Positions 1 through 64,000 of a stretch of DNA of 64,000 nt are shown in pieces (the stretch's first letter is position 1; every line of letters begins with the position of its first letter). The DNA is from Bacteriovorax sp. Seq25_V. GTDB taxonomy: Bacteria > Bdellovibrionota > Bacteriovoracia > Bacteriovoracales > Bacteriovoracaceae. The stretch covers positions 310,001 to 374,000 of the forward strand of contig NZ_AUNI01000015.1 in the NCBI RefSeq assembly GCF_000447795.1, written 5' to 3'. Below the pieces are notes generated by a model. The model was not told the origin of the DNA, made no database searches, and saw only the letters and a list, made by a program, of their open reading frames with translations. Both the position numbers and the translations under genes were made by a program.

Positions 1-1
1 C

Positions 2-1414
2 CCGCAACTTCAGCAGGCCATTAAGCTTTTGACTTTAAATCATCTTGAAATGACAGATATGATTTCAGCAGAACTTGTAGAGAACCCAGTTCTTGAAGAG
101 ATCAGTGGAAGTGATAGGAAAACTCAAGAGGATTATAGGCTTGAATCTCTTGAATCTCAAAACAGAGAATCGAGTAGTTCAGACTTTCAAGAAGACTCAT
201 TTGTTGCTTCAAAAGATGAGAGTATTGACTGGCAACAGTATGCTGATAGCTTTAATTCAACTACATATCAACAACCAAATATGGCCGCTCCTGATTTAAG
301 CGAAGATGGTCCAAATTACGAAAATATGGTTTCAAAAGGGATGACTCTTGCTGAGCATCTTGAATGGCAACTTCGTATGGAAGATCTTGAAGCAATTGAA
401 TTAGAGTGTGCACTTCAAATCATCAATAATATTAATGACGATGGATATCTTGCAACTCCATTCGACGAGATTATTGAAGAGATTGATATTTCACGTGAAG
501 AGGCTTTAGAGGTTTTAGAGATTGTTCAAAGACTTGATCCGGTAGGATGTGGTTCTGAAAATTTAACAGAGTGTCTTCTTGCACAAGCTCGTATCGCTGA
601 AGAAAGGTCACCACTACTTGAAAAAATAATTCGTAATCACTTAGTTGATTTAAAAAATAGAGATTTCAAAAAAATTGAAAAAGAGATTGGAGTATCTGAG
701 GAACAAATTGTAGAGACAGCAAAACTTCTTCATAACTTTCATCCAAAACCAGGACGACTTGTTGCGCCTGCTGAAACACATTATGTGACACCAGATGTTT
801 ATGTTGTTGAAATCGGTGGAGAGTTTGTTGTTCAGGTAAATGATGATGGCGTTCCAAGACTTAGAATTTCAAAACTATATCAAGATATGCTTAACCAGGC
901 TGAGAGCTTTAATAATAAGGAAGCAAAAGAGTTTGTTTCTGAGAAATTAAAGTCAGCTCTATGGTTAATTAAATCTATTCAAAATAGACAAAAGACTATT
1001 GAAAGAGTTGCAAAAGCAATTGTTAGACGTCAGCAACAATTTTTTAAGAAGGGGCCTAAGTGCCTTAAACCTATGGTATTGAAAGATATTGCTAATGAGA
1101 TTGGAATGCACGAGTCAACTGTTTCAAGAGTTACCTCAAATAAATACATGCACACGCCGATTGGTATGTTCGAATTGAAATACTTCTTTAGTTCTGCGAT
1201 TGGTGGAAATAACGGTGGGACAGAGGTTGTGGGTGAAGTTTTAAAACTTAAGATAAAAGAGCTAGTTGAAAACGAAAACCCTAAGAAACCTTTAAGTGAC
1301 CAAAAAATTGCCGAGGTTTTGAGTCGAGATGACGTCGAAGTTGCAAGAAGGACAGTTGCTAAGTATAGAGAAATGCTTGGGATTTTGTCATCAGCTAAAC
1401 GTAAAATAAAATAA
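2..1414 (+). CDS. rpoN: RNA polymerase sigma-54 factor RpoN (5' end outside window)
   Basis: Sigma-54 directs RNA polymerase to -24/-12 promoters that need an AAA+ activator. The frame is open from the first bases and begins with PQLQQAIKLL, typical of the glutamine-rich region I near the RpoN N-terminus, so only a short stretch is missing upstream. An acidic, low-complexity linker (region II) follows. Next come the core-binding domain (GYLATPFDEI, RLDPVGCGS), a helix-turn-helix (HESTVSRVTSNKY) and, close to the C-terminus, the RpoN box ARRTVAKYRE that reads the -24 element. The order and length fit a normal full RpoN. hpf lies 87 nt downstream on the same strand, the usual rpoN-hpf arrangement. 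A TTG at 29 could be mistaken for the start, but conserved region I residues lie upstream of it. Confidence 0.97.
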   Translation, partial: PQLQQAIKLLTLNHLEMTDMISAELVENPVLEEISGSDRKTQEDYRLESLESQNRESSSSDFQEDSFVASKDESIDWQQYADSFNSTTYQQPNMAAPDLSEDGPNYENMVSKGMTLAEHLEWQLRMEDLEAIELECALQIINNINDDGYLATPFDEIIEEIDISREEALEVLEIVQRLDPVGCGSENLTECLLAQARIAEERSPLLEKIIRNHLVDLKNRDFKKIEKEIGVSEEQIVETAKLLHNFHPKPGRLVAPAETHYVTPDVYVVEIGGEFVVQVNDDGVPRLRISKLYQDMLNQAESFNNKEAKEFVSEKLKSALWLIKSIQNRQKTIERVAKAIVRRQQQFFKKGPKCLKPMVLKDIANEIGMHESTVSRVTSNKYMHTPIGMFELKYFFSSAIGGNNGGTEVVGEVLKLKIKELVENENPKKPLSDQKIAEVLSRDDVEVARRTVAKYREMLGILSSAKRKIK

Positions 1415-1501
1415 TACAACTTTACTTAATTGGGGGATAAGAAAGTACGATAAGGAATACATACACAACAACTTTACACACAAATTTGGAGTCGGACGTT
1501 T

Positions 1502-1879
1502 ATGAAAGTTACAATCACATTTAGACACTTAGAGCATACACCTTCACTTGATGAAAGAATTCATGAGAAATCTGAAAGACTTTCAAAATACCTTGGAGGT
1601 AAATCACATATTAAATGGAGTTGTTCAGTAAAAGAAGGTGTTCACTACGCTGAAGTAGAACTTAGTGGACCAAACTATAGCTACCATGCAACAGGATCAA
1701 GTGAAAACTTATACAAGTCATTTGATATTGTTGTCGCAAAAATTGAAAGACAATTACAAAAGAGAAAAGATAAAATTACTTCCAAAAAATCACGTCCAGG
1801 ACATAAGGATTTACAGATTATGGATCCAGAAGCTGCATGGCTTGATTATGATGAAGATAATTTCGGAAATATTGCCTAA
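1502..1879 (+). CDS. hpf: Ribosome hibernation promoting factor (HPF/RaiA family)
   Basis: This is a 125-residue short-form HPF/YfiA protein that binds the 30S decoding region during slow growth and inactivates or dimerises ribosomes. The fold signature is visible from the start: MKVTITFRHLEHTPSLDERIHEKSERLSKY, then a beta strand ending HYAEVELSGPN and the second helix NLYKSFDIVVAKIERQLQKRKDK with its basic C-terminal patch. The acidic tail (residues about 105-125) is extra to the domain but lacks the dimerisation domain of long HPF. It follows rpoN, a common genetic linkage, and is closed by a strong terminator at 1896-1925. The family call is firm; whether it makes 100S dimers is unknown. 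Confidence 0.95.
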   Translation: MKVTITFRHLEHTPSLDERIHEKSERLSKYLGGKSHIKWSCSVKEGVHYAEVELSGPNYSYHATGSSENLYKSFDIVVAKIERQLQKRKDKITSKKSRPGHKDLQIMDPEAAWLDYDEDNFGNIA

Positions 1880-1895
1880 TTAAATCCAAGTTTGA

Positions 1896-1925
1896 AAAAT
1901 GGCCCTGAATAGGGCCATTTTTTTT
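1896..1925 (+). terminator. Rho-independent terminator after hpf
   Basis: A perfect 11-bp stem (AAAATGGCCCT / AGGGCCATTTT) with a GAAT loop runs straight into a T-tract. It lies 16 nt after the hpf stop codon and should end the rpoN-hpf transcript. Confidence 0.93.
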
Positions 1926-2001
1926 AACTCCTAGTACACAAAATTTAAAAGATATTTTAATTATTTGTTTATTATCTCAACAACTTTAAGATCGTGAAAT
2001 A

Positions 2002-2030
2002 TATACATTTTCTCCAAATGTCGTTATGAT
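2002..2030 (+). promoter_or_regulatory. Candidate sigma-70 promoter for the SUI1-CDF-yqaA operon
   Basis: TATACA (2002-2007, 4/6 to TTGACA) and TATGAT (2025-2030, 5/6 to TATAAT) are separated by 17 nt. The predicted start near 2037 gives a short leader that contains the TGAGGAG ribosome-binding site before the ATG at 2048. Judged by eye only. Confidence 0.5.
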
Positions 2031-2047
2031 TGCATTGAGGAGTAAGT

Positions 2048-2380
2048 ATGAGTGAAAAAGGTAGAATATTATATAGTAGTGATGGCTCGGGAGTTAATCT
2101 TGTTGAGAAAAATAAAACTCCGGCTTCGTATGCTGATGTAGTTCCAAGTCAAACAATTTTAAAACTTAGAATAGAAAAGAATGGAAGAGGTGGAAAGTCA
2201 GTCACAGTTATTTATAACTTACCAAATAATCCTCCTTTCTTTAAAGAGCTCACAAAGAAATTAAAGAATCATTGTGGAACTGGTGGAAGTTTTAAAGATA
2301 GCACTATTGAGATTCAGGGCGATCAGATGAATAAGATAAGAGAGTACTTAAAAGGACTTTCGTATCAAGTTAAGGGGTAA
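2048..2380 (+). CDS. SUI1/eIF1-like translation factor (YciH family)
   Basis: This 110-residue protein belongs to the bacterial YciH family, homologous to eukaryotic eIF1, which is proposed to influence start-codon fidelity on the 30S subunit. The conserved core is visible: LKLRIEKNGRGGKSVTVI, a helix FFKELTKKLKNHCGTGGSFKDSTIEIQG and the closing QMNKIREYL helix. The GRGGK and CGTGGS loops are the family hallmarks. A good Shine-Dalgarno (TGAGGAG) supports the ATG. The CDF exporter begins 2 nt after the stop, so the two are almost certainly co-transcribed. The physiological role of bacterial YciH is poorly defined. Confidence 0.9.
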   Translation: MSEKGRILYSSDGSGVNLVEKNKTPASYADVVPSQTILKLRIEKNGRGGKSVTVIYNLPNNPPFFKELTKKLKNHCGTGGSFKDSTIEIQGDQMNKIREYLKGLSYQVKG

Positions 2381-2382
2381 AA

Positions 2383-3321
2383 ATGGGAACTGGGCATCAT
2401 CATGGTCATGGCCATCATCATCACCATCATGGAGGAAGTGGTAATATCCTTATTGCTTTCTTCTTAAATGCATCATTTGCTGTTGTTGAGTTCATTGGTG
2501 GTTATCTTACAAACTCTGTAGCAATTTATTCAGATGCTATTCACGACCTTGGAGATAGTCTTGCTCTTTTGTTTGCATATTTCTCAGAGAAGATGGGAAA
2601 TAAGGCTCCTGATGAAAATTATACTTATGGGTATAAACGATTTTCTGTAATCTCTGCTTTAATCAATGGTGTTATTCTTCTTACAGGATCACTTTTTGTA
2701 ATCATGGAGTCGATTGAAAGAATCTCAAATCCACAACCAGTGCATCCTGAAGGAATGCTAGGTTTAGCACTTCTTGGAATTACCATTAATGGAGTAGCCG
2801 CTTTTAGACTATCTAAGGATGATGGTCTCAATCAAAGGATGGTAATGCTTCATCTTATGGAAGACATTCTTGGCTGGATTGCTGTACTTGTCGTGAGTAT
2901 CGTACTTCTATTTAAACCATGGTTTATTCTTGACTCAATTCTTTCGATTGTAATTTCTATAGTCATCTTAAGGGGAGTTTATAAGAATTTAATTGGGGTT
3001 GGGGAGATTCTTCTTCAAAAGTTTCCGAAGCACCTCGATCTTGAAAAGATATATTCTTTAATAAGGAAAATTGATTGTGTTAACGATGTACATGGAATAC
3101 AAGGATTTTCAGTTGATGAATCAAATATTTCTCTAAGTTTTCATGTTTCAGTTTCCGGGGATTTAAAAATGCTTGAAGTTGATAAAATTAAAAAAAAGAT
3201 CAAGCATATTCTCGTAAAGAACCAAATTAAATTCTCTTCGATTGAATTTGAAAGTGATGGGTATGACTGTTCAGAGAATGATGATGAACATCACGATCAC
3301 AAACATGATCATGAACACTGA
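2383..3321 (+). CDS. Cation diffusion facilitator, zinc/heavy-metal exporter with His-rich ends
   Basis: A 312-residue inner-membrane CDF antiporter (CzcD/ZitB type) exporting Zn2+ or similar divalent cations in exchange for H+. About six membrane helices are evident, with the metal-site motif SDAIHDLGDS in TM2 and a second His/Asp pair in HLMEDILG (TM5). The cytoplasmic C-terminal domain after residue 205 has the ferredoxin-like CDF form (VHGIQGFSVDESNISLSFHVSV). Ten of the first 16 residues are His, and the last 15 residues form a second His/Asp cluster, probable metal-collecting tails. The His-rich 3' end overlaps the start of the yqaA-like gene by 11 nt, so the two are translationally linked. 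Metal specificity cannot be read from sequence. Confidence 0.93.
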   Translation: MGTGHHHGHGHHHHHHGGSGNILIAFFLNASFAVVEFIGGYLTNSVAIYSDAIHDLGDSLALLFAYFSEKMGNKAPDENYTYGYKRFSVISALINGVILLTGSLFVIMESIERISNPQPVHPEGMLGLALLGITINGVAAFRLSKDDGLNQRMVMLHLMEDILGWIAVLVVSIVLLFKPWFILDSILSIVISIVILRGVYKNLIGVGEILLQKFPKHLDLEKIYSLIRKIDCVNDVHGIQGFSVDESNISLSFHVSVSGDLKMLEVDKIKKKIKHILVKNQIKFSSIEFESDGYDCSENDDEHHDHKHDHEH

Positions 3322-3736
3322 TTTGTGGTCACTATTTGCATCTAGTTTTCTTGCTGCTACTTTTCTTCCATTTTCCTCGGAAGTGCATCTTGCATATATG
3401 GCGAAGTCAATCAATTGGCAGTTGGTTTTGGTAGTTGCTACTTTAGGTAACACACTCGGTGGAATGACAAACTACTTCTTGGGCTACTATTCAAAGATTG
3501 AGTGGGCCAATAAGTATCTTAGGATAAAGAAAGAGGAAGTTGAAAAAGCTCAAAAGATGGTCCACCGTTATGGACTTATACTTTCTTTCTTTTGTTTCCT
3601 TCCAATTGTTGGTGATCCTATTGCTTTCGTCCTCGGATTAAATAAGGAAAAAACGCTTGGCGTAGTATTATTAATGGCATTAGGTAAGCTTCTTCGCTAT
3701 GGTGTAATTCTTATTATGTTTTTTTCGTTTAATTGA
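3311..3736 (+). CDS. YqaA-family (SNARE-associated/DedA-like) inner membrane protein
   Basis: The protein is about 141 residues with three to four hydrophobic segments. The ATG at 3311 was chosen because it begins MNTDLWSLFASSFLAATFLPFSSE, the usual YqaA N-terminus. An earlier in-frame start at 3242 would only read through the His-rich CDF tail out of frame. The conserved FLPFSSE and GNTLGGMTNYFLGYY segments and FLPIVGDPIAFVLG match the small YqaA branch of the DedA superfamily, proposed to act in membrane lipid or ion homeostasis. It overlaps the CDF stop by 11 nt and probably shares its mRNA. Confidence 0.87.
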   Translation: MNTDLWSLFASSFLAATFLPFSSEVHLAYMAKSINWQLVLVVATLGNTLGGMTNYFLGYYSKIEWANKYLRIKKEEVEKAQKMVHRYGLILSFFCFLPIVGDPIAFVLGLNKEKTLGVVLLMALGKLLRYGVILIMFFSFN

Positions 3737-3740
3737 TTCT

Positions 3741-3772
3741 TTAATTTCTAAATTAATAGTGCTAGAAATTAA
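3741..3772. repeat. 10-bp perfect inverted repeat before the 3775 gene
   Basis: TTAATTTCTA (3741-3750) and TAGAAATTAA (3763-3772) form a perfect inverted repeat with a 12-nt spacer. It lies 4 nt after the yqaA-like stop codon and ends 2 nt before the next ATG. It could be a weak AT-rich terminator without a T-tract, an operator, or a structure that hides the start of the downstream gene. In such AT-rich DNA, chance is also possible. Confidence 0.4.
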
Positions 3773-3774
3773 TA

Positions 3775-4128
3775 ATGGAAAAATTAATCGCAATTCTATC
3801 TCTAACATTTTCTTTATCAACTCTTGCAAGCCCGGAGAATATTTTCTGTGCTTATGAATCTGCTATGAAATATAAAGATCTCGTTGAGTTCCCAGAATTA
3901 GCGCGTGACAAGTATAAGCATTGTACGATTTCGTGCATAGTTGGAGTTGAGTGTGGTGTCACTTCGAGTGCGATCTTAGGAATGGCAAAAGAGATAGCTG
4001 ATATTTTTGGTGCAGGCACACCTGAATGGGAAGATCTCTTGGCCGATATTGTTGGATTAAGAATTTCTAGTCGAGCTGATGTTTACGATTTTGTAACATG
4101 CTCTAATGTATGTGAAATTTACTATTAA
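3775..4128 (+). CDS. Small secreted protein of unknown function, Cys-rich
   Basis: This 117-residue protein has a clean Sec signal peptide (MEKLIAILSLTFSLSTLA, cleavage near residue 19) and is probably periplasmic or exported. The mature part has six Cys residues, including a KHCTISC motif followed by a Gly/Ala-rich helix (SSAILGMAKEIADIF) and an acidic WEDLLADIVG segment. Paired cysteines suggest disulfides. I do not recognise a named family, although the HCxxSC-(x)n-KE-D pattern resembles small exported proteins seen singly in other proteobacteria. The stop interlocks (TTAA) with that of the opposing gene at 4125. Function unknown. Confidence 0.75.
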   Translation: MEKLIAILSLTFSLSTLASPENIFCAYESAMKYKDLVEFPELARDKYKHCTISCIVGVECGVTSSAILGMAKEIADIFGAGTPEWEDLLADIVGLRISSRADVYDFVTCSNVCEIYY

Positions 4129-4775
4129 AAATTAGTCGTCGGAAGAATACAATTAAAAACAACTTTGTAAGCCTGCTTTCTCTCATCTTTTGTTAGATAC
4201 TTACTAACTGTTCTCCAGATATTTAATTTGTCTTTCATCGGAAGGTGGCAAACACCAACTCCAGAGTTAATATAGCAACCAGGATGAAAATCGAGGGTGA
4301 AGTCAGTTATATAGTCACATGTCTTTTTCTTTGTTTCTTTTTGGCAATTTCCACGTACTTCACATTCGTCGATCAATCCTTTTTGAAGGCAAACCATGAC
4401 ACTATAAATCCACTGGATTCCTTTTTCTGTAAAATAATTCTTCTTAATATTTTCTAGGTAAGTCGAGCAGGTCGGGAAGGCAAGGCCTGTGAAGTAGTTT
4501 ACTCCTACTTCTGAGCAGCCATACTTCTTTTCCATGCAATTGTAGAAACCACATTGTGTGTAAGGAAGACAAACTTCATCGTCTTTTGTTTTTAAAGATA
4601 AGTGATCACTATTTTCGATTAAGCAGTTCTCATCTTCACATTCTCCAAGCGAGGCTTGAAGTCCAGGGAGATATTCAAAAAGGACTTCTTCTTGGAGTCG
4701 ATGCTTCACTTGCGCTTCAAAATCAGAGTTTGAATTTGCAAAAAGAAAGTTAACAAGAAGAAGTAGTTTAATCAT
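4125..4775 (-). CDS. Secreted cysteine-rich protein of unknown function
   Basis: A 216-residue protein with a short signal peptide (MIKLLLLVNFLFANS) and 16 Cys residues in the mature region, for example GECEDENC, CLPYTQCGFYNC and YGCSEV. Such density implies several disulfides and a periplasmic or extracellular location. No catalytic motif is evident and I recognise no family. The upstream gene on the same strand, a secreted metallopeptidase, stops 7 nt before this start, so the two are probably one transcript exported together. The C-terminus converges on the 3775 gene with a 4-nt overlap. Confidence 0.78.
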   Translation of the reverse strand: MIKLLLLVNFLFANSNSDFEAQVKHRLQEEVLFEYLPGLQASLGECEDENCLIENSDHLSLKTKDDEVCLPYTQCGFYNCMEKKYGCSEVGVNYFTGLAFPTCSTYLENIKKNYFTEKGIQWIYSVMVCLQKGLIDECEVRGNCQKETKKKTCDYITDFTLDFHPGCYINSGVGVCHLPMKDKLNIWRTVSKYLTKDERKQAYKVVFNCILPTTNF

Positions 4776-4782
4776 TTTCTAC

Positions 4783-5781
4783 CTATAGCTCCTCAAGGAA
4801 ATTTTGTTTGTATATTACATTAATGAGAATTGGATCAAAGCCATTGCGGATAAGATCTCTCGCAAGTTCTTTCACATCTCCATAATCTTTATTCTTGTTA
4901 ATATTCCAGAGTGTTTCAAAGGCAGTTTCAGCGCTTTCGTTATCGTATGCAAGATCGATGAGGTCCCATAAAAATCCAGTTACACGCCATTCGTTGCGAG
5001 GTCCTGCACAAACATCGGCCGGTATATATTCGATTGTTATCGGAGCTCTTCTCGGAACTAGGTATTCAAATTTAGCGTTGATATCTGTGATATCAATTGA
5101 AAGCCATGCTGAGAAGAAGCTTGCCCATCCTTCAGAAAGTGCAAGGGCTCCAGAGTAGCACTGGTCAATCTTATGGCTTCCTCCTCCGAAAGCTCCAATA
5201 TTTCCTTGATCATAAATTGCGTGTCCAAGTTCGTGACCAACTACATCCCAGTGATCACCTCTTGAAACGTTAACAGTATTCCAGTTATAGTAATCACCAT
5301 CGGCCGGAAATCTAAAATTAACTTTTGATGTCCAAGAGTTGATAATACCTGCTCGAGACATTTTATTAACGGCCTTCATTGCGATATCGTAAATTGCGAT
5401 AACTTGTCCCGTTGGTTCGCTAGCATTGAAAATCCAGTAATTTGTTTTTCCACACTCAACTTCACCGTGAATTTCATAAGTTTGAATATTCTTAATTTTG
5501 AAGTATCTATTATCGAGTCTTGATGTTGCAATGCCTTCAGCGCAGTTTGTTTCAAGATCAAGGTTTTCGAGAATTTCAATAGTTCCATTTTCTCGGATAA
5601 GCTTGATTAAGACCAAAGTCTCAGCCTGTGAATTAATTGTTATAAGATTTGATGATGGGTTAAGAACATGATCAAGTATTTCTAATTCTGAATACTTTGG
5701 ATTAGTAAGATCAGTTTCAGGCTCCATTGCAAAAGTGTTAATACATGCAATTAACGTCAAAATTTTTAAAAATGACTTCAT
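4783..5781 (-). CDS. Secreted zinc metallopeptidase (HELGH gluzincin-like)
   Basis: A 332-residue exported protein with a signal peptide (MKSFLKILTLIACINTFA). The zinc-binding helix is VGHELGHAIYDQ, with H183 and H187 as ligands and E184 as catalytic base. Some 30 residues later SEGWASFFS (E217) supplies a likely third ligand, the gluzincin arrangement. The N-terminal 150 residues are beta-rich, with Cys80 and Cys110 plausibly disulfide-bonded. It has a good ribosome-binding site (GAGGGAAT) and begins a two-gene unit with the Cys-rich protein. It may digest external or prey protein; that role is inference. The exact MEROPS family cannot be assigned by eye. Confidence 0.82.
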   Translation of the reverse strand: MKSFLKILTLIACINTFAMEPETDLTNPKYSELEILDHVLNPSSNLITINSQAETLVLIKLIRENGTIEILENLDLETNCAEGIATSRLDNRYFKIKNIQTYEIHGEVECGKTNYWIFNASEPTGQVIAIYDIAMKAVNKMSRAGIINSWTSKVNFRFPADGDYYNWNTVNVSRGDHWDVVGHELGHAIYDQGNIGAFGGGSHKIDQCYSGALALSEGWASFFSAWLSIDITDINAKFEYLVPRRAPITIEYIPADVCAGPRNEWRVTGFLWDLIDLAYDNESAETAFETLWNINKNKDYGDVKELARDLIRNGFDPILINVIYKQNFLEEL

Positions 5782-5884
5782 ATTCCCTCAGTGTTTTTTG
5801 TTGTGCTTTGTGTGGCATCGATTTAAACGTATAAGTAGTACATATGGCAATGATTTTTAGTTAAATTGTGATAATAAGTAAGAC

Positions 5885-6508
5885 ATGATTAGATTAATAG
5901 CCGCACTGATAATAGCATTTCAAACACTTGCAATCTCTTACGGAGAATGCGTTGCGATACCAAGTTCTAAAGTTTATATCAATCCTGATTTTACCCAACC
6001 ATTTCCAAAAACGATTTCATTTGCTTGTAAGTATGAGTGCCAGGCGGATACTCTTGAGGTGATTAATGCAACATCGACTATCAAGGTCAATAATTTCGAC
6101 GAAGAAGCAAGGAATCTTGTCTGCCAAGGAGTGATTGTTAAGAAGAGTAAATGGGGTTATGAGATGGACTCAGTAGAACCCTTCTTTATTTACGCGACGA
6201 GACTCTCAGAGATTAAAGACTTTGGTCATGGTAGAGAGATACCTGTTGATATTGATGCTTCAGCTTCGCTTAGAGAAAAACTCAATACAGACTTTAAACT
6301 AATTTCAAGTGCCTACATCACGGCGGGAAAAAATTCTCCAGAATTTCTCGAGGCAGGACTTCTTCTTGAATCAATGATTGATAATCTTCCATTGCTAGAC
6401 GAGTATTTAAGCAAGTTTAGCGCCGCTGATTATAAGGTTCCACCGGGCCTTTCAAGTGAAGGGCTACTTTATAATGTACTAATTTCTAGTGCATTTTGGC
6501 GTATTTAA
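5885..6508 (+). CDS. Exported protein of unknown function
   Basis: A 207-residue protein with a Sec signal peptide (MIRLIAALIIAFQTLAISYG) and mature Cys residues at CVAIPSS, FACKYECQ and LVCQG, suggesting two disulfides in the N-terminal half. The C-terminal half is helical and acidic. No family recognised. There is no clear Shine-Dalgarno. An extended -10 (TG-T-GATAAT, hexamer 5870-5875) would start transcription only about 3 nt before the ATG, so the mRNA may be almost leaderless. It is divergent from the metallopeptidase gene, sharing a roughly 100-nt promoter region. Confidence 0.72.
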   Translation: MIRLIAALIIAFQTLAISYGECVAIPSSKVYINPDFTQPFPKTISFACKYECQADTLEVINATSTIKVNNFDEEARNLVCQGVIVKKSKWGYEMDSVEPFFIYATRLSEIKDFGHGREIPVDIDASASLREKLNTDFKLISSAYITAGKNSPEFLEAGLLLESMIDNLPLLDEYLSKFSAADYKVPPGLSSEGLLYNVLISSAFWRI

Positions 6509-6546
6509 CGCTAGTATCTTGGCATTAAACACTTAAAGGAAAATCA

Positions 6547-8178
6547 ATGTTAAACGTCTCTAATTTATCAAAAAATCAGAGTGGAGAAACTCTCTATTCA
6601 TCTTGTTCATTCCAAATTAATCCAGGCGAAAAAGTTGGACTTGTTGGGCCAAATGGCTCTGGAAAGACAACTCTTTTTAGAATGATTATTGGTGAAGAAA
6701 AACCAGATGAAGGGCAAATCAGTTTCCCAGACAAGTTACGTTGGGCCTACTTCTCTCAGAAGGTTGGAGAGATGAAAGGTAAGACAGCTCTTCAAGAAGT
6801 TATTGAAGGTGATGCTAAAATTAAAGAGCTTCAAGAAAAGCTTCGCGAGTTTGAAGAGAAGCTGGCCGACATGGCAAATATGACAGACGATGAGATGAAT
6901 GATGTTCTTATGAAAATGGGTGACGTTCAATCTGAGTTTGAAAAGCGCGGTGGTTACGATCTTGAATCTCGTGCAGAAGAAATTCTAACAGGTCTTGGGA
7001 TCATGCCAGAAGATCATCATAAGAAAGTAGAAGACTTCTCTGGTGGTTGGAAGATGAGAATCGCGCTTGCGAAGGTTCTGGTTATAAACCCTGAAATGAT
7101 CATCATGGATGAGCCTACCAACTACCTTGATATGGAAACAATTCTTTGGCTTGAAAATTGGCTGAAAAATTATAAGGGCGCAATTTTCATGACGACCCAC
7201 GATCGTGACTTCATGAATAATGTTTGTAAAAAAATTATTGAAATCTCTCATGGGAAGATGACGACATATTCTGGAAATTATGACTGGTATCTTCAAGAAA
7301 GAGAAACTCGTCTTGTACAATTAAAAGCGCAAGCGCAAAGACAAGCTGATATGCTTGCTAAAGAAGAAGAATTCATCGCGAAATTTAAAGCAAGAGCATC
7401 TCACGCAGCTCAGGTTCAGTCTCGTGTAAAGAAGCTTGATAAGATAGATCGTATTGAAGTTCCTACTGAAGAAGAAACAATTAACTTCCAGTTCCCAACT
7501 CCTCCAAGAGGTGGTGATGACGTTATCATGCTTGAAGATCTTGCTAAGGCATGGACAAACTCTAAAGGTGAGAATATTCCTGTTTTCTCTGGACTTAAGG
7601 CAACAGTAAAAAGGCTTGATAAGATCGCTGTCGTTGGTGTTAACGGAGCAGGGAAGTCGACTCTTTTAAAGTGTATTACTCAACATACTGAACCAACTTC
7701 TGGACAAGTGAAGGTAGGGCCGAGTATCAAGATTGGTTACTTTAGTCAGTACTCTCTTGATGTTCTTGAACCTGAAAATAGTGTTTTTGATGAAGTTCGA
7801 AAAGGACTTGGAGAGGCGAGTGATGGATACGTTAGAAATCTTCTTGCAGCTTTCCTTTTCAGAGGTAATGACGTTGATAAGAAAGTTAAGTATCTTTCAG
7901 GTGGAGAGAAATCTCGTCTTGTAATGGCCGTGCTACTTTCTCAAAATAATAATTGTCTTATACTTGATGAGCCTACCAACCACCTTGATATCAAATCTCG
8001 TGAGGTTCTTCTTGAAGCTCTTAAGGCATACGAAGGAACAATTCTTTTCGTATCCCACGATAGACACTTTTTAACAGAACTATCTGCCAAGGTATTTGAA
8101 GTTGACCATGGTCAAGTTCTTATCTATCCAGGAAACTACAAATATTACTGCGATAAGAAAGCGGGTTTAATTAATTAA
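6547..8178 (+). CDS. ABC-F family ATPase (ribosome-associated)
   Basis: A 543-residue ABC-F protein with two ATPase domains and no membrane domain. Walker A motifs are GPNGSGKT (from residue 35) and GVNGAGKS (about 365). ABC signatures are FSGGWKMR and LSGGEKSR. Walker B/switch regions are MDEPTNYLD and LDEPTNHLD, the latter invariant in ABC-F. A charged linker (residues about 240-310, rich in Lys/Glu/Gln) is the P-site tRNA interaction motif region. ABC-F proteins bind the ribosomal E site and relieve stalled elongation or protect from antibiotics. Length and lack of a C-terminal coiled coil place it nearer YbiT/EttA than Uup. It has a good Shine-Dalgarno (AAAGGA). Confidence 0.95.
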   Translation: MLNVSNLSKNQSGETLYSSCSFQINPGEKVGLVGPNGSGKTTLFRMIIGEEKPDEGQISFPDKLRWAYFSQKVGEMKGKTALQEVIEGDAKIKELQEKLREFEEKLADMANMTDDEMNDVLMKMGDVQSEFEKRGGYDLESRAEEILTGLGIMPEDHHKKVEDFSGGWKMRIALAKVLVINPEMIIMDEPTNYLDMETILWLENWLKNYKGAIFMTTHDRDFMNNVCKKIIEISHGKMTTYSGNYDWYLQERETRLVQLKAQAQRQADMLAKEEEFIAKFKARASHAAQVQSRVKKLDKIDRIEVPTEEETINFQFPTPPRGGDDVIMLEDLAKAWTNSKGENIPVFSGLKATVKRLDKIAVVGVNGAGKSTLLKCITQHTEPTSGQVKVGPSIKIGYFSQYSLDVLEPENSVFDEVRKGLGEASDGYVRNLLAAFLFRGNDVDKKVKYLSGGEKSRLVMAVLLSQNNNCLILDEPTNHLDIKSREVLLEALKAYEGTILFVSHDRHFLTELSAKVFEVDHGQVLIYPGNYKYYCDKKAGLIN

Positions 8179-8188
8179 AGGTTGTACT

Positions 8189-8623
8189 ATGGCGAATCTA
8201 AGAGGAATCACATCGAAGCAAGCTTTCAATATTCTAGATAGTGGAATAAGAAATAATGAGGTTCTTAAAGGGCCTCCTCTCTCGTTTGTAATCCTTGATA
8301 ATGGTGGGCATGTTAAACTGGCACATTCTCAGGATGGTTGCTCAATCGCCCGCTACGAAATAGCCCTTGGGAAAGCATATGCGGCTCTTGCGATGGGGTT
8401 TAATTCTCGTGAATTTTACAACTATGTTAAGCAAGGAATTCTACCCGAACTATTTGGTACTGCGATTAATGGAAGTCTAAATGGTAAGTTTATTCCTCAG
8501 CCTGGAGGAGTATTAATTAAGGATGGTGATGAGATTATCGGGGCAATCGGAATTTCAGGAGCATCTTCGGACTATGATGAAGATATTGCCATCAAAGCGA
8601 TTGCCGATATTAATCTACAGTAG
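8189..8623 (+). CDS. GlcG/HbpS-family (DUF336) protein
   Basis: A 144-residue cytoplasmic protein of the GlcG/HbpS fold. Characteristic segments are LSFVILDNGGHVKLAHSQDG, ARYEIALGKAYAALAMG, and the glycine-rich PQPGGVLIKDGDEIIGAIGISGASSDYDEDIA. Members bind haem or cobalamin-like ligands or accompany glycolate and propanediol enzymes; the role here is unknown. It starts 10 nt after the ABC-F gene and is probably co-transcribed with it. The 3' end overlaps the opposing glutathione peroxidase by 9 nt. Confidence 0.88.
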   Translation: MANLRGITSKQAFNILDSGIRNNEVLKGPPLSFVILDNGGHVKLAHSQDGCSIARYEIALGKAYAALAMGFNSREFYNYVKQGILPELFGTAINGSLNGKFIPQPGGVLIKDGDEIIGAIGISGASSDYDEDIAIKAIADINLQ

Positions 8624-9130
8624 TTTTTCTATATTGTTTATTAGCCCTTTATCTAGCGGCACAGTTGATGAAGGGTACTTTTTTATAAGTCTTCCTTCCT
8701 TATCAAATAAAACCTTTTCAAAATTCCATTTAACTTCTTCACGAGTTTGGCTTTTGATGAATTCATAAATTTTATTTTTGTTCGCACCTGAGACAACTTG
8801 CTTCTCAGTAATTGGAAAAGTTGCTCCGTAGTTGCGCTGACAAAAATTGGCGACTTCCGTATTACCTTCTGGTGTTTGTCCTCCAAAGTCGTTTGAAGGG
8901 ATACCTAAGACGACAAGTCCCTTTGATTTATACTTTTGATAGAGTTTTTCAATATCATCAAGCTGTCCAGTATAGCCACAACGTGTCGCGATATTTACAA
9001 CGAGAAGTGGCTTTCCTTTAAATGAGGAAAACTTAATTTCTTCACCTTTGTATGTGTTGATATTGAAATCATAGAGAGAGTTCGCAAATGTTGAGAGAGT
9101 CGCAAAAATTACTAAAAATAGTTTAATCAT
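8615..9130 (-). CDS. Exported glutathione peroxidase-family thiol peroxidase
   Basis: A 171-residue GPx-like peroxidase reducing hydroperoxides. The ATG at 9130 follows GGAGAATTT and yields a signal peptide (MIKLFLVIFATLSTFA), so the enzyme is periplasmic. An upstream in-frame start at 9184 would bury this signal. The catalytic motif NIATRCGYTGQ carries Cys51 in place of selenocysteine. The other tetrad residues are in GGQTPEGN (Gln) and KWNFEKVLFD (Trp, Asn). Periplasmic versions are usually thioredoxin-like-dependent rather than glutathione-dependent. It is convergent with the GlcG-like gene (9-nt overlap). Confidence 0.93.
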   Translation of the reverse strand: MIKLFLVIFATLSTFANSLYDFNINTYKGEEIKFSSFKGKPLLVVNIATRCGYTGQLDDIEKLYQKYKSKGLVVLGIPSNDFGGQTPEGNTEVANFCQRNYGATFPITEKQVVSGANKNKIYEFIKSQTREEVKWNFEKVLFDKEGRLIKKYPSSTVPLDKGLINNIEKLL

Positions 9131-9202
9131 AAATTCTCCTTTTGTTGATGGTAACCAATTTTTGGCAAAAGGTCTCCTAGACATTTGTGCGCTGGGTAGT
9201 TA

Positions 9203-9227
9203 AATACGACTTTTTTACTCGTATTAT
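9203..9227 (+). promoter_or_regulatory. Inverted repeat overlapping a -10 placed for a leaderless antiporter mRNA
   Basis: AATACGA (9203-9209) and TCGTATT (9219-9225) are a perfect 7-bp inverted repeat with a 9-nt spacer. Its right arm overlaps TATTAT (9222-9227, 5/6 to the -10 consensus). Exactly 6 nt separate that hexamer from the ATG at 9234, so +1 would be the A of the start codon. No Shine-Dalgarno is visible. No good -35 is visible. Confidence 0.4.
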
Positions 9228-9233
9228 TATGAC

Positions 9234-10382
9234 ATGGAACAATACATTAACTCTCTTGAACTACAATATCTGATTTTATTCTCTGTCTTACTTCTTCTTC
9301 CAAAGATTTTACTAAGATTTAATATTCCGGTGGGGATATCTTCTCTTTTTCTTGGAGTAATTACGGCCTTGACTATAGGTTGGTTTAAAGATGATCAAAT
9401 GATTCTAATGCTTTCTCGCCTTGGGATTACATCATTATTCTTGTTTGCCGGGATGGAAATTGAGGTTGAGGAACTGAGAAGGGATGCACCTGCTTTAAGC
9501 AAGAGTATTGCAAAGGCGGTTGTTGTCACAATTGTTTCGGCCATTTTCTTTTCGTGGTCCATGGGATTACATTTTAGACCAGCTATCATTTTAGCTCTTG
9601 CGATATTAACTCCATCAACTGGTTTTATTTTAAATTCTCTTAGAAATTATGGTTTCACAGAGGATCAGCAATACTGGATTAGATCAAAAGCGATCGCTAA
9701 AGAAATTGCTGCGATTGTAATGCTATTTGTTGCTCTTCAATCAGAGTCGCTAGAGCAGTTTATTTTCTCTAAAGGGATTTTGATTTTCCTTGTGTTATTT
9801 CTGCCATTTCTATTTAAATTCTTTTTTAAAGTTATTGCGCCTTACGCTCCAGACTCGGAAGTTGGCTTTCTGATTCTTGTGGCCCTGATTTGTGGAGTTA
9901 TCACTAAGAATATTGGAACATACTATCTTGTTGGAGCCTTTATTGTAGGTGTCATTGCTGGACAGTTTAAACATTTTAATAATAGCCATAAGGCCGATGA
10001 CATCCTAGAGCATTTGAGAATGTTCTTTTCATTCTTCATCCCATTTTATTTTTATTCGACAGGACTAACAATTACCTCAGATCTATTCTCAATAAAGGGA
10101 TTAGCGCTTGGACTTGGACTTCTGATTGTGTTTATTCCTATTAGAATCCTTACAGTGTTTTCAAGTATAAAATTCTTTATTAAAGATAATTGGCAGGATC
10201 GTTATCCAATTGCAACAGCGTTGCTTCCAAATTTAATTTTTGGACTAGTACTGGCTTCAATTTTAAGAGAGAGATTTCAAATTGATGTTTATATTATTTC
10301 TGGTCTGATTGTTTATACGATACTTTCAAGTATTATTCCTGCGATTGTCTTTAAGAAGACACCTCCGGAGTCTTTTGTTTAG
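9234..10382 (+). CDS. CPA2-type cation/H+ antiporter (KefB/NhaS3-like), membrane domain only
   Basis: A 382-residue integral membrane protein with about 11-12 hydrophobic segments throughout. Features typical of the Na_H_Exchanger fold are GITSLFLFAGMEIEVEEL, ILALAILTPSTGFILNSL in the position of the ion-binding helix, and GAFIVGVIAG. It lacks the TrkA-N domain that KefB/KefC carry, so it should be an unregulated monovalent cation/proton exchanger. The HIT gene follows after 8 nt. The ATG has no Shine-Dalgarno (see the preceding regulatory entry). Transported ion is not predictable. Confidence 0.88.
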   Translation: MEQYINSLELQYLILFSVLLLLPKILLRFNIPVGISSLFLGVITALTIGWFKDDQMILMLSRLGITSLFLFAGMEIEVEELRRDAPALSKSIAKAVVVTIVSAIFFSWSMGLHFRPAIILALAILTPSTGFILNSLRNYGFTEDQQYWIRSKAIAKEIAAIVMLFVALQSESLEQFIFSKGILIFLVLFLPFLFKFFFKVIAPYAPDSEVGFLILVALICGVITKNIGTYYLVGAFIVGVIAGQFKHFNNSHKADDILEHLRMFFSFFIPFYFYSTGLTITSDLFSIKGLALGLGLLIVFIPIRILTVFSSIKFFIKDNWQDRYPIATALLPNLIFGLVLASILRERFQIDVYIISGLIVYTILSSIIPAIVFKKTPPESFV

Positions 10383-10390
10383 GATCATCA

Positions 10391-10777
10391 ATGGAAATTA
10401 ATTCACGTTTTGTAGAAGATTCTGACTTTGTTACTGAGCTAGAACTTTGCCAGCTACGTCTAATGAAAGATGGTGATCTCGATTGGTTTATGATGATTCC
10501 CAAAGTTCCTGGTGCTAAAGAATGGATTGATCTAAGCGTAGATCAGCAAATTCAATTAACAAAAGAGATTGATCTCGTTAGTCGTAAATTGAAGTCTGTT
10601 AATTCTGGTAAAATAAATATTGGTAGTCTTGGTAACGTGGTTAGTGACTTACATATACATGTTTTGTCGAGAGAAGAAGGGGATAGAGCTTGGCCAGGAC
10701 CTATTTGGGGAACAAAGGCATTAAAACCGTATTCCCCAGATAGACTAGTATTTTGGAAAAAAGAATTTAATTCTTAG
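10391..10777 (+). CDS. HIT-domain nucleotide hydrolase/transferase
   Basis: A 128-residue protein of the histidine triad superfamily, small nucleotide phosphate hydrolases or transferases. The motif near residue 98 is DLHIHVLSREEGDRAWPGPIWG. It contains the first two His of the triad (H-I-H-V), but the third position is replaced, as in a subset of bacterial HIT proteins with this AWPGPxWG ending. The N-terminal half (LCQLRLMKDGDLDWFMMIPKV) is typical. It is co-directional with the antiporter and has interlocked stops (TTAG) with the opposing SlyD-like gene. Confidence 0.88.
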   Translation: MEINSRFVEDSDFVTELELCQLRLMKDGDLDWFMMIPKVPGAKEWIDLSVDQQIQLTKEIDLVSRKLKSVNSGKINIGSLGNVVSDLHIHVLSREEGDRAWPGPIWGTKALKPYSPDRLVFWKKEFNS

Positions 10778-11247
10778 TGGTGATGTCCACCTTCTCCGTG
10801 TGCGTGACCATGAGCAATTTCTTCATCAGTTGCCGCACGTGATTCAGTAATTTCTACATCAAAGAAAAGTTTCTTTCCTGCAAGTGGGTGGTTACCATCA
10901 AGAGTAATACTTTCACCTTCGATTTTTACAACAGTAAATGGAGGCATTGCTGGGTTGTTGTTAACTCTAAATTGGTCTCCAACATTTAGTTCAGCTTCTG
11001 GTGGAAACTGAGCTCTTTCAACAGTAATAACCATATCTTCTCTTACTTCACCGTAAGCATCAGCAGCAGCTACTTCAACATTCTTCTTATCACCAACATT
11101 CATTACAACTAGTTCTTGCTCTAGTCCTGGGATAATCATTCCGCTACCTTCTAGGAAAAGAAGTGGAGATGCACCTTCAGATGAATCAATTGTTGTACCT
11201 TGATCATCTTTAAGAGTGTAATGAAATCCAATAACTTTTTGTGTCAT
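10774..11247 (-). CDS. slyD: FKBP-type peptidyl-prolyl isomerase, SlyD-like
   Basis: A 157-residue SlyD-type isomerase and chaperone. The FKBP halves flank an insert-in-flap domain: VIGFHYTLKDDQGTTIDSS at the start, LLFLEGSGMIIPGLEQEL, then AYGEVREDMVITV and the closing GNHPLAGKKLFFDVEI. The C-terminus is His-rich (HGHAHGEGGHHH), a short version of the nickel-binding tail of SlyD. It has a good Shine-Dalgarno (AAAGGATA). It may aid folding and metallocentre maturation in the cytoplasm. No hydrogenase or urease genes lie nearby, so the client is unknown. Confidence 0.92.
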   Translation of the reverse strand: MTQKVIGFHYTLKDDQGTTIDSSEGASPLLFLEGSGMIIPGLEQELVVMNVGDKKNVEVAAADAYGEVREDMVITVERAQFPPEAELNVGDQFRVNNNPAMPPFTVVKIEGESITLDGNHPLAGKKLFFDVEITESRAATDEEIAHGHAHGEGGHHH

Positions 11248-11313
11248 AAAATATCCTTTTTTTGTTTTTGATAACTACTTTTATCGGCCCTAGCACTTAC
11301 TGGCAATCTTAGC

Positions 11314-11342
11314 TTGCCTCACAGGTGCTTTTTCATTATATT
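11314..11342 (+). promoter_or_regulatory. Candidate sigma-70 promoter for the HelD-like gene
   Basis: TTGCCT (11314-11319, 4/6) and TATATT (11337-11342, 5/6) are separated by 17 nt. The predicted start near 11349 gives a leader of about 30 nt carrying AAAGGATATT ahead of the ATG at 11380. Confidence 0.55.
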
Positions 11343-11379
11343 GCCATAATAATTTTTTCAATCATATAAAGGATATTTC

Positions 11380-13569
11380 ATGTCTGATGCTCTAAGTACT
11401 GAAATTTATAAATATATAACGCGACTTGAGAAGTCCGTTACTGATTGCGTTGATGTAATTAAAAAGATCCCTGATCACAATATGGAAGCCTTGATGGAGA
11501 TTCAAAGAAATTTAGAGTCTCTGAAAGAAGAAAGTAAGTCATGTAATGACGATGATCTTCCAGCAATCATTCAACAGATGCACCTACAAAATCAACTGGC
11601 CGAAAGATTTTCGACTCACGTAAGCCTTCCCGATGCCGAGTCTCCATTCTTTGGTCATATGAGAATTGAGCAAGAAGGTAAAACGAAAGATATTTATCTT
11701 GGACATATATCGTTTTCGCATCGTCTTGCGAAGTTTAAAATCATCGACTGGAAAAAGGCTCCAATTGCGAGAGTGTTTTATCAATTTGCTGAAGAAGATG
11801 ATTTTGAATTAGATCTTGAAGAGAGAACAATTGAAGGAACGATACTTGAAAAGTCTATCCTTACAATTAGAAATGGTGAACTACTTCGTGTTGATAGAGG
11901 TGGTGAGTCTTATGTGAAAAGAGATGGTAAGTGGACTGGAATGCACGAAGAAGTTGCTGTCCTTGCAGGTGGAGAAGGGAAGGCTAATGGAGAGCTCGCT
12001 TTTGGTATGGGAAATACCAACTTTGATTCTCCTGAAGTAATCTCGCTTCTTGATAAAATTCAGTATGACATTGTTCATGGTGATGCAAAGAAACCTCTTC
12101 TTATTACAGGGGGAGCTGGTAGTGGTAAGACAACTGTAGCTCTTTATCGAATCGCAAAACTTTGTGAAAAGGGTGTTCTGAATCCTAATGATGCCCTTGT
12201 TCTTGTTCCAAACGCAGGTCTGATTAATCTTTCTAAGACACTTCTTTATAATATTGGCCTGGAAAGAGTACATGTAAAAACAACTGAAGAACTTTTAAAG
12301 GAAGTTGTAACAACGACAATTAAGGGAATGCCACGCAAGATTAATGATAACACTCCACTTGGAGTATCAACAATCAAGAGGCATCCATATACTTTAGATA
12401 TGCTTGCTGAATATGTTGAGCAACAGAAAAATCAGGCTCTTTCTGTTCTTGAGAAAATGGAGAATAAAGATAAGATCTTTAATTTCATTTCTTCTAATAA
12501 GCACTTATCAATTATCCCATTATTTAAACTGATTCATGAACAGTCTTTCATTACTTCTTTGGAAAGAATGCAAATTAAAGAGCAGTTAAGAAAACTTAGA
12601 AATTACCAAGAAGATATTTTTAATCTTTTCACTAATTTCTCTTTAATGGAAAAGTTAAGAGACAACTCAAATGGTTTCATTACAAATAGAATGCTTGAAG
12701 AGTTAAAGTTTCATATGTCTTCTACTTATAATGAGTTCGACTCAGACAAGGATCATCAATCAACTGAAGCGACTATGGATAGAAGTGGTATGTTTGATTT
12801 TGAAGACTACCCATTACTAATCAAACTTGTTGAATTAAAAAATGGGACAATCCACATTAATAATCACAAGATCAAAATGTATAAACACATCTTCCTTGAT
12901 GAGGCGCAAGAGCTTTCAGCAAGTGAGTTAGAACTTCTGTCTCATACACTTATGAAGGATGGAAACTACACAGTGGCAGGAGATGCGATTCAACAAATTG
13001 ATCCATCGATGGTTTTCACTTCTTGGGATCTTGTTCTTAAGAGTTTAGGAATTAGTGACTTTAAAGCAAGTGAGCTTAATGTTTCTTACCGCTCTCCAAA
13101 GCAGATTGTAGAGTTTGCTCACACGGTACTTGGTCCTCTTGCTCCAGGTCAGATGCCAGATACAAAGAGAAACGGTGGACCAGTTATTAAAACTCAAGTT
13201 CAACACCTTGCTCATGCATCGATGGTTCTATCTGATGCTCTTGTTGATCTTACAAAGAGAGAGCCACGTGCGACGATTGCCATCATTTGTAATAAAGAAG
13301 AAACGGCAGAGCAGTTTTACAACGAACTTGCAGATATTGGTGGTGTGAACCTTGTGCTAGATCAAGGGTTTAACTTTAAGCCTGGTATTGATATCACAAC
13401 TGTTGACCAGATCCGTGGTCTTGAGTTTGATTACGTTATTCTTCCAGATACAGATAGAGTGAATTACCCAGAAAATAATAGGGCCAGAAAGAGACTTCAC
13501 CTTGCTGCAACAAGAGCAATTCACCAGTTATGGGTTCTCTTCCCGCTAGATCGTACAATTCTATTCTAA
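11380..13569 (+). CDS. HelD-like superfamily I helicase/RNA polymerase recycling ATPase
   Basis: A 729-residue UvrD/Rep-like ATPase. The N-terminal roughly 70 residues form a coiled coil. Next is the HelD-type segment DIYLGHISFSHR...KIIDWKKAPIARVFYQF, matching the WRAP-like sequence before the helicase core in HelD. Walker A is GGAGSGKTT near residue 244, Walker B LDEAQEL near residue 507, motif III AGDAIQQID, and motif VI-like ATRAIHQLWVL at the end. HelD enzymes dislodge RNA polymerase from stalled or post-termination complexes. Its convergent neighbour is a Gre-like secondary-channel factor. A DNA-repair helicase is the alternative, but the N-terminal segment favours HelD. Confidence 0.87.
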   Translation: MSDALSTEIYKYITRLEKSVTDCVDVIKKIPDHNMEALMEIQRNLESLKEESKSCNDDDLPAIIQQMHLQNQLAERFSTHVSLPDAESPFFGHMRIEQEGKTKDIYLGHISFSHRLAKFKIIDWKKAPIARVFYQFAEEDDFELDLEERTIEGTILEKSILTIRNGELLRVDRGGESYVKRDGKWTGMHEEVAVLAGGEGKANGELAFGMGNTNFDSPEVISLLDKIQYDIVHGDAKKPLLITGGAGSGKTTVALYRIAKLCEKGVLNPNDALVLVPNAGLINLSKTLLYNIGLERVHVKTTEELLKEVVTTTIKGMPRKINDNTPLGVSTIKRHPYTLDMLAEYVEQQKNQALSVLEKMENKDKIFNFISSNKHLSIIPLFKLIHEQSFITSLERMQIKEQLRKLRNYQEDIFNLFTNFSLMEKLRDNSNGFITNRMLEELKFHMSSTYNEFDSDKDHQSTEATMDRSGMFDFEDYPLLIKLVELKNGTIHINNHKIKMYKHIFLDEAQELSASELELLSHTLMKDGNYTVAGDAIQQIDPSMVFTSWDLVLKSLGISDFKASELNVSYRSPKQIVEFAHTVLGPLAPGQMPDTKRNGGPVIKTQVQHLAHASMVLSDALVDLTKREPRATIAIICNKEETAEQFYNELADIGGVNLVLDQGFNFKPGIDITTVDQIRGLEFDYVILPDTDRVNYPENNRARKRLHLAATRAIHQLWVLFPLDRTILF

Positions 13570-14039
13570 AAAATTTCTATAATTTGATACTCGAGCTCTC
13601 CTTTGGGAGACTCGACTTCAAAAAATTCTCCTTCTTCTAATGTCATTGCGCCTTCAGCGATCGGTGACTTTAGTGAAAGAACATGTACTTCCACATTATC
13701 AATATCTAATGTATATCCTGAGTAGGTTGGAGAAATGAAATAGAGTGCCTCATTGTCTTCGTGACCAATTTTAGCAATTGCTCCCACTTCTACCTTGTCT
13801 GATGCTTTAGGCGTATACGCATCAATATAGGCAATATCTGATTTTAACTCTTCAACTCTCTTGCCCTGTGCTTGTACGAGGTAGCCAACTTCTGTGCGTC
13901 GAGTATCGTACTTGCCTTCGGGTTTCATATCATCTTGAGACATGAGATCACGTGAGTGCTCAAGGGCCTCGGTTGCCAGCTCGAGCTCATGTTGAAGTTT
14001 TTTATGAATTTCTTGTTTTATCAAAGTCTTATTTATCAT
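13566..14039 (-). CDS. GreA/GreB-family transcription factor
   Basis: A 157-residue Gre-like protein. The first about 80 residues are a helical hairpin (IHKKLQHELELATEAL...QAQGKRVEELKSDIAYI) with acidic residues at the tip (SQDDMKPEGKYDTR), corresponding to the coiled coil that enters the RNA polymerase secondary channel. The second half is the FKBP-like Gre C-domain, with the hallmark ALYFISPTYSGYTLD and KSPIAEGAM. The KPEGKYDTRRTEVGYL tip matches a divergent GreAB branch rather than canonical GreA. It may rescue backtracked polymerase or compete with other channel factors. Stops interlock (CTAA) with the HelD-like gene. A second, shorter relative lies at 52442. Confidence 0.88.
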   Translation of the reverse strand: MINKTLIKQEIHKKLQHELELATEALEHSRDLMSQDDMKPEGKYDTRRTEVGYLVQAQGKRVEELKSDIAYIDAYTPKASDKVEVGAIAKIGHEDNEALYFISPTYSGYTLDIDNVEVHVLSLKSPIAEGAMTLEEGEFFEVESPKGELEYQIIEIF

Positions 14040-14047
14040 GAATTTAC

Positions 14048-14099
14048 TTTACCATAATCGAACTTAGATGTAAGATACAAGTATACCCCATGGGGGTAT
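14048..14099 (+). promoter_or_regulatory. Copper-operon promoter with CsoR-type operator
   Basis: A promoter TTTACC (14048-14053) - 17 nt - TAAGAT (14071-14076) is followed at the predicted +1 by the perfect inverted repeat ATACCCC-ATG-GGGGTAT (14083-14099). GC-rich C4/G4 arms flanked by TA are the CsoR operator type. The operator lies where bound repressor would block open-complex formation. csoR is the third gene downstream, so autoregulation is expected. The Shine-Dalgarno GAAAGGAAG follows. Confidence 0.85.
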
Positions 14100-14116
14100 T
14101 TTGAAAGGAAGTATTT

Positions 14117-14335
14117 ATGTCAGAAAATAAAAAAATGAAGTTTATTGTTAGCGGAATTAAGTGTGGGGGTTGTGTTTCAAAAATTGAAAATAATCTTTCG
14201 GACTATCACCCAGTTGTGGATAAGGAAGTTGGTGAGGTCATTGTAGAGTTGGCCACTGAGACAAGACCAATTGAAGTAAAGAAGAAGCTTGAAGAATTAG
14301 GATTTGGAGTTCAAAGCTTTTCTAAGGCTGAGTAA
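14117..14335 (+). CDS. copZ: Copper chaperone, HMA domain (CopZ-like)
   Basis: A 72-residue soluble heavy-metal-associated domain with the Cu(I) motif [12 protein letters not shown] (Cys16, Cys19) in the first loop and the usual beta-alpha-beta-beta-alpha-beta order. It would collect cytoplasmic Cu(I) and pass it to the CopA N-terminal domain or the CsoR repressor. It is the first gene of the copper operon, directly behind the CsoR-type operator. Its stop overlaps the copA start by 1 nt (TAATG), so translation is coupled. The GGC inside the CxxC is slightly unusual but conservative. Confidence 0.93.
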
Positions 14336-16497
14336 TGAGCTTTCAGATAAATCAGAAAGTTAAAGGCATGACCTGTGCAGGTTGTGCTTCAACTATTGAG
14401 AGGGAGGCATCCAAAGTCGCTGGAGTACTATCATGTGAGGTTAACTTTGCGACTGAATCGGTTGCGATATCAACAGAGACAGAAGCGGATTTTCATAAGC
14501 TTCAGAAAAAAATTAAAGAGATTGGGTATGAGATTGTAGATACTTTAAAAGAAGAAAAAGATGATAAGACTTTGATGAAGTTTTTTATCTCAATCACTCT
14601 GAGTATTTTAATTTTCTTATTTGCTATGGGGCCACTTATGCATGTGGTGTCTAGAGAAGTGAATTGGTATATTCAATTTGCTTTAACCCTTCCTGTTTGG
14701 GCATGGATCGGGCTTCCATACCTCAAAGCCGTATGGGTACTTTTAAAAACTCTTCGTTCAAATATGAATACTCTGATAGGGGTTGCTACAACTGCTGCCT
14801 TTACTTATAGTTCATTCATTACATTCTTTAATCAAAAATCAATTCAGATTGGATTAACTCAGACGGTCTATTTTGAAGCTATCGGTTTTATTGTGAGCTT
14901 CGTTCTTCTTGGTCAATACTTTGAACACAAGGCGAAGAAAAAAGCGAAAGAGGCGCTTGATTCACTTCTAAACTTAACAAGTAAAGAGGCTACAGTTCTT
15001 GTTGATGGTGTTGAAGTTCTTAAGAAAATGGATGAAATTGTCGTTGGGGATATTCTTCGTGTTCGACCAGGTGAGAAACTTTCTGTCGATGGGAAAATTA
15101 TTAAAGGACAATCGAGTATTGATGAGTCAATGCTAACTGGAGAGTCGGTTCCTGTTCTCAAAAAGATTGATGACAATGTTTTTGGTGGGACGATCAATGG
15201 AGAAAGTGTCATTGAGTATGTCGCAACAAAAGTTGGAAAAGATACCATGGTTGCACACATTATCGATTTTGTTGAAAGTGCACAATTAAATAAACCACAA
15301 ATTCAGAAGCTTGCTGACCAAGTAAGTGCTGTTTTTACTCCTGTCGTAATTGTAATAGCAGTCATAACTTTCATACTATGGTTTATGCTTGGACCAACTC
15401 CTGTTTGGGGTAATGCCATTTCTAATTTTATCGCAGTTCTTGTTATTGCATGTCCATGTGCTCTAGGGCTTGCGACTCCTACCGCAGTTGTTGTAGCCAC
15501 CGGGAAAGCCTCCTTGGCGGGAGTACTTGTAGGTGGGGGAAGTGTTATTGAAAAGGCAAACTCTATCAATGCTGTTGCTTTTGATAAGACAGGAACTATT
15601 ACACATGGAAAGCCTATCGTTTTAAGTATGGAGTACTTTGGTGATAACGAACAAGATTTCCTTGTCGCGGTCAGCTCAATTGAAAATTACTCCGAACACC
15701 CACTTGCTAAGTCAATTGTAAACTACGCAAAGGAGTTGGGGGTACAACTTGATGATCCGGATTCATTTGAAATTGTTGCTGGAGGGGGAGTAAGAGCTGA
15801 TTATATCGGAAAAGAATATCTTCTTGGTAGTCATAACTTTCTTGAGTCAGAAGGTGTGGAGTTTGAACATCAGTTTGACGATCATCTTTTAGGAACATAT
15901 GTCTATGTTTCCGTTGAAAAGAAGTGTATTGCCCGTTTTGTCATTGGAGATAAAGTTAAGCAATCGGCTAAAGAGCTAATTTCAAAGCTACATGAACTTG
16001 GGATTAAGACATATCTTATCACTGGGGATAATGAGAGGATAGCAGCTGAAGTCGCTAGAGAAGTTGGAATCGATGATTTCTATGCCAATGTGAAGCCATT
16101 AGAAAAAGCAGATTATATTCAAAAGATTCAAAAAGATTATAAGGTTGCAATGATAGGAGATGGAGTAAATGATGCTCCGGCCCTGGCTAAGGCTGATCTC
16201 TCTCTCGCGATGGGAACAGGGGCAGATGTGGCAATTAACGCTAGTGATGTCACTATCTCGACAGGTGATATTGCTAAAATTTACGATCTATTCATTCTTG
16301 CTCGAGGGAGCATGAAAATTATGAAGCAGAACCTTGGGCTTTCTTTTGTTTATAATACGGCACTTATTCCTCTTGCTGCTGGGATCTTGTATCCTTTTGG
16401 TGGACCACTGATGCCTCCAATCCTCGCAAGTATCGCCATGGCAATGAGTAGTATCTCTGTTGTTTTAAATAGCTTACGTATAAGGAATTTAATATGA
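14335..16497 (+). CDS. copA: Cu(I)-exporting P1B-type ATPase CopA
   Basis: A 720-residue copper-exporting ATPase with one N-terminal HMA domain (MTCAGCAST, Cys14/Cys17) and eight predicted helices. Landmarks in order are the actuator loop TGES (from residue 268), the transmembrane metal site CPC (Cys373-Pro-Cys375) in [12 protein letters not shown], the phosphorylation loop DKTGT (Asp417), the SEHPL His-Pro motif, and [14 protein letters not shown] in the hinge. TM7/TM8 contain NLGLSFVYN and [14 protein letters not shown], both expected for Cu(I). It exports cytoplasmic Cu(I) to the periplasm, where the Cus-type system at 20.5 kb could remove it. It overlaps csoR by 4 nt (ATGA). Confidence 0.97.
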
Positions 16498-16775
16498 ATC
16501 ACCATGCGGATCACCGAAAATTAGTCAATAGAGTAAAGCGAATAGAGGGGCAGGTTCGTGGTATTTCTTCAATGATTGAGGAGCAGAAGTACTGTATCGA
16601 CATTTTGACACAAATTAAGGCTTCACGAAGTGCATTAAAGTCTTTAGAGTTAGAGGTATTAGAAAATCATGTCGGCCATTGCATGATGAAGGCCTCAAGA
16701 TCAAATGATGAAAAAGAGATTGAGGAAAAAATTAAAGAGGTAATGGACCTATTAAAGAGGTCCTCTAAGTCATAA
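16494..16775 (+). CDS. csoR: Copper-sensing repressor CsoR
   Basis: A 93-residue all-helical DUF156 regulator. The Cu(I) ligands have the exact CsoR spacing: Cys34, then His59 (24 residues between), then Cys63 (three between). The opening [15 protein letters not shown] is the family signature. Copper binding releases DNA; the matching palindrome is at 14083-14099, ahead of copZ. Being last of the three overlapping genes makes the loop autoregulatory. FrmR or RcnR lack the third thiol ligand at this position, so copper is the best assignment. Confidence 0.94.
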
Positions 16776-16783
16776 GAAAAAAG

Positions 16784-17653
16784 ATGAATAGACTAAACTT
16801 CAATCATTTTTATTATTTCTACGTTGTTGGTAAGCTAGGCTCAATCAAGGAAGCTTCTAACAAGCTCCATGTTTCTCAACCAACGATCAGCGATCAGTTA
16901 AAACTTCTCGAAGAATACTTTGATACAAAACTTTTTGATAGGAAAAGTAGGTCGCTAACTTTAACTTCCCATGGTGAAGTTGCGATGAAATATGCCCAAA
17001 AAATTTTTAATTTAGAAAAAGAATTAACAAGTCAGTTAAAAGATCAAATCACACTACCAAAGACTTCTGTTGATATTGGTATTACTCAGTATATGTCCCA
17101 TTATTTTCTTCATGAGATGATTTTTCCTCTTCTTGGAAATGAGAATGTGGCCATAAATATGAAAGAAGGTGAGAGACGTTATCTTCTTTCAGATCTCGAT
17201 GAAGGTCGAGTTGATATTCTCTTCACTGACTCCAAAGAGGGGATCGGGGAAAATTTCACTGCATATCGAATCGGTGTTAATAAAACTTTTGTTGTCGCCC
17301 ATAAGAAATTTAAAAAATTTAAAAATGATTTCCCAAATAACTTAACTGAGATTCCATTTTTTAACTACACAGAAGATTCGCCGCTTAGACATGAGATTGA
17401 GCTATTCTTTATGAGAAATGCACTTAATCCACGTATCATTGGTGAAGCCAATGATATAGATATGCTAGAACTTGTGACCAAGAGTGGAAATGCATTTACA
17501 ATCGTACCTGAAGTCTCGAAGAAACGTTTTGAGCTCAATGAAGATGTAATCACACTTGGAGAGATCAAGGAATTACAAACTGAGGTTTATGCCGTTGTTA
17601 GATCAAACTACAAAGGCGAGGGTCTTAAAATCATTCAAAAAGATAAGGTTTAA
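16784..17653 (+). CDS. LysR-family regulator, NhaR-like
   Basis: A 289-residue LysR-type regulator. The helix-turn-helix at residues 6-65 is FNHFYYFYVVGKLGSIKEASNKLHVSQPTISDQLKLLEEYF, the NhaR form of the motif. The remaining 200 residues are the periplasmic-binding-like sensor domain. NhaR proteins respond to Na+ or pH and control antiporter or adhesion genes. Here the gene begins 8 nt after csoR and may read through from the copper promoter. The antiporter at 9234 is a possible target, but no binding site was identified. Stops interlock (TTAA) with the anti-sigma gene. Confidence 0.87.
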   Translation: MNRLNFNHFYYFYVVGKLGSIKEASNKLHVSQPTISDQLKLLEEYFDTKLFDRKSRSLTLTSHGEVAMKYAQKIFNLEKELTSQLKDQITLPKTSVDIGITQYMSHYFLHEMIFPLLGNENVAINMKEGERRYLLSDLDEGRVDILFTDSKEGIGENFTAYRIGVNKTFVVAHKKFKKFKNDFPNNLTEIPFFNYTEDSPLRHEIELFFMRNALNPRIIGEANDIDMLELVTKSGNAFTIVPEVSKKRFELNEDVITLGEIKELQTEVYAVVRSNYKGEGLKIIQKDKV

Positions 17654-18171
17654 GAAACTAAAATTGAGTATCTTATTTTTAAAGCACTATAGCTGATTGT
17701 ACTAAAAGTAAGCACCGCGCTTAGGGTCCACACTAAAGAGCTCACAAGATAAACATCTGAACCCAAAATTAAAAACAAACTTACGAAGTATCCAGAAAGA
17801 CCTAAACCATAGAGGCCTTTTGTTTTTGTGATTTCTTTAAGTTCTGAAATTGTTAATAGAGCACTCGCAAATATCGTTCCTGAGCCAATGAAAATCGCTG
17901 AACAAATAGCCGTGCATATGATGTGGCCAAAGTGGCGATGAAAGAAGTGAAACAGATCGTAGTTATTGGTTAAGCTGAAGTTAAATTGTGGGCAAAATAG
18001 TAGGGTTACTAGCCCGATAAAAGTTTGGATCGATATTAGCTTTAGAATAATAGTGCTGTGACTTGGATTAAGGTCTCTATGAACAAAATTAAGTACGGTA
18101 TCATTAACTTCATTAGAAGAACTTTCTGATGTCATAAAAAGTTTAAAATCATCATTAATTTTCTTAGTCAT
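17650..18171 (-). CDS. Multi-pass membrane protein, probable NrsF-like anti-sigma factor
   Basis: A 173-residue protein with a soluble N-terminal about 38 residues followed by about five to six hydrophobic helices (KLISIQTFIGLVTLLFC, HIICTAICSAIFIGSG, YGLGLSGYFVSLFLILG and onward). It starts 1 nt after the ECF sigma factor gene, the classic position of a cognate anti-sigma. The small cytoplasmic head plus a membrane bundle without ligand domain resembles NrsF/DUF1109 anti-sigmas. The anti-sigma assignment is context-based, not motif-based. Confidence 0.68.
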   Translation of the reverse strand: MTKKINDDFKLFMTSESSSNEVNDTVLNFVHRDLNPSHSTIILKLISIQTFIGLVTLLFCPQFNFSLTNNYDLFHFFHRHFGHIICTAICSAIFIGSGTIFASALLTISELKEITKTKGLYGLGLSGYFVSLFLILGSDVYLVSSLVWTLSAVLTFSTISYSALKIRYSILVS

Positions 18172-18172
18172 C

Positions 18173-18679
18173 TTATACCTTCTTACCCTTTAGTGCGGCA
18201 ATCGCCCTCGAAGCAATCTTTCGAACATTGGATGTCGAGAGATTAAGTTTTTGAGCAATCTCTTCATAATCGTGATCAGAGAAGTATCTCATCTCTATAA
18301 TTGCTTTTTCACGATCAGAGAGTGACTCAAGATCAATCTCTACTTCCTTTTCCACGTTCTTACATACCAGCTCATTCTCAAAAAAATCAACGGTAGAAAT
18401 CTTTTTCTTCTTTAAGTAATCAAGGACAGTCGTTCTTGTAATAGTAAAAATCCATTGAGCGAAAAGATACTGATCACTATATTGACTTCTCGTGCGATGA
18501 AGCTTCATAAAAATGTCTTGAAAAACTTCTTCTCTCATATCTTGATTAAAAACCTTTCTATTTAAATAAGAAGAGATTTTTGTCTTATAGCGAGAGTAGA
18601 GTATTTCAAAGGCTTCATACTCACCAGCTGCGTAGAGATTCATTAACTTTTCATCATTTAAATTTCTAATCTCTTCCAT
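18173..18679 (-). CDS. ECF-type RNA polymerase sigma factor
   Basis: A 168-residue sigma factor with only regions 2 and 4. Region 2 is at residues about 15-80 (AFEILYSRYKTKISSYL, EEVFQDIFMKLHRTRSQYSDQYLFAQWIFTITRTTVLDYLKKKK). Region 4 is at about 115-165 (LESLSDREKAIIEMRYFSDHDYEEIAQKLNLSTSNVRKIASRAIAALK). It has a good Shine-Dalgarno (GAGGA). It is followed by a membrane protein, probably its anti-sigma. It is divergent from a secreted protease and binding-protein unit, which may be part of its regulon. Confidence 0.94.
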   Translation of the reverse strand: MEEIRNLNDEKLMNLYAAGEYEAFEILYSRYKTKISSYLNRKVFNQDMREEVFQDIFMKLHRTRSQYSDQYLFAQWIFTITRTTVLDYLKKKKISTVDFFENELVCKNVEKEVEIDLESLSDREKAIIEMRYFSDHDYEEIAQKLNLSTSNVRKIASRAIAALKGKKV

Positions 18680-18732
18680 CAGTCCTCAGAGAGTATTACG
18701 AGTCAATTTGTGGTTTTGTGACAACTTTCTAA

Positions 18733-18766
18733 ATTATGCAAAATTACCTGTTATATGACTAGGTAA
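18733..18766 (-). promoter_or_regulatory. Candidate promoter and operator-like repeat for the sigma/anti-sigma operon
   Basis: Read on the minus strand, TAGTCA (18756-18761) and an extended -10 TGCATAAT (hexamer 18733-18738) are separated by 17 nt. A 6-bp inverted repeat TTACCT/AGGTAA (18744-18749 and 18761-18766) sits across the -35 and spacer, where a regulator could bind. The match is modest and judged by eye. Confidence 0.35.
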
Positions 18767-18856
18767 ATATGCTAACTAATTGAAATTTCGAGATATGGAA
18801 TATGTATATTTTTCAACAAAACTCTGAGCGAAATCAATTTATGCTATTGGAATTGT

Positions 18857-19714
18857 ATGAAAAAACTATTAGCTATTTTAATACTTTGTCAGTCCATGTG
18901 CTTTGCTGAAATCTTTGGTGTTGATGATCGTTTAGAGGCCTTTGAAGAGATGCCATCTGTGCTTCGTCAAAATCTTCGCTCATCTGTCGCACTCGTCCCC
19001 AAAAATCGTTTGAGTATAACGGATAATGGTGTTTCTATTCTATCTAATAGCTTAGCGGAGACATTGAGAATGTGCGAAAACTCTCGATTTAGTAATCAGC
19101 CATTACTTGCAAACTGTTCTGGAAGTTTGGTTGGTAATGATACTGTTTTGACCGCAGCACATTGTCTTCCTGACGATAAACAAGAAAGTTGTGATGAGTA
19201 TTACTATGTTTTTGATTATGAAGTAGGGGGGGATGGTAAAGTCAAAACTTTGAAAAAAGAGAATATTTTCGAATGCCAGAAAATCATTCACCATGATTTT
19301 GATACCTTCTTTTCTAAAACAGGACTAGATCTTGCGCTTGTTAAGCTTAAAAGAGCTGTGAGTGATCGAACTCCTTATAAAGTAAACTTTAGTGAAATTT
19401 CAAATGGGGATGAAATATTTATGATAGGATATCCTTTAGGAGCTCCTAAAAAAGTATCTCATGGGGCAACTGTTAAAGACAGTCCTTTTAAAAATAGCTT
19501 TAGTAGTGATCTGGATACCTTTAGTGTGAATTCTGGCTCCCCAATATTTGATAGGAATACTGGTGATCTTATAGGTGTTCTTGTTCGTGGCACTGGTGCT
19601 AATCTTAGATCTGTAGGACAGTGTAATGACTGGAGCTATGCTGAGGAAAGTGGGTTTGCAGATGGTAATAATCTGCTATCAATAAAGGAGATACTAGAAG
19701 GGATTAATGATTAA
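18857..19714 (+). CDS. Secreted trypsin/V8-like serine protease
   Basis: A 285-residue exported endopeptidase with a signal peptide (MKKLLAILILCQSMCFA). The chymotrypsin-fold triad is visible: His102 in VLTAAHCLP, Asp158 in GLDLALVKL, and Ser226 in VNSGSPIFD. The NSGSP form is that of glutamyl endopeptidase/V8-like proteases rather than GDSGG trypsins. Cys87/Cys103 and later Cys residues may form disulfides. The downstream binding-protein gene overlaps by 8 nt. It is divergent from the ECF sigma operon. Confidence 0.92.
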   Translation: MKKLLAILILCQSMCFAEIFGVDDRLEAFEEMPSVLRQNLRSSVALVPKNRLSITDNGVSILSNSLAETLRMCENSRFSNQPLLANCSGSLVGNDTVLTAAHCLPDDKQESCDEYYYVFDYEVGGDGKVKTLKKENIFECQKIIHHDFDTFFSKTGLDLALVKLKRAVSDRTPYKVNFSEISNGDEIFMIGYPLGAPKKVSHGATVKDSPFKNSFSSDLDTFSVNSGSPIFDRNTGDLIGVLVRGTGANLRSVGQCNDWSYAEESGFADGNNLLSIKEILEGIND

Positions 19715-20432
19715 GTGGTTACTTATTCTATTTTCACTTTCAGTGTTTGCGCGAGAAAAAATTACTCTTGGCACTTTTAATATTCCAGAGTTTGTCACTT
19801 CAAAAGATAGCGGAGCATTTGTTGACCTTGTGAGAGAAATCGGAAATCGCTTAGATCTTGACATTGAAATTGTACTTCGCCCTCCAAGAAGGACATTGTC
19901 ATCATTTGCCTCTGAACAGTTAGATGGGTACTTTCCTGCTCTTGATGGGTTCAATCAAAATTTAAAAACGAGCGACACAACTCCATTCTATTACAAAAAA
20001 GACTTCTTCTTCTCATATGAAGAAGTTAAAAACCTTAAGGGTAAGACTGTATGTCTTACTGCTGGTTATCCTTATGAAAAATCACTATTGGAGAATAAGG
20101 AACTTAATCTTATCTACACTCATTCAGATCAAACATGCCTACAGATGCTAATAAAGAAGCGAGCTGACTTCTTTGTCTGTGAACTACACTCTGGGGTCGC
20201 AGCGTTGAGAGATAGTGGGATAAGAGAGATACATATTTTCCCACAGGCCATTTCAAAACTTGATGTCTTCTTTTCATTTCAGGATAGTATTAAAGGCAGA
20301 AGACTTTCAAAGCTATTTAGTGCTGAGATTAACAGAATGAGAAAAGACAAGAAACTTTCAAATTTCTTTGAAAAATCAACTAAATACGTCTCTGAGTATG
20401 TCAAATTTGGCTATGATCCGACCATAAAGTAG
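19707..20432 (+). CDS. Periplasmic solute-binding protein (SBP family 3-like)
   Basis: A 241-residue protein with a signal peptide (MIKWLLILFSLSVFA) and the two-lobed fold of family 3 extracellular binding proteins: ITLGTFNIPEFVTSKDSGAFVDLVREIGNRL at the start and LKGKTVCLTAGYPYEKSL opening lobe 2. No permease or ATPase gene is nearby, so it may be a stand-alone sensor or scavenger. It overlaps the protease gene by 8 nt and is almost certainly co-expressed. Two Cys (in VCLTAG and TCLQML) could form a disulfide across lobe 2. Ligand unknown. Confidence 0.8.
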   Translation: MIKWLLILFSLSVFAREKITLGTFNIPEFVTSKDSGAFVDLVREIGNRLDLDIEIVLRPPRRTLSSFASEQLDGYFPALDGFNQNLKTSDTTPFYYKKDFFFSYEEVKNLKGKTVCLTAGYPYEKSLLENKELNLIYTHSDQTCLQMLIKKRADFFVCELHSGVAALRDSGIREIHIFPQAISKLDVFFSFQDSIKGRRLSKLFSAEINRMRKDKKLSNFFEKSTKYVSEYVKFGYDPTIK

Positions 20433-20516
20433 TAAATATTATTTAATCTTATCGACTTGTCACAATTTCTATTTTTAAATCGTATTAAAGAATGAATGCA
20501 ATTTCTGGGGTCATCT

Positions 20517-21719
20517 ATGATTTTAAAAATAGTAATATTAACTTTTTCGACTTCCTGCCTCTGGGCATTTTCATTTAAAGATGGTGTAAAACAAATAATT
20601 ACACACGACAGTGTTGAAGCATTGTCTTTTCAAGCAAAAGCACTTGAGTTTGAAGGGGAAAAACAAGGATCATGGGGTGATCCAATAGTAAAGCTTGCTG
20701 CAAAGAATTATCCTGTCGATAATTTTTCTGATGATAAAAGTCCGATGACCGGTTTAGAAATATCTGTCGCTCAAAAGATAGCTTTAACAAATAAATATGG
20801 AAAGTTAAATGCAGCTTTAAACCAAATGTCGCAGGCGAAAAAATTTGATGTCGAAAACAAGAAACAAGAACTTGTTAAACTTTACTGGGAAATTTTAATC
20901 GACATAAGAAAGCTTGATGAAGAAGTTGTCATCATTTCTGAAAATAAAAATTGGATAGATGGTATCCTTAAGGCCTCACAACAACTCTATCGTAATGGAA
21001 AGATAAATCAACAAACTCTTCTTGATATCCAAATAAGAAAGTCAGAGCTTGAAACTTCGATAAGTAACAAACAATTTGAATTACAGGAACAATATGATCG
21101 TTTAAGCTATTTACTTAGTTCTAATAGTCGCAGGCTAGATAAGAGATCAGTTCCATGGTCGAGCTTAGAGAAAGTTGGTGCAAAAACTGAAGATTCAAAA
21201 GAATTGAGTTTGAAATCAATGTTGAACTCAAAGAAACAAGTTCTAGCTGCCTCAAAGTTAAACTACGTGCCAGATATTACTTTTTCTCTAGGATATACCA
21301 AACGGGCCAATATTGATAAACAAGGAGATTTTGCATCTGCAATGATCTCATTTCCATTACCGTTCTCTGATAAAACAAGTGCCTCTTATGGGCAGGCCGT
21401 GGAGGAAGAGAATAATATTAAATATCAGCTTAAAAACTACAATCGTTTTAAAGAGAGTGAAGAAAAACGAATTAAAAACCAAATCAAAAAAATTAAAAAT
21501 GAGTTGGGTATCTTAGATTCTAAAACAATTCGTTTTGCACAAAACTCAAAGAAAATATCTTCTAAGTCTTACACTTTGGGGGATACTTCATACGTTGAAT
21601 TACTACAAGCAGAACTAAAGCTTCAAAATTTATTGTTGATGAAAAGTAGCCTCAAGGCTGCGCTCGCCAAAAATCAAGTAATGTACAAATTTATAATTGG
21701 AGATAACCTCTATGAATAA
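20517..21719 (+). CDS. cusC: TolC-family outer membrane channel of a Cus/Czc efflux system
   Basis: A roughly 400-residue outer-membrane efflux protein. A signal peptide (MILKIVILTFSTSCLWAFS) precedes long coiled-coil helices (residues 80-190 and 290-400) typical of CzcC/CusC. The ATG at 20517 has a modest GGGGT sequence 6 nt upstream. An earlier in-frame ATG at 20496 is possible and sits 1 nt after the +1 predicted from TATTAA (20483-20488). There is no convincing lipobox, unlike E. coli CusC. It is the first gene of a four-gene overlapping operon and provides the exit duct for the RND pump. Confidence 0.88.
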   Translation: MILKIVILTFSTSCLWAFSFKDGVKQIITHDSVEALSFQAKALEFEGEKQGSWGDPIVKLAAKNYPVDNFSDDKSPMTGLEISVAQKIALTNKYGKLNAALNQMSQAKKFDVENKKQELVKLYWEILIDIRKLDEEVVIISENKNWIDGILKASQQLYRNGKINQQTLLDIQIRKSELETSISNKQFELQEQYDRLSYLLSSNSRRLDKRSVPWSSLEKVGAKTEDSKELSLKSMLNSKKQVLAASKLNYVPDITFSLGYTKRANIDKQGDFASAMISFPLPFSDKTSASYGQAVEEENNIKYQLKNYNRFKESEEKRIKNQIKKIKNELGILDSKTIRFAQNSKKISSKSYTLGDTSYVELLQAELKLQNLLLMKSSLKAALAKNQVMYKFIIGDNLYE

Positions 21720-23058
21720 GATTTTTTTAGTAATTATTCCACTTCTTTTCCTTGTGTTCTCTTGTGATAAGAAAGCTATAACAGAAATGAATGAGAGTGA
21801 GCATAAGCATGAAGAAGTTTACTATACATGTGCTATGCATCCTCAGATTAAGGAAAAAGCTCCAGGGAAATGTCCAATATGCCATATGAACCTCACAAAA
21901 GTTGTAAAGTCTAAAACTGAGCAGGAAGTAAAGAAAGTTGCACCAACTAAAAAATGGGCATGTGAAAACTATCCTGATGTTACTAGTGATGTTGAAGGAC
22001 CTTGTCCACTTGATGGTACTCCAATGATTCTAGTTTCTAATCATGAAAGTGCTTCTTCAATTGTCGCAAAGCTTAAGCTACAGAAATCTACGCTTGCTCA
22101 CTTTTCGCCATCTTTTTTTCCAGTGACTAAAATGGTGATGAATAAGAAAATTCGTTTGCTTGGAACAGTTCTTCAGTCTGAAGATAAAGAAAGTAGTATT
22201 CCTGCGAGAGTTGGGGGAAGGGTTGAGAAAGTCTATATCAAGTCGACTGGTAGCTTTGTAAAGTCAGGTGCACCAGTTATAGAGATTTATAGTCCAAAGC
22301 TTATTACTGCAGGAGAAGAATATCTTATAGCAAAAAGATCATTTCAAAAATCTGCAACAAAAGAATTTAGAGAAATGATTAAGCAAAGCGAGCAGCGTCT
22401 ACAACTTTGGGGGATTAAACCTCAGCAGTATGAAGAATGGTTCAAGCGAGGTGAGGTACCTAAGAGCATAACACTTTTCTCCGAAGCAACTGGTATTGTA
22501 CGAAAGAAAAATGCAACAGTTGGTAAATACTTTCAAGAAGGACAAAATTTCTTTGAATTATCTGATCTATCCGAAGTTTGGGTAGAAATGGATGTTTATG
22601 AACATGATGCAGGACTTGTCGAAATGGGACAAGTGGCAACGCTTGCATTTACTTCAATTCCTGGGGAAAAGGTAGAGGGCGAGATTGATTTTATTAGCCC
22701 AGTATTAAGTCTTCAGTCTCGTACATTAAAGATTAGAACTACAATTAAAAATACTCAAGGAAAGCTTAAGCCAGGAATGCTTGCAGATGCAATAGTAGAT
22801 ATAAAGTTTAAAGGAATGCCACTGGTTGTACCAAGAAGTGCTGTGATTGATACTGGACGAAGAAAAGTTGTGTGGCTAAAAGTTAGTGATAGCGAGTTTC
22901 AGGCCAAAGAAATTGAAAGTGGTCTCGAGTCTGAGGGATATATTGAAGTTAAATCAGGTTTAGAAGAAGGTGAAGAAGTTGTTGTTGATGGTAATTTTCT
23001 TCTCGATGCTCAGGCACAGTTGTTTGGTGGTTATGTGGACTTTGGTGGGCAATTATGA
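21712..23058 (+). CDS. cusB: RND periplasmic adaptor (CusB-like) with two heavy-metal-binding domains
   Basis: A 448-residue lipoprotein adaptor. The ATG at 21712 gives a lipoprotein signal (MNKIFLVIIPLLFLVFSC, Cys18). Residues about 37-62 are a heavy-metal-binding domain (YYTCAMHPQI...GKCPICHMNL), and about 80-105 a degenerate second copy (WACENYPDV...GPCPLDGTPM). The HlyD-type barrel-sandwich and beta-barrel follow (SSIPARVGGRVEKVYI, GMLADAIVDI). Adaptors of this kind receive Cu(I)/Ag(I) and hand it to the RND pump. It overlaps cusC by 8 nt and cusA by 4 nt. Confidence 0.93.
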   Translation: MNKIFLVIIPLLFLVFSCDKKAITEMNESEHKHEEVYYTCAMHPQIKEKAPGKCPICHMNLTKVVKSKTEQEVKKVAPTKKWACENYPDVTSDVEGPCPLDGTPMILVSNHESASSIVAKLKLQKSTLAHFSPSFFPVTKMVMNKKIRLLGTVLQSEDKESSIPARVGGRVEKVYIKSTGSFVKSGAPVIEIYSPKLITAGEEYLIAKRSFQKSATKEFREMIKQSEQRLQLWGIKPQQYEEWFKRGEVPKSITLFSEATGIVRKKNATVGKYFQEGQNFFELSDLSEVWVEMDVYEHDAGLVEMGQVATLAFTSIPGEKVEGEIDFISPVLSLQSRTLKIRTTIKNTQGKLKPGMLADAIVDIKFKGMPLVVPRSAVIDTGRRKVVWLKVSDSEFQAKEIESGLESEGYIEVKSGLEEGEEVVVDGNFLLDAQAQLFGGYVDFGGQL

Positions 23059-26000
23059 TTCAAAAATTAATTGAAGCTTCCATTAAGAACAGAGTTCTTG
23101 TTGTTATTGTTTTCATTTTAATTTCATTTCTCTCTGTCTTTAGCTTAAGCAGGGCCCGTATAGATGCTATTCCCGATATTGGAGAGAATCAGCAAATTGT
23201 TTTTACAAAATGGTCAGGTAGATCTCCTAAAGACATTGAGCAACAAGTTACTTATCCACTTAGTATTCTTTTACAAGGGATCCCTGGTGTAAAAAATATA
23301 CGAGGAATGTCGGCTTTTGGCTTCTCCACTATTTATGTCATCTTCAAGGATGATGTAGATTTTTATTGGAGTCGTTCGCGTGTTCTGGAAAAACTATCGA
23401 CAGCAACAAATTCATTACCCGAGGGGGTGAGTCCTCAAATAGGACCTGATGCAACAGGTCTTGGACAAATATTCTGGTATACACTAGAGAATCAAAAAGG
23501 GGCAGAGAATCCAAAATCGCTAGCCGAGCTTCGTTCACTACAAGACTTCTATGTTAAGTACCTTTTACAAGGTGTTGAAGGAGTTAGTGAAGTTGCAAGT
23601 ATCGGAGGATTTGTAAAGGAATATCAAATTGATGTTGATCCTAAAAAATTATTTGCTTATGACATTCATTTTAGTGCTGTTTTAGAGGCAATTCAAAATA
23701 GTAATATTGATGTTGGAGCTGAAGTCATTGAGGATGGTGCACGAGAGTTTATCGTTCGAGGTAAAGGCTTCTTTAAATCTCTTGCAGATATAGAAGATGT
23801 TGTTCTTGCTATAAAAGAAAAAAGCCCTATAAGGATTAAAGACATTGCCACTGTAGGTGTTGGACCAGGTTTTCGTCGGGGAGCACTGGATAAAAATGGT
23901 CACGAAGCTGTTGGTGGTGTTGTGACTATGCGATTTGGAGAAAATCCTAAAGAAGTTATAGATAATGTTAAAGATCGATTAAAAGTTGTCAAAGCAGGAC
24001 TTCCTCAAGGGGTTGAGATTGTTCCTTTCTATGATCGTACGGAGATAATTGAAAGAACGATTGGAACTGTTTACTCTGCTCTAGGTCAGGAAATAATAAT
24101 AACAGTAGTTGTTATTCTATTATTCTTACTCCATTTTAATTCTTCAATCTTAGTGTCTTTGACGCTGCCATTTGGTGTTGGAATTAGTTTCATTCTTATG
24201 AAGGCCTTTGGTATCGACTCCAATGTAATGTCCCTCTCTGGGCTAGTTATCGCTATTGGGTCAATGGTAGATATGGGAATCATCATGACTGAGAATATTT
24301 ATTCCAGTCTCGCTGAAAAGCAAAAGCTGACTTCTAAGGAGAGAGTGGATGTCATTATTAAATCAGCCCGTGAAGTAGGGCCGGCTATCCTTACAGCTGT
24401 ACTAACTACGATTGTTACTTTTTTACCGGTCTTCGCACTTGAAGGGAGTGAAGGTAAGTTATTTGGGCCTTTAGCTTGGGCAAAAACACTTGCCATGTTT
24501 GGCTCTGTCGTTGTTGCAATTATTCTCCTCCCTGCTTTATCCGTATTCTTATTAAAGGGGAACCTGAAACCAATTGAGAAGAACAAAGTTAGTTTGACTA
24601 TTATTAATCTCTACCGCCCAACTTTAAAGTGGGTTCTTGAAAATAGATTAAAATTTTTAATGGCACCACTTATATTATTAATCTTGGGGGGATTCGCTTT
24701 CACACAATTAGGGAAAGAATTTATGCCATCACTAAATGAAGGTGAAATTCTTTATATGCCAGTAACGACTCCTGACGTCAGTATGACTAAGGCGCGTGAG
24801 TTACTTGCTTATACCGATAAGGTTTTAAAACAGCACCCTTTAGTTAAAGATGCGATTGGAAAACTTGGACGAGCTGATACTGCTCTTGACCCAGCCCCTG
24901 TTTCTATGTTTGAGACTGTAGTGAAGTTAATCCCTGAGGATGAATGGCCAGAGGGAATGAGTATTTATGATATTATGAGTGAGCTTGATAAGTCTCTCCA
25001 GGTTCCTGGACTAGTGAATGCATGGTTATTTCCTATTGAGAATAGAATAGCAATGATATCAACAGGTATAAAGACTCAAGTTGGAGTGAAAATTTTTGGG
25101 CCAGACCTTGATCAACTTCAAGAAATTGCAGCAGAGGTGGGGAAGGTCATTGAAGGAGTCGAAGGTGCCTCAGGAGTATATGCTGAAAAAATTACCGGGA
25201 AGCCATACATCGAGTTTGATATTGATCGTGTTGCAGCGTCTCGTTATGGAATCAATACAGGGACAATAAATAAAATAATTCAAACAGCTGTTGGAGGTAT
25301 GCCAATTAGCCAATTTTATGAAGGTCGTGAACGATATCCAATTCGTGTAAGATATAAGAAAGAGCTAAGGGATCGTATTGATCAGTTAAAGAGTGTTCTG
25401 GTTCCGAGTCCATTAGGGCAACATATCCCAATTGAGCAACTTGCAGATATAAGGATAGTAACTGGTCCTGCCGCAATTTCATCTGAGAATGGAATGCTAC
25501 GTTCTGTTGTCTTATTAAATGTTACAGGTCGAGACCTTGTTAGTTTTGTTGAAGAAGCGCAGAAAGTGATTGCCTCAAAAGTAAAATTACCTAAAGGCTA
25601 TTCAATTGTGTGGGCGGGACAGTATGAAAATCAAGTACGAGCTACGAACAGACTAAAGATGCTTGTTCCTATTGCATTGATAGTGAATCTTATCATAATT
25701 TATTTGGGGATATCTAACCTTCGAAATTCTGTAATTATTTTTAGTGCGGTTCCAATCGCAATGAGTGGGGGGATTATCTTACTATGGATTGGTGGGTTTA
25801 ATACATCTGTAGCTGTTTGGGTCGGTTTTATCGCACTCTTTGGGATTGCCGTTGATGACGGGGTTGTTATGATGACTTATTTACAGGAAGCCATTTCTAA
25901 TCACAAACCTAGAACTTGGCAAGATTTAAAAGCTTGCATTGTTGAAGCAGGCAGTCGTCGAATTAGACCTCTTGTTATGACTACAACTACTACAATTATC

Positions 26001-26174
26001 GCTCTTGTTCCAGTTATGTGGTCAACATCCACAGGAAGTGAGGTGATGAAGCCGATGGCAATTCCTACTCTTGGGGGAATGATCGTTGAATTAATTACTT
26101 TATTTGTTGTACCAGTCGTATTTAGTTTTTATGAGTATAAAAAAATAGAAAAAGGAGTTATTGATGAAATTTAA
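23055..26174 (+). CDS. cusA: Heavy-metal RND efflux pump, CusA-type
   Basis: A 1039-residue inner-membrane proton-driven RND pump with 12 helices and two large periplasmic loops. The N-terminus IKNRVLVVIVFILISFLSVFS and the segment RARIDAIPDIGENQQIVFTKWSGRSPKDIEQQVTYPL are those of heavy-metal RND proteins. The TM4 segment VIAIGSMVDMGIIMTENIYSSL resembles CusA (Cu/Ag) more than CzcA. TM10 carries GIAVDDGVVMMTYL. The methionine shuttle residues were not aligned, so Cu/Ag rather than Zn/Co is likely but not proven; the DUF3347 gene and adaptor metal domains agree. It overlaps the next gene by 11 nt. Confidence 0.94.
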   Translation: MIQKLIEASIKNRVLVVIVFILISFLSVFSLSRARIDAIPDIGENQQIVFTKWSGRSPKDIEQQVTYPLSILLQGIPGVKNIRGMSAFGFSTIYVIFKDDVDFYWSRSRVLEKLSTATNSLPEGVSPQIGPDATGLGQIFWYTLENQKGAENPKSLAELRSLQDFYVKYLLQGVEGVSEVASIGGFVKEYQIDVDPKKLFAYDIHFSAVLEAIQNSNIDVGAEVIEDGAREFIVRGKGFFKSLADIEDVVLAIKEKSPIRIKDIATVGVGPGFRRGALDKNGHEAVGGVVTMRFGENPKEVIDNVKDRLKVVKAGLPQGVEIVPFYDRTEIIERTIGTVYSALGQEIIITVVVILLFLLHFNSSILVSLTLPFGVGISFILMKAFGIDSNVMSLSGLVIAIGSMVDMGIIMTENIYSSLAEKQKLTSKERVDVIIKSAREVGPAILTAVLTTIVTFLPVFALEGSEGKLFGPLAWAKTLAMFGSVVVAIILLPALSVFLLKGNLKPIEKNKVSLTIINLYRPTLKWVLENRLKFLMAPLILLILGGFAFTQLGKEFMPSLNEGEILYMPVTTPDVSMTKARELLAYTDKVLKQHPLVKDAIGKLGRADTALDPAPVSMFETVVKLIPEDEWPEGMSIYDIMSELDKSLQVPGLVNAWLFPIENRIAMISTGIKTQVGVKIFGPDLDQLQEIAAEVGKVIEGVEGASGVYAEKITGKPYIEFDIDRVAASRYGINTGTINKIIQTAVGGMPISQFYEGRERYPIRVRYKKELRDRIDQLKSVLVPSPLGQHIPIEQLADIRIVTGPAAISSENGMLRSVVLLNVTGRDLVSFVEEAQKVIASKVKLPKGYSIVWAGQYENQVRATNRLKMLVPIALIVNLIIIYLGISNLRNSVIIFSAVPIAMSGGIILLWIGGFNTSVAVWVGFIALFGIAVDDGVVMMTYLQEAISNHKPRTWQDLKACIVEAGSRRIRPLVMTTTTTIIALVPVMWSTSTGSEVMKPMAIPTLGGMIVELITLFVVPVVFSFYEYKKIEKGVIDEI

Positions 26175-26646
26175 ATTTATTTTAGCGTTATTTTTTACAC
26201 TTAATATTTTTTCTGCTCAGGACAGAATTAAGCTTGAAGGAAAAGTTAAAGATGAACTGGTAAAGATTTATGAAGTTAACGAGAAGCTATATGATTCATT
26301 TTTTGACTATAATGGGAAAGAGGTTTCTAAGCGTGCTTTAGAACTTAAAGATGCAATCGAAAAGATTTCGGATGAAAAAATCAAGAACTTATTGAAGTTC
26401 TCTGCCGATAAGCTTAGTACTATGACAGCTGACAGAACAGAAGAGTTGAATCAGCAAGATTACAATATCGTTTCTATGGCATTGATACATGTGAATTCTA
26501 AATATGACTTTGGAAAGAAGTATAACGCTTATTCTTGTCCTATGGTTAAGAAAAAATGGTTACAAAATACAGAGAAAGACTCAAATGTTAAGAACCCTTA
26601 TGCTGCAATGATGAGGGGATGTGGCTCAAAAGATTCTAATTTCTAA
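26164..26646 (+). CDS. DUF3347-domain periplasmic protein in the cus operon
   Basis: A 160-residue exported protein (signal MKFKFILALFFTLNIFSAQ). The ATG at 26164 has a strong AAAGGAG site. A four-helix DUF3347 domain ends in the motif YSCPMVKKKWLQN...VKNPYAAMMRGCG. The Cys/Met pairs are suited to soft-metal binding, and DUF3347 domains occur next to or fused with CusB-like adaptors in other bacteria. It is the last gene of the cus operon and is followed by a terminator. A paralogue with the same C-terminal motif is at 44666. It may be a CusF-like copper buffer; that function is inference. Confidence 0.84.
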   Translation: MKFKFILALFFTLNIFSAQDRIKLEGKVKDELVKIYEVNEKLYDSFFDYNGKEVSKRALELKDAIEKISDEKIKNLLKFSADKLSTMTADRTEELNQQDYNIVSMALIHVNSKYDFGKKYNAYSCPMVKKKWLQNTEKDSNVKNPYAAMMRGCGSKDSNF

Positions 26647-26653
26647 TTGAGTG

Positions 26654-26678
26654 AAGGAGGCGATGTCGCCTCCTTTTT
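26654..26678 (+). terminator. Terminator between the convergent cus operon and the 1135-residue gene
   Basis: AAGGAGGCG (26654-26662), loop ATGT, CGCCTCCTT (26667-26675) is a perfect 9-bp GC-rich stem followed by a short T run on the plus strand. It starts 7 nt after the DUF3347 stop codon. It is the only clear hairpin terminator at a convergent junction in the window. Confidence 0.9.
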
Positions 26679-29600
26679 AATCTTCACTAATTATATATTC
26701 ATATGCTTTTTGTGCGAAAACGGCATCTGGATATACGAGATAGTTCCAGTCTGTTACATTTTTTCTTAAGATTTTTCTATTGTTGGCCTCAAAGTTTTCA
26801 GAGTAAATTTTCTTCATTGGAGTAATGTACTTTTCAGTTAACTCCTTTTCAATTTCACTCATGCGTAATTCATAGTTTCCAGTTAGAATTAAACTGTCGT
26901 CTTGGAAAATTCTAATTACGTTTCTTAGGGCCGTTGATGCTGCAGCAATATGCATTAGTTCTGCACCCGCTGCTGTATATTCAAATGATATCTTCTTGGC
27001 ATCTTGATCCATTGAGTGAGCAAGAACTAAGTTGTCATAATGTTCAAGAATTTTTACAAGCCTATGATATAAGCTTGGTTTACTTGAGTCTGAGTTATAA
27101 AATATTTTGTCGTAATATGATAGCTTCTCAACGTCGATAAGGTTATCTCGTTTTAACTGCGACAATTCTTCAGCGTCTTTCATGATTTTATAAAGTTCTA
27201 TTTTGTCTACTGTTGATAGTGCAAATGCTGATTTAAAGTCGAAAGAGATAGTATTGTCTTTACTATTAACAATTACACCAACTTTAGTTCCATTACTTAA
27301 TCCATTTTGTGAAATGTAGAAATCCCACACTGGGCCTGCAAACCTCGGGTTGATTTGAAGTAAAATCTCTTTGCTATGTGTGTAAACCTTCATGAATTGG
27401 TTCAGCCTGAAGCCTCCAAGAACAGTGTTCCCATTATCTTCCTTTCTCTCATTTAAAAATGGTCCTGCTACTTTTAAAAGGATCGATTTAAGATTAATGC
27501 CTAAGAAGGAATTGTTAAGGTTAACATTACCAATCATTTTATTCATCAGTTTTCCGAGAAGCCCTGGGTTTTCAATTGATTTTCCAATTGCCTCGAGGTC
27601 AACTTTTAAAAGTGTACTTCCAAGGAATACTTCATTTGGGCTTTTTTCTAAAATTTCTTTTTCATAGAGATCTTTATTAATAGCTGTCAATTTTAGTTTC
27701 GCAGAAATCTTAGAACGAGATTTCTCTATGTCATACTGATTATCACGATTGGAAAAAATTCTTCTCACTAGACCTTTTTTTGACTTCTCAATAGAGAGGA
27801 GAGTGAAGTTTAGAACCAGTGAGTTATCAGCTGTTGCTTTAAGAGTTATATCCTCAAGTAGCGACATTTCAGATTCTTCATCTTTATCAAGCGCTAAGTT
27901 AACCTGTTCTGTTTGCACTGATAATGAATCTTTTAAGATGATATTTGCTGTTTTTTCAAACTCATTTAAATTAAGAGATAGGTGGTAATCAACTTCCCCT
28001 TCATTGTTAATGTTTCCACTCGTTCCTGCAAAGCTTTGTGAATCTTTGTTTTCTGGTCTTTCTTTTAAGTATTTCAGGTATTGCTTACTGCGGTTTCCAT
28101 CTCCCACACTTAGCTCAAGGTATGTTTTATCCATTTTCTTATCAAATAGAGGCTCAAAATTCCAGATGTTGATATTATTGTCTGAGTTCATTATCTTATC
28201 AGCAAAGATTGATGGAGATAGACGAATTTTGATTCTTCCTGTTGTTCTATCGTAGCCAAGGATATCTTTGAAAAATTCAACAATTTGTGCTTCAGCAATT
28301 TGTGCTGGAGTTTCATTGAATGGGTTGTTAAGCTCTAAGGCCTTGATCTTGATAAGATCACTTAATTGTCCTTTAAGGTTCTTTGTGTTCATTCCTAAGA
28401 TATTATTCTTGAAGACTTCAATTTTTTCAAATAGCTTTATTCTGATGTCGTCGTAAGTAAGTGTGTCACCTTCTGAATCTGTTGAGGCCAGTGGATCACT
28501 CATCATATATGTTTTAAGAACATTGATGATTGTCATTTTTGAGAATTCTTTGAGAAAATCCCCATTCTTAGAATTGTTGGCAAAAACAACACGATTTTGA
28601 CCAGTTCCTATAGAAAGATTTTTTATATCGAGTTCAAGTACACTGTGGTCTTGTAAGTCAGAATAAAGAGTTAATTCAAATGGGAGGGACTTTCCATATG
28701 TTTTCTCGTCAAATCGTACTTTTGGTCCGGCAAAGTCAATCCCACTACCTTCGAGTCCCATTTCTAGAAGAGAATTAATATTTAGATTTACTTCTCCGCG
28801 AACAACTACACCAGGAAGCTGAGGAGCAAGAACAACATTTAAGCTTGAAAATAATTGTTCATTATCAAATTCAAAGTCTCTGAAGTAATTAGTAAATTGA
28901 TTTACGGCCTTTTGTGAAAGTCGTTTTGTTGCAAGAGGGAGATTTTTATTGTTTGATCCACCTTCGAACTTTAAAATTTCAAGATTCAATCGTTTCTTGA
29001 TATCAAGTAATCCATTTAGAGCATACTCTTTGTATTCCTTTTTAAAATCATAGTATGCCATTTCTGGATCTGCAGTAAATATTTCATCATCAGTCGTTAA
29101 AAACTTTCTCGCCCTTTGAGATATTGATGATTTTAAATCCGCGATTTCGCGCTCTGTTCTGATTGTCCAGTTATCAAGTCCTATACGATCTATCTCAGAG
29201 TCAATATACGAATTGATCTCTTTATCTAGCGCTACTGTGTATTTGAATTGATTATAGAGTTCTTTTCTAAGCTCTTTTAGATCTTTAACATCAGAGTCTT
29301 GTCTTTCCTTTGCTGCCGCAATCCAGTTCTTACCTGGCTTTCCAAGTCCTGCTTCAATCCTAAATGCAACTCTATCTTTAGTTCCTTTTATTAAAATTGG
29401 ACTGAAGTGCCATAGTCTTAATTCCTCTAGGTATGAAAAGCGTTTTAGGTCCATAAACTCAGATAAGTTGAATCTGATTGAGATTGTATTATCTCTAAAT
29501 TTTACAGCTTTAGTTTCTAAAAATGTTTTTACCAAGAGTGATATGTCTTTATCTGAATAATCCGTTGGCGCCTTTGTCTCATCAATAAAGTAGTTAACTA

Positions 29601-30084
29601 AACTTCTATTAATCAAAAGAGCAGGTAGGACATTAGAGATAATATTCATCCCTTTTGAGTAATCTACTCCATCTAGTTCAAGTCTATTTATTTTGAATTG
29701 CACATACTTTGATGCTGATAATAATCGAGCGGATGGAAACGTGATTACTAGTGTAATATCGTGTTTCTTTTTTAATTTATCTCCGGCTTTCTCTTCCATT
29801 GTTAGAAGCAAGCTCTCAGGCATCTCAACTTCACCCTTAAAAGTAAGAGTTCTGTTGATTGGGTCTAGCTTTAGAACATCTATGGATTTGATATAAGAAT
29901 CATCTCCTAGAAGCATACTTTGAATTTCGGACTCAATTATTGGGAGAGGGAGGTCTACTTTGATAAGCCCTTCCTCGCTTGTCGTACCAATCATGCCATA
30001 ATCGACGAGATCATAGGCAAAAGATTTTGTCGAAAAAGTTGACACTGTCAAAAAGGCAGCCAGTAAAAGAATCAGATTTCTCAT
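26677..30084 (-). CDS. Very large exported protein of unknown function (1135 residues)
   Basis: The protein has a signal peptide (MRNLILLLAAFLTVSTFSTKSFA) and no later membrane helix, so it is periplasmic or surface-located. It consists of long alternating beta-rich segments (KLDPINRTLTFKGEVEM, NVVLAPQLPGVVVRGEVNLNI, TADNSLVLNFTLLSIEKS) and charged helical stretches (residues about 260-400 and 1010-1120). At least three regions repeat a pattern of hydrophobic strands followed by N/S-rich turns, which hints at repeated lipid-transfer-like or beta-sandwich domains, but I cannot name a family. No catalytic motif or Cys cluster is visible. It is a single-gene unit, divergent from acs. Confidence 0.72.
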   Translation of the reverse strand: MRNLILLLAAFLTVSTFSTKSFAYDLVDYGMIGTTSEEGLIKVDLPLPIIESEIQSMLLGDDSYIKSIDVLKLDPINRTLTFKGEVEMPESLLLTMEEKAGDKLKKKHDITLVITFPSARLLSASKYVQFKINRLELDGVDYSKGMNIISNVLPALLINRSLVNYFIDETKAPTDYSDKDISLLVKTFLETKAVKFRDNTISIRFNLSEFMDLKRFSYLEELRLWHFSPILIKGTKDRVAFRIEAGLGKPGKNWIAAAKERQDSDVKDLKELRKELYNQFKYTVALDKEINSYIDSEIDRIGLDNWTIRTEREIADLKSSISQRARKFLTTDDEIFTADPEMAYYDFKKEYKEYALNGLLDIKKRLNLEILKFEGGSNNKNLPLATKRLSQKAVNQFTNYFRDFEFDNEQLFSSLNVVLAPQLPGVVVRGEVNLNINSLLEMGLEGSGIDFAGPKVRFDEKTYGKSLPFELTLYSDLQDHSVLELDIKNLSIGTGQNRVVFANNSKNGDFLKEFSKMTIINVLKTYMMSDPLASTDSEGDTLTYDDIRIKLFEKIEVFKNNILGMNTKNLKGQLSDLIKIKALELNNPFNETPAQIAEAQIVEFFKDILGYDRTTGRIKIRLSPSIFADKIMNSDNNINIWNFEPLFDKKMDKTYLELSVGDGNRSKQYLKYLKERPENKDSQSFAGTSGNINNEGEVDYHLSLNLNEFEKTANIILKDSLSVQTEQVNLALDKDEESEMSLLEDITLKATADNSLVLNFTLLSIEKSKKGLVRRIFSNRDNQYDIEKSRSKISAKLKLTAINKDLYEKEILEKSPNEVFLGSTLLKVDLEAIGKSIENPGLLGKLMNKMIGNVNLNNSFLGINLKSILLKVAGPFLNERKEDNGNTVLGGFRLNQFMKVYTHSKEILLQINPRFAGPVWDFYISQNGLSNGTKVGVIVNSKDNTISFDFKSAFALSTVDKIELYKIMKDAEELSQLKRDNLIDVEKLSYYDKIFYNSDSSKPSLYHRLVKILEHYDNLVLAHSMDQDAKKISFEYTAAGAELMHIAAASTALRNVIRIFQDDSLILTGNYELRMSEIEKELTEKYITPMKKIYSENFEANNRKILRKNVTDWNYLVYPDAVFAQKAYEYIISED

Positions 30085-30212
30085 AGTTTACACCACTTGA
30101 TTTAGTTTCTTATATATAGAGCAATTAATGTGCCAAGATTTATTGTTTAACTACTATACATTGAGTTTTTGAAGGCATAAAATTTAATTAAATTCAAAAT
30201 GATGGAGTATTT

Positions 30213-32114
30213 ATGAGTTATAGAATTACAGACTTCGATCAGTATAAGCGAGATTATGATCTATCTGTTCAAAATCCAGAGTCCTTCTGGGAAAATGTTG
30301 CTGAGAATTTTACTTGGGATAAAAAGTGGACGAAAGTTCAATCTGGAAACTTTTCTGATGCTAATATTAAATGGTTTGAAAATGGTAAGTTAAATATTAC
30401 TAATAACTGCCTTGATCGTCATATCCCAACGAAAGCAAATGATCTGGCACTACTATTCATTGCAAATAGTCCAGAAGAAATAGATAAGAGATTTACTTTT
30501 AAGGAACTTCTTGACGAAGTTTCTCTTACTGCAAATATGTTAAAAGCACAGGGGGTTCAAAAGGGAGATCGTGTTATTCTTTATATGTCGATGGTACCAG
30601 AGCTTTTAATCTCTGTACTTGCATGTGCTCGTATTGGTGCAGTTCACTCGGTTGTTTTTGGTGGCTTTTCTGCTCAAGCTTTAGCAGGAAGAATAGAGGA
30701 TGCTGAAGCAAAACTTATCATTACAAATGATGGTGGTTATCGTGGAGATAAGATTATTCCTTTAAAAAATATTGTTGATGAGGCATTACTTTTAGAAGGT
30801 TGTGAATCTGTTGAAAAAGTAATTGTTCATAAGAGAGTGAATAATATCATCAACATGAGTCCTGAACGAGATGTCGATTGGGATGCCGCTCGAGAGGGGA
30901 TGTCATTAAATTGTCCTGCGGAGTCTATGGATGCTGAGGATACACTCTTCACGCTTTATACTTCAGGGTCTACGGGGAAACCGAAAGGGATCAAGCATAC
31001 TGTTGCTGGCTACATGGTTTGGGCAGCATATACCTTTGAAAATGTTTTTCAAGTTGAAGAGAATGATCTCTACTGGTGTACTGCTGACATTGGTTGGATT
31101 ACAGGTCACTCTTATATAACATATGGACCGCTTTTAAATGGTAAATCAACAGTAATGTTTGAAGGTGTTCCAACTTATCCTGATGCAAGTAGATTTTGGC
31201 AGATCGTAGAAAAGTATAAGATAACCCATTTCTATACAGCTCCAACAGCTATTAGAGCTTTAATGGGCTGTGGGGATGAGTTTGTAGAAAAGAATGACCT
31301 TTCAAGTTTGAAAGTAATCGGGAGTGTTGGGGAACCTATCAATGACGAAGCTTGGCATTGGTACAACGAAAAGGTTGGAAAAAAGAAATGTCCGATCGTT
31401 GATACTTGGTGGCAGACTGAGACTGGTGGAATCATGATTTCTCCGCTTGCTAATATCACCAAACTAAAGCCATGTTTTGCAACATTACCGTTACCTGGCG
31501 TTCGACCAGTCTTGTTGGATGAAAAAGGTCAAGAGATTACATCAATTGAGGCTGAAGGTAATCTTTGTATGAAGCACCCTTGGCCAGGAGTTGTTCGCTC
31601 TATTTGGGGTGATCATGAAAGATATAAGCAAACCTATTTTTCAACATATCCAGGGTACTACTTTACAGGTGATGGTTGTCGCCGTGATAGCGAGGGATTT
31701 TTTAGAATTACAGGACGAGTTGATGATGTCATAAATGTTTCTGGTCACCGAATTGGTACCGCTGAGGTTGAAGATGCAATAGATCAACATCATGATGTAA
31801 TTGAAGCTGCTGTAGTGGGGTATCCTCATGACATTAAAGGGCAGGGGATTTATGCGTTTGTCATGGTTAGTAAGAATGCAACAGAAAAGATCAAAGAAGA
31901 GATTATTGCATCTGTTGTAAAATACATTGGGCCAATTGCTAAGCCAGATAAGATACAAATTGTTAAAGGACTTCCTAAGACAAGGTCAGGTAAAATCATG
32001 AGAAGAATTTTAAGAAAAATTGCCGCAGCTGAGTTTGATAGCTTTGGAGATATTTCAACTCTTCTAGATCCAGAAGTTGTTGAGGAAATTAAGAGTGGCG
32101 CGATTCTAGATTAA
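30213..32114 (+). CDS. acs: Acetyl-CoA synthetase (acetate-CoA ligase, AMP-forming)
   Basis: A 633-residue adenylate-forming enzyme: acetate + ATP + CoA gives acetyl-CoA + AMP + PPi. The N-terminal ACAS segment has ESFWENVAENFTWDKKWTKV. The P-loop-like motif is LYTSGSTGKPKGIKHT, followed by the acetate/AMP pocket VDTWWQTETGG, YYFTGDGCRRDSEGFF and the hinge GRVDDVINVSGHRIGTAEVE. The C-terminal LPKTRSGKIMRRILRKIA contains the catalytic lysine (of SGK) that can be silenced by acetylation. It has a good Shine-Dalgarno (TGGAG). It scavenges acetate. Stops interlock (TTAA) with the opposing gene. Confidence 0.96.
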   Translation: MSYRITDFDQYKRDYDLSVQNPESFWENVAENFTWDKKWTKVQSGNFSDANIKWFENGKLNITNNCLDRHIPTKANDLALLFIANSPEEIDKRFTFKELLDEVSLTANMLKAQGVQKGDRVILYMSMVPELLISVLACARIGAVHSVVFGGFSAQALAGRIEDAEAKLIITNDGGYRGDKIIPLKNIVDEALLLEGCESVEKVIVHKRVNNIINMSPERDVDWDAAREGMSLNCPAESMDAEDTLFTLYTSGSTGKPKGIKHTVAGYMVWAAYTFENVFQVEENDLYWCTADIGWITGHSYITYGPLLNGKSTVMFEGVPTYPDASRFWQIVEKYKITHFYTAPTAIRALMGCGDEFVEKNDLSSLKVIGSVGEPINDEAWHWYNEKVGKKKCPIVDTWWQTETGGIMISPLANITKLKPCFATLPLPGVRPVLLDEKGQEITSIEAEGNLCMKHPWPGVVRSIWGDHERYKQTYFSTYPGYYFTGDGCRRDSEGFFRITGRVDDVINVSGHRIGTAEVEDAIDQHHDVIEAAVVGYPHDIKGQGIYAFVMVSKNATEKIKEEIIASVVKYIGPIAKPDKIQIVKGLPKTRSGKIMRRILRKIAAAEFDSFGDISTLLDPEVVEEIKSGAILD

Positions 32115-33379
32115 AATCGCTTGGAATAGGTTAGCCAGACTCCACTTTGAGCCTGGTTGCCTTTGTTCAATGTTTGATCTAACTTTATTGAAAAAGTACC
32201 CTTGTCTTTATCTACAAGTTTTTTAGAAATACTTACTATCTCGTCACCATTGCTTGTACGTGTAAATGAAGTGTCGACTAAGTTATTCTGTAAGTGACTT
32301 AAGCTTGCATTAATTGAATAAGAACCATCTATCGAATACGTTGCCAATGAATCAATGCTAAACTCATCATTTATATTTAGCTCTCCTCCCGCACCAAGTT
32401 TTATGTCATCTTTATCTATTTCAGCAGAGAGTAGCTTTCTTCCTTTCTCATTTTGAAGGTTAACCGAAGCTTTCTGGCCTTTAGCTGTAACCTCAATATC
32501 TCCACTTAAGTTATAGTCTTCTGTTAATTGGGCTTTTGAAGTTACATTAAGAAGTTTAATGTCTTTTGGAATAAAATATTCATAGTTAAATGAAGGCCCT
32601 ACTTTAACTTTAATAAAAGTGTCAGGACTAGTGTCGATAGTGAACCCTGTTGAGAGATCAACTTTTCCATGAATTAACTCCTTAAGACCAGCTTCACGAT
32701 GATCATCAACATCAAGGTTAGGGAGATTATCTGCAACACCTAGTTTTTTCACTTGTAGCTTTTCATTGTAGGAATCAACTGGCAAGAGATAATAACTTAA
32801 TTCAGAGTGACCATCTGGATAGATTGTTACCTTGATTACTTTTCTTTGATCTCTACCTTTTCCTCGGAGCCAAATAATTCTCTTGTTATTCGAAAAACGA
32901 TACTGTGCGTATGCGTAATCAAGATTAGTTACTTTTTCAAATTGCAGCTCTAGATCTTCAGTTTTTATATCAGTAAACTCGTCAGAGAGTCTCGAGTTAG
33001 GTTCGTAACTGCAATTAACATTACCGGTAGCTTTGTTAACTGCTTCAGTTACGACCGTTAAAGCTTCTAAGTTTCCATGTTCGAGTATAAGATGAGATGT
33101 TGGATCATCTTTTCCCAACTCTTGAACAATTTTATTTACGTTTTTTGTTAGAACTAGAATATCGTCACAGCTTACACAAACATCATTTTGTACTTCTGTG
33201 TCTGCATCGATATACTGAATAGGGTATTTGTCTGTCACTTCTTTTACTTCAACTACTACTTCTTTAATTTTTTTAAATGTTTCATTATCAGTAATTCTTT
33301 TTAAATAATCGTTTGGATCTTTCGCAAAGATAGAGCTTGAAATAATAAAAAATAGAATATAGATATAGTTACTTCTCAC
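32111..33379 (-). CDS. Exported protein with C-terminal outer-membrane-like beta region
   Basis: A 422-residue protein starting at GTG with a signal peptide (YIYILFFIISSSIFA). The first half is mixed, with two Cys (CVSCDD) near residue 68 and one near residue 123. From about residue 235 the sequence is a run of alternating polar/hydrophobic strands (FTIDTSPDTFIKVKVG, NLSGDIEVTAKGQKASVNL, SIDGSYSINASLSHL) ending SGVWLTYSKRF. A C-terminal Phe after an aromatic strand is the beta-barrel assembly signal, so an outer-membrane protein is likely. No named family recognised. It is convergent with acs. Confidence 0.68.
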   Translation of the reverse strand: MRSNYIYILFFIISSSIFAKDPNDYLKRITDNETFKKIKEVVVEVKEVTDKYPIQYIDADTEVQNDVCVSCDDILVLTKNVNKIVQELGKDDPTSHLILEHGNLEALTVVTEAVNKATGNVNCSYEPNSRLSDEFTDIKTEDLELQFEKVTNLDYAYAQYRFSNNKRIIWLRGKGRDQRKVIKVTIYPDGHSELSYYLLPVDSYNEKLQVKKLGVADNLPNLDVDDHREAGLKELIHGKVDLSTGFTIDTSPDTFIKVKVGPSFNYEYFIPKDIKLLNVTSKAQLTEDYNLSGDIEVTAKGQKASVNLQNEKGRKLLSAEIDKDDIKLGAGGELNINDEFSIDSLATYSIDGSYSINASLSHLQNNLVDTSFTRTSNGDEIVSISKKLVDKDKGTFSIKLDQTLNKGNQAQSGVWLTYSKRF

Positions 33380-33466
33380 TGTAAATATATCGGCTATTCC
33401 TTAAATAAAAGTGAATAAATTACGAATAGTTTCAAATACAAAATACTTTATGGGAAAGGTCGGAAA

Positions 33467-34597
33467 TTGAAGAATAAAGGTTTTATCATTCTAGGGTATT
33501 TAGCACTCGTCGCTTTGAGTTTTATTGATAACGGTCGAGGAGCGACTTACCCACAAATTCTTGAAACTTTCCATGCTAGTGGAAGTCAGGGCTCTCTAAT
33601 TTTTAGTTTGGCTTCTTTTACTGGTCTTGTTACTAATTTCTCAACTGCTCTTTGGCTACCTCATCTTGGACTTGTGTGGGGAACAAGACTTTTTGTACTT
33701 ACTCTCTCGATCGCAGCTCTGGGAGTTTCATTAAGCCCAAATTTCTGGATAACTCTATTTTTTGCTGCAATTGCTGGTGTTGGATTTGGAGGCATTGGTA
33801 TCACAATGAATATTATGGTCTCAGAGGGGGCTCCAGCACATCTTAGACGTCGTTTTCTCTCGGGACTTCACGGCACTTACGGAGTGGCATCTTTCTTAGC
33901 CCCGTTAGTTTTTAATCTGATAATGAAACTAGAAGGGAACTGGAGGACTTATTTCTTATTGGCAGTGATTCCTCCACTCTTAGTCTTTCTATATTCATTT
34001 ACTGTTCATGACACACATAAAGAATCTATTAAAGACACTTATAAGACGATGCGAGTCTCAAAGAAGCTTAAATTTCTTATTGGGATCTATATGGGACTCT
34101 ATGTTGCCAGTGAAATTCTAGTTTCAACTCGTTTAACTCTTTATCTTACAGAGGTAAAAGGGCTTTCAATTACTGTTGCTAATACATATTTGAGTGGATT
34201 TTTCTTATGTCTATTAATTGGGAGATTGTCTTTTGCAGCTTTAAATATACGTATATCGAGCTCTAGATTACTCTATACATCCCTGATTCTAACTCTCATT
34301 GCTTTTCTATTTGGTTACTATATTCATCCTGTCTTTTTGTCTGTGACAGGGATAACTATGTCATATTTTTTTCCTGTAAGTGTTGAATGGATTAATGAGA
34401 ACTTTAAGGAGGTTTCAAACTTACTAATCTCTTCATCGATGACTATCATTGGAATTACACTTATGATAATGCATCAAGTTTTTGGTACGATGACTGAATT
34501 AATTAGTGTTGAATACGCTTTCCTCTTTTTTATATTTTATAATCTTGGATCGATTTCAATCTTCCATTATTTAAGGAGTAGCAAATTTTTGAAGTGA
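33467..34597 (+). CDS. Major facilitator superfamily transporter
   Basis: A 376-residue MFS permease with about 12 hydrophobic helices. The TTG start at 33467 is preceded by GGGAAAGGTCGG, the ribosome-binding site; the ATG at 33450 is out of frame and closes quickly. N-terminal features are YLALVALSFIDNGRGATYPQIL and, in TM4-5, AGVGFGGIGITMNIMVSEGAP-RRRFLSGLHGTYGVASFLAP, reminiscent of fucose/glucose-type MFS carriers. Substrate unknown. Its 3' end overlaps the opposing exonuclease gene by 27 nt, the longest convergent overlap here. Confidence 0.87.
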   Translation: MKNKGFIILGYLALVALSFIDNGRGATYPQILETFHASGSQGSLIFSLASFTGLVTNFSTALWLPHLGLVWGTRLFVLTLSIAALGVSLSPNFWITLFFAAIAGVGFGGIGITMNIMVSEGAPAHLRRRFLSGLHGTYGVASFLAPLVFNLIMKLEGNWRTYFLLAVIPPLLVFLYSFTVHDTHKESIKDTYKTMRVSKKLKFLIGIYMGLYVASEILVSTRLTLYLTEVKGLSITVANTYLSGFFLCLLIGRLSFAALNIRISSSRLLYTSLILTLIAFLFGYYIHPVFLSVTGITMSYFFPVSVEWINENFKEVSNLLISSSMTIIGITLMIMHQVFGTMTELISVEYAFLFFIFYNLGSISIFHYLRSSKFLK

Positions 34598-35836
34598 GAC
34601 TTCTTTAAATACTTCACCATCATAGTTAGATTCTTTTAAAAGGTTATGAGCATAGTGGTAGGCTGCGATATTTTTAGGTGACATTAAAGAAAAACCTTTC
34701 CTTGAAGGTGAGGTAGGGGTTTTGTTCTTACTCTGCACTATTTTTATATATCTACCGGATGAAATGTAAATATGTTTATATAAGCGTCGATTATAATCAA
34801 AAGAAGAATAGCATACTAATTCATAATATGGTCGATACAAGCGAAGCTTCATTTCTAACTCATGATTGTGTTTTATCACCATTTCTTTAGTTTTAAGATT
34901 TTCGAAACTGGCCTCGAGGTGACTATTAATTTTCATCAATAGCTGTAGTCCTTCTTTTTTTGTTTTGAAGTACATTAGCGCCGGTTTGAATTTTTGGTAC
35001 TTGCTAACTCTTATTGCTAATTTTCCTGTTTTATCTTTTACAGTATATAAAGACCAATTATGATTTTCTTCTTTTTTAGAGTGGATAATGTAGGTTTCGA
35101 TAAGAGATGAATTTTCATGAAAATTAATGTCGATAACTTCATTTAGAAAGTCTTTGTTCTTAATAGTTAGACTGAGTCTATCTAATAAATATTTTTTGAT
35201 ATTTATTGTTGGGATTGAAATGATTTTTTTTTGCTTGTTTGAAAAACTAATAATCCCCGGAGAGCGAGGGGCTGTGCCAATAATTCTCTCATGTTTAGGA
35301 ATGTATTTAAGAGCAGAAGGCGTTCGAGGATAGTAGGTATCTTTTATCTTTTCATAGAGGTTATAAGCTGCGAGAGCATCATTAAGGGCCCGATGTGCTT
35401 TACCGTAGCTTAGATTGAAAAATGAATTCATATCAACAAGTGAGTAGGATTTAAGACCTGGGATAAAACTTTTTGATAAACGAAGAGTACAAACAGTCTT
35501 TGAAGCATAGTTGATGCCAATTCTTTGAAAGTGATTTTTTAAAACTTCATAGTCAAAATCAACTTTGTGACCAACAAGGATCTTGCCTTCAAGCATTTCA
35601 AATAAATTCGAAGCTAGTTCATTAAACTCTTTTTCGTTAACTAATGATTTATTCGTGATACCCGTAAGGCTTGAGATTTCCCGTGAGACTTGTCGCCTAG
35701 GTTTTATAAGAGTGACATACTTTTTAATTTCGTCTGAGTGATTATCCTTCCATACGAGAGCTAGCTCAATGATATCAGCATTTTCAATGTCTAGAGATGT
35801 AGTTTCAAGGTCAATAAAGACGAAATTATCATTCAT
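34571..35836 (-). CDS. DnaQ-like 3'-5' exonuclease fused to a degenerate GIY-YIG/UvrC-N-like domain
   Basis: A 421-residue two-domain protein. Residues 1-165 are a DEDDh exonuclease: D9 and E11 in FIDLETTSLD, D95 in HKVDFDYEVL, and H149/D153 in HRALNDA. Residues about 185-310 follow the layout of a UvrC/Cho GIY-YIG domain: APRSPGIISF (for PGVYxF), then KKIISIPTINIKKYLLDRL (for LYVGKSxNLxxRV), an E-x-SLIETYIIHS helix, and a closing KTKKEGLQLLMKI. The catalytic tyrosines and the nuclease Gly are replaced, so this half probably no longer cuts. The remaining 110 residues are unassigned. DnaQ-GIY-YIG fusions exist in other bacteria; the loss of catalysis is what I infer here. Confidence 0.82.
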   Translation of the reverse strand: MNDNFVFIDLETTSLDIENADIIELALVWKDNHSDEIKKYVTLIKPRRQVSREISSLTGITNKSLVNEKEFNELASNLFEMLEGKILVGHKVDFDYEVLKNHFQRIGINYASKTVCTLRLSKSFIPGLKSYSLVDMNSFFNLSYGKAHRALNDALAAYNLYEKIKDTYYPRTPSALKYIPKHERIIGTAPRSPGIISFSNKQKKIISIPTINIKKYLLDRLSLTIKNKDFLNEVIDINFHENSSLIETYIIHSKKEENHNWSLYTVKDKTGKLAIRVSKYQKFKPALMYFKTKKEGLQLLMKINSHLEASFENLKTKEMVIKHNHELEMKLRLYRPYYELVCYSSFDYNRRLYKHIYISSGRYIKIVQSKNKTPTSPSRKGFSLMSPKNIAAYHYAHNLLKESNYDGEVFKEVSLQKFATP

Positions 35837-35881
35837 TAGATAATTTTCTATTAGATTTTAGTATCTTGTCAAAGTTATTCG

Positions 35882-37183
35882 TTATGCTGCTTTTTTGTAT
35901 TGATGATTTGTAAGAACTTTCTTAGCTTTAATCACAAACGTAGTATTTTCAGCATTCATATCATATGCGATAGAAGCTTCATTTTTCTTCGCAAGCATTC
36001 CTGAAAGGCTGAGGCCTAATCCAGAGCCCTTTCCAAAATCTTTTGTTGTAAACATAGGTGTAAATATATTTGTGGCGATTTCTTTGTCGATTCCTTTTCC
36101 CGAGTCGATGACTTTGAAAATTACACTATCATGAATATCTTCAATAACTAATTTAATCCAGCGATTAGACTTGAAATCATCCATTGCATCTTTTGAATTA
36201 GAGAATAAATTGAACATGATTTGTGTGAACTCAACAGGATTGAAGCTGACCATTGTCGAAGGATCGATCTGGTAATCTATATTATAGTTTATTCCATGAT
36301 TGCTAGTGATATTATTGATCAGTGGCTTACTCTTTGAAATAAGATCTGAAACGCTACTGTAGCTAAGTGAACTTTCTTTTGACGCTAGGTTTTTCAAGTT
36401 TTTGATGATATTCGATATCCTCTCAATATTTTGAGAAATTTTATCATCGCAAAGTTCAAGTTGATTTTCTTCAACTCTTCCATAGCGTTTAAATTTTGCG
36501 ATAATAAGAGAAATGTTTCCCTGGATTATTGCAAGAGGATTATTGATTTCATGTGCTATACCTGCAGATATCTCTCCAAGCGCACTCATGCGACTACTAA
36601 TTTCTAACTCTTTACTTTTTTCTTCAAGTTGAGACTGCTTGTCTTTCAGTGATGTTATATCCTTTGCAGAGAGGATGCCTAGGTTATTCACGAGGTTATT
36701 AGATTTTGAGAAGTGAATAATATAAATTTTAGAATTGAATTCTAGTTCAAAATGATCTTTGATACCAGAAACGAGATCAATGTAGCTATTGTGATTATAA
36801 ATTATTTCATTAAATGTTTTTGTTTCTACTGTGTCGAGATGATTTTGAGGGAGAAGATCGTATTTTCCATTCACTGAGAAGATGTAATCTTCCATTGAGT
36901 TTAAAACGTTAGAGATATATTCACTTTGTTCTTTTAGTTGTTTTGAGTTAACTAAAGTTTTAAGCATTAAGAGATTAATTAGAGTAAACCCAAACGGAAA
37001 AGTTAAAAGCGCGAAAGTATAAATTCTTTGAGACTTGATTATATTTAGAATATTAGCAAAGTTAACGACCATTCCCATTTCTTGAATGTCGAGAAAAACC
37101 AAAATAAATGTAATCAAAATTCCTATGAATAATCCTAGGAAAGTACTAATTACAAATATACTGATATTGTTTTTAATATTCAT
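35882..37183 (-). CDS. Membrane sensor histidine kinase
   Basis: A 433-residue kinase with two N-terminal helices (residues about 8-30 and 55-75) and no large periplasmic domain. A PAS-like stretch (VLNSMEDYIFSVNGKYDLL) follows, then a coiled coil and the HisKA motif GEISAGIAHEINNPLAII with phospho-acceptor His near residue 210. HATPase boxes are FTQIMFNLFSNSKDAMDD (N), VIDSGKGID (G1) and GKGSGLGLSLSGM (G2). There is no adjacent response regulator. It lies 41 nt downstream of tonB in the run behind the cobalamin riboswitch, so its supply may track B12 status. Confidence 0.92.
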   Translation of the reverse strand: MNIKNNISIFVISTFLGLFIGILITFILVFLDIQEMGMVVNFANILNIIKSQRIYTFALLTFPFGFTLINLLMLKTLVNSKQLKEQSEYISNVLNSMEDYIFSVNGKYDLLPQNHLDTVETKTFNEIIYNHNSYIDLVSGIKDHFELEFNSKIYIIHFSKSNNLVNNLGILSAKDITSLKDKQSQLEEKSKELEISSRMSALGEISAGIAHEINNPLAIIQGNISLIIAKFKRYGRVEENQLELCDDKISQNIERISNIIKNLKNLASKESSLSYSSVSDLISKSKPLINNITSNHGINYNIDYQIDPSTMVSFNPVEFTQIMFNLFSNSKDAMDDFKSNRWIKLVIEDIHDSVIFKVIDSGKGIDKEIATNIFTPMFTTKDFGKGSGLGLSLSGMLAKKNEASIAYDMNAENTTFVIKAKKVLTNHQYKKAA

Positions 37184-37224
37184 CCTAAGACTTTTCGACA
37201 GTTTAGTTAGAATACTTGAGGGAA

Positions 37225-37755
37225 TTATTCTTCAAGCTTAAATGTTATATCTTGTATTAACTCACTGAAAATAGGTTGGGAGTCACTATCTAAAGCAGGT
37301 GAGAAGTGGCTGTTTTTTATTGAGGAGAGGGCTTGAGAATCTAATCTTGGAAAGCCTGAGCTCGTTAAAATTTCTGCTGAAACGACATTCCCATGCTGAT
37401 CAATTTTGACTTTTATTCTGGTTGTTCCTTCTTCTTCATAGACCCGGGAGAGATGAGGATACTCTGGACGAAAATCTCCACTGAGTTTCGCTTCTTTGGC
37501 GCCATTTGCTCCTGAGAGTGAAGTTTGCTTTCTTTTGTTTTCAGGCTTTTCTCTCTTCTGGTCGCGGCCATCTTTCTTGGCAATGTGAACAGGTATGGAG
37601 ACACTCTTGACCGATATTGAAATAGAGTTGTTTGAACTTTTTGCTTTTAAAGTTGCTGCATGATCACTTCCTCTTGAAATAACAAGAGGAAGTAAGTGAA
37701 CTGCAGCCGTCAATATTAATGAAACTAAAAAAATTGTTCGTTGATCTCTGATCAT
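37225..37755 (-). CDS. tonB: TonB-family energy transducer
   Basis: A 176-residue TonB-like protein with one N-terminal signal-anchor helix (TIFLVSLILTAAVHLLPLVI). A basic linker of about 60 residues (KKDGRDQKREKPENKRKQ) replaces the classic Pro-rich spacer. The C-terminal TonB domain is RPEYPHLSRVYEEEGTTRIKVKIDQHGNVVSAEILTSSGFPRLDSQALSSIKNSHFSPA. It overlaps btuB by 4 nt, indicating a dedicated transducer for that receptor. No ExbB/ExbD genes are in the window, so it must borrow a motor encoded elsewhere. Confidence 0.92.
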   Translation of the reverse strand: MIRDQRTIFLVSLILTAAVHLLPLVISRGSDHAATLKAKSSNNSISISVKSVSIPVHIAKKDGRDQKREKPENKRKQTSLSGANGAKEAKLSGDFRPEYPHLSRVYEEEGTTRIKVKIDQHGNVVSAEILTSSGFPRLDSQALSSIKNSHFSPALDSDSQPIFSELIQDITFKLEE

Positions 37756-39500
37756 AGCTCAAATTGGTAGCTTGCAAAAATATTGCGCCCTGGTGTTGTG
37801 TAGTTTCGAGTGTCTTCGTAATCACGATCTAATAAATTATTGATGCTAACCTTCAAGTTCTCATAGTGAAATGAAGTGTTTACAAGATAGTAAGATGGTA
37901 GGGCACCACTATCATTACGTCTTCCTACATATGTAAATTCGAGATTTGTGCTTATTAATGAATCAATTTGGAGAAATGATTTTACAAGTAGACGAGGAGT
38001 CTTTTCAAGATACTTCGTTGTTTCTTTATTTATTGCTCTTTGAATAGTTACAGCACTACCAAAAATGAAGTCTTTTGTTGGTTTTATTTTAAGTTCTGTT
38101 TCAAGTCCCTTAATTTCAGATTTATTAATATTCTCATAGCGGTTTGTCTTATACGTTATTTGATTTTTGAAATCATAGTTGAAGTATGTAAGATCAATAT
38201 TGAAAATGCTTTTTTCCATAGAAATAATGAAATCATAGTAGAAAGATTCCGTTGGTTTCAAATCTCTGTTTTGTGATCCTGCATAAGTTTGATAAATGGT
38301 TGGAGCCTTGTATCCAGTTGCGAGGTTTGTTTTAATACGTAAACCACTAAATACTTCATATGCTCCACCAATTTTCCATGTTTCATAGTTGTCAAAAACA
38401 GAGTTGTGATCTGTTCTGACTGCTAGATCTGCACTGTAGTTATCTTTAATATAATTTGACGAGATAAAAAATGAAGTATTTCTGATACTACGTCTCGTGG
38501 TATTAGAAAAGTCATATTGATTATCTGCCTGTTGGTCGTTGTATTCTACACCTATTACTGAAGTAAATGTAGGGCCAATAAATAAAGAACCTTGCCATGA
38601 AATAGCTTTTTCTTTTCCAAGAGTCTTTGATGGGTATGAACCTGCAGAGTCTCGATTAATTTCCATAAACTTAAAACTAGTTTTTGAAAGTAATAGATCA
38701 TTAAATAGTCGGTTCTCAATGCTTAACTGATGAATGTCTTGATCATAGGATGCATTGTCCTTGTCTGCAAGGTCTCCTGTCGAATCGTCAATCTCTGTAT
38801 CAGATTTTGTTGCGTGAAATTGATATGATACTTTTGAGCTTTTAAATTTTTTGGAAACTAATCCTTTAATATTTAATTTGTTAAATCTATCTGTCTCAGC
38901 AAGTTTTCCATTATATTTTGATAGGCCATCTGTATCAAAGTAACTCGTCGAAAATGAATAGTTGATCCCATTTTGGCTTGTTCCTATTACTGAGTAGTCA
39001 ATTGATTTTGAATCATAGGAGCCATAACCAACGCGGAGTTTTGTGGTTGGGAGCTTCCCAGACTTTGTTGTAATCTTGATTACTCCCCCGATAGCGTCTG
39101 AACCATAAACTGTACTTTGCGAACCACGAAGAATTTCTATCGAAGCAATATTATCGAGGCTTAACTGATTAAGTTGAAATGAATTATCAATATCAGTCGG
39201 GTCATTAAGTTCTAAGCCGTCGATAATTACTTTTGAAAAACCTCGTCCCGTTCCACGCATGCGTAGCACTGAGATTCCTCCAAGTGAGCCATTGGTGCTA
39301 ATGTATATACCTGGTGTCGATTGAAGAATTTCTTCGATAGTATTTGCTGGAGAGTTAGCAATGGATTCAGCGTCAATAATTGTCACTGAATTTGTACTGT
39401 CATTAATTTTTTTTGAAATTTTATCTGCAGTAACAATGACTTCAGAACTGTAGGTAACTTGTGCAAGTAAAATTGTTGTAAAAATGAATCTATGATTCAT
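37752..39500 (-). CDS. btuB: TonB-dependent receptor, probable cobalamin receptor BtuB
   Basis: A 582-residue outer-membrane receptor. After a signal peptide (RFIFTTILLAQVTYS) comes a TonB box-like SEVIVTADK and the plug domain (NTIEEILQSTPGIYIS, LRMRGTGRGFSKVIIDG, IEILRGSQSTVYGSDAIGGVI). A 22-strand-type barrel follows, ending GRNIFASYQFEL. The size is close to BtuB (about 600). The cobalamin riboswitch directly before the ATG makes corrinoid uptake the best substrate call. It overlaps tonB by 4 nt. No inner-membrane BtuCD or BtuF lies nearby. Confidence 0.92.
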   Translation of the reverse strand: MNHRFIFTTILLAQVTYSSEVIVTADKISKKINDSTNSVTIIDAESIANSPANTIEEILQSTPGIYISTNGSLGGISVLRMRGTGRGFSKVIIDGLELNDPTDIDNSFQLNQLSLDNIASIEILRGSQSTVYGSDAIGGVIKITTKSGKLPTTKLRVGYGSYDSKSIDYSVIGTSQNGINYSFSTSYFDTDGLSKYNGKLAETDRFNKLNIKGLVSKKFKSSKVSYQFHATKSDTEIDDSTGDLADKDNASYDQDIHQLSIENRLFNDLLLSKTSFKFMEINRDSAGSYPSKTLGKEKAISWQGSLFIGPTFTSVIGVEYNDQQADNQYDFSNTTRRSIRNTSFFISSNYIKDNYSADLAVRTDHNSVFDNYETWKIGGAYEVFSGLRIKTNLATGYKAPTIYQTYAGSQNRDLKPTESFYYDFIISMEKSIFNIDLTYFNYDFKNQITYKTNRYENINKSEIKGLETELKIKPTKDFIFGSAVTIQRAINKETTKYLEKTPRLLVKSFLQIDSLISTNLEFTYVGRRNDSGALPSYYLVNTSFHYENLKVSINNLLDRDYEDTRNYTTPGRNIFASYQFEL

Positions 39501-39504
39501 GAAT

Positions 39505-39600
39505 CCTCCTCGGGGGTTGGGCTCGGACTTAGAGGTCTCTCATTACCGTTGCGGGACAGTCCCGGAATCTCACCGGTGTTCACCATTTTTCTTTTTATTA
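39505..39600 (-). promoter_or_regulatory. Cobalamin riboswitch upstream of btuB
   Basis: On the minus strand the leader contains GGTGAACACCGGTGAGATTC, CGGGACTGTCCCGCAACGGT and the B12-box-like AAGTCCGAGCCC. These are the conserved core elements of cobalamin riboswitches in the right order. The aptamer ends immediately before the Shine-Dalgarno GAGGAGG of btuB, which favours control of translation initiation rather than a separate terminator. The upstream arm (P1 region) is short and AT-rich. A TATAAA -10-like hexamer lies upstream at 39626-39631, just after the end of the SDR gene. Confidence 0.9.
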
Positions 39601-39646
39601 TTACTAATTGAAGTGTCTTTGGCAATTTATAATGAGGAGTGTTGTC

Positions 39647-41056
39647 TTAAATATTTGATCGTTTAATAGTTTCCTGTTTGTTTTTTAATTTCATGAGATT
39701 TTGTTCATTGGTTCGCTCGAGAAACTTTGAAAATTCAGTCATTACTTTTAAATGAAAAGGAGCCTGAGTCAAACGATAAAGTGACCAAGGGAGTGATGGA
39801 ATAAATTCATGAATAGCTGCAAGTATATATTTACCCTCTAATGATTCTCTAAACTCTAAACGTCCTCGTTTTGTTTCTTTTGCAAGGAGACCTCCTCTTA
39901 TATAGAAAAGCTGGCGGTCGTCAGAAGATCTTTCAGGGCTGTAGACAAGTTTTAAGAGCACGATTTCTTTTGTTAATAAAGTAAATAGAATTACTTCATT
40001 CTCGACAAAAACTTTTATAAATGAGTTGAGGTAGAGTGGAAGCCAGTTCATATATTCATAGGCAACGTCAATTGCTTGCATCCCACTTGTATTCTTGTAA
40101 CGTTGAACTGATCTAACCTCGTAGTTACTTTTTCTCTTGGCCTTTGAAAATGCATGAATCTTTGCTGGTGTTTCACTAGCAGCACAAAGATCAATGCATT
40201 CCTCAAACGTACGATTATAGTTTTTCAACTTTAGATCTTCACTCGCTATAATTTCGTGATTGAGACCTTCAACGAGGGGATAAACTAAACTTCGAGGAGC
40301 TCCAGAAACTAGTGATATCCAAAATTTCGAAAGACCTCGAGATATATAGGGAATGGATATGAGGTATCTCTTTAAGTTGTAGGCCTTTGCTGTTTTGTGG
40401 AGCATCTCTTTATATGTGAGAGGCGCGCAGCTTGCAATTTCATATGTCTTATTCCCATACATATTTAAATCTAGACATTGCTTAATACCATCAACTATAT
40501 CGTCGATATATGAAACCTGTGTTTTTGTTTCTGTCCATGAAGGAAGACCCATGAACTTTAATCGTTGGACAAGCCTTAGCATTATATTGAAACTTGACCC
40601 TCCTGGACCTAGTATCATTCCTGCTCGTATGATAGTGACAGGGATTGCTGCACTTTGAATTACGTGCTCAACTTCAAGACGGCTTTCAAGGTGAAGTGAT
40701 AATTGATTTTTATCCTTTGGAACTATACCGCCTAGGTATATGATGTGTTTAATACCTTCTTTAATTGCTGCACGAATAAAGTTATCAGCGATAATCAGAT
40801 CGTAATCTTTAAAACTTCCTTGGTCGAGATGAGCAGAGGGGGCCATTGAGTGAACGAGATAGATTGCAGTATCACAGCCTCTTAAGCCTTCTTCGATGTC
40901 TAGCATTGAAAAAAGATCACATCTCTTCCATGTGAGATTCTTGTCTTCCACTTTCATGGGCGATCGAGATAAACAGACTATTTCATTATCTCTTTTAAGT
41001 TCCTGAATGAGATGGCCTCCGACAAAGCCGGAGGCACCGATAACTGCTATTTTCAT
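39647..41056 (-). CDS. NAD(P)-binding atypical SDR with C-terminal DUF2867-like region
   Basis: A 469-residue protein. Residues 1-300 are an extended SDR/NmrA-like Rossmann domain (KIAVIGASGFVGGHLIQEL, then HIIYLGGIVPK, VTIIRAGMILGPGGSSFNIM), with the substrate-binding segment TKTQVSYIDDIVDGIKQ. The last 150 residues (VAYEYMNWLPLYLNSFIKVFVENEV...LEFRESLEGKYILAAIHEFIPSLPWSLYRLTQAPFH) match the DUF2867 extension of YLAT1-type SDR proteins. Substrate unknown. It directly abuts the DoxX gene (stop at 41057, start at 41056) and is probably co-transcribed with it. Confidence 0.88.
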   Translation of the reverse strand: MKIAVIGASGFVGGHLIQELKRDNEIVCLSRSPMKVEDKNLTWKRCDLFSMLDIEEGLRGCDTAIYLVHSMAPSAHLDQGSFKDYDLIIADNFIRAAIKEGIKHIIYLGGIVPKDKNQLSLHLESRLEVEHVIQSAAIPVTIIRAGMILGPGGSSFNIMLRLVQRLKFMGLPSWTETKTQVSYIDDIVDGIKQCLDLNMYGNKTYEIASCAPLTYKEMLHKTAKAYNLKRYLISIPYISRGLSKFWISLVSGAPRSLVYPLVEGLNHEIIASEDLKLKNYNRTFEECIDLCAASETPAKIHAFSKAKRKSNYEVRSVQRYKNTSGMQAIDVAYEYMNWLPLYLNSFIKVFVENEVILFTLLTKEIVLLKLVYSPERSSDDRQLFYIRGGLLAKETKRGRLEFRESLEGKYILAAIHEFIPSLPWSLYRLTQAPFHLKVMTEFSKFLERTNEQNLMKLKNKQETIKRSNI

Positions 41057-41575
41057 CTATCTTAGTATAATCTTATTAACGCCTTTTGCGTGAATTAAAT
41101 GACTATATTCCTGTGGATTCTCTTCTTTTAGTTGATCAAGAATGAGAATCTCTGGCGGTTTATTATCATTAGTATGCGTATGAACCTGATATTTAAATAG
41201 CCAAATAAACAAGTTCTTATACTCGTAGAAAAGATAAGCCTCTAAAACAACGAGTACAGTTGGTAGAATCATATAAGAGTCACTTAAGATTAGTTCGAAG
41301 AGGAAAATATTCACAATAATTGGTGCGATTATAATCATCACAAATGGTGTGAATAGATTAAAAAGTAGCATTGACCCACATAGAACTTCCATTGCCTTTA
41401 TTAATGTAAAAAGGTAACCGGATTCCTTAAGAGCAAGAATAAAGCTTAGCCCTTCTGGTGTGTACTGCTGCTCTGGTAGAAAACTCATGAAGTTATTTGT
41501 ACCGCTAATGAGAAAGATAGCTCCCAATATTGAGCGTGCTATCACAGGTGTCCATTCTTTTATATTGTCCTTCAT
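41057..41575 (-). CDS. DoxX-family membrane protein
   Basis: A 172-residue inner-membrane protein with four hydrophobic helices: IARSILGAIFLISGTNNFMSFL, LFTLIKAMEVLCGSMLLFNLF, FVMIIIAPIIVNIFLFELIL and ILPTVLVVLEAYLFYEY. The order and the G-T-N-NFMSF loop are those of DoxX/DoxD-like proteins, often linked to redox enzymes. The hydrophilic tail (HTHTNDNKPPEILILDQLKEEN) is cytoplasmic. A strong AAAGGAGGTC Shine-Dalgarno precedes the ATG. It abuts the SDR gene. Confidence 0.82.
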   Translation of the reverse strand: MKDNIKEWTPVIARSILGAIFLISGTNNFMSFLPEQQYTPEGLSFILALKESGYLFTLIKAMEVLCGSMLLFNLFTPFVMIIIAPIIVNIFLFELILSDSYMILPTVLVVLEAYLFYEYKNLFIWLFKYQVHTHTNDNKPPEILILDQLKEENPQEYSHLIHAKGVNKIILR

Positions 41576-41676
41576 AAAAGACCTCCTTTTTGTATATTGT
41601 ACGGCCCAGTTACAAAAAGAATCATAAAAGAGTGTGAAAATTCATTCACTGTCTAATAATTGTAAAATGATGAAGT

Positions 41677-42375
41677 TTAGTATTTTGAATTTAGATTGAT
41701 TCCAAACTCATAGATCTTATTCATTACCTTGTGGTCTATCTTGAGAAAGTAGCACATTTTCATGACTTGATTAAGAATCGCTTGTTTTACCTGTCCATTT
41801 TTAACGAAACGTATCGCGGAAGTCGTACTAACTTCGGGGAGTATGACAGGAGGTGAAAAGAACCGCAGTTCATCACTTAAGATTGTATCTTCAAAAATAT
41901 CGACCTCTGGAAAATTAATTTTATTAAGAAGTGATTTCGATGCAAAGATGCAATGATCGAGATAGAGAATCCCTCGAATATAGCCTCTTACACGGTTTGA
42001 ATACCAAGAAGTAAATTTTAGAATTGGAGTGTTAAGATCAAAACAGTGAGTAAAGCCACCCCAGATTTTTGTATCGGCCAGTTTTTTTAGCTTATTAAAT
42101 CCATTTGTGTCAACCAGACTCCTTGGGTGATGAAAGATCACCATCGCTGCAGTTGCATAGGACAACCCAAGCTTCAATCTCTTTGCCCTTGAGTTAAGAT
42201 CAGTTGTGATAAAAATGACGCCCTCGCCACAAATTTCACGAGTTCTATCGGAGCTATTGTAATCGATAATAATGATTTCAATTTCATTATCTTTCTTTAA
42301 CGCTTCTATTGAGTTCTTGAAGAATGCATTTTCAGCTTCGTTGAATGTAGAAAAGATGACGCTAATTTTTTTCAT
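41677..42375 (-). CDS. Family 2 glycosyltransferase
   Basis: A 232-residue GT-A glycosyltransferase close to the TIGR04283 type. The N-terminus KKISVIFSTFNEAENAFFKNSIEAL and IIIIDYNSSDRTREIC bind the nucleotide sugar, followed by NSRAKRLKLGL (the RA-x-Q/R motif) and IFHHPRSLVD. The conserved later DHCIFASKSLLNKI and EDTILSDEL supply acceptor-site residues. There is no membrane helix. It overlaps the AlkC gene by 14 nt. Donor and acceptor unknown. Confidence 0.85.
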   Translation of the reverse strand: MKKISVIFSTFNEAENAFFKNSIEALKKDNEIEIIIIDYNSSDRTREICGEGVIFITTDLNSRAKRLKLGLSYATAAMVIFHHPRSLVDTNGFNKLKKLADTKIWGGFTHCFDLNTPILKFTSWYSNRVRGYIRGILYLDHCIFASKSLLNKINFPEVDIFEDTILSDELRFFSPPVILPEVSTTSAIRFVKNGQVKQAILNQVMKMCYFLKIDHKVMNKIYEFGINLNSKY

Positions 42376-43456
42376 TTAATTTAAAACTCTTTTTATTAAA
42401 AAGTTTACCATTGATTTGTAACTCTATATAGTATTTTCCTTCGTAGTGTTTTCTAACAGTAACAGACTTGAAAGATATTTTCTTTGTTATCTCAATCGGC
42501 TTACTTTTAATTTCAACATCCTTGAGGCGAAAAACTTTTTTAGTGTAGCGCCCATTCTTTTTAGGGTAGTGAATGATATAATCGACGAGAATTTTTTTAG
42601 CTTTTGAATTATTGTTCTTAATTATAACTTTCACTTCAATTGAATCACCCTCGAAAATTTCTTTGCTATTAAGGGATAATATTTTTGCATCGATTTCTTT
42701 TGGGCTCTTGTAGCCTAAAATATTAAGGGCTTGAGAATTACCTTCCTTGAGAAGAGTTCTGAGAGCATGGCGAATTAGTTTCTCTGAAACTCCCTCCTTA
42801 CTCCAACGTGATAATATTTTTAAGCTGAATTTAGGGTCGATATGATTATAGTCATTAATATGATTGGCGACACTTTTTCTTACGTAATCTGAGTCATCGT
42901 ATTTTAATTTTTCTAATACAATTAAAGTAAAATCTTTAAGTCTTTCTATATCGATGATCTTTTTACCCCATGGTAGAGATGGGCGCGAGCCTTCACTCGC
43001 AAACCGCCTCAAATGTTCATTAGGAGACTTAGCACATGAGAGAAGAAAAGCGAAAGACTCATCTGGATAAGTATTGATAAAGTCTCTAATCGCGAATTCA
43101 CTTGTAAAGTTGGTTGTTATGAGTTCGAGTAGCTTAAATGTTTCATTGATATTCTTAGAATGAGATAATCCATATTGCTCCACATATTGTGAAAATGGCC
43201 AGAGGATGAAACCCTTTAGATTATTGTTGATAATACATTTTGTCAGCACTTTTAGGTTTTGCTTGTAATCAAGGTTTGAATGTTGATTAAGAGCGTCTGC
43301 GATGAGACGAACCCTGTCTTTCATTTCTAATGAATCTAGAGATGCAAGAATATCTTTTTCAAATTTCTTAACATTAAAACTTTTATTTTCATTTGCAAGG
43401 TTAGAGGCAATTTCCTTGACCGTTTGTGTATTAAATAAATTTTTAAACGGTTCCAA
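42362..43456 (-). CDS. alkC: DNA alkylation repair glycosylase, AlkC-type with C-terminal Ig-like domain
   Basis: A 364-residue HEAT-like-repeat protein removing methylated bases such as 3-methylcytosine or 1-/3-methyladenine without base flipping. AlkC-specific features are LRRFASEGSRPSLPWGKKI and SDYVRKSVANHINDYNHIDPKFSLKIL. Residues about 260-364 form a beta-rich Ig-like domain (LSLNSKEIFEGDSIEVKVIIKNN...GKYYIELQINGKLF), as known in a subset of AlkC proteins. The TTG start at 43456 is preceded by GAGAGG inside the end of the Dph6-like gene. No ada or alkB is nearby. Confidence 0.87.
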   Translation of the reverse strand: MEPFKNLFNTQTVKEIASNLANENKSFNVKKFEKDILASLDSLEMKDRVRLIADALNQHSNLDYKQNLKVLTKCIINNNLKGFILWPFSQYVEQYGLSHSKNINETFKLLELITTNFTSEFAIRDFINTYPDESFAFLLSCAKSPNEHLRRFASEGSRPSLPWGKKIIDIERLKDFTLIVLEKLKYDDSDYVRKSVANHINDYNHIDPKFSLKILSRWSKEGVSEKLIRHALRTLLKEGNSQALNILGYKSPKEIDAKILSLNSKEIFEGDSIEVKVIIKNNNSKAKKILVDYIIHYPKKNGRYTKKVFRLKDVEIKSKPIEITKKISFKSVTVRKHYEGKYYIELQINGKLFNKKSFKLNEKN

Positions 43457-43458
43457 GA

Positions 43459-44166
43459 TTAAGCCTCTCTAAGTTTACAAATAGTGTAGGGCCCTTGTGT
43501 TGTTGTAACATTTTTAGAATAAGGCACACGATTTCTAAAGCCAGGACCATATACGACAAACGAATGGTATTCACCATTTTCTCCACAAATATCGGGAGAT
43601 TTCTCCAGTGCACGTAGTCGGTCGAGAAGTTCTAGATTGAGTTCTTTTCCAAGAAAGCTAATATCTATAAGATCTTCTCTGACCGCGGTGATAATTGCAC
43701 GATATCCACTTTGTAGGTATTCTGCCATTACCTCCTCACTGCTCATTCCCCAAAGAGGGTAGTGACCTTGTAGTCCGCACTTGTCGAGTAATTGGTCTCG
43801 ATAATTTCTTATCTCTTGTTGCGAGATATCTCCAAATACAATTTTTTCAACACCTTTACGTTTTAGAAGTTCAAAATATTTTGAAAAAATCTCTTCGTAT
43901 TCTTTGTTTGAACAATCGGTAGGAATGTAAACTCTCACTAGTGGTAGATTGAGAAGCTTCGCTTGATTAGTGACAAGAACTTCACTAGCTCCATGAAATG
44001 GTACTTCATTCAACTCTCTATTTAATGTTGTTATAAGAGTAACGACTTGGTAATTCTCATCTTTAAGTATTCGCCTTAATGAAAGCGCACTATCTTTCCC
44101 ACCACTCCAAAAAATAGCAACTTTTGTTTTGCCTTGCAAAATGAATACTCCTTGTCGAACTCTCAT
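43459..44166 (-). CDS. Dph6-like ATP-pyrophosphatase (PP-loop)
   Basis: A 235-residue N-type PP-loop enzyme with the SGGKDS motif at residues 21-26 and the conserved Dph6 family segments GDISQQEIRNYRDQL, YPLWGMSSEEVMAEYL and GENGEYHSFVVYGPGF. Archaeal and eukaryotic relatives amidate diphthine; bacteria lack diphthamide, so the bacterial role is unknown, perhaps amidation of a small molecule or cofactor. The ATG at 44166 lies only 26 nt from the divergent ATG at 44193. It starts the minus-strand run with the AlkC gene. Confidence 0.86.
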   Translation of the reverse strand: MRVRQGVFILQGKTKVAIFWSGGKDSALSLRRILKDENYQVVTLITTLNRELNEVPFHGASEVLVTNQAKLLNLPLVRVYIPTDCSNKEYEEIFSKYFELLKRKGVEKIVFGDISQQEIRNYRDQLLDKCGLQGHYPLWGMSSEEVMAEYLQSGYRAIITAVREDLIDISFLGKELNLELLDRLRALEKSPDICGENGEYHSFVVYGPGFRNRVPYSKNVTTTQGPYTICKLREA

Positions 44167-44192
44167 GAATACGATTAAATATTACCATTAAT

Positions 44193-44669
44193 ATGATTGA
44201 TATTGGACTATTTGTGAATAAAAACAAAAGGTATATTTATTTTTTCGCGGTTATTTGTTTAATTTTGATTGCTGTAAATGTGTCAGATACGATAACTAAG
44301 CGAGTACCCGTCGCAAAAGAGCGGAGTGATCTCAAGTCCCAAGAAGGTCTTTTTACTAACTCACTAACGAATATAGTCTCTAATAAAATTGATATGCTTC
44401 CTGTTGTTAATATTGATGAAAGCTATTCTGAAACACACTATATTGTTGAGATTAAGTCCCCAAATATGAATAGGGATAGTATAGCGATTAATATAAGTAA
44501 TGGTGTTATATTAGTAAGTGGTGAACTTGTGCAAAAAACAGAGCGTAGTTCTTTTACTAGTTCATTTTCTCGAAGTTTCTCAATTAGAGATGGATTTGAC
44601 TCAACAAATCCAGAGCTCGAAACAATCGATGAAGGTGTAGTTTTAAAATTTAAAAGGAAAGTTCAATGA
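44193..44669 (+). CDS. Membrane-anchored alpha-crystallin (Hsp20-like) domain protein
   Basis: A 158-residue protein with a single N-terminal membrane helix (YIYFFAVICLILIAVNV) and then, after a 35-residue linker, an alpha-crystallin-like domain: HYIVEIKSPNMNRDSIAINISNGVILVSGEL, FSRSFSIRDGFDSTNPELETIDEGVVLKFKRK. The order (beta2-beta9, with the F-x-RSF and late GVxxxxxxRK strands) is that of small heat-shock proteins, but the C-terminal I-x-I tail is absent. The domain would lie in the periplasm as a holdase. It overlaps the DUF3347 gene by 4 nt. No Shine-Dalgarno is visible. Confidence 0.76.
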   Translation: MIDIGLFVNKNKRYIYFFAVICLILIAVNVSDTITKRVPVAKERSDLKSQEGLFTNSLTNIVSNKIDMLPVVNIDESYSETHYIVEIKSPNMNRDSIAINISNGVILVSGELVQKTERSSFTSSFSRSFSIRDGFDSTNPELETIDEGVVLKFKRKVQ

Positions 44670-45133
44670 AAAAATTAATTCTAATCCTATTACTGGCCGT
44701 CTCATTTTCTGGATTCGCAAAAGACAAGCTTGAAAAGTCTTCGAAAGAATTGATGTTAAAAATTTTAGATAAGAATGAATCTCTTCATTCATCATTTTTT
44801 TCTTACAAAGCTAAAGAAGTTGAAGCAGCCGCTAAATTAGTATTGTCAGTAAGTCAGACGAATAAAGATAAATTACTTAAAGCTGATATCGATAAGGCGA
44901 ATGAGTATCTTTCTCAAATTAAGTCCACGGTAAATGAGGATGAGAATAAAAAATTCTATGGCCTAGCAAATATCTATCTTGTAAAAATAATTAATAAATA
45001 TGACCTCGGTGAAAAGTATCAAGCTTACTACTGCCCGATGGTCCGTAAGAGATGGATTCAAAATACTAAAAAAGAGGCCAATGTTCAAAATCCTTACGAT
45101 GCCTCAATGCCTGACTGTGGCGGTAGATTGTAG
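44666..45133 (+). CDS. DUF3347-domain periplasmic protein (second copy)
   Basis: A 155-residue exported protein (signal MKKLILILLLAVSFSGFA), paralogous to the cus-operon protein at 26164. The shared C-terminal motif is YYCPMVRKRWIQN...VQNPYDASMPDCGG, with the two Cys and two Met conserved in the same order. The four-helix body also aligns (LMLKILDKNESLHSSFFSYKAKEVEAAA here against LVKIYEVNEKLYDSFFDYNGKEVSKRAL). It is translationally coupled (ATGA) to the membrane-anchored alpha-crystallin gene instead of an efflux pump. Probable soft-metal binding is inference. Confidence 0.83.
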   Translation: MKKLILILLLAVSFSGFAKDKLEKSSKELMLKILDKNESLHSSFFSYKAKEVEAAAKLVLSVSQTNKDKLLKADIDKANEYLSQIKSTVNEDENKKFYGLANIYLVKIINKYDLGEKYQAYYCPMVRKRWIQNTKKEANVQNPYDASMPDCGGRL

Positions 45134-45234
45134 GTTTAGCCCTCGTTTATTAAAATATACCGACAATATTCTGTGATTCTAAGTCGAGTTCGTATTGTAT
45201 AATATAAGCAATTGAACCTAGATGGAGATTGCTT

Positions 45235-45774
45235 ATGAGTGCTCTATTAGAATTTTACACGAATAGAAAATCTAATCCAGATGGTCTTTTCCTAAAGGAT
45301 ATTTGGAATTTCTCAGATTGGGAGTTAGAAAATAGGCACCAATATATTCAGTGGCTATTCCCTCTAGAGATGAAAAGTAATCATAATGATACTTCCTTGG
45401 TTGTTTCAGCTGATGAAGTTAGAGAAGCATTAAGCTCACGAGACTTTCAAGAAAATCTTTTTCACTCACTTCAGTTAATGGAGGATTTTTGGGGATTTAA
45501 AGTCAAACATAAATACCACCCTGAAAGTTCTCCTACGATGAAGAAGGATTATATCGCAAAAAATTGGGTGACTCTTTATAACCACAATTACATTAGGATT
45601 ACGAGAGTTCTTCATTCGTTGAAAATTTTTGGTCTTGAAGAAGAGGCAAAAGAATTACTTAACTACCTTGAGACAGAAGTTTATGCACATAACCGACATT
45701 CAATAGGACAGCAAACTTTGGACTATTGGAAATCTGCTCTTGAGACAGAACCCATGTTTAGTGAATCAGCTTAA
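45235..45774 (+). CDS. OGFr-like (opioid growth factor receptor conserved region) protein
   Basis: A 179-residue soluble protein. The segment LLEFYTNRKSNPDGLFLKDIWNFSDWELENRHQYIQWLFPLEMKS matches the OGFr conserved domain, whose signature is LE-x-x-H-x-YIQWLFP. Bacterial copies exist but have no established function; despite the name they are not receptors. The ATG at 45235 was preferred over TTG at 45229 because of the GGAGAT ribosome-binding site. Its stop interlocks (TTAA) with the DUF2237 gene. Confidence 0.85.
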   Translation: MSALLEFYTNRKSNPDGLFLKDIWNFSDWELENRHQYIQWLFPLEMKSNHNDTSLVVSADEVREALSSRDFQENLFHSLQLMEDFWGFKVKHKYHPESSPTMKKDYIAKNWVTLYNHNYIRITRVLHSLKIFGLEEEAKELLNYLETEVYAHNRHSIGQQTLDYWKSALETEPMFSESA

Positions 45775-46136
45775 GCCTTAAACTTCTCTAAGAGGTTTAG
45801 AGGGATAATTGCTAAAGTCTCCTCGTGAGTTGCTTCGAGATAGACTTTGGGAGCCGCTCCGGCTTGATAGGCCTCGACCCATCTTCCTGCGCATAAGCAC
45901 CAATGATCCCCTGGTTTTAGCCCTGGAAAATTGTACTGTGGAACAGGTGTTGAAAGATCATTGCCAACAGCTTTTGAGTAGTGAAGAAACTCTTCCGTTG
46001 CTTGGATGCAAACAGTGTGAATTCCTGTATCTTCAAAAGAGGTATTACAACAACCATCCCGGAAAAATCCTGTCAGAGGATTAACTGAGCATGATCGTAG
46101 TTGTTCACCGTAAACATTTAATGAGTTTTCTTCCAT
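45771..46136 (-). CDS. DUF2237 family protein
   Basis: A 121-residue protein of the widespread DUF2237 family. It is recognised by NVYGEQLRSCSVNPLTGFFRDGCCNTSFEDTGIHTVCIQAT, then FPGLKPGDHWCLCAGRWVEAYQAGAAPKVYLEATHEE. Five or more conserved Cys and the GDHWCLCA motif suggest metal or redox function, but the activity is unknown. It is cytoplasmic (no signal). It is convergent with the OGFr-like gene and preceded by a 177-nt region in which I see no clear promoter for this strand. Confidence 0.88.
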   Translation of the reverse strand: MEENSLNVYGEQLRSCSVNPLTGFFRDGCCNTSFEDTGIHTVCIQATEEFLHYSKAVGNDLSTPVPQYNFPGLKPGDHWCLCAGRWVEAYQAGAAPKVYLEATHEETLAIIPLNLLEKFKA

Positions 46137-46313
46137 AACACCATGAAAAAGAAGGGAGTTTAATCATTTTTTCTTTTCATTTCTTCTTTATGGTTAATAA
46201 TCTATCTAAACTTTCCCATGATTTCAATACATTAGAAGATAAAACAAATTATATTTTCAATAGTTAAGAAATCTTGACTCTGAAAATCAGGAAATGTGAG
46301 CTAAACTATTGAT

Positions 46314-47030
46314 ATGATGAACAGATATACGATATTTTTTGTCGATGATAATGTCGACTATTGTGAAGTTTTCTTCGAAGAACATAAAGATGAGTTTAAT
46401 GTACTTACGCACAATGATCCAAAAACAGTGCTTGAGCATGTAAAGCGCGTCAATCCTGACCTCATTATTCTAGATGTCCATATGCCTTGTAAATCAGGAG
46501 TTGAAGTTTTTAATGATATTAGAAAAACAACGGAAATCGAGAACATTCCAATTCTGTTTTTATCAGCAGATGAAAGAGATGAAACTGTCTTAATGCATTT
46601 AAAATTAATGCCAGAAGACTTCCTTTTTAAGACAATGTCTCACAATCAAGTCTCGGCACGTATCAAAAATCGTTTGATCTCTCGTCGCTCAGCTTCCATG
46701 AGTAGCTCAGAAAAAGAAGGAGAAAATATTTCTTTTGGAAATCTTGAAATGGAAAGTGATAAGTTTCGTGTAAAGATAAATTCACTGGAAATTCAACTTA
46801 CAAATATTGAATATAAAATGCTCTTCTACATTCTAACAAATAGACTCACTTCTCCTACAAAGGATGGACTCGTTAATTTTGTTTGGGGTGATTCGTATGT
46901 AGCAAGTAGAACAGTAAATACGCATCTTTCTAATCTTAGATCTAAAATTTCTGATGCAAATTTTATCATCAAAGTTTCGCGAGTAGGAAACGTCATTAGA
47001 GTTATCGAGCAAGTGGCAGCCAGTTCTTAA
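46314..47030 (+). CDS. OmpR/PhoB-family response regulator
   Basis: A 238-residue regulator. The receiver domain (1-120) has the acidic pocket DD at 11-12, phospho-acceptor Asp54 in LIILDVHMP and the conserved Lys in FLFKTMS. The C-terminal winged helix (about 140-235) is LEIQLTNIEYKMLFYILTNRLTSPTKDGLVNFVWGDSYVASRTVNTHLSNLRSKI. No kinase is adjacent. There is no Shine-Dalgarno. TAAACT at 46302-46307 ends exactly 6 nt before the ATG, consistent with a leaderless mRNA. Stops interlock (TTAA) with hemN. Confidence 0.93.
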   Translation: MMNRYTIFFVDDNVDYCEVFFEEHKDEFNVLTHNDPKTVLEHVKRVNPDLIILDVHMPCKSGVEVFNDIRKTTEIENIPILFLSADERDETVLMHLKLMPEDFLFKTMSHNQVSARIKNRLISRRSASMSSSEKEGENISFGNLEMESDKFRVKINSLEIQLTNIEYKMLFYILTNRLTSPTKDGLVNFVWGDSYVASRTVNTHLSNLRSKISDANFIIKVSRVGNVIRVIEQVAASS

Positions 47031-48358
47031 ACACTCTGGCTAAATCGCTTCTGTTCTGTTTGTCCCTCTAGGTACTCATCAAAAATTGCACAAATATTTC
47101 TTAGAAAGATATTTCCAATCTCTGTAACTGAGTAACAGTCGTCTTTCATTTCAAGTAGACCATCAATTACAAATTGATTGAGTTTTAAAGCCGTTCTAGG
47201 ATTGAGATTTTCAGTTAAAGGTATTCTTTGTGTACACATCAATTTTTGAATTTTTAAGTTCTGTTCTTGATCTATAGGCGTTAAAAGATGGGACGTGGTG
47301 ATGCTAGCTTCCCCAGTAAGAGTAATCTGGTTAATATATTCTTTAACATTTTTTTCATTTTGTTTATAAGCAGACGGAGTATTCGAAATACTTGTTGCTC
47401 CAAGTCCGATTAGAACTTTTGACTTTTGATCTGTGTATCCCATGAAGCTTCGTTGTAGCTTATTCTCTCTGAGCGCCGTTTCTAGGTAGCTTCCTTTTTT
47501 CGCGAAATGGTCTAAGCCGATCTCAACGAAATCATCTCCGAGGAGTTCTTGGCGTCCTCCTTCGTAGAGTGCTCTTTTCTCTGAAGAAGAAGCCAGTAGG
47601 TCTGCATTAATGAGGCGTTGGTTTTTTATTCTCTCTGGGAGGTGAGCATAGCTATAGAAGCTAATCAAGTCAGGCTTTAGGGTGAGTGATTTCTGTATTG
47701 TCGCTTTTACAGTCTCAGGGCTTTGGGCCGGGAGGCCATAAATAAGATCAAAGTTAATTGACTTGAAGCCATTGGCCCTAAGCTTTGAGACAGTTTCAAC
47801 TACTAACTCATAACTTTGAATACGATTAATTTGTTTTTGAACTTCAGGGTCAAAGTCTTGGATGCCGAGTGAGGCTCGAGAAAATTTATATTCTTTAAAT
47901 ACGTCGAGTTGCTCGTCTGTAAGTGTTCGCGGGTCTATTTCAACAGCTCCAATAAAATCATTTGAAATATAAGGCCTAAAGACTTCTAGCATGCTTTCAA
48001 GTTGCGACCTGTTTAGGAAGGTCGGAGTACCGCCACCTAGATGGATTGACTTAATCTTAAGCTTCGAAGCAGAGCCAAGATTTCTTAGGAGGAAGCTCCA
48101 CTCGGCCCTAAGTGCCGTAATATATGGATCTGCCTTAGATTCGCTCTTTGCTATTTCACGATTACAACCACAATACCAGCAAAGTTTTTTGCAGTATGGT
48201 ATATGGATATAGATATCTAACTCAGGGGCTCCCGAGAGGTGCTCATTGACATTTTCAAGCCAGATAAATGGGTTCAGGGCCTTATTCCAGTGAGGTAGGG
48301 CCGGATAACTAGTGTAGCGGGGGAGTGCTTTATCGTATTTTTCGTATAGTTTTTCCAT
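47027..48358 (-). CDS. hemN: Oxygen-independent coproporphyrinogen III dehydrogenase HemN
   Basis: A 443-residue radical SAM enzyme converting coproporphyrinogen III to protoporphyrinogen IX anaerobically in haem synthesis. The [4Fe-4S] ligands are C56-x3-C60-x2-C63 in YIHIPYCKKLCWYCGCN, with the extra C65 that marks true HemN rather than HemW. SHLGGGTPT-like IHLGGGTPTFL, VEIDPRTL and SLGIQDFDPEVQKQINRIQ are the SAM and substrate segments. The C-terminal HemN domain (RTALKLNQFVIDGLLEM) is present. It has a good Shine-Dalgarno (TAGGGA). Confidence 0.95.
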   Translation of the reverse strand: MEKLYEKYDKALPRYTSYPALPHWNKALNPFIWLENVNEHLSGAPELDIYIHIPYCKKLCWYCGCNREIAKSESKADPYITALRAEWSFLLRNLGSASKLKIKSIHLGGGTPTFLNRSQLESMLEVFRPYISNDFIGAVEIDPRTLTDEQLDVFKEYKFSRASLGIQDFDPEVQKQINRIQSYELVVETVSKLRANGFKSINFDLIYGLPAQSPETVKATIQKSLTLKPDLISFYSYAHLPERIKNQRLINADLLASSSEKRALYEGGRQELLGDDFVEIGLDHFAKKGSYLETALRENKLQRSFMGYTDQKSKVLIGLGATSISNTPSAYKQNEKNVKEYINQITLTGEASITTSHLLTPIDQEQNLKIQKLMCTQRIPLTENLNPRTALKLNQFVIDGLLEMKDDCYSVTEIGNIFLRNICAIFDEYLEGQTEQKRFSQSV

Positions 48359-48457
48359 TCCCTAAATATGATTTAGCTTAGTGTTTTTGAGTATGATTTA
48401 GATCATAAAGATTAATTGTATTTATTACATATTTATGGAGAAACCGCTGGTTGGTGC

Positions 48458-48463
48458 TATAAT
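48458..48463 (+). promoter_or_regulatory. -10 element for a probable leaderless mRNA (zincin/ATP-grasp operon)
   Basis: A consensus TATAAT lies at 48458-48463 and exactly 6 nt separate it from the ATG at 48470. The expected +1 is therefore the A of the start codon. No Shine-Dalgarno precedes that ATG. The -35 region is poor. Confidence 0.55.
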
Positions 48464-48469
48464 CGGCCC

Positions 48470-49459
48470 ATGGTCTTTGATAACCTTTCTCACATTTCAA
48501 CATCGACTCTTTTGAGACTCAAATTGAGAGATCTTAATATCTCATTTGAAGAGTCTGGACTTGCAAAGAATCTGAGTATTCTTCATGCTGAACTTCAAAA
48601 AAAAGGACTCAAAGTTAAGCCACTTATTTGGGGAAGTGATGATTGGTTTTGTCCTGATGATCATACCTCATTCGCAGTTCCGTTTACTCTGTTTCATCCA
48701 AGACTTACTGAATTAGAAAAAGATATTTGTGGTGAAGTTGAAGGAGATTCGCGTGATGAATTTCTCAAGCTGTGCCGCCACGAATGTGGTCATATTGTGG
48801 ACAATGCTTACCTTCTTCGAGAAATTGCGGGGAGAGTAGAATTATTTGGTGACCACAATCAAGCGTATCCACAGGATTATACTTTTAAAAAGTATTCGAA
48901 GAAATTTGTTCGTCACCTGAGTGAGAATTACGCGCAAGCTCACCCTGAAGAAGATTGGTCTGAGACATTTGCTGTGTGGTTAACTCCTGGAAGTGCTTGG
49001 AGATCAAAGTATGAGGGGTGGGGCGCACTTCGAAAGCTTAACTATGTTAATAGCGTCATGAAGCAGTTAAAAAATAAAAGGGTCTCTCGTCGAAATGATT
49101 TCTTTTATGATCATTTTAAAAGTCTTGATATGACTTTTGGTGAATATTTAAAGCAAAAGAAGAAATTAAAAAGTAGAAAGTTTAAGTTCTCTCAGCTTCG
49201 GGCCATAAATATCTCTGAAGGAGAAGATTTATCACTTGCCCTAAAAGAAAATAGAAAAGAGATTATTGATCTGATTTGCTCTCAAACAAAAATAAAAAAA
49301 TACGATCTTACCTATGTTTTAAAAGATTTAGAATTGAATGCTCGAAAAAAAGGCCTTAGAATTAATAAACGAGCAAAAAAAATGGATGTGCTTAATCACT
49401 TAGTGATTGGTCACGCCAAGACGTTCTTATCTGATGGAAAACATAGGATCATAATGTGA
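48470..49459 (+). CDS. Putative zinc-binding metallopeptidase (Peptidase_Mx-like)
   Basis: A 329-residue cytoplasmic protein. The zinc motif is CRHECGHIVDNAY (H104, E105, H108), and the third ligand is probably E165 in EEDWSETFAVWL, the Mx-family D-W-x-ETFA signature. The C-terminal 130 residues are basic and helical. The ATG at 48470 was chosen over TTG at 48416, since a consensus -10 lies exactly where a leaderless start would be. The ATP-grasp gene overlaps by 4 nt (GTGA). The pairing suggests opposing peptide bond cleavage and formation on one target; that is inference. Confidence 0.82.
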   Translation: MVFDNLSHISTSTLLRLKLRDLNISFEESGLAKNLSILHAELQKKGLKVKPLIWGSDDWFCPDDHTSFAVPFTLFHPRLTELEKDICGEVEGDSRDEFLKLCRHECGHIVDNAYLLREIAGRVELFGDHNQAYPQDYTFKKYSKKFVRHLSENYAQAHPEEDWSETFAVWLTPGSAWRSKYEGWGALRKLNYVNSVMKQLKNKRVSRRNDFFYDHFKSLDMTFGEYLKQKKKLKSRKFKFSQLRAINISEGEDLSLALKENRKEIIDLICSQTKIKKYDLTYVLKDLELNARKKGLRINKRAKKMDVLNHLVIGHAKTFLSDGKHRIIM

Positions 49460-50466
49460 CGCTAAAGAAAGATAAAAGAGTACTTGTATTATTTCATAAG
49501 TCCCTTGTTCCACCTGAAGTGGTCGATGAATCCCATGAAAATTTTGAGTTTGAACCTTGGATCACAGAGTATAATGTTCTTAAAGCACTTAAAGAGCTAA
49601 AAGTATCAAGTAAAGGCTTAGGTGTTTATAGTGACTTAGGAGTTATCAAAGATACTATTGATGAGTATAAGCCTCATATTATATTCAATCTTCTTGAGGA
49701 GTTTGACGGTGAAGTTCTCTTTGATCAAAACGTTGTTAGTTTTCTTGAACTCCTAAGACAAAAATATACTGGATGTAATCCGCGAGGTTTGATGATCTCA
49801 AGAGATAAATCTCTAGCTAAAAAACTCTTGGCCTATCATCGAATTCCAACACCAAAGTTTCAAAATTTTCATAAATCAAAATCAGCAAAACTTTCTAAGA
49901 AGTTAAAGTTTCCACTTATCGTAAAGTGCCTTTTTCAAGAAGCCTCACTGGGGATTTCAAATGCCAGTGTTGTAAATAATGAAGAGAAGCTTTATGAGCG
50001 TGTGGCATACCTTATTGATAAGTATGACAGTGAAGTTATTGTCGAAGAGTTTATAGAGGGGCGTGAATTCTATGTTGGTGTTATGGGAAATAAACGACTC
50101 GAAGTTCTGCCTGTCTGGGAGTTAAAATTTGAGAATGTTGATAACCCTGGAAAAGAACTTTATTCGGAAAATGCAAAGTGGAACAAAAAGTATCGTGAAC
50201 GAAAAGGTATCTCGTCATCCAAAGCTACATTAGACTCTGAACTTGAGAAAAAAATTGCTCACATCTGTAAAAAAACCTATAAGGCACTTGAACTCAGTGG
50301 TTATGCGCGAATTGATCTACGAGTGACAAAAGATAATGAGATTTATGTTCTAGAAGCAAACCCAAATCCAAATATTGCTAAAGCGGATGAGTTTGCTCTT
50401 TCTGCACAAGCACGGGGCATGAAATATAAAGAGATGATCTCAAAAATAATTCAGATTGGTTTATGA
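49456..50466 (+). CDS. ATP-grasp ligase, D-Ala-D-Ala ligase-like
   Basis: A 336-residue ATP-grasp enzyme starting at GTG inside the preceding stop. Segments in order: the N-terminal domain ending PHIIFNLLEEFDGE; KYTGCNPRGLMISRDKSLAKKLLAYHRIPTPKF, FPLIVKCLFQEASLGIS (ATP lysine and the S-x-GIS loop), VIVEEFIEGREFYVGVMG, and the metal site GYARIDLRVTKDNEIYVLEANPNPNI. It forms an acyl-phosphate to join a carboxylate to an amine. It differs from Ddl in having a shorter omega loop and probably joins another peptide substrate. It is translationally coupled to the zincin. Confidence 0.87.
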   Translation: MTLKKDKRVLVLFHKSLVPPEVVDESHENFEFEPWITEYNVLKALKELKVSSKGLGVYSDLGVIKDTIDEYKPHIIFNLLEEFDGEVLFDQNVVSFLELLRQKYTGCNPRGLMISRDKSLAKKLLAYHRIPTPKFQNFHKSKSAKLSKKLKFPLIVKCLFQEASLGISNASVVNNEEKLYERVAYLIDKYDSEVIVEEFIEGREFYVGVMGNKRLEVLPVWELKFENVDNPGKELYSENAKWNKKYRERKGISSSKATLDSELEKKIAHICKKTYKALELSGYARIDLRVTKDNEIYVLEANPNPNIAKADEFALSAQARGMKYKEMISKIIQIGL

Positions 50467-51561
50467 TTTTATTGGGCTATATGCTTTTGGTGAGACGCGC
50501 TCTCCATCCCATACGTTGAGCTTTTCAAACTCTGTTTTAAGTTGGCCACAGGCCGCAAGGATATCATCACCTTTTGTTACACGTACTGTGCATGTGTAGC
50601 CGCGATCATGGAGTTCATTTTGAAACCAAGCGACTTTTTCATTGCTTGGTCTTTTATATTCACTTCCTGGGTATTCATTAAATGGAATAATATTTATTTT
50701 AGATTCTTTTCTAACAAGAAGATCGCAGAGCCCATTAATATCTTCGATTGCATCGTTGAGATTATCAATCAATAGGTATTCATAGGTAATACGACGAGAA
50801 GCCTTAACTGGAATTGTTTTAAGGGCCCTAAAAAGTCTTTCAAGGTCATGGGCCTTATTTATCGGCATTAGTTTTGATCTGAGGTCATTTCTAACGGCGT
50901 GTAGAGAAATTGCAATATTGATATCTGGAAAGTCATCCCATTTTTCAATTTGGTTTGCAAGACCTGAAGTTGAAAGAGTAACTTTTGTTTTACTCAGTCC
51001 AATTCCATCGGGGTGAATAAAAAGTGAGATTGCTCTTTTAACATTTTCAAAGTTATGAAGAGGTTCCCCTTGTCCCATGAAAACGATATTTGTAAGGCGA
51101 CTTTCTTTATTCACATTATCTATAAGCCATTTTGAAACAGCTAAGAACTGTCCAACGATCTCTGCCGTTGTTAAATTTCTTGTTAGACCTTGAGTTCCTG
51201 TATGACAAAAAGTACAACCAATAGCACACCCAACTTGTGAGGAGATGCAAAGAGTTAATCTATCTTTAGCAGGAATGGCGACGGCTTCGACAGTATTTGA
51301 GTCAGTAAGTCCGATAAGAAATTTTCTTGTGCCATCACTTGATAAACCATTCCACGCAATTTTTGGAAGCTTAAATTCAAAGTTCTCTTCAAGAAATTCT
51401 CGAGTTTGCTTAGAGGTTTTATCCCAGTGTGTGAGGTTTGGTTCTTTCTTTTTAAAGAACCACTTGTTGATTTGAGAAAAGACATGATCCTTGAGACTAT
51501 TTGTCTCACAGAAATTATTTATTTCACTAGGAATTAAGTCGTATATTGGTCTTTTGCTCAT
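50461..51561 (-). CDS. rlmN: RlmN-type dual-specificity rRNA/tRNA adenine C2 methyltransferase (copy 1)
   Basis: A 366-residue radical SAM methyltransferase acting on A2503 of 23S rRNA and A37 of some tRNAs. Cluster ligands are C112, C116 and C119 in SSQVGCAIGCTFCHTGTQGL. The methyl-carrying Cys is in GDDILAACGQL near the C-terminus. Other landmarks are FMGQGEPLHNFENVKRAI, VTLSTSGLANQI and NIAISLHA. The C-terminal extension of about 20 residues is slightly longer than in copy 2. The 3' end overlaps the ATP-grasp gene by 6 nt. Which of the two copies is the housekeeping RlmN cannot be decided by eye. Confidence 0.92.
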   Translation of the reverse strand: MSKRPIYDLIPSEINNFCETNSLKDHVFSQINKWFFKKKEPNLTHWDKTSKQTREFLEENFEFKLPKIAWNGLSSDGTRKFLIGLTDSNTVEAVAIPAKDRLTLCISSQVGCAIGCTFCHTGTQGLTRNLTTAEIVGQFLAVSKWLIDNVNKESRLTNIVFMGQGEPLHNFENVKRAISLFIHPDGIGLSKTKVTLSTSGLANQIEKWDDFPDINIAISLHAVRNDLRSKLMPINKAHDLERLFRALKTIPVKASRRITYEYLLIDNLNDAIEDINGLCDLLVRKESKINIIPFNEYPGSEYKRPSNEKVAWFQNELHDRGYTCTVRVTKGDDILAACGQLKTEFEKLNVWDGERVSPKAYSPIKS

Positions 51562-51665
51562 AGCGCAAAATTACTTATTATTCCTTCGACAGTCAAGAAA
51601 TTAAGTGACCGAAAACTCCCGTTTTTGTGTATAATCTCAATGTAAATAAATATCTAGGAGGGAAT

Positions 51666-52439
51666 ATGAAATTACTGATGATTCTTATGTCATTTCTTAT
51701 GGTTAGTTGTTCAAGCCTAAAAACTAATGAAATTAATTATTCAACAGATTCAACAAAGATGAATGGCTACCTGGCCAAGAGTTCTAAGATTAAGGGAAAG
51801 AGACCAGGTGTCATTATTGTACACGAGTGGTGGGGACATAATGATTATGTTCGTCATAGAGCAGATATGCTCGCTGATCTTGGTTATGTTGCTTTTGCTC
51901 TTGATATGTATGGTGAGGGGAAACAGGCTAATCACCCAAAGTTGGCGGGGGAATTTGCTACGGCTGTGATGACAAATCAAAAAGAAGCAGCTGCAAGATT
52001 TCAAAAGGCCCTTGAAGTATTAAAGAATGATCCAGATGTCGATCAAACAAAAATCGCGGCAATCGGTTACTGCTTTGGTGGTGGGGTCGTTCTTGCTATG
52101 GCAACGGGCGGAATGGATCTTAATGGAGTTGTTAGTTTTCACGGATCTCTTGGACATATCAAAAAAGTTTCAAAGAAAGCTAAAGCAAAATATCTTGTGC
52201 TAAATGGTGAAGCTGATCCAATGGTGACAGCTAAAGATATTAAGAATTTCAAAAAAGTGATGAAGAAGAGTAAGTCCGATTATAAATTTGTAAATTATCC
52301 AAATGCTCTTCACGCTTTTTCAAATCCTGCAGCAACAGAGATTGGAAAGAAGTTTAGCTTACCAGTTGCTTACAACGCAGAAGCTGATAAAGCATCTTGG
52401 GAAGAGATGAAAATATTCTTCGATAAAATTTTTAAATAG
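51666..52439 (+). CDS. Dienelactone hydrolase-family lipoprotein
   Basis: A 257-residue alpha/beta hydrolase. The ATG at 51666 follows TAGGAGGGAAT and gives a lipoprotein signal (MKLLMILMSFLMVSC, Cys15). The nucleophile is Cys136 in AAIGYCFGGGVVL, with Asp in NGEADPMV and His in NALHAFSNP, the Cys-Asp-His triad of dienelactone hydrolases. An oxyanion-type VHEWWGHND opens the domain. Substrate unknown; the envelope location is unusual for catechol pathways, so a general esterase is likelier. Two further genes follow within 3 nt. Confidence 0.9.
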   Translation: MKLLMILMSFLMVSCSSLKTNEINYSTDSTKMNGYLAKSSKIKGKRPGVIIVHEWWGHNDYVRHRADMLADLGYVAFALDMYGEGKQANHPKLAGEFATAVMTNQKEAAARFQKALEVLKNDPDVDQTKIAAIGYCFGGGVVLAMATGGMDLNGVVSFHGSLGHIKKVSKKAKAKYLVLNGEADPMVTAKDIKNFKKVMKKSKSDYKFVNYPNALHAFSNPAATEIGKKFSLPVAYNAEADKASWEEMKIFFDKIFK

Positions 52440-52441
52440 AG

Positions 52442-52816
52442 ATGAAAAATATGAGAGACTTAATTATAGATAATATCAGAAAAACCATCACAACTTCTGC
52501 ACAGGGGTGTGAGACCGAAGAAATGAAAAATGAGATGCTTGAAGAACTTGAGATGTTTGAAGGCATCTCAATGGATGAGCATCAAGCAATTGAAATTGGT
52601 TCAATTATTGAACTTGAAACAAATTCAAGAGTTGCAACTTACTTCATTTCGCCTGCAAATAGTGGGTCGATTTTAAATATTAAAGGACAATCAATTCTTG
52701 TTGTTTCTATTTTTTCAGCACTTGGTGCCGAATTAATGGGAAAAGTTGTAGGTGAGTCAATCGAACTTGTGACAGCTGCAGGAATTAGAGTTTATAAGGT
52801 TGTAAGTATAAATTAA
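52442..52816 (+). CDS. Short Gre-like C-domain protein
   Basis: A 124-residue protein. Residues about 50-124 match the FKBP-like C-domain of Gre factors (IGSIIELETNSRVATYFISPANSGSILNIKGQSILVVSIFSALGAELMGKVVGESIEL). The YFISPxxSG motif is shared with the Gre-like protein at 13566. The N-terminal 50 residues are an acidic helical segment (CETEEMKNEMLEELEMFEG), too short for the full secondary-channel coiled coil. It may bind RNA polymerase without cleavage activity or act like Rnk. It shares a 1-nt junction with the DCC gene. Confidence 0.72.
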   Translation: MKNMRDLIIDNIRKTITTSAQGCETEEMKNEMLEELEMFEGISMDEHQAIEIGSIIELETNSRVATYFISPANSGSILNIKGQSILVVSIFSALGAELMGKVVGESIELVTAAGIRVYKVVSIN

Positions 52817-53196
52817 TGAGAATTCTTTTTATAGATGGTGACTGCCTCTTATGCCAAGAAATTGTACGTATCGTGTTCTTTCTCGATAAGAAGGCAGTCT
52901 TTTCATTTGCTCCTCTTCAAGGTCAACACGCGAAGGTCAAGCTACCAGCACAGTTAATAGCAGATCTCGATACTGTCGTTCTTTATAAAGACGGAAATAT
53001 TTTGACAAAGAGTGATGCTGCGATTGAAGTCCTCTGTGAACTTGGTGCAATTTATCGTATGGCCAAAATATTTTATATCATTCCAAAATTTATTAGAGAC
53101 GCGCTCTACATGCTCGTTTCTAGAAATAGAAAGAAAATCTTCAAGAGAGAGACTTGTCTTTATTCACCAGAATTACAAAAAAGATTTCTCAATTAG
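52816..53196 (+). CDS. DCC/DUF393-family thiol-disulfide protein
   Basis: A 126-residue protein of the DCC family, named for its DxxC-x-x-C opening. Here it is ILFIDGDCLLCQEIVRIV (Cys10, Cys13), followed by FSFAPLQGQHAK, TVVLYKDGNILTKSDAAIEVLCELG and IPKFIRDALYMLVSRNR, all conserved in the family. Members are thioredoxin-fold-like with unknown partners. It is coupled to the Gre-like gene by TAATG, and its 3' end overlaps the opposing hydrolase by 8 nt. Confidence 0.9.
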   Translation: MRILFIDGDCLLCQEIVRIVFFLDKKAVFSFAPLQGQHAKVKLPAQLIADLDTVVLYKDGNILTKSDAAIEVLCELGAIYRMAKIFYIIPKFIRDALYMLVSRNRKKIFKRETCLYSPELQKRFLN

Positions 53197-53947
53197 TAAA
53201 TTTATCAATATGTGTGCAAAGCCACTCCGGAGCATCGAGTGAAAGATCATGTCCAGCTGTTGGGTGAATTTCGATTTCTGAGCCAAGTCGTCTTGCTAGA
53301 TTGACACTGCAATTATAAGAAACGAGTCTGTCTCCAAGACCTGTCACAATCAGGGTTCTTGTAGCCAGTTTTTTGGGAGCACTTGTTTTGGCGGCCCATA
53401 GAAGTTGACGACCAAAGTTTTTCATCGACATTGGCTCTTTTTCTGCGAGAACGGCCCATTCTGATGCAATACGATCTTTTTCTTCATTACTAATATTATT
53501 GGTCGTGAGATCTAAAACAATACGTTCACGATTTTTTAAATCTTTACTTTTAATCGCAGCGATAAAAGTTTTGTATATTTTGTAGTTTAATCTTTCATAA
53601 AATGGACTGAGGTCTTTTGCACTACTGTTAATGATGATGATACTATCGCAAAGCTTAGAGAAATGTTCTGTCAGCTTTAGGGTAACAAGTCCACCAAGGG
53701 AAATACTAATAAAGTGCCAAGTTCCTTCGGGGTGTTTACTTTTTAATTGATCAAGATCATTTTTAACTTGTGTAAGTAGGGATTGCGTTTCTAGTGGAAA
53801 AACCTCCTCGTACTTACTCCCACTTCCGGGAAGGTCTATAAAGTGAACTTTTGCATCTGCTATGGCCTGACATAGCTGTTCTGGAAAATTACTCCAGTGT
53901 CCTTTTTGTCTACCTAAACCTCTAATTAGTACAAAGTTTCTCGTCAT
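53189..53947 (-). CDS. Alpha/beta hydrolase
   Basis: A 252-residue cytoplasmic alpha/beta-hydrolase. The oxyanion segment is LIRGLGRQKGHWSNFPEQL. The nucleophile elbow is SISLGGLVTL (Ser), the acid is probably in VTGLGDRLV, and the catalytic His in TAGHDLSLDAPEW. The layout resembles BioH-like esterases or MenH, but no specific assignment is possible. The ATG shares one base with the stop codon of the M14 peptidase gene upstream, so the two are coupled. Confidence 0.87.
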   Translation of the reverse strand: MTRNFVLIRGLGRQKGHWSNFPEQLCQAIADAKVHFIDLPGSGSKYEEVFPLETQSLLTQVKNDLDQLKSKHPEGTWHFISISLGGLVTLKLTEHFSKLCDSIIIINSSAKDLSPFYERLNYKIYKTFIAAIKSKDLKNRERIVLDLTTNNISNEEKDRIASEWAVLAEKEPMSMKNFGRQLLWAAKTSAPKKLATRTLIVTGLGDRLVSYNCSVNLARRLGSEIEIHPTAGHDLSLDAPEWLCTHIDKFTN

Positions 53948-54906
53948 TATTTAGCCACCCAGTTGTGATGATTTTTAATTGCCTGTGTAAAGAAGTCAAA
54001 AAGTAGCATATGCCTTCTCATGACTCTTTCAAAGCGGTGTTGTCTCACTGGATTAAATAGTCCAAGCACAGACAAGACCTGTATTGGATTCTTTTTCACC
54101 CATAACCATGAGCCTAGTTCGAGTGTCCAGGGAATGAATGTTCCATAAGATTCTTTTTGTGCATGGCTTAGGTCAAAGAGATAATCCCAGAGATCCCCGC
54201 TTGTTGTGTAACTCTGAGATTGTTGCTCAATAAGATATATATGATGCGGCAAAGTTTTATCGAGCAAGCTTTTAAATTGAAGAGCTTCACTCGTCAAAGG
54301 AAAAGGACTTCTCGTTTTGGCGTAAGGAAACCAAAGACGATCCTTCATGCCAAAACCTGAATGTAGATCAAGGGCCATTGAAAACTTTGATGGGAACATT
54401 TCTTTTTTAACAAAATTAATAACAGCAAGATTTTCTCTTTCTATTACTCCCTCTTGTCCTCGATACCACGGAAGCTTAGAACTATATCGCTGGCCCCCTA
54501 AAAGCGGAGCTGTTTTTTCTGTTGATTCAACAGGAGAGTTTCTCATGAGGTCGACGCCATTTCCATTTGAGCGATAGATAAGATCCATTCCAACAGGATT
54601 AATTAAAGGAATACAAACTAATCTAAAATTTGAAAATGAACTTGCTAGTTCGTCATCCCAAGATAATCGTGTAAAAAGATTTTGAAGATTTGAAATTGCC
54701 AGATGAGTTCCAACTCTTTCTAGTCCATGAACACCTGCAAAAATTCCAAAGGTTGGAGCCTCTGGGTCTTGTGATCCAATAGAAAATGCATGAAGTGGGT
54801 AAGATTTATTTTTAAAATCGATGGTGTCTAAAATTTCGTGTCTAACGATAGGATGGCTAAATTTTGTGAGCTCTTCGATATCTTTTAATTCTTGGAATTC
54901 TCTCAT
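53947..54906 (-). CDS. M14-family zinc carboxypeptidase (DUF2817-like)
   Basis: A 319-residue metallocarboxypeptidase. Zinc ligands are H60 and E63 in AGVHGLERVG and a His in MALDLHSGFG. Substrate residues are in LINPVGMD and GVDLMRN. The catalytic Glu is in PWTLELGS. There is no signal peptide, so it acts in the cytoplasm, perhaps on peptides or murein tripeptides. The downstream hydrolase shares its stop/start junction. It could be related to turnover of peptide tags, but no substrate evidence exists here. Confidence 0.88.
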   Translation of the reverse strand: MREFQELKDIEELTKFSHPIVRHEILDTIDFKNKSYPLHAFSIGSQDPEAPTFGIFAGVHGLERVGTHLAISNLQNLFTRLSWDDELASSFSNFRLVCIPLINPVGMDLIYRSNGNGVDLMRNSPVESTEKTAPLLGGQRYSSKLPWYRGQEGVIERENLAVINFVKKEMFPSKFSMALDLHSGFGMKDRLWFPYAKTRSPFPLTSEALQFKSLLDKTLPHHIYLIEQQSQSYTTSGDLWDYLFDLSHAQKESYGTFIPWTLELGSWLWVKKNPIQVLSVLGLFNPVRQHRFERVMRRHMLLFDFFTQAIKNHHNWVAK

Positions 54907-54971
54907 GAATCTATCTTACGATTTTATGATAATTTGGCAATGGAATTTAAAGTGGAATGATTCGCTCGGGT

Positions 54972-55988
54972 TTAGCTTTTTGTATTTAACTGACCACAAG
55001 CAGCGAGAATGTCATCACCTTTAGTTTTTCTTACACTTGCAAAGAATCCGTGATCAACAAGTCTTTGTTTGAAGTTATCCACATCTTTATCAAGTGGGCG
55101 TTTGTACTTCGCTCCTGGAAACTCATTGAATGGAATTAAGTTAAAAATCACAGGAAGGCCACTTAGTAACTTAACAATTTCTTGAACATGCTCTTCGCTA
55201 TGATTCATATCTTTGATAATCAAGTATTCAAATGTTAAATACTGTCGTTTTAATCTAGGAATATCTTTTAAGGTGCTTACAATTTCCTCAATTGGGTAAG
55301 CTTTATTCAGTGGAATAAGCTCATCTCTTTGATTGTTAAAAGGAGAGTGAAAGCTAAGTGCGATATTTACTTGGTTAAGTTCTTCAATCTTCTTAAGACC
55401 TGGAAGGTAACCTGCTGTTGAAAGTGTGATTTGTCTCGGTCCAAGGTGAAGTCCACGTACCTCAAGAAAAATTGAAATCGCTCTCTTAATATTATCAAAA
55501 TTATGGAGAGGTTCACCCTGACCCATGAATACAATATTTGGTGCTGCAAATTTCTCTGGAAAATTTTCCTTGATATAATTATATGCGAGTACATACTGTC
55601 CTACGATCTCGTGTACCTCGAGATTACGTTTTAGTCCCTGAGTCCCTGTAAAACAAAAGCTACATTTCATTGCACATCCAACTTGGGACGAAATACAAAT
55701 TGTATATTTTTTATTAAATGGTACGAGTACAGTTTCAACGCAGTTGCCGTCAGAAAGTTCAACTAGAAACTTAACAGTGAGTTCATCTTCAGCTGTTTGA
55801 ATTTTTTGTATTTTAGGTAGTGCCAAGTTAAAATTTGTCTTCAAGTATTGTATGAAATTTTCTGGAATATGTTTTTCACTACCTTTATATTTTGATGTGT
55901 AAAAGTTTTCAGCGTGTACGTCTTTATAACCATGCAGACTTGTCAGGCTCTTAAAATCGGTTAATGAATAATCGTAAAAATTTTGCAT
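54972..55988 (-). CDS. RlmN-type radical SAM methyltransferase (copy 2)
   Basis: A 338-residue paralogue of the gene at 50461. It has cluster ligands C105, C109 and C112 in SSQVGCAMKCSFCFTGTQGL and the methyl-carrier Cys in GDDILAACGQL, so it should be active. FMGQGEPLHNFDNIKRAI and ITLSTAGYLPGL are conserved. The N-terminal accessory domain differs strongly from copy 1. Both are nearer RlmN than Cfr because of TGTQGLxRN. It may divide the rRNA and tRNA substrates with copy 1. Confidence 0.9.
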   Translation of the reverse strand: MQNFYDYSLTDFKSLTSLHGYKDVHAENFYTSKYKGSEKHIPENFIQYLKTNFNLALPKIQKIQTAEDELTVKFLVELSDGNCVETVLVPFNKKYTICISSQVGCAMKCSFCFTGTQGLKRNLEVHEIVGQYVLAYNYIKENFPEKFAAPNIVFMGQGEPLHNFDNIKRAISIFLEVRGLHLGPRQITLSTAGYLPGLKKIEELNQVNIALSFHSPFNNQRDELIPLNKAYPIEEIVSTLKDIPRLKRQYLTFEYLIIKDMNHSEEHVQEIVKLLSGLPVIFNLIPFNEFPGAKYKRPLDKDVDNFKQRLVDHGFFASVRKTKGDDILAACGQLNTKS

Positions 55989-56043
55989 AATAAAGCTTAT
56001 ATTATAAAATAGTATTAAGAATCAATAAAATAGTGGAAAGCTT

Positions 56044-57024
56044 ATGGAAGACAAAATAATCAATCAGTTAAATCACGATCTAAATAAACTTAATTCGACA
56101 AAACAGGGACGTCGTGCGTTTCTAACGGCCTTGCCTTTACTTCTTGCGAGTTGTGCCACTACAGATAAGACAAGATATCGAGAAGGGGATAACTCAGGAC
56201 AAGAAGTTGGTCTAAGCGTCGAAGAAGAAAGAAAAATGACCAGGGAATATCTTCCAGAGATGGAGAAGGACTATCAAAAATATAGAAACTCTTATGTTCA
56301 GTCTTATATTAATGATGTCGGACGTAAAATTGTTGATAGTAATAAGCTAGCAGGTAATCCATATAATTATAATTTTAGAGTGGTCGCATCAAACCAAATA
56401 AATGCTTTCGCGTTACCAGCAGGGGAAGTTTTTGTAACATCAAAATTAATTGCGATGACAGATAGTGAAGCTGAACTGGCCGGGGTTATTGGTCATGAGG
56501 TAGGGCATATCCAGGCGCGACATACAGCAGAAAGAATATATAAGGCCGAAAAAGAGAAGAACAAGGGACTTATTTATGGGCTCGGTGGGGCTCTCCTTGG
56601 GGGGGCTGCAGGTTTTGGTCTTGGTAAGATGCTTTGCTCCAAACAGGATCGTGACTGCTTGATGAGAGTTGCTAAATATGGGGCAATGGCCGGGGGAATG
56701 GGAGGACTACTGATCCAGAAATATGGATTTATGGCAAATTCCCGTGAAGATGAAATGGAAGCGGATCGTATTGGTTTTAAGACTAGTTTAAAGGCTGGTT
56801 ATGACTATGCTCATGTTGGAAATTTCTATGAAAAATTACTTGTAATGGAAAAGAATTATTCTAAGAAAGATAATGCTTTGGCTAAAAAGTTTGCTGATGC
56901 TATGTCGACTCATCCTCCAAGTGAGCAGAGAGTTGCGCAGATGAGAGAACTTGAAAGGGCCAATCCTTTAAAGGGGAAGGTGACTTCCCCTGAATTTGAA
57001 AAAATAAAAAAAATCTTAGTCTAG
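56044..57024 (+). CDS. M48-family metallopeptidase (BepA/LoiP-like lipoprotein)
   Basis: A 326-residue envelope peptidase. The zinc motif is IGHEVGHIQARHTAERI (H151, E152, H155), with the third ligand in EDEMEADRIG. The N-terminus carries RRAFLTALPLLLASCAT, a twin-arginine-like lipoprotein signal after 23 soluble residues, an unusually long leader. The Gly-rich insert (LGGALLGGAAGFGLGKML) after the zinc helix is common in M48 quality-control proteases. STHPPSEQRVAQM ends the domain. Likely role is outer-membrane protein quality control. The 3' end overlaps the opposing receiver gene by 9 nt. Confidence 0.92.
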   Translation: MEDKIINQLNHDLNKLNSTKQGRRAFLTALPLLLASCATTDKTRYREGDNSGQEVGLSVEEERKMTREYLPEMEKDYQKYRNSYVQSYINDVGRKIVDSNKLAGNPYNYNFRVVASNQINAFALPAGEVFVTSKLIAMTDSEAELAGVIGHEVGHIQARHTAERIYKAEKEKNKGLIYGLGGALLGGAAGFGLGKMLCSKQDRDCLMRVAKYGAMAGGMGGLLIQKYGFMANSREDEMEADRIGFKTSLKAGYDYAHVGNFYEKLLVMEKNYSKKDNALAKKFADAMSTHPPSEQRVAQMRELERANPLKGKVTSPEFEKIKKILV

Positions 57025-57426
57025 TTTGAGTATTTGAAGCACTTTCGAAATAAGATCGTCTCTTGAAAATGGTTTTACGAGAACGTGCTTAATTCCTGAA
57101 TTAATAACATTGATCATTGATCTATTGTCGAGATACCCAGATATTAAAAGAAATTTCAGTTTTCTAAACTTCAAACTTTTTTTGGCCATCTCAACAAGAT
57201 ATGTACCTTCTTTATCTGGAAGTTGGAAATCTACTATAACTAAGTCAAATTCATCATTTCTAAGCTTTAACATTCCAATTGAAGCATTCTCTGCGACCAC
57301 GACATTCCTAAAAAGCTTTGTTTGCTCGAGAAAAGTCTTGATGAGCATACAAATTTTTACCTCATCGTCGATTATAAGTACTGCTGGTTTTTCTGAATCT
57401 TTAATCTTTGGGAGAGTGATACTCAT
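57016..57426 (-). CDS. Stand-alone response regulator receiver
   Basis: A 136-residue single receiver domain. The acidic pair is D20/D21 in LIIDDEVK, the phospho-acceptor is Asp66 in LVIVDFQLPDKEG, the signalling Ser is in LLISGYL and the Lys in HVLVKPFSRDD. There is no output domain. It is the last gene of the signalling operon and shares 1 nt with the hybrid kinase gene, so it is the likely phosphotransfer target of that kinase or a phosphate sink. Confidence 0.93.
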   Translation of the reverse strand: MSITLPKIKDSEKPAVLIIDDEVKICMLIKTFLEQTKLFRNVVVAENASIGMLKLRNDEFDLVIVDFQLPDKEGTYLVEMAKKSLKFRKLKFLLISGYLDNRSMINVINSGIKHVLVKPFSRDDLISKVLQILKLD

Positions 57427-58943
57427 TACTTTTCACCCTCTTTCCATTTATTCATCATATTTACAATATCATCTTTGATAAAAGGCTTTTGTAAGTGATC
57501 ATTGAACAGTCCACTTGCAATGTCGGATTTTATCTTTTCATCAGCAACTTTACCTGTAAGGTAGATGATTGGTCCGCTGTAAGAAAGTTCTCTAATTTTT
57601 TTTGCCAACTCATCCCCATTCATTTCAGGCATCGAAAAATCAATGAAGATCATATTGAAGCGACCATCATCAATAAGTGCTAATGCTTCTTTAGGATTTG
57701 ATGCACAGATAACATTCACATTTGAGTCACTAATACTTTCGTTGAAGAGATTGAGAATTTTAACTTCGTCATCGATAACAAGAATATTAAGATTTAACTC
57801 TTGAGCATTGTCTCTATTAAGAGTCGAAGAAGCGATACTTAAAGTCGACATTTTTGGAATTGTTATTTTAAAGATAGTAGGGGAGCTCGCTGAAACAAGC
57901 TCTAGTGTCCCTTGATATGATTCAATGATTTTAGTAGCAATCGCAAGCCCAAGTCCCGTTCCTTCTCCAACTTCTTTTGTGGTAAAAAAAGATTCAAAAA
58001 TTTTGTCTTGGATCTCAGTAGGGATGCCAGCTCCTGTGTCACATAGTTGTACCTCATAGCACATTTCTGTTTCATCGAGAGTTATTCCGATTGATCTGGA
58101 TTCATTATTTGGAATTGAATTTATAGAGTCGATAGAATTTTTGATGAGATTTATAAAGAGTTGTTCCATCTTTAGTGAGTTTACAAAAACAATAGACTCC
58201 TTGGATTCGGTGTTGTTTTTCACTTCCATAGAGACTTGAGATTTCTTTAACTGACTATTTACAAGTCTTGTTGAGTTCTCAATGATTTCTTCAACAGATA
58301 CATACTCCTTCTTGTCCTCATTACCATGGAGGAACTTCTTCATACCTTTGATGATACTATTAATACGCATGAAAGATTCGATGACGTCATTTAAACATGA
58401 ATCTAATAACTCTTTTTGAGAATTTATATCTTCTGATTCAAATAGAGCCTTGATTAACTCCAGGGTTCCTGAAGCAATCGTCAGTGGATTTGATATTTCA
58501 TGAGATATACTTGCCGTGATTTCACCAATTGTTGTAAGCTTGTCAGCTTGAACAATCTGATGATGAATTTCTTTAAGTTCTTCAATTTGATAACGATATT
58601 TTTGATAAAGATTTTTTTCGATTGTTATATCATTCAAGCTCACTAGAACAAGATCTTTATCTAAAAGATACGTTCCTTTGGCAATAACGTGAAGCTCCTG
58701 GTCTTGTAGGCTATCGATAAGCTCTTCTTTGGAGATCGTGTTTGATTTTGTCTCAAAAGTTTGATCAATTAGGGTAGAGATAAAGTTCTCAGCAATAATC
58801 TCTTTCAAAAACTTCTTATTCTTGATTACTCGCGGTGAGCTTTTTGTAAAAGTTGAAAACATATGATTGTAGTAGATGATTTCATTGTCTTTGTTAACAA
58901 TGACAATGGGCTCAAAAAGAGAATCTAGAATTTCAAAGTTCAT
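57426..58943 (-). CDS. Hybrid histidine kinase (PAS-HisKA-HATPase-REC)
   Basis: A 505-residue soluble hybrid kinase. A PAS domain opens it (LDSLFEPIVIVNKDNEIIYYNHMFS). The HisKA motif is GEITASISHEISNPLTI (His148), followed by N box FINLIKNSIDSI, G1 DTGAGIP and G2 GEGTGLGLAIATKI. A C-terminal receiver (about 380-500) has ILVIDDEVK, Asp near 434 in MIFIDFSMPEMNG and LQKPFIKDD. No membrane helix is seen, so the signal is cytoplasmic, possibly from the STAS/HATPase partners encoded upstream. The gap to the STAS gene is 2 nt. Confidence 0.93.
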   Translation of the reverse strand: MNFEILDSLFEPIVIVNKDNEIIYYNHMFSTFTKSSPRVIKNKKFLKEIIAENFISTLIDQTFETKSNTISKEELIDSLQDQELHVIAKGTYLLDKDLVLVSLNDITIEKNLYQKYRYQIEELKEIHHQIVQADKLTTIGEITASISHEISNPLTIASGTLELIKALFESEDINSQKELLDSCLNDVIESFMRINSIIKGMKKFLHGNEDKKEYVSVEEIIENSTRLVNSQLKKSQVSMEVKNNTESKESIVFVNSLKMEQLFINLIKNSIDSINSIPNNESRSIGITLDETEMCYEVQLCDTGAGIPTEIQDKIFESFFTTKEVGEGTGLGLAIATKIIESYQGTLELVSASSPTIFKITIPKMSTLSIASSTLNRDNAQELNLNILVIDDEVKILNLFNESISDSNVNVICASNPKEALALIDDGRFNMIFIDFSMPEMNGDELAKKIRELSYSGPIIYLTGKVADEKIKSDIASGLFNDHLQKPFIKDDIVNMMNKWKEGEK

Positions 58944-58945
58944 TT

Positions 58946-59413
58946 TTAACCTTTTTGCTTTAAAAATTGGAAATACTGCGCTTCAATCGCATCGAATTCA
59001 AGTTCTTCTCCATCTTGTTCGATTTTTGGCGCCTTCCCATCAACTACTTGCGAAGAGAGTAGTAACACTTTGAGTACATCATCAGCTTTCTCACTATAAT
59101 AAGGAGCGTAGAAGGACTCAATTGATGTGTTCGGCAAAATAAATCCGTGAACCATATTTATCTGTTCGATTACAACTTGCGGGCAGTTTTTGTAAGTTAT
59201 GCTACAATCCTTAACTCCTTCAAGAAAGTTGATCCATTCTCTTACTCCACAAGAGTTAATTAGTGTTACCTTGTTAAAATCGATAATTATCGTACTCTTT
59301 TTTGAAGATAATATTTCTTCAAATGTAGAATCCTCATCGATTTGTCCTTGCAGAAGAAATTCTGCTAAGTCTGCTTCATTCTTCGTAATATTGATGACTA
59401 ATTTGTCACTCAT
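58946..59413 (-). CDS. STAS-domain (anti-sigma antagonist-like) protein
   Basis: A 155-residue protein. Residues 1-105 have the STAS fold (LVINITKNEADLAEFLLQGQIDEDSTFEEIL, STIIIDFNKVTLINSCGVREWINFL). Ser54 in LINSCGV is at the position phosphorylated in SpoIIAA/RsbV. A C-terminal extension of about 50 acidic residues (KIEQDGEELEFDAIEAQYFQ) is not part of the usual fold. With a HATPase upstream (1-nt overlap) and a SpoIIE phosphatase above that, it is the expected switch partner. Confidence 0.86.
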   Translation of the reverse strand: MSDKLVINITKNEADLAEFLLQGQIDEDSTFEEILSSKKSTIIIDFNKVTLINSCGVREWINFLEGVKDCSITYKNCPQVVIEQINMVHGFILPNTSIESFYAPYYSEKADDVLKVLLLSSQVVDGKAPKIEQDGEELEFDAIEAQYFQFLKQKG

Positions 59414-60255
59414 TACTCCTCCTCAAAATAGTGGAACGAAGTTATTCTTTCCTTAAAATTTTTATAACGTTTACTGATATCTATAATTCCTACAAATTCA
59501 CAAAAACGATTTTTCTTATTGTTAATGTGTAGTTGATTAATGTTCTCATATACCATCATGAGCCCAAGACCTGCTCCAGGTCCTTCTGTCCGTGGTCTTC
59601 TTTCAATAAATCCTCGTTTGATACTACTGAGTACGCGATCTCTGTCAATCTTACCGATATTATCTTTTACAAGTATTACTATATTAACAGAGTCCATACC
59701 TATCAAAACATTTATTGCCTCATCAGAGGATACAAAAACTGAGTTTTTTCTATTTTGATCAATGAGATGTTCCTGATGAAAAAATGCATTCATGATTAGT
59801 TCGTTAAGAACCACTCTCAAGTTATCTCGAGGGGAGCTAAATACTTCATCATAGTTAAATTTTGAAAGAAGACTTTCTATTTGCTCTGGAGCATCTTTTG
59901 AATGAAGTATTTGCAATGAGTGAATAATTGCATCTTCATTAAGGTATTTTTCAATTCCAAATAAATTATTTGTTTGAATTTTTCGTAATACTCTTTCTAG
60001 TTCTTTCTCAAGACAAGATGAGTTTCCAATGAGATGGTTTATTGGATTTGTGTTTAGAAAGATCACATTCTCTAAGTCAGTACGATTCGTAATAACGATT
60101 GTATCAAGGGCATTGGTTTCATTTTGAAATGAAGCGCTGTCTTGAATTGACACAGTTTCACTGTCGATAGTGTTACTAAGTTCGAAGTTTCTTTGAAGAA
60201 ATGCCTCCAGTGTAGGGTAGGCGTCTCGAACTTGATTTGTTAGATGTACTTTCAT
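59413..60255 (-). CDS. HATPase-domain protein, probable partner-switching kinase
   Basis: A 280-residue protein. Residues about 140-240 form a GHKL ATPase of the RsbW/SpoIIAB class: N box RVVLNELIMNAFFH (E152, N156), G1 VKDNIGKID (D198), and the lid GPGAGLGLMMVYENI. The first 130 residues are a separate mixed domain that resembles a degenerate receiver (TIVITNRTDLENVIFLN), without phospho-acceptor certainty. It overlaps the SpoIIE gene by 4 nt. It should phosphorylate the adjacent STAS protein at Ser54. Confidence 0.83.
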   Translation of the reverse strand: MKVHLTNQVRDAYPTLEAFLQRNFELSNTIDSETVSIQDSASFQNETNALDTIVITNRTDLENVIFLNTNPINHLIGNSSCLEKELERVLRKIQTNNLFGIEKYLNEDAIIHSLQILHSKDAPEQIESLLSKFNYDEVFSSPRDNLRVVLNELIMNAFFHQEHLIDQNRKNSVFVSSDEAINVLIGMDSVNIVILVKDNIGKIDRDRVLSSIKRGFIERRPRTEGPGAGLGLMMVYENINQLHINNKKNRFCEFVGIIDISKRYKNFKERITSFHYFEEE

Positions 60256-61955
60256 TTCTTTACCTTAATACAGACAAGGGTTAGATCATCTTCAAATATT
60301 TCTTTGCTACAAAATAATAAGAACTCTTCGATAATTTTATTTCTAAGTGCTCGAGTATCTTTTGTACTAATTTCGATTATTGTTTTTAGAAACCTTCTTA
60401 TTCCCCACGGCTTATCGTCTTTGTCGACGCATTCAATAATACCATCGGTTTTTAAAATAATTGTATCTCCATCATTGAGCATTATACTATGACCAGAGTA
60501 AACAGAATCACTTTTGTGTCCTAATCTCGCGCCTTTAGCCTCGATTAAAGGAATAATGTCTGATTTTTCTAGTGCCTCATTTTTTTGAGGAATATATAGA
60601 GCATCAAGGTGACTTGCATTTGAATAAGAAAGAGTTAATTTTTCTAGGTCGAAAACGCAAACAAACGCAGTCAAAAGTACATCTGTCTTTGTAAGAGTCA
60701 GTGATTTGTTGAGAAAATTTAAAATGTATTCTGGGGTTAATTCAAATCTTCCTTCGCTAAGTAGAAATTTAATCGTATTGAAAGATGTGTTGATACTTGC
60801 GGTAAGTAATGCAGCAGGTACCCCATGCCCAGTTGCATCGGCGATAATCGTAATAAGCTTATTGTCGATTTTGTAGTAGTTCCACCAATCTCCACCACAC
60901 TCAGAAGCTGGAGTGTTAAATGCCATAATTTCAAAACTATTTTCTTCTATTTCTGTTTGAGGAAAGAAGTTTTCTTGTACAAGTTTTGCAACTTGAACTT
61001 CATTTTCAAGACGAAGCTTCTCCTTCATTTGTTCCATGTATTTTTTAATCTCACTGGTCATATAGTTGAAGGCTTTTGCTAGGTGCCCAATCTCATCTTT
61101 AGAGCTTTCTTCAACAATTGTATCAAAATTCCCCTTTGCTAACTCTTGGGATGCTATAAATAGCTTATCAATTGGATTCGTAATTGATTTAGCAAAGACC
61201 ATTGCTATAGCACTGATGAAGAAAAGAATGAATAGACCAAAGAGAATTGACTTCTGGATAAGAAAATCAGTTACAGAAAATGCTTGGTCGTAGTCGATCA
61301 AATTAAAAATTCTAAAGTCCATTAATTTTGTTTTTGAGACAGAGAAGAGATACTTTTTCTTGCCAAGCTCCAAAATTTTAACGCTATTGATAAGCGTGAC
61401 TTCTCTTAAGTTTTTAATGATGTCTGATTTGTTTGTATCAACAAGGTTTTCGTAGAGAATGTGATTTTCTTTTGAGAAGAGGATAGAGCGATAAACTCTA
61501 TTTTGCTCAAGAGAACTAGTGAGTACAGATTTTCGAACACTGACTATAAGATCTTTAGATTTTAGATGTATGTGGCTATTTGTTTCTGGTCGATCTCCAT
61601 TCCCTGATAGCTCATCTGGCGTTAATGACTGTTCACTTGTAAAAAAGTATTTTGGTGTCCAAATAGCATCAATGACCTTACTTTGCTTAATGAAGTCTTC
61701 AATATTCTTATATTTTTTTATTTCAAGAAGCTTGTTTAAAATTTCAATGTCTCTATTAATATTAGAAAGTGTCGAACTAATTTCGTTAGCAAATCCTGTT
61801 GATGTTGCTAGGGAGTTTTCAAAGATATAGGCCTTCTTATCCTCTGAAAAAAGACTTGAGGCGTAGAACGTATAGAATGCGATTGCGCAGATTAAGGATA
61901 CTGTCATTAACAGAATAATTTTAATCTTGATCGGAAAACTCAGTCTCTTGTCCAT
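60252..61955 (-). CDS. Membrane SpoIIE/RsbU-type PP2C phosphatase with HAMP domain
   Basis: A 567-residue sensor phosphatase. Two membrane helices (about 11-31 and 235-258) bracket a periplasmic sensor of about 200 residues. The HAMP domain follows (SITNPIDKLFIASQELAKGNFDTIVEESSKDEIGHLAKAFN). The PP2C domain starts near residue 325 with the metal motifs CGGDWWNYY (about 355) and IADATGHGVPAALLTA (about 373), then LKTDGIIEC and DDLTLVCI. It would dephosphorylate the STAS protein in response to an envelope signal. It is the first gene of the five-gene operon, with its own promoter at 61995. Confidence 0.93.
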   Translation of the reverse strand: MDKRLSFPIKIKIILLMTVSLICAIAFYTFYASSLFSEDKKAYIFENSLATSTGFANEISSTLSNINRDIEILNKLLEIKKYKNIEDFIKQSKVIDAIWTPKYFFTSEQSLTPDELSGNGDRPETNSHIHLKSKDLIVSVRKSVLTSSLEQNRVYRSILFSKENHILYENLVDTNKSDIIKNLREVTLINSVKILELGKKKYLFSVSKTKLMDFRIFNLIDYDQAFSVTDFLIQKSILFGLFILFFISAIAMVFAKSITNPIDKLFIASQELAKGNFDTIVEESSKDEIGHLAKAFNYMTSEIKKYMEQMKEKLRLENEVQVAKLVQENFFPQTEIEENSFEIMAFNTPASECGGDWWNYYKIDNKLITIIADATGHGVPAALLTASINTSFNTIKFLLSEGRFELTPEYILNFLNKSLTLTKTDVLLTAFVCVFDLEKLTLSYSNASHLDALYIPQKNEALEKSDIIPLIEAKGARLGHKSDSVYSGHSIMLNDGDTIILKTDGIIECVDKDDKPWGIRRFLKTIIEISTKDTRALRNKIIEEFLLFCSKEIFEDDLTLVCIKVKK

Positions 61956-61994
61956 ATTTGCCCTAAATAGCAGTGTTTCTAATTATTTATTAAA

Positions 61995-62023
61995 ATAATA
62001 GGTAATATTAGCGGATTTCTCAA
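61995..62023 (-). promoter_or_regulatory. Sigma-70-type promoter for the SpoIIE signalling operon
   Basis: On the minus strand TTGAGA (62018-62023, 5/6) and TATTAT (61995-62000, 5/6) are separated by exactly 17 nt. The predicted start near 61988 gives a leader of about 33 nt containing TAGGG before the ATG at 61955. Confidence 0.65.
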
Positions 62024-62046
62024 GACAAGGTAAATTAGGAACAATT

Positions 62047-64000
62047 TTGGTTAAAAGGCAATTTGATACATACATTATTATTTTTCTCTTCTTTGTGTCA
62101 TTTGCAATCCTCTACAAATTGTTGACTCTTCAGTATCTCTATCCTTTTAGTGGTGGTGAACGTATCAGTGCAGGGCAATTAACTTCACTTGTTAATGATG
62201 TAAGAAGGAAGAGTTTTGATCAGGTCTCCTGGGTGGATGCAAGTGATGAAGAGACTATCTATAATAATGATAAAATATTCACTGATAATAACTCAAAAGC
62301 TCAGATCAAATTTGAGAGTGGTAATCTCATTACAATTAATGAAGAGAGTCTTTTTAAAGTAAGTATAATTAATAATACAATCAATCTTGATATGGAGAGG
62401 GGATCGTTTATCGCTGATTTAACTTCTGATGCGGAGGTCCTGTTATTCATTCTAGGCGGTAAGGAATATAAAGTTAAATCAAAGAAAGGAAAAATTAAAA
62501 TTACAGGAAATCAAATTTCCCTTCTTTCTGGAGAGGCTTCTCTTGTGTCGGGAAGTTCTAAACTTGAGTTGAAACAAGGGGAAATTGCTAAACTTGATGA
62601 GCATATTGAGTTCGTTGAGAAGTTTCCTGCAAAATTAAATATTATCGATGCTAAAACATATTATATCCAAAAAGATAAGGGATTAACTCTAAACTGGGAA
62701 AGTTTAAAAAAGTTAAAACTAGAGTCTTCTTTTGATATTTCTTTTGAAAAAAGAAGTGTCTATTCGCCTTTAGATAATACATTTGTTTTACATCTTCAGG
62801 AAGGAATGAATTATATTCGTTTTATCGATCCTATAAAGAATCAAATCTCAAATATTACAAGTATGAATATTATTTACGAGACAGTTCCTGAAATTACACT
62901 TGATCGTAATAAGGTTTTCTCCGGAGAAGAAGTAAGTTTTAAGGATAACTTCGAAGGAAAATGGTCTTACGAGATTCGTCTTGGAGACAAGACATTAAAG
63001 ACCAGCTCACTCAAGCACTCTTTCCAAATTAATGAAGTCGGAAGCCAGTCTGTCCTATTTAAGGTAGATGATCCTGACCGATTAGATGCTCTATGGTCGA
63101 AACCTCTTCAGGTTGAGGTGTTGTCATTGCCAAAGAGAGGGCCTCGTATACTTTCGCCAACAGAGGGACAAGAGTTCTATCTTTATGGAGATCATGGAAT
63201 TGTTAATGTTGAGGTTGATAATACTACCGATGCGACAACAGGAGTTTTATTCCAAGGAAATAAGTTACTTCTATCAGATGAGAATAAAACAGAGTTAACG
63301 ATAAATAAATCAGGAACTCAAGAGATTGAATCATTCTTTGAAATCAGTGATCAGGTAATTGGCGGATCTAAGCGTAAATTTCATGTCTACCTCGAGCCGT
63401 CTGGTCTTGATTTAGAGCAGGGGGCTAAATTTATTTTAAAGAAGCCTGGACAGGAAGTTGACTTTGATTGGGCCGGAGTAGCTAGCGCAAATTATCTTTT
63501 AGAAATCTCTAACGATAGAAATTTTCAAAAGATTGCGAAGACTAAAAATGTTAAGGGGCTTACAGCAAAAATGAGTTTCTCTAAAACAGGTGAAATGTTT
63601 TGGAGAGCTAAAAAAATTAATAAAGATGGAACTGTCGAGTATGGTTCACCGAAGAAGATTATTTTAAGTAAGCCACTCGCTCCATCCGCACCTAAAATTA
63701 GAAAAGTAATTAAGAAGAGAGTGACAACTAATATCTTAAATTCGATTCTCGATTTTATTTTTCCTGCTGCATACGCTGCTGAGGATGTGCTTGAATGGAC
63801 ACCGGTAAATGATGTCGAAAGTTATCGGGTTGAAATTTATCGAGGTGAAAAACTTCTTATTAATGAGATTGTTAATGACAATGCAATTTCAATACAAAGT
63901 CTTACGCCTGGTAGTTATAAGTATCGTATCGCTAGTATTGATTATTGGGAGCAGCAAGGTGAGTTCTCAGAATTTGCAACTTTAATAATAGAGAAGGTTG
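62047..64000 (+). CDS. FecR-domain protein with Ig/FN3-like repeats (3' end outside window)
   Basis: An open frame runs from TTG at 62047 (preceded by AGGAAC; upstream stop at 61999) to the window edge, 651 codons with no stop. A signal-anchor helix (TYIIIFLFFVSFAILYKLL) is followed by a FecR domain at residues about 70-190: DKIFTDNNSKAQIKFESGNLITINEESLFKV, then MERGSFIADLTSDAEV and KSKKGKIKITGNQISLLSGEASLVSGSSKLELKQGE. At least two beta-sandwich or FN3-like units come next, ending EWTPVNDVESYRVEIY...LTPGSYKYRIASIDYW. It is divergent from the SpoIIE operon and may sense the envelope for it. Its TTG start makes it easy to miss. Confidence 0.85.
   Translation, partial: MVKRQFDTYIIIFLFFVSFAILYKLLTLQYLYPFSGGERISAGQLTSLVNDVRRKSFDQVSWVDASDEETIYNNDKIFTDNNSKAQIKFESGNLITINEESLFKVSIINNTINLDMERGSFIADLTSDAEVLLFILGGKEYKVKSKKGKIKITGNQISLLSGEASLVSGSSKLELKQGEIAKLDEHIEFVEKFPAKLNIIDAKTYYIQKDKGLTLNWESLKKLKLESSFDISFEKRSVYSPLDNTFVLHLQEGMNYIRFIDPIKNQISNITSMNIIYETVPEITLDRNKVFSGEEVSFKDNFEGKWSYEIRLGDKTLKTSSLKHSFQINEVGSQSVLFKVDDPDRLDALWSKPLQVEVLSLPKRGPRILSPTEGQEFYLYGDHGIVNVEVDNTTDATTGVLFQGNKLLLSDENKTELTINKSGTQEIESFFEISDQVIGGSKRKFHVYLEPSGLDLEQGAKFILKKPGQEVDFDWAGVASANYLLEISNDRNFQKIAKTKNVKGLTAKMSFSKTGEMFWRAKKINKDGTVEYGSPKKIILSKPLAPSAPKIRKVIKKRVTTNILNSILDFIFPAAYAAEDVLEWTPVNDVESYRVEIYRGEKLLINEIVNDNAISIQSLTPGSYKYRIASIDYWEQQGEFSEFATLIIEKV

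Follow-up and report, generated by a model that had tools for sequence, protein, structure and literature searches.

In a 64,000-nucleotide stretch of the genome of Bacteriovorax sp. Seq25_V (the window), a Peptidase_Mx zincin gene overlaps a gene for an ATP-grasp ligase that resembles D-Ala-D-Ala ligase (Ddl), and the pairing of these two genes in other genomes is far beyond chance. Both proteins have intact catalytic motifs, the pair is broadly distributed and its ligase departs from Ddl. The original prediction of a coupled zincin and ATP-grasp module is strongly supported by the presence of the ligase in 111 of the 113 genomes of the phylum with a peptidase match (one of these matches being doubtful), by a start codon positioned for the gene overlap in 76 of the 88 distinct pairs and by the non-Ddl character of the ligase. 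Hosts of the pair include relatives of predatory bacteria and genomes whose labels read Nitrospira, Planctomycetes and Acidobacteria; its active sites are almost unchanged, and it matches just generic models (Ddl-like ligase, putative peptidase).

Gene layout of the pair

The two genes and their four-nucleotide overlap were confirmed as predicted (Table 1). A mechanical list of open reading frames puts the peptidase start at a TTG at 48416; relatives favour the ATG. The gap between the peptidase gene and the divergent upstream gene measures 111 bp. The single promoter that had been proposed for both genes lacks support, its match being no better than chance (6 promoter-like sites against 6.0 expected), and 10 of the 239 columns of the start-region DNA are invariant in an alignment of the window with five same-genus loci. 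A regulatory RNA at the pair was rejected, as no Rfam family was found at gathering score in 47900-51700.

Table 1. Positions of the pair and its surroundings in the window
Feature	Position	Strand	Details
Divergent gene upstream of the pair	47027-48358	-	
Weak candidate promoter	48436-48463	+	TGGAGA-16-TATAAT, extended -10; consensus match only
Peptidase_Mx zincin gene	48470-49459	+	329 aa; ATG 48470, stop 49457-49459
Stop/start overlap at the peptidase-ligase junction	49456-49459	+	4 nt, GTGA; read from sequence
Ddl-like ATP-grasp ligase gene	49456-50466	+	336 aa; GTG 49456, stop 50464-50466
Radical SAM gene convergent to the pair	50461-51561	-	end overlaps ligase end; Pfam Radical_SAM
M14 gene	53947-54906	-	Pfam 57.5 bits; starts 3.5 kb past the ligase

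Elsewhere in the window lies a second RlmN-like radical SAM gene (54972-55988, minus strand), 3.4 kb from the one at 50461-51561 on the same strand; Pfam assigns Radical_SAM, and the two look by eye like RlmN paralogues. A further gene at 45229-45774 encodes a bacterial protein that carries the conserved region of the opioid growth factor receptor (PF04664, 81.3 bits).

The pair in near genomes and in the phylum

Co-occurrence of the two genes, on which the predicted coupling hinged, was found in near genomes, in the phylum and in wider relatives. The peptidase is present in 18 of 38 near genomes (own genome included); the same 18 have a ligase match that scores 240 bits or more, adjacent to the peptidase in every case. 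The most frequent third gene near the pair reaches at most 8 of the 18 near loci (open reading frames of at least 60 aa, on stretches that are shorter where contigs are short). The M14 carboxypeptidase, earlier proposed as a possible member of the same pathway, fared poorly: within up to about 9 kb on each side, and less on short contigs, a clear homologue was found in one of the 17 non-window loci (L054, same genus), with a weak match of 74 residues in L058, and M14 was rejected as a third part of the unit.

Across the phylum (368 genomes, the window's own among them), we found a peptidase match in 113, a ligase match in 122 and both in 111, compared with about 37 expected if the genes were independent and kinship is ignored; the 113 include a doubtful match in G278 (24 residues, 21 bits), without which the counts are 112 for the peptidase, 122 for the ligase, 110 for both and 12 for the ligase only. 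The tally drew on 116 peptidase places, which include a fragment in G067 and from which five further weak or secondary fragments had already been left out, and on 123 ligase places of at least 239 bits, weaker matches (mainly tandem ATP-grasps) being left out. Peptidase followed by ligase on one strand within 1.5 kb was observed in 103 genomes. The eight genomes in which both genes are present and non-adjacent comprise seven with the genes on different contigs, G278 among them, and G089 with an intervening gene. In two of these, G241 and G366, the genes are apart and each is internal to its contig, which indicates that both have been kept without the operon; G368 and the locus L085 are the same genome as G241 and count as one piece of evidence. 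The two peptidase-only genomes (G239 and G364) each have the gene at a contig end, and the ligase-only genomes (11 of 122) include several with divergent ligases and one, G255, with the gene at a contig start.

Breadth of the pair over bacteria

When bacterial and archaeal genomes were scanned with the ligase alignment, at least 572 relatives emerged, of which the best 80 were kept. In 72 of the 80 the peptidase gene immediately precedes the ligase gene on the same strand, a rate that may be lower among relatives more remote than these top-ranking loci. The records of the 80 are labelled Bdellovibrionota, Acidobacteria, Nitrospira, Methylomirabilis, Planctomycetes, Gammaproteobacteria, Hyphomonadaceae, Deltaproteobacteria and Binatia, besides a cyanobacterial and an acidimicrobial MAG, these names being the submitters' labels and some records overlapping the 368-genome set. 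Eight of the 80 have no adjacent peptidase: four of these genomes show a match elsewhere (one a fragment) and four show none, their completeness being unstated. One of the lone-ligase loci, L085, is genome G241. Another, L144, comes from a 2.5-Mb assembly labelled as a Klebsiella pneumoniae MAG, a label that is probably wrong.

Over both sets, 76 of the 88 distinct pairs have an in-frame start codon where it gives the four-nucleotide overlap (77 of 90 before the copies L070, of L054, and L071, of L064, were removed). The protein distance matrices of peptidase and ligase correlate with r = 0.83 over 84 pairs, and 1000 permutations reached at most 0.25; L070 and five pairs with short matches were left out of this comparison and L071 stayed in. 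The correlation reflects joint inheritance rather than contact, and shared species history also contributes to it.

Apart from the pair, no neighbour is similarly constant, the most frequent one occurring in 18 of the 80 loci (frame shadows of the pair excluded by eye). This bears on a graspetide-like peptide natural-product cluster with a leader peptidase, which we regard as scarcely credible. Zincin peptidases do occur in some graspetide loci, as a passage of PMC8939145 states, but here the pair alone is broadly conserved (open reading frames under 60-70 aa fell outside the clustering), and the upstream gap together with the overlap of the ligase with the convergent gene leaves no space in which a precursor gene could flank the pair. 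Lacking both such room and a broadly conserved third gene, the peptide natural product was rejected. A defence system was rejected as well, since neither protein has a PADLOC match at E ≤ 0.01. A search of viral structures returned no match at E ≤ 0.001.

Outside the pair counts, two loci without the peptidase (L068:5269-10077 and L069:6299-9621) encode a tandem double Ddl-type ATP-grasp protein of about 680 aa that adjoins a Peptidase_S58 protein and, in L068, also a CN_hydrolase protein with an N-terminal extension; the neighbours in L068 were assigned by Pfam and the S58 protein of L069 by eye.

The ligase is not an ordinary Ddl

By score and by its Ddl fold, the ligase belongs to the ATP-grasp / Dala_Dala_lig_C superfamily: it matches Dala_Dala_lig_C (PF07478) with 131.8 bits against a Pfam cut-off of 24, and its structure model (pLDDT 89.7) superposes on DdlB with a Z of 32.9 and an rmsd of 2.5 over 295 aligned residues. 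Against the Ddl model TIGR01205, however, it scores about 143 bits (142.7-143.3), under the cut-off of 245.65, whereas a canonical Ddl elsewhere in the same genome exceeds that cut-off with 286.5 bits. The ligase lies under the cut-offs of all NCBIfam models listed (25 of the 59 matched) and, in the family-alignment search, far under every Ddl/Van cut-off listed (25 of 28). Ddl models are matched by every one of the 50 sequences in the family alignment, the cut-off comparison being that of the window's ligase only.

The residues around the acceptor point the same way. In the C-terminal domain of Ddl, D-Ala-D-Ala is contacted by a Ser-Leu/Met pair, as described in a part of PMC6899670; the five PDB Ddl sequences that we compared, two of them near-identical, have Ser followed by Leu or Met, and the genome's own canonical Ddl has Ser-Met. 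The window ligase carries D311/E312 at these sites, and position 311 is acidic in 48 of 50 family and 17 of 18 near sequences, position 312 in all 50 and all 18. At position 163 the genome's own Ddl has Ser and 43 of the 50 ligase-family sequences have Ala, and 39 of the 50 have N or Q in place of the Gly of the NTxPG motif. K118, K157, E197, D287, E300 and N302 are invariant (50/50) and the same in the own Ddl. Tyr246, which aligns with the Ddl Tyr, is Tyr in the whole family (50/50) and in 16 of 18 near sequences (His in the other two), and the residue preceding it is Lys in 30 of 50, so that a loss of the Ddl omega-loop Lys-Tyr was dropped as a candidate difference.

A second ordinary Ddl, one of the two outcomes that would have refuted the original prediction, is rejected by the scores below cut-off, by the separate canonical Ddl and by the acidic residues in place of Ser-Leu/Met. 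From the residues kept and exchanged we infer an active ligase with an acceptor different from that of Ddl, and the uniformity of the acceptor site over phyla suggests a single common substrate for the family. The ligase of the pair is also a caution that Ddl-like proteins should not be tallied as Ddl.

VanX is a zinc dipeptidase, and a cell-wall variant like VanA plus VanX, in which a modified peptidoglycan dipeptide ligase would work with a matching dipeptidase, would agree with a Ddl/Van-like fold and a zinc peptidase partner. We consider it highly improbable, as the ligase is far under every Ddl/Van cut-off listed in either search (25 of 59; 25 of 28), an acidic residue replaces the Ser that contacts D-Ala-D-Ala, and the peptidase belongs to Peptidase_Mx, from which the VanX family presumably differs.

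A probable cytoplasmic zincin

The product of 48470-49459 is a member of Peptidase_Mx (PF15887; 34.5 bits against a Pfam cut-off of 27), a model matched at E ≤ 0.01 by all 44 aligned relatives. Its HExxH (H104-E105-H108) and the residues Y154, E161, D162 and E165 are invariant in all 18 near and all 44 wider sequences, Y154-x6-E161 forming the invariant motif YAQxHPxED. No signal peptide was seen by eye, and the protein is probably a cytoplasmic zincin-type peptidase.

The best refined fold matches of the structure model (pLDDT 88.1) are zincins of the lethal-factor type with a Z of about 10, followed by Pro-Pro endopeptidases (PPEPs) with a Z of 7-8 and the Peptidase_Mx1 structure 4l7a with a Z of 7.0, values below 8 possibly reflecting just a common arrangement. 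Similarity to M34/PPEP-like zincins extends over 135-140 residues at a Z of about 10, with an rmsd of 3.1-3.4 for most top matches; Foldseek at E ≤ 0.001 returned no match for the model, and the zincin fold match is modest. The Tyr-x6-Glu spacing agrees with the catalytic Tyr (named in PDB titles) and the zinc-binding Glu of PPEPs. Resemblance to MATCAP is negligible (E 0.70), and an analogy with tubulin tyrosination was dropped for this reason.

Residues of about 205-329 appear to form a C-terminal helical part. A recurring C-terminal tail, H[RK][IVL]x[LMVIF], is a possible docking or modification site by its sequence; the strict motif fits just 49 of 88 distinct proteins, and the tail was set aside as a substrate or docking site and stays a lead. 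Several other peptidases end in a different, ETPHxxL-like tail. Apparent fusion proteins were discounted, as the long frames in L119, L124, L129 and L145 look by eye like GC-rich upstream read-through; long peptidase frames also occur in some phylum genomes, for example G340 and G367. A full-text search of open-licence PubMed Central for PF15887 found no paper.

Proposed function

We tentatively favour, at a little under even confidence and by analogy, a dedicated partnership in which ligase and hydrolase share one substrate, the likeliest form being a reversible modification of the RimK/RimB kind. From its fold and its retained ATP/Mg residues, the ligase would turn a carboxylate into an acyl phosphate and then join an amine. 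The acceptor pocket is acidic where Ddl has Ser/Leu, which makes an amino acid with a free alpha-carboxylate an improbable acceptor; a likelier one is an amine whose end is basic or neutral, for instance a side chain, a protein end or a polyamine. The zincin would in turn hydrolyse an amide bond in that substrate, and its most likely role is to undo or trim the addition made by the ligase; the pair would thereby control how far a cytoplasmic target is reversibly modified, much as RimK/RimB do with ribosomal protein S6. A pair kept over phyla without a constant third partner most simply has one substrate; we infer that the peptidase and the ligase share a bond and act on it in opposite directions, and make-and-break of one bond by the two enzymes is plausible.

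The main rival is sequential rather than opposed: the peptidase would expose a new end of a protein or peptide, which the ligase would then modify. For such sequential steps operon and co-inheritance would look alike, co-inheritance being equally expected; wherever the genes are adjacent the order is always peptidase then ligase, and the peptidase fold resembles endopeptidases, those of the lethal-factor/PPEP type having an extended cleft. Gene order by itself says little, however, and a conserved third gene, for example for a dedicated substrate, was not found near the pair, so that we regard successive trimming and capping as rather doubtful.

Turnover of a small-molecule amide (a storage compound, an osmolyte or a cofactor precursor), with the ligase making a dipeptide-like metabolite that the peptidase salvages, would suit the small amino acids that Ddl-fold ligases normally use and the spread of the pair over unrelated phyla, as expected of general metabolism. 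The Ser-Leu contacts of Ddl are lost, though, and the zincin resembles protein-cutting enzymes, if at the level of fold only; we judge this reading unlikely.

Reversible modification of peptides by a ligase paired with a peptidase is an established principle, and if the two enzymes of this pair share a substrate, as the favoured partnership holds, a common bacterial modification could come to light. A search of open-licence PubMed Central, mostly by titles and the starts of abstracts, found no paper on the pair; a 2009 amidoligase survey lies outside that scope. That survey, which is cited by PMC6376114 and PMC12239564, reportedly drew a general connection between ligases and peptidases and may cover related gene neighbourhoods.

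Comparison with known systems

A close parallel is RimK/RimB, a glutamate ligase for S6 and a retropepsin-like peptidase, which likewise combine an ATP-grasp enzyme and a cytoplasmic peptidase encoded together; a section of PMC12239564 describes RimB stripping in vitro the glutamates added by RimK. RimK is a RimK-type ATP-grasp, whereas the ligase of the pair is Ddl-type, and the RimB-like PF05618 fold differs from the HExxH zincin. PF05618 has no match in the genome of the window. The idea that the pair replaces RimB was rejected, as PF05618 occurs in 115 of the 368 phylum genomes, many of which also have the pair. A RimB-like PF05618 gene was seen about 2.3 kb from a lone ligase (L191:5685-6161), and in another genome (G256, contig C39:3-2356) a partial PF05618 gene immediately follows the pair in the same orientation, at a contig end.

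The RloA/RloB/RloC system of Pseudomonas aeruginosa is also an operon in which an ATP-grasp protein and a peptidase take part in the same process. According to the portion of PMC12239564 that covers it, deleting rloB, rloC or both fully rescues the low-osmolarity growth of a triple peptidase mutant and partly rescues its other defects. It has a secreted aspartic peptidase and a membrane partner, whereas the pair consists of two probably cytoplasmic proteins, one of them a zincin. The Anbu operon, presented in a passage of PMC6376114 as a proposed peptide-tagging system that joins an ATP-grasp ligase with a hydrolase-fold protein, has four other genes (ATP-grasp, alpha-E, transglutaminase-like and Ntn-hydrolase), and genes of this type were not seen among the conserved neighbours of the pair (18 near and 80 wider loci, compared by clustering rather than by name).

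Taken singly, the ligase shares its fold and ATP-site residues with Ddl/Van ligases and differs in its scores below cut-off, in the acid-acid residues for Ser-Leu/Met and in the exchange of the NTxPG Gly for N or Q. The peptidase has HExxH in common with PPEP/lethal-factor zincins and 4l7a, resembles them modestly in the predicted fold of its catalytic domain and has the Tyr-x6-Glu spacing of PPEPs; it differs from these zincins in its probable cytoplasmic location, its apparent C-terminal helical part and its link to a ligase. The bolder claim, that a Ddl-derived ligase tags a protein end or basic amine and a dedicated cytoplasmic zincin removes the tag, as an undescribed writer/eraser system of many phyla separate from RimK/RimB, Pup and Anbu, is one that we put forward with distinct reserve.

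Follow-up and report, generated by a model that had tools for sequence, protein, structure and literature searches.

A Bacteriovoracaceae partner-switch locus with a probable histidine-kinase output and an unusual envelope partner

Several described systems resemble the locus analysed here. In the SiaABCD system of Pseudomonas aeruginosa, a HAMP-PP2C membrane phosphatase and a kinase work with a STAS-like switch protein whose output enzyme is encoded next to it, and there is no sigma factor. That switch protein, SiaC, has Thr68 as its phosphorylation site and activates SiaD, a diguanylate cyclase encoded beside it (PMC7647112). In the HptB-HsbR-HsbA system of P. aeruginosa, HptB receives input from hybrid kinases and passes phosphate to a receiver-PP2C-kinase protein, and a phosphorelay is thus joined to a PP2C/kinase/STAS switch (PMC6482189). 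SypA of the SypE-SypA system of Vibrio fischeri is a STAS protein phosphorylated on Ser56, possibly with a non-sigma target (PMC8256260). The SpoIIE-SpoIIAB-SpoIIAA and RsbU-RsbW-RsbV switches of Bacillus subtilis share with the present locus the enzyme classes and the position of the STAS acceptor serine, and FecI/FecR signalling shares with it a PF04773 domain on a membrane-anchored periplasmic protein.

The route from surface contact to a cell decision is poorly understood in Bdellovibrio-like bacteria, and the module described here offers testable genes, a serine residue, and a candidate cleavage site. It recurs in the Bdellovibrio-like phylum, where a histidine kinase, and not a sigma factor, appears to be the end point of its serine-phosphate switch, and a conserved envelope protein is linked to it along with predicted adhesins. 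Literature searches, which covered few subscription journals, found no paper describing it. In the favoured reading, to which a rough probability of 0.55 was assigned, the partner-switch module would couple a signal from the envelope to a His-Asp relay.

Layout and conservation of the locus

The window, which is the whole 64,000-nt stretch of DNA analysed (G000:C15:310001-374000), came from a genome within the Bacteriovoracaceae, a family with predatory bacteria among its members. Bacteriovorax sp. DB6_IX was the closest of the relatives compared. Five ORFs on the minus strand (window 57016-61955) encoded, in order, a PP2C/SpoIIE serine phosphatase (567 aa; 60252-61955), a GHKL-type, RsbW/SpoIIAB-like serine kinase (280 aa; 59413-60255), a STAS phospho-acceptor (155 aa; 58946-59413), a hybrid histidine kinase (505 aa; 57426-58943), and a stand-alone receiver (136 aa; 57016-57426). 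The preliminary description had these genes overlapping or abutting within 2 nt, and the ORF list agreed, with successive junctions of -4, -1, +2, and -1 nt (negative values are overlaps, and the +2 is a gap). On the plus strand, a FecR-domain envelope protein of 926 aa started at a TTG codon (62047), occupied 62047-64000, and ran past the window end to the window-equivalent position 64827. It was separated from the phosphatase gene by a divergent intergenic region of 91 nt (61956-62046). The matches of a promoter scan in this region were not above those in shuffled sequence, and the result of a terminator scan was also not above shuffles.

The core loci, those with STAS followed by a close hybrid-kinase homologue, numbered 41 after removal of known duplicate fetches, and some of these loci were from closely related genomes. 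The phosphatase gene was upstream in 39, and the receiver gene came after the hybrid kinase in 38. The FecR gene was divergent from the phosphatase gene in 37/37 readable core loci, the other four being at a contig end or broken at the FecR position. The check proposed earlier, conservation of the operon and FecR order in relatives, was therefore passed, with the six-gene layout kept in the Bacteriovoracaceae, and the conserved order gave comparative support to the proposed coupling of partner switching to a His-Asp relay. Only one SpoIIE gene above cut-off and only 10 FecR-domain genes were present in the host genome. Because the order was strongly conserved and genes of these two classes were few, the arrangement was not attributed to chance.

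Among the phylum's 291 sampled genomes, 209 had a member of the STAS family. The STAS gene was absent from the congeneric genome G001, which is 99% complete, and the module is therefore accessory. In an empty-site comparison, the flanking M48 gene had no homologue in G001. An apparent absence of STAS in loci L007-L011 and L015 was set aside as an ORF-calling artefact.

Serine-phosphate switch and the acceptor serine

The phosphatase matched SpoIIE (E=1e-31) and HAMP (7e-12) in Pfam. Two N-terminal transmembrane segments, read from the sequence, occurred together with an extracytoplasmic domain and the HAMP and SpoIIE domains; no receiver domain was matched in Pfam. The metal site of this SpoIIE-type PP2C was formed by Asp356, Asp373, Asp504, and the Asp557 region, and the metal-binding residues were kept across the aligned relatives. 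Its best NCBIfam match was SiaA (E 1.7e-24), at a score of 86, below the cut-off of 700.

The GHKL kinase matched HATPase_c at 1.8e-4, below the curated cut-off, and possessed both an N-box, with Glu152 and Asn156 (codons 59802-59800 and 59790-59788), and a G2 box (GAGLGL). The N-box Glu and Asn were kept in the aligned relatives having the HATPase domain. HMM searches found the phosphatase and HATPase fused in 17 loci, pairwise search added three further loci (L051, L054, and L059), and HATPase and STAS formed a single protein in L067. The family has separate or PP2C::HATPase-fused enzymes, plus FecR, unlike SypE, which is one dual kinase/phosphatase protein. No HATPase was recognisable beside STAS in core locus L061 or in the sampled f6 loci L135-L138 and L154.

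The STAS domain of the window member was missed by Pfam, and the protein had no NCBIfam match; its relatives had Pfam matches to STAS and zinc ribbons. The STAS profile retrieved TM1442 (E 5e-4), with INSCG aligned to MDSAG, so that Ser54 (codon 59254-59252) corresponded to TM1442 Ser59. The matched position in SpoIIAA we take to be Ser58. In the AlphaFold (AF2) model (pLDDT 95.8), the second helix of the STAS fold (residues 54-66) started at Ser54, and the best Foldseek matches were SpoIIAA complexes, the RsbV fold being matched as well. Ser54 was invariant in 44 aligned homologues and in 77/77 loci of the wider survey. Judged by alignment and model, Ser54 is the correctly placed acceptor position, as had been proposed. 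The adjacent Cys55 was considered as canonical acceptor and was excluded by the TM1442 alignment, in which Ser is followed by Ala, and by the helix start of the model.

Asn53, the residue before the acceptor, replaced Asp in 75/77 loci. This replacement, a zinc-ribbon extension in the family, and the lack of an adjacent sigma factor distinguished the locus from the B. subtilis switches. The extension (CxxC...C) is C-terminal and lay at about 58946-59100 of the window; its cysteine ligands were lost in the clade of the window (YYSEKADD).

The chemistry of the PP2C/GHKL/STAS switch looks intact from motifs, invariance, and predicted fold. On this basis, the HAMP linker would set the activity of the phosphatase, which would oppose the GHKL kinase at Ser54.

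Output of the switch and direction of signal flow

The hybrid kinase contained a weak PAS match, HisKA with His148, HATPase_c, and a receiver with Asp435 (Pfam). The phospho-accepting set of a two-component relay was completed by the lone receiver (Response_reg, 1.6e-18), which had no output domain and whose Asp66 was kept in the aligned homologues. The His of the hybrid kinase was kept in every aligned homologue; L052 had lost the receiver Asp, and the relay step within the protein is therefore not shared by all members. No Hpt domain was encoded in the operon, and 10 matches over cut-off occurred elsewhere in the genome.

In sister modules, the occupant of the slot after STAS varied: it was a GGDEF protein in L060 and L070-L072, a kinase containing Hpt in L053, L064, and others, and elsewhere another hybrid kinase. 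The GGDEF protein directly after STAS in L060 also carried a HATPase domain. This exchangeable slot, together with the fusions in L060 and L067, suggests that the gene after STAS is controlled by the switch. From gene context, the output is therefore probably the product of that gene, the hybrid kinase in the window, and not a sigma factor; the suggestion of the preliminary description that the hybrid kinase or receiver is the output gained comparative support. SiaC and SiaD parallel the sister modules with GGDEF after STAS and provide a precedent for a STAS-like protein acting on the adjacent enzyme. The window module differed from SiaABCD in having a hybrid kinase, a receiver, and a divergent FecR gene; it had neither an above-cut-off SiaA, nor a SiaC-family match in NCBIfam, nor a GGDEF output, and GGDEF outputs occurred in sister modules only. 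As a separate observation, a family of kinases that combine PAS, Hpt, and HATPase domains, and in which HisKA was undetected, was encoded right after STAS throughout the phylum (L053, L064, and L141-L153).

From gene content, motifs, folds, conservation, and synteny, we infer the interactions within the module as follows. A FecR protein anchored in the inner membrane and connected to the outer one, by itself or via its C-terminal half, would report the state of the surface or envelope to the extracytoplasmic domain of the phosphatase. After the opposing reactions at Ser54, the STAS form free of kinase would bind the product of the next gene, here the hybrid kinase, and alter its phosphorylation, as the swapped output genes suggest. 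The hybrid kinase would then phosphorylate the lone receiver, directly or via an Hpt protein encoded in the genome, and the receiver would act on a downstream target, plausibly in the control of attachment.

A reversed flow resembling HptB-HsbR-HsbA, in which the hybrid kinase and receiver stand upstream and control the phosphatase or kinase while STAS acts on a distant target, was considered rather unlikely. The Pseudomonas relay from hybrid kinases through HptB is its model, and the lone receiver could stand in, in trans, for the fused one. However, the relay in Pseudomonas acts upstream via the HsbR receiver, whereas the kinase gene here follows STAS. No receiver-PP2C-kinase fusion was found at the locus, its phosphatase being membrane-bound with HAMP and without a receiver, and the exchange of GGDEF proteins into the slot after STAS fits STAS acting on its neighbour.

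An unlikely alternative is a classical sigma-factor switch, with the HATPase as anti-sigma factor for a distant sigma factor and the hybrid kinase and receiver merely co-transcribed. The PP2C, GHKL kinase, and STAS protein form the standard trio of such switches, and the STAS fold matched SpoIIAA and RsbV. Against this, neither the neighbours read around the module nor those scanned in relatives, many of which were without individual annotation, included a recognisable sigma-factor gene, and the earlier remark that no sigma gene is adjacent held. Furthermore, a kinase or cyclase repeatedly followed STAS, and the HATPase domain was fused to PP2C and to a GGDEF protein. It is very unlikely that shared vertical descent alone keeps together two functionally separate operons, a surface unit of FecR and adhesin genes and the five-gene unit. 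One family supplied most of the sampled loci, but the outer flanks changed among relatives while FecR stayed, and sister modules with different outputs in other families of this phylum likewise had FecR near the phosphatase gene.

FecR-domain protein and adhesin-like neighbours

The FecR domain (PF04773) was matched at residues 75-160 (E=1.5e-5; 25-26 bits against a cut-off of 24). A transmembrane anchor spanned residues 2-34, with few residues before the helix, and reads as an uncleaved inner-membrane anchor. No cytoplasmic anti-sigma domain was matched in Pfam, and none is possible because the helix starts within the first residues; no adjacent FecI was present among the neighbours seen. By its domain content, the protein is not a FecI-type anti-sigma regulator, and it differs from the FecR of FecI/FecR also in its FnIII-like repeats and possible barrel. 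The proposal that it is an envelope signal transducer therefore stood in part: its constant divergent position supports a functional partner, whereas an anti-sigma role of the FecI type is excluded from it, and the protein is more than a FecR domain.

The AF2 model of the FecR protein, built from 19 sequences (pLDDT 78.9), consisted of beta domains in series, and at residues 757-925 it had long strands that looked antiparallel; at a pTM of 0.42, the arrangement of the domains was unreliable. Ig/FnIII-type multi-domain proteins were among the top Foldseek matches of this model, with low TM-scores, and no beta-barrels were among them. The C-terminal residue was F or Y in 26/40 sequences, and a terminal F or Y is a feature of outer-membrane barrels. 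The hydrophobic alternation of strands in the C-terminal region was no higher than in the FnIII-like part. The long predicted strands and the terminal F/Y are at most suggestive of a C-terminal beta-barrel at residues 757-925.

At an AxA junction in residues 553-580 (window about 63703-63786), a hydrophobic stretch ended at Ala577 (codon 63775-63777), one of 11 invariant positions in a 1232-column alignment. Ala was at -1 in 19/19 sequences, and A, S, T, or V was at -3 in 19/19. Such residues after a hydrophobic stretch match the pattern of signal-peptidase I sites. Two genes encoded the protein in L060, L062, and L148, with the boundary at or near this junction, and the second product opened with a signal-peptide-like sequence. 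These split relatives suggest that the fused protein is either cut at the junction or a fusion retaining a remnant of the signal. The protein may thus span the envelope, or may be processed into two proteins.

A more extended scheme is doubtful. The FecR protein would be a polyprotein, and a cut by signal peptidase I at Ala577 would leave a FecR/FnIII half in the inner membrane and a barrel half in the outer membrane, the two forming a trans-envelope tether. Contact with a surface or prey through the neighbouring adhesins would render the phosphatase active and engage the histidine-kinase relay, in a contact-sensing pathway wide among Bdellovibrio-like bacteria and with interchangeable outputs.

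A role of the module in attachment is plausible given the predicted adhesins beside FecR and the precedent of a Bdellovibrio MIDAS adhesin required for proper prey invasion (PMC11003981). After the FecR gene and on the same strand, beyond the window, L003:10945-13290 (+; window-equivalent 64945-67290) encoded a protein that has a lipobox, a DTSGS motif of the MIDAS type, and RCC1 repeats. Its match to the Bdellovibrio MIDAS adhesin model was weak (38.8 of 700 bits). In many relatives, this slot was occupied by a collagen-like protein (PF01391; L005:1280-3115) with a conserved C-terminal domain, which recalls the trimeric fibre proteins of Bdellovibrio. A glycine-rich secreted family, with no Pfam or NCBIfam match, was encoded at L003:13249-14349 (-), L005:3152-4309, L014:2808, and other loci. 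Its C-terminus had a transmembrane segment and basic tail after an SCG/GC-like motif and resembled a sorting signal. The glycine-rich gene overlapped the adjacent convergent gene by about 30-42 nt, which was the 3' end of FecR in most relatives and the RCC1 gene here.
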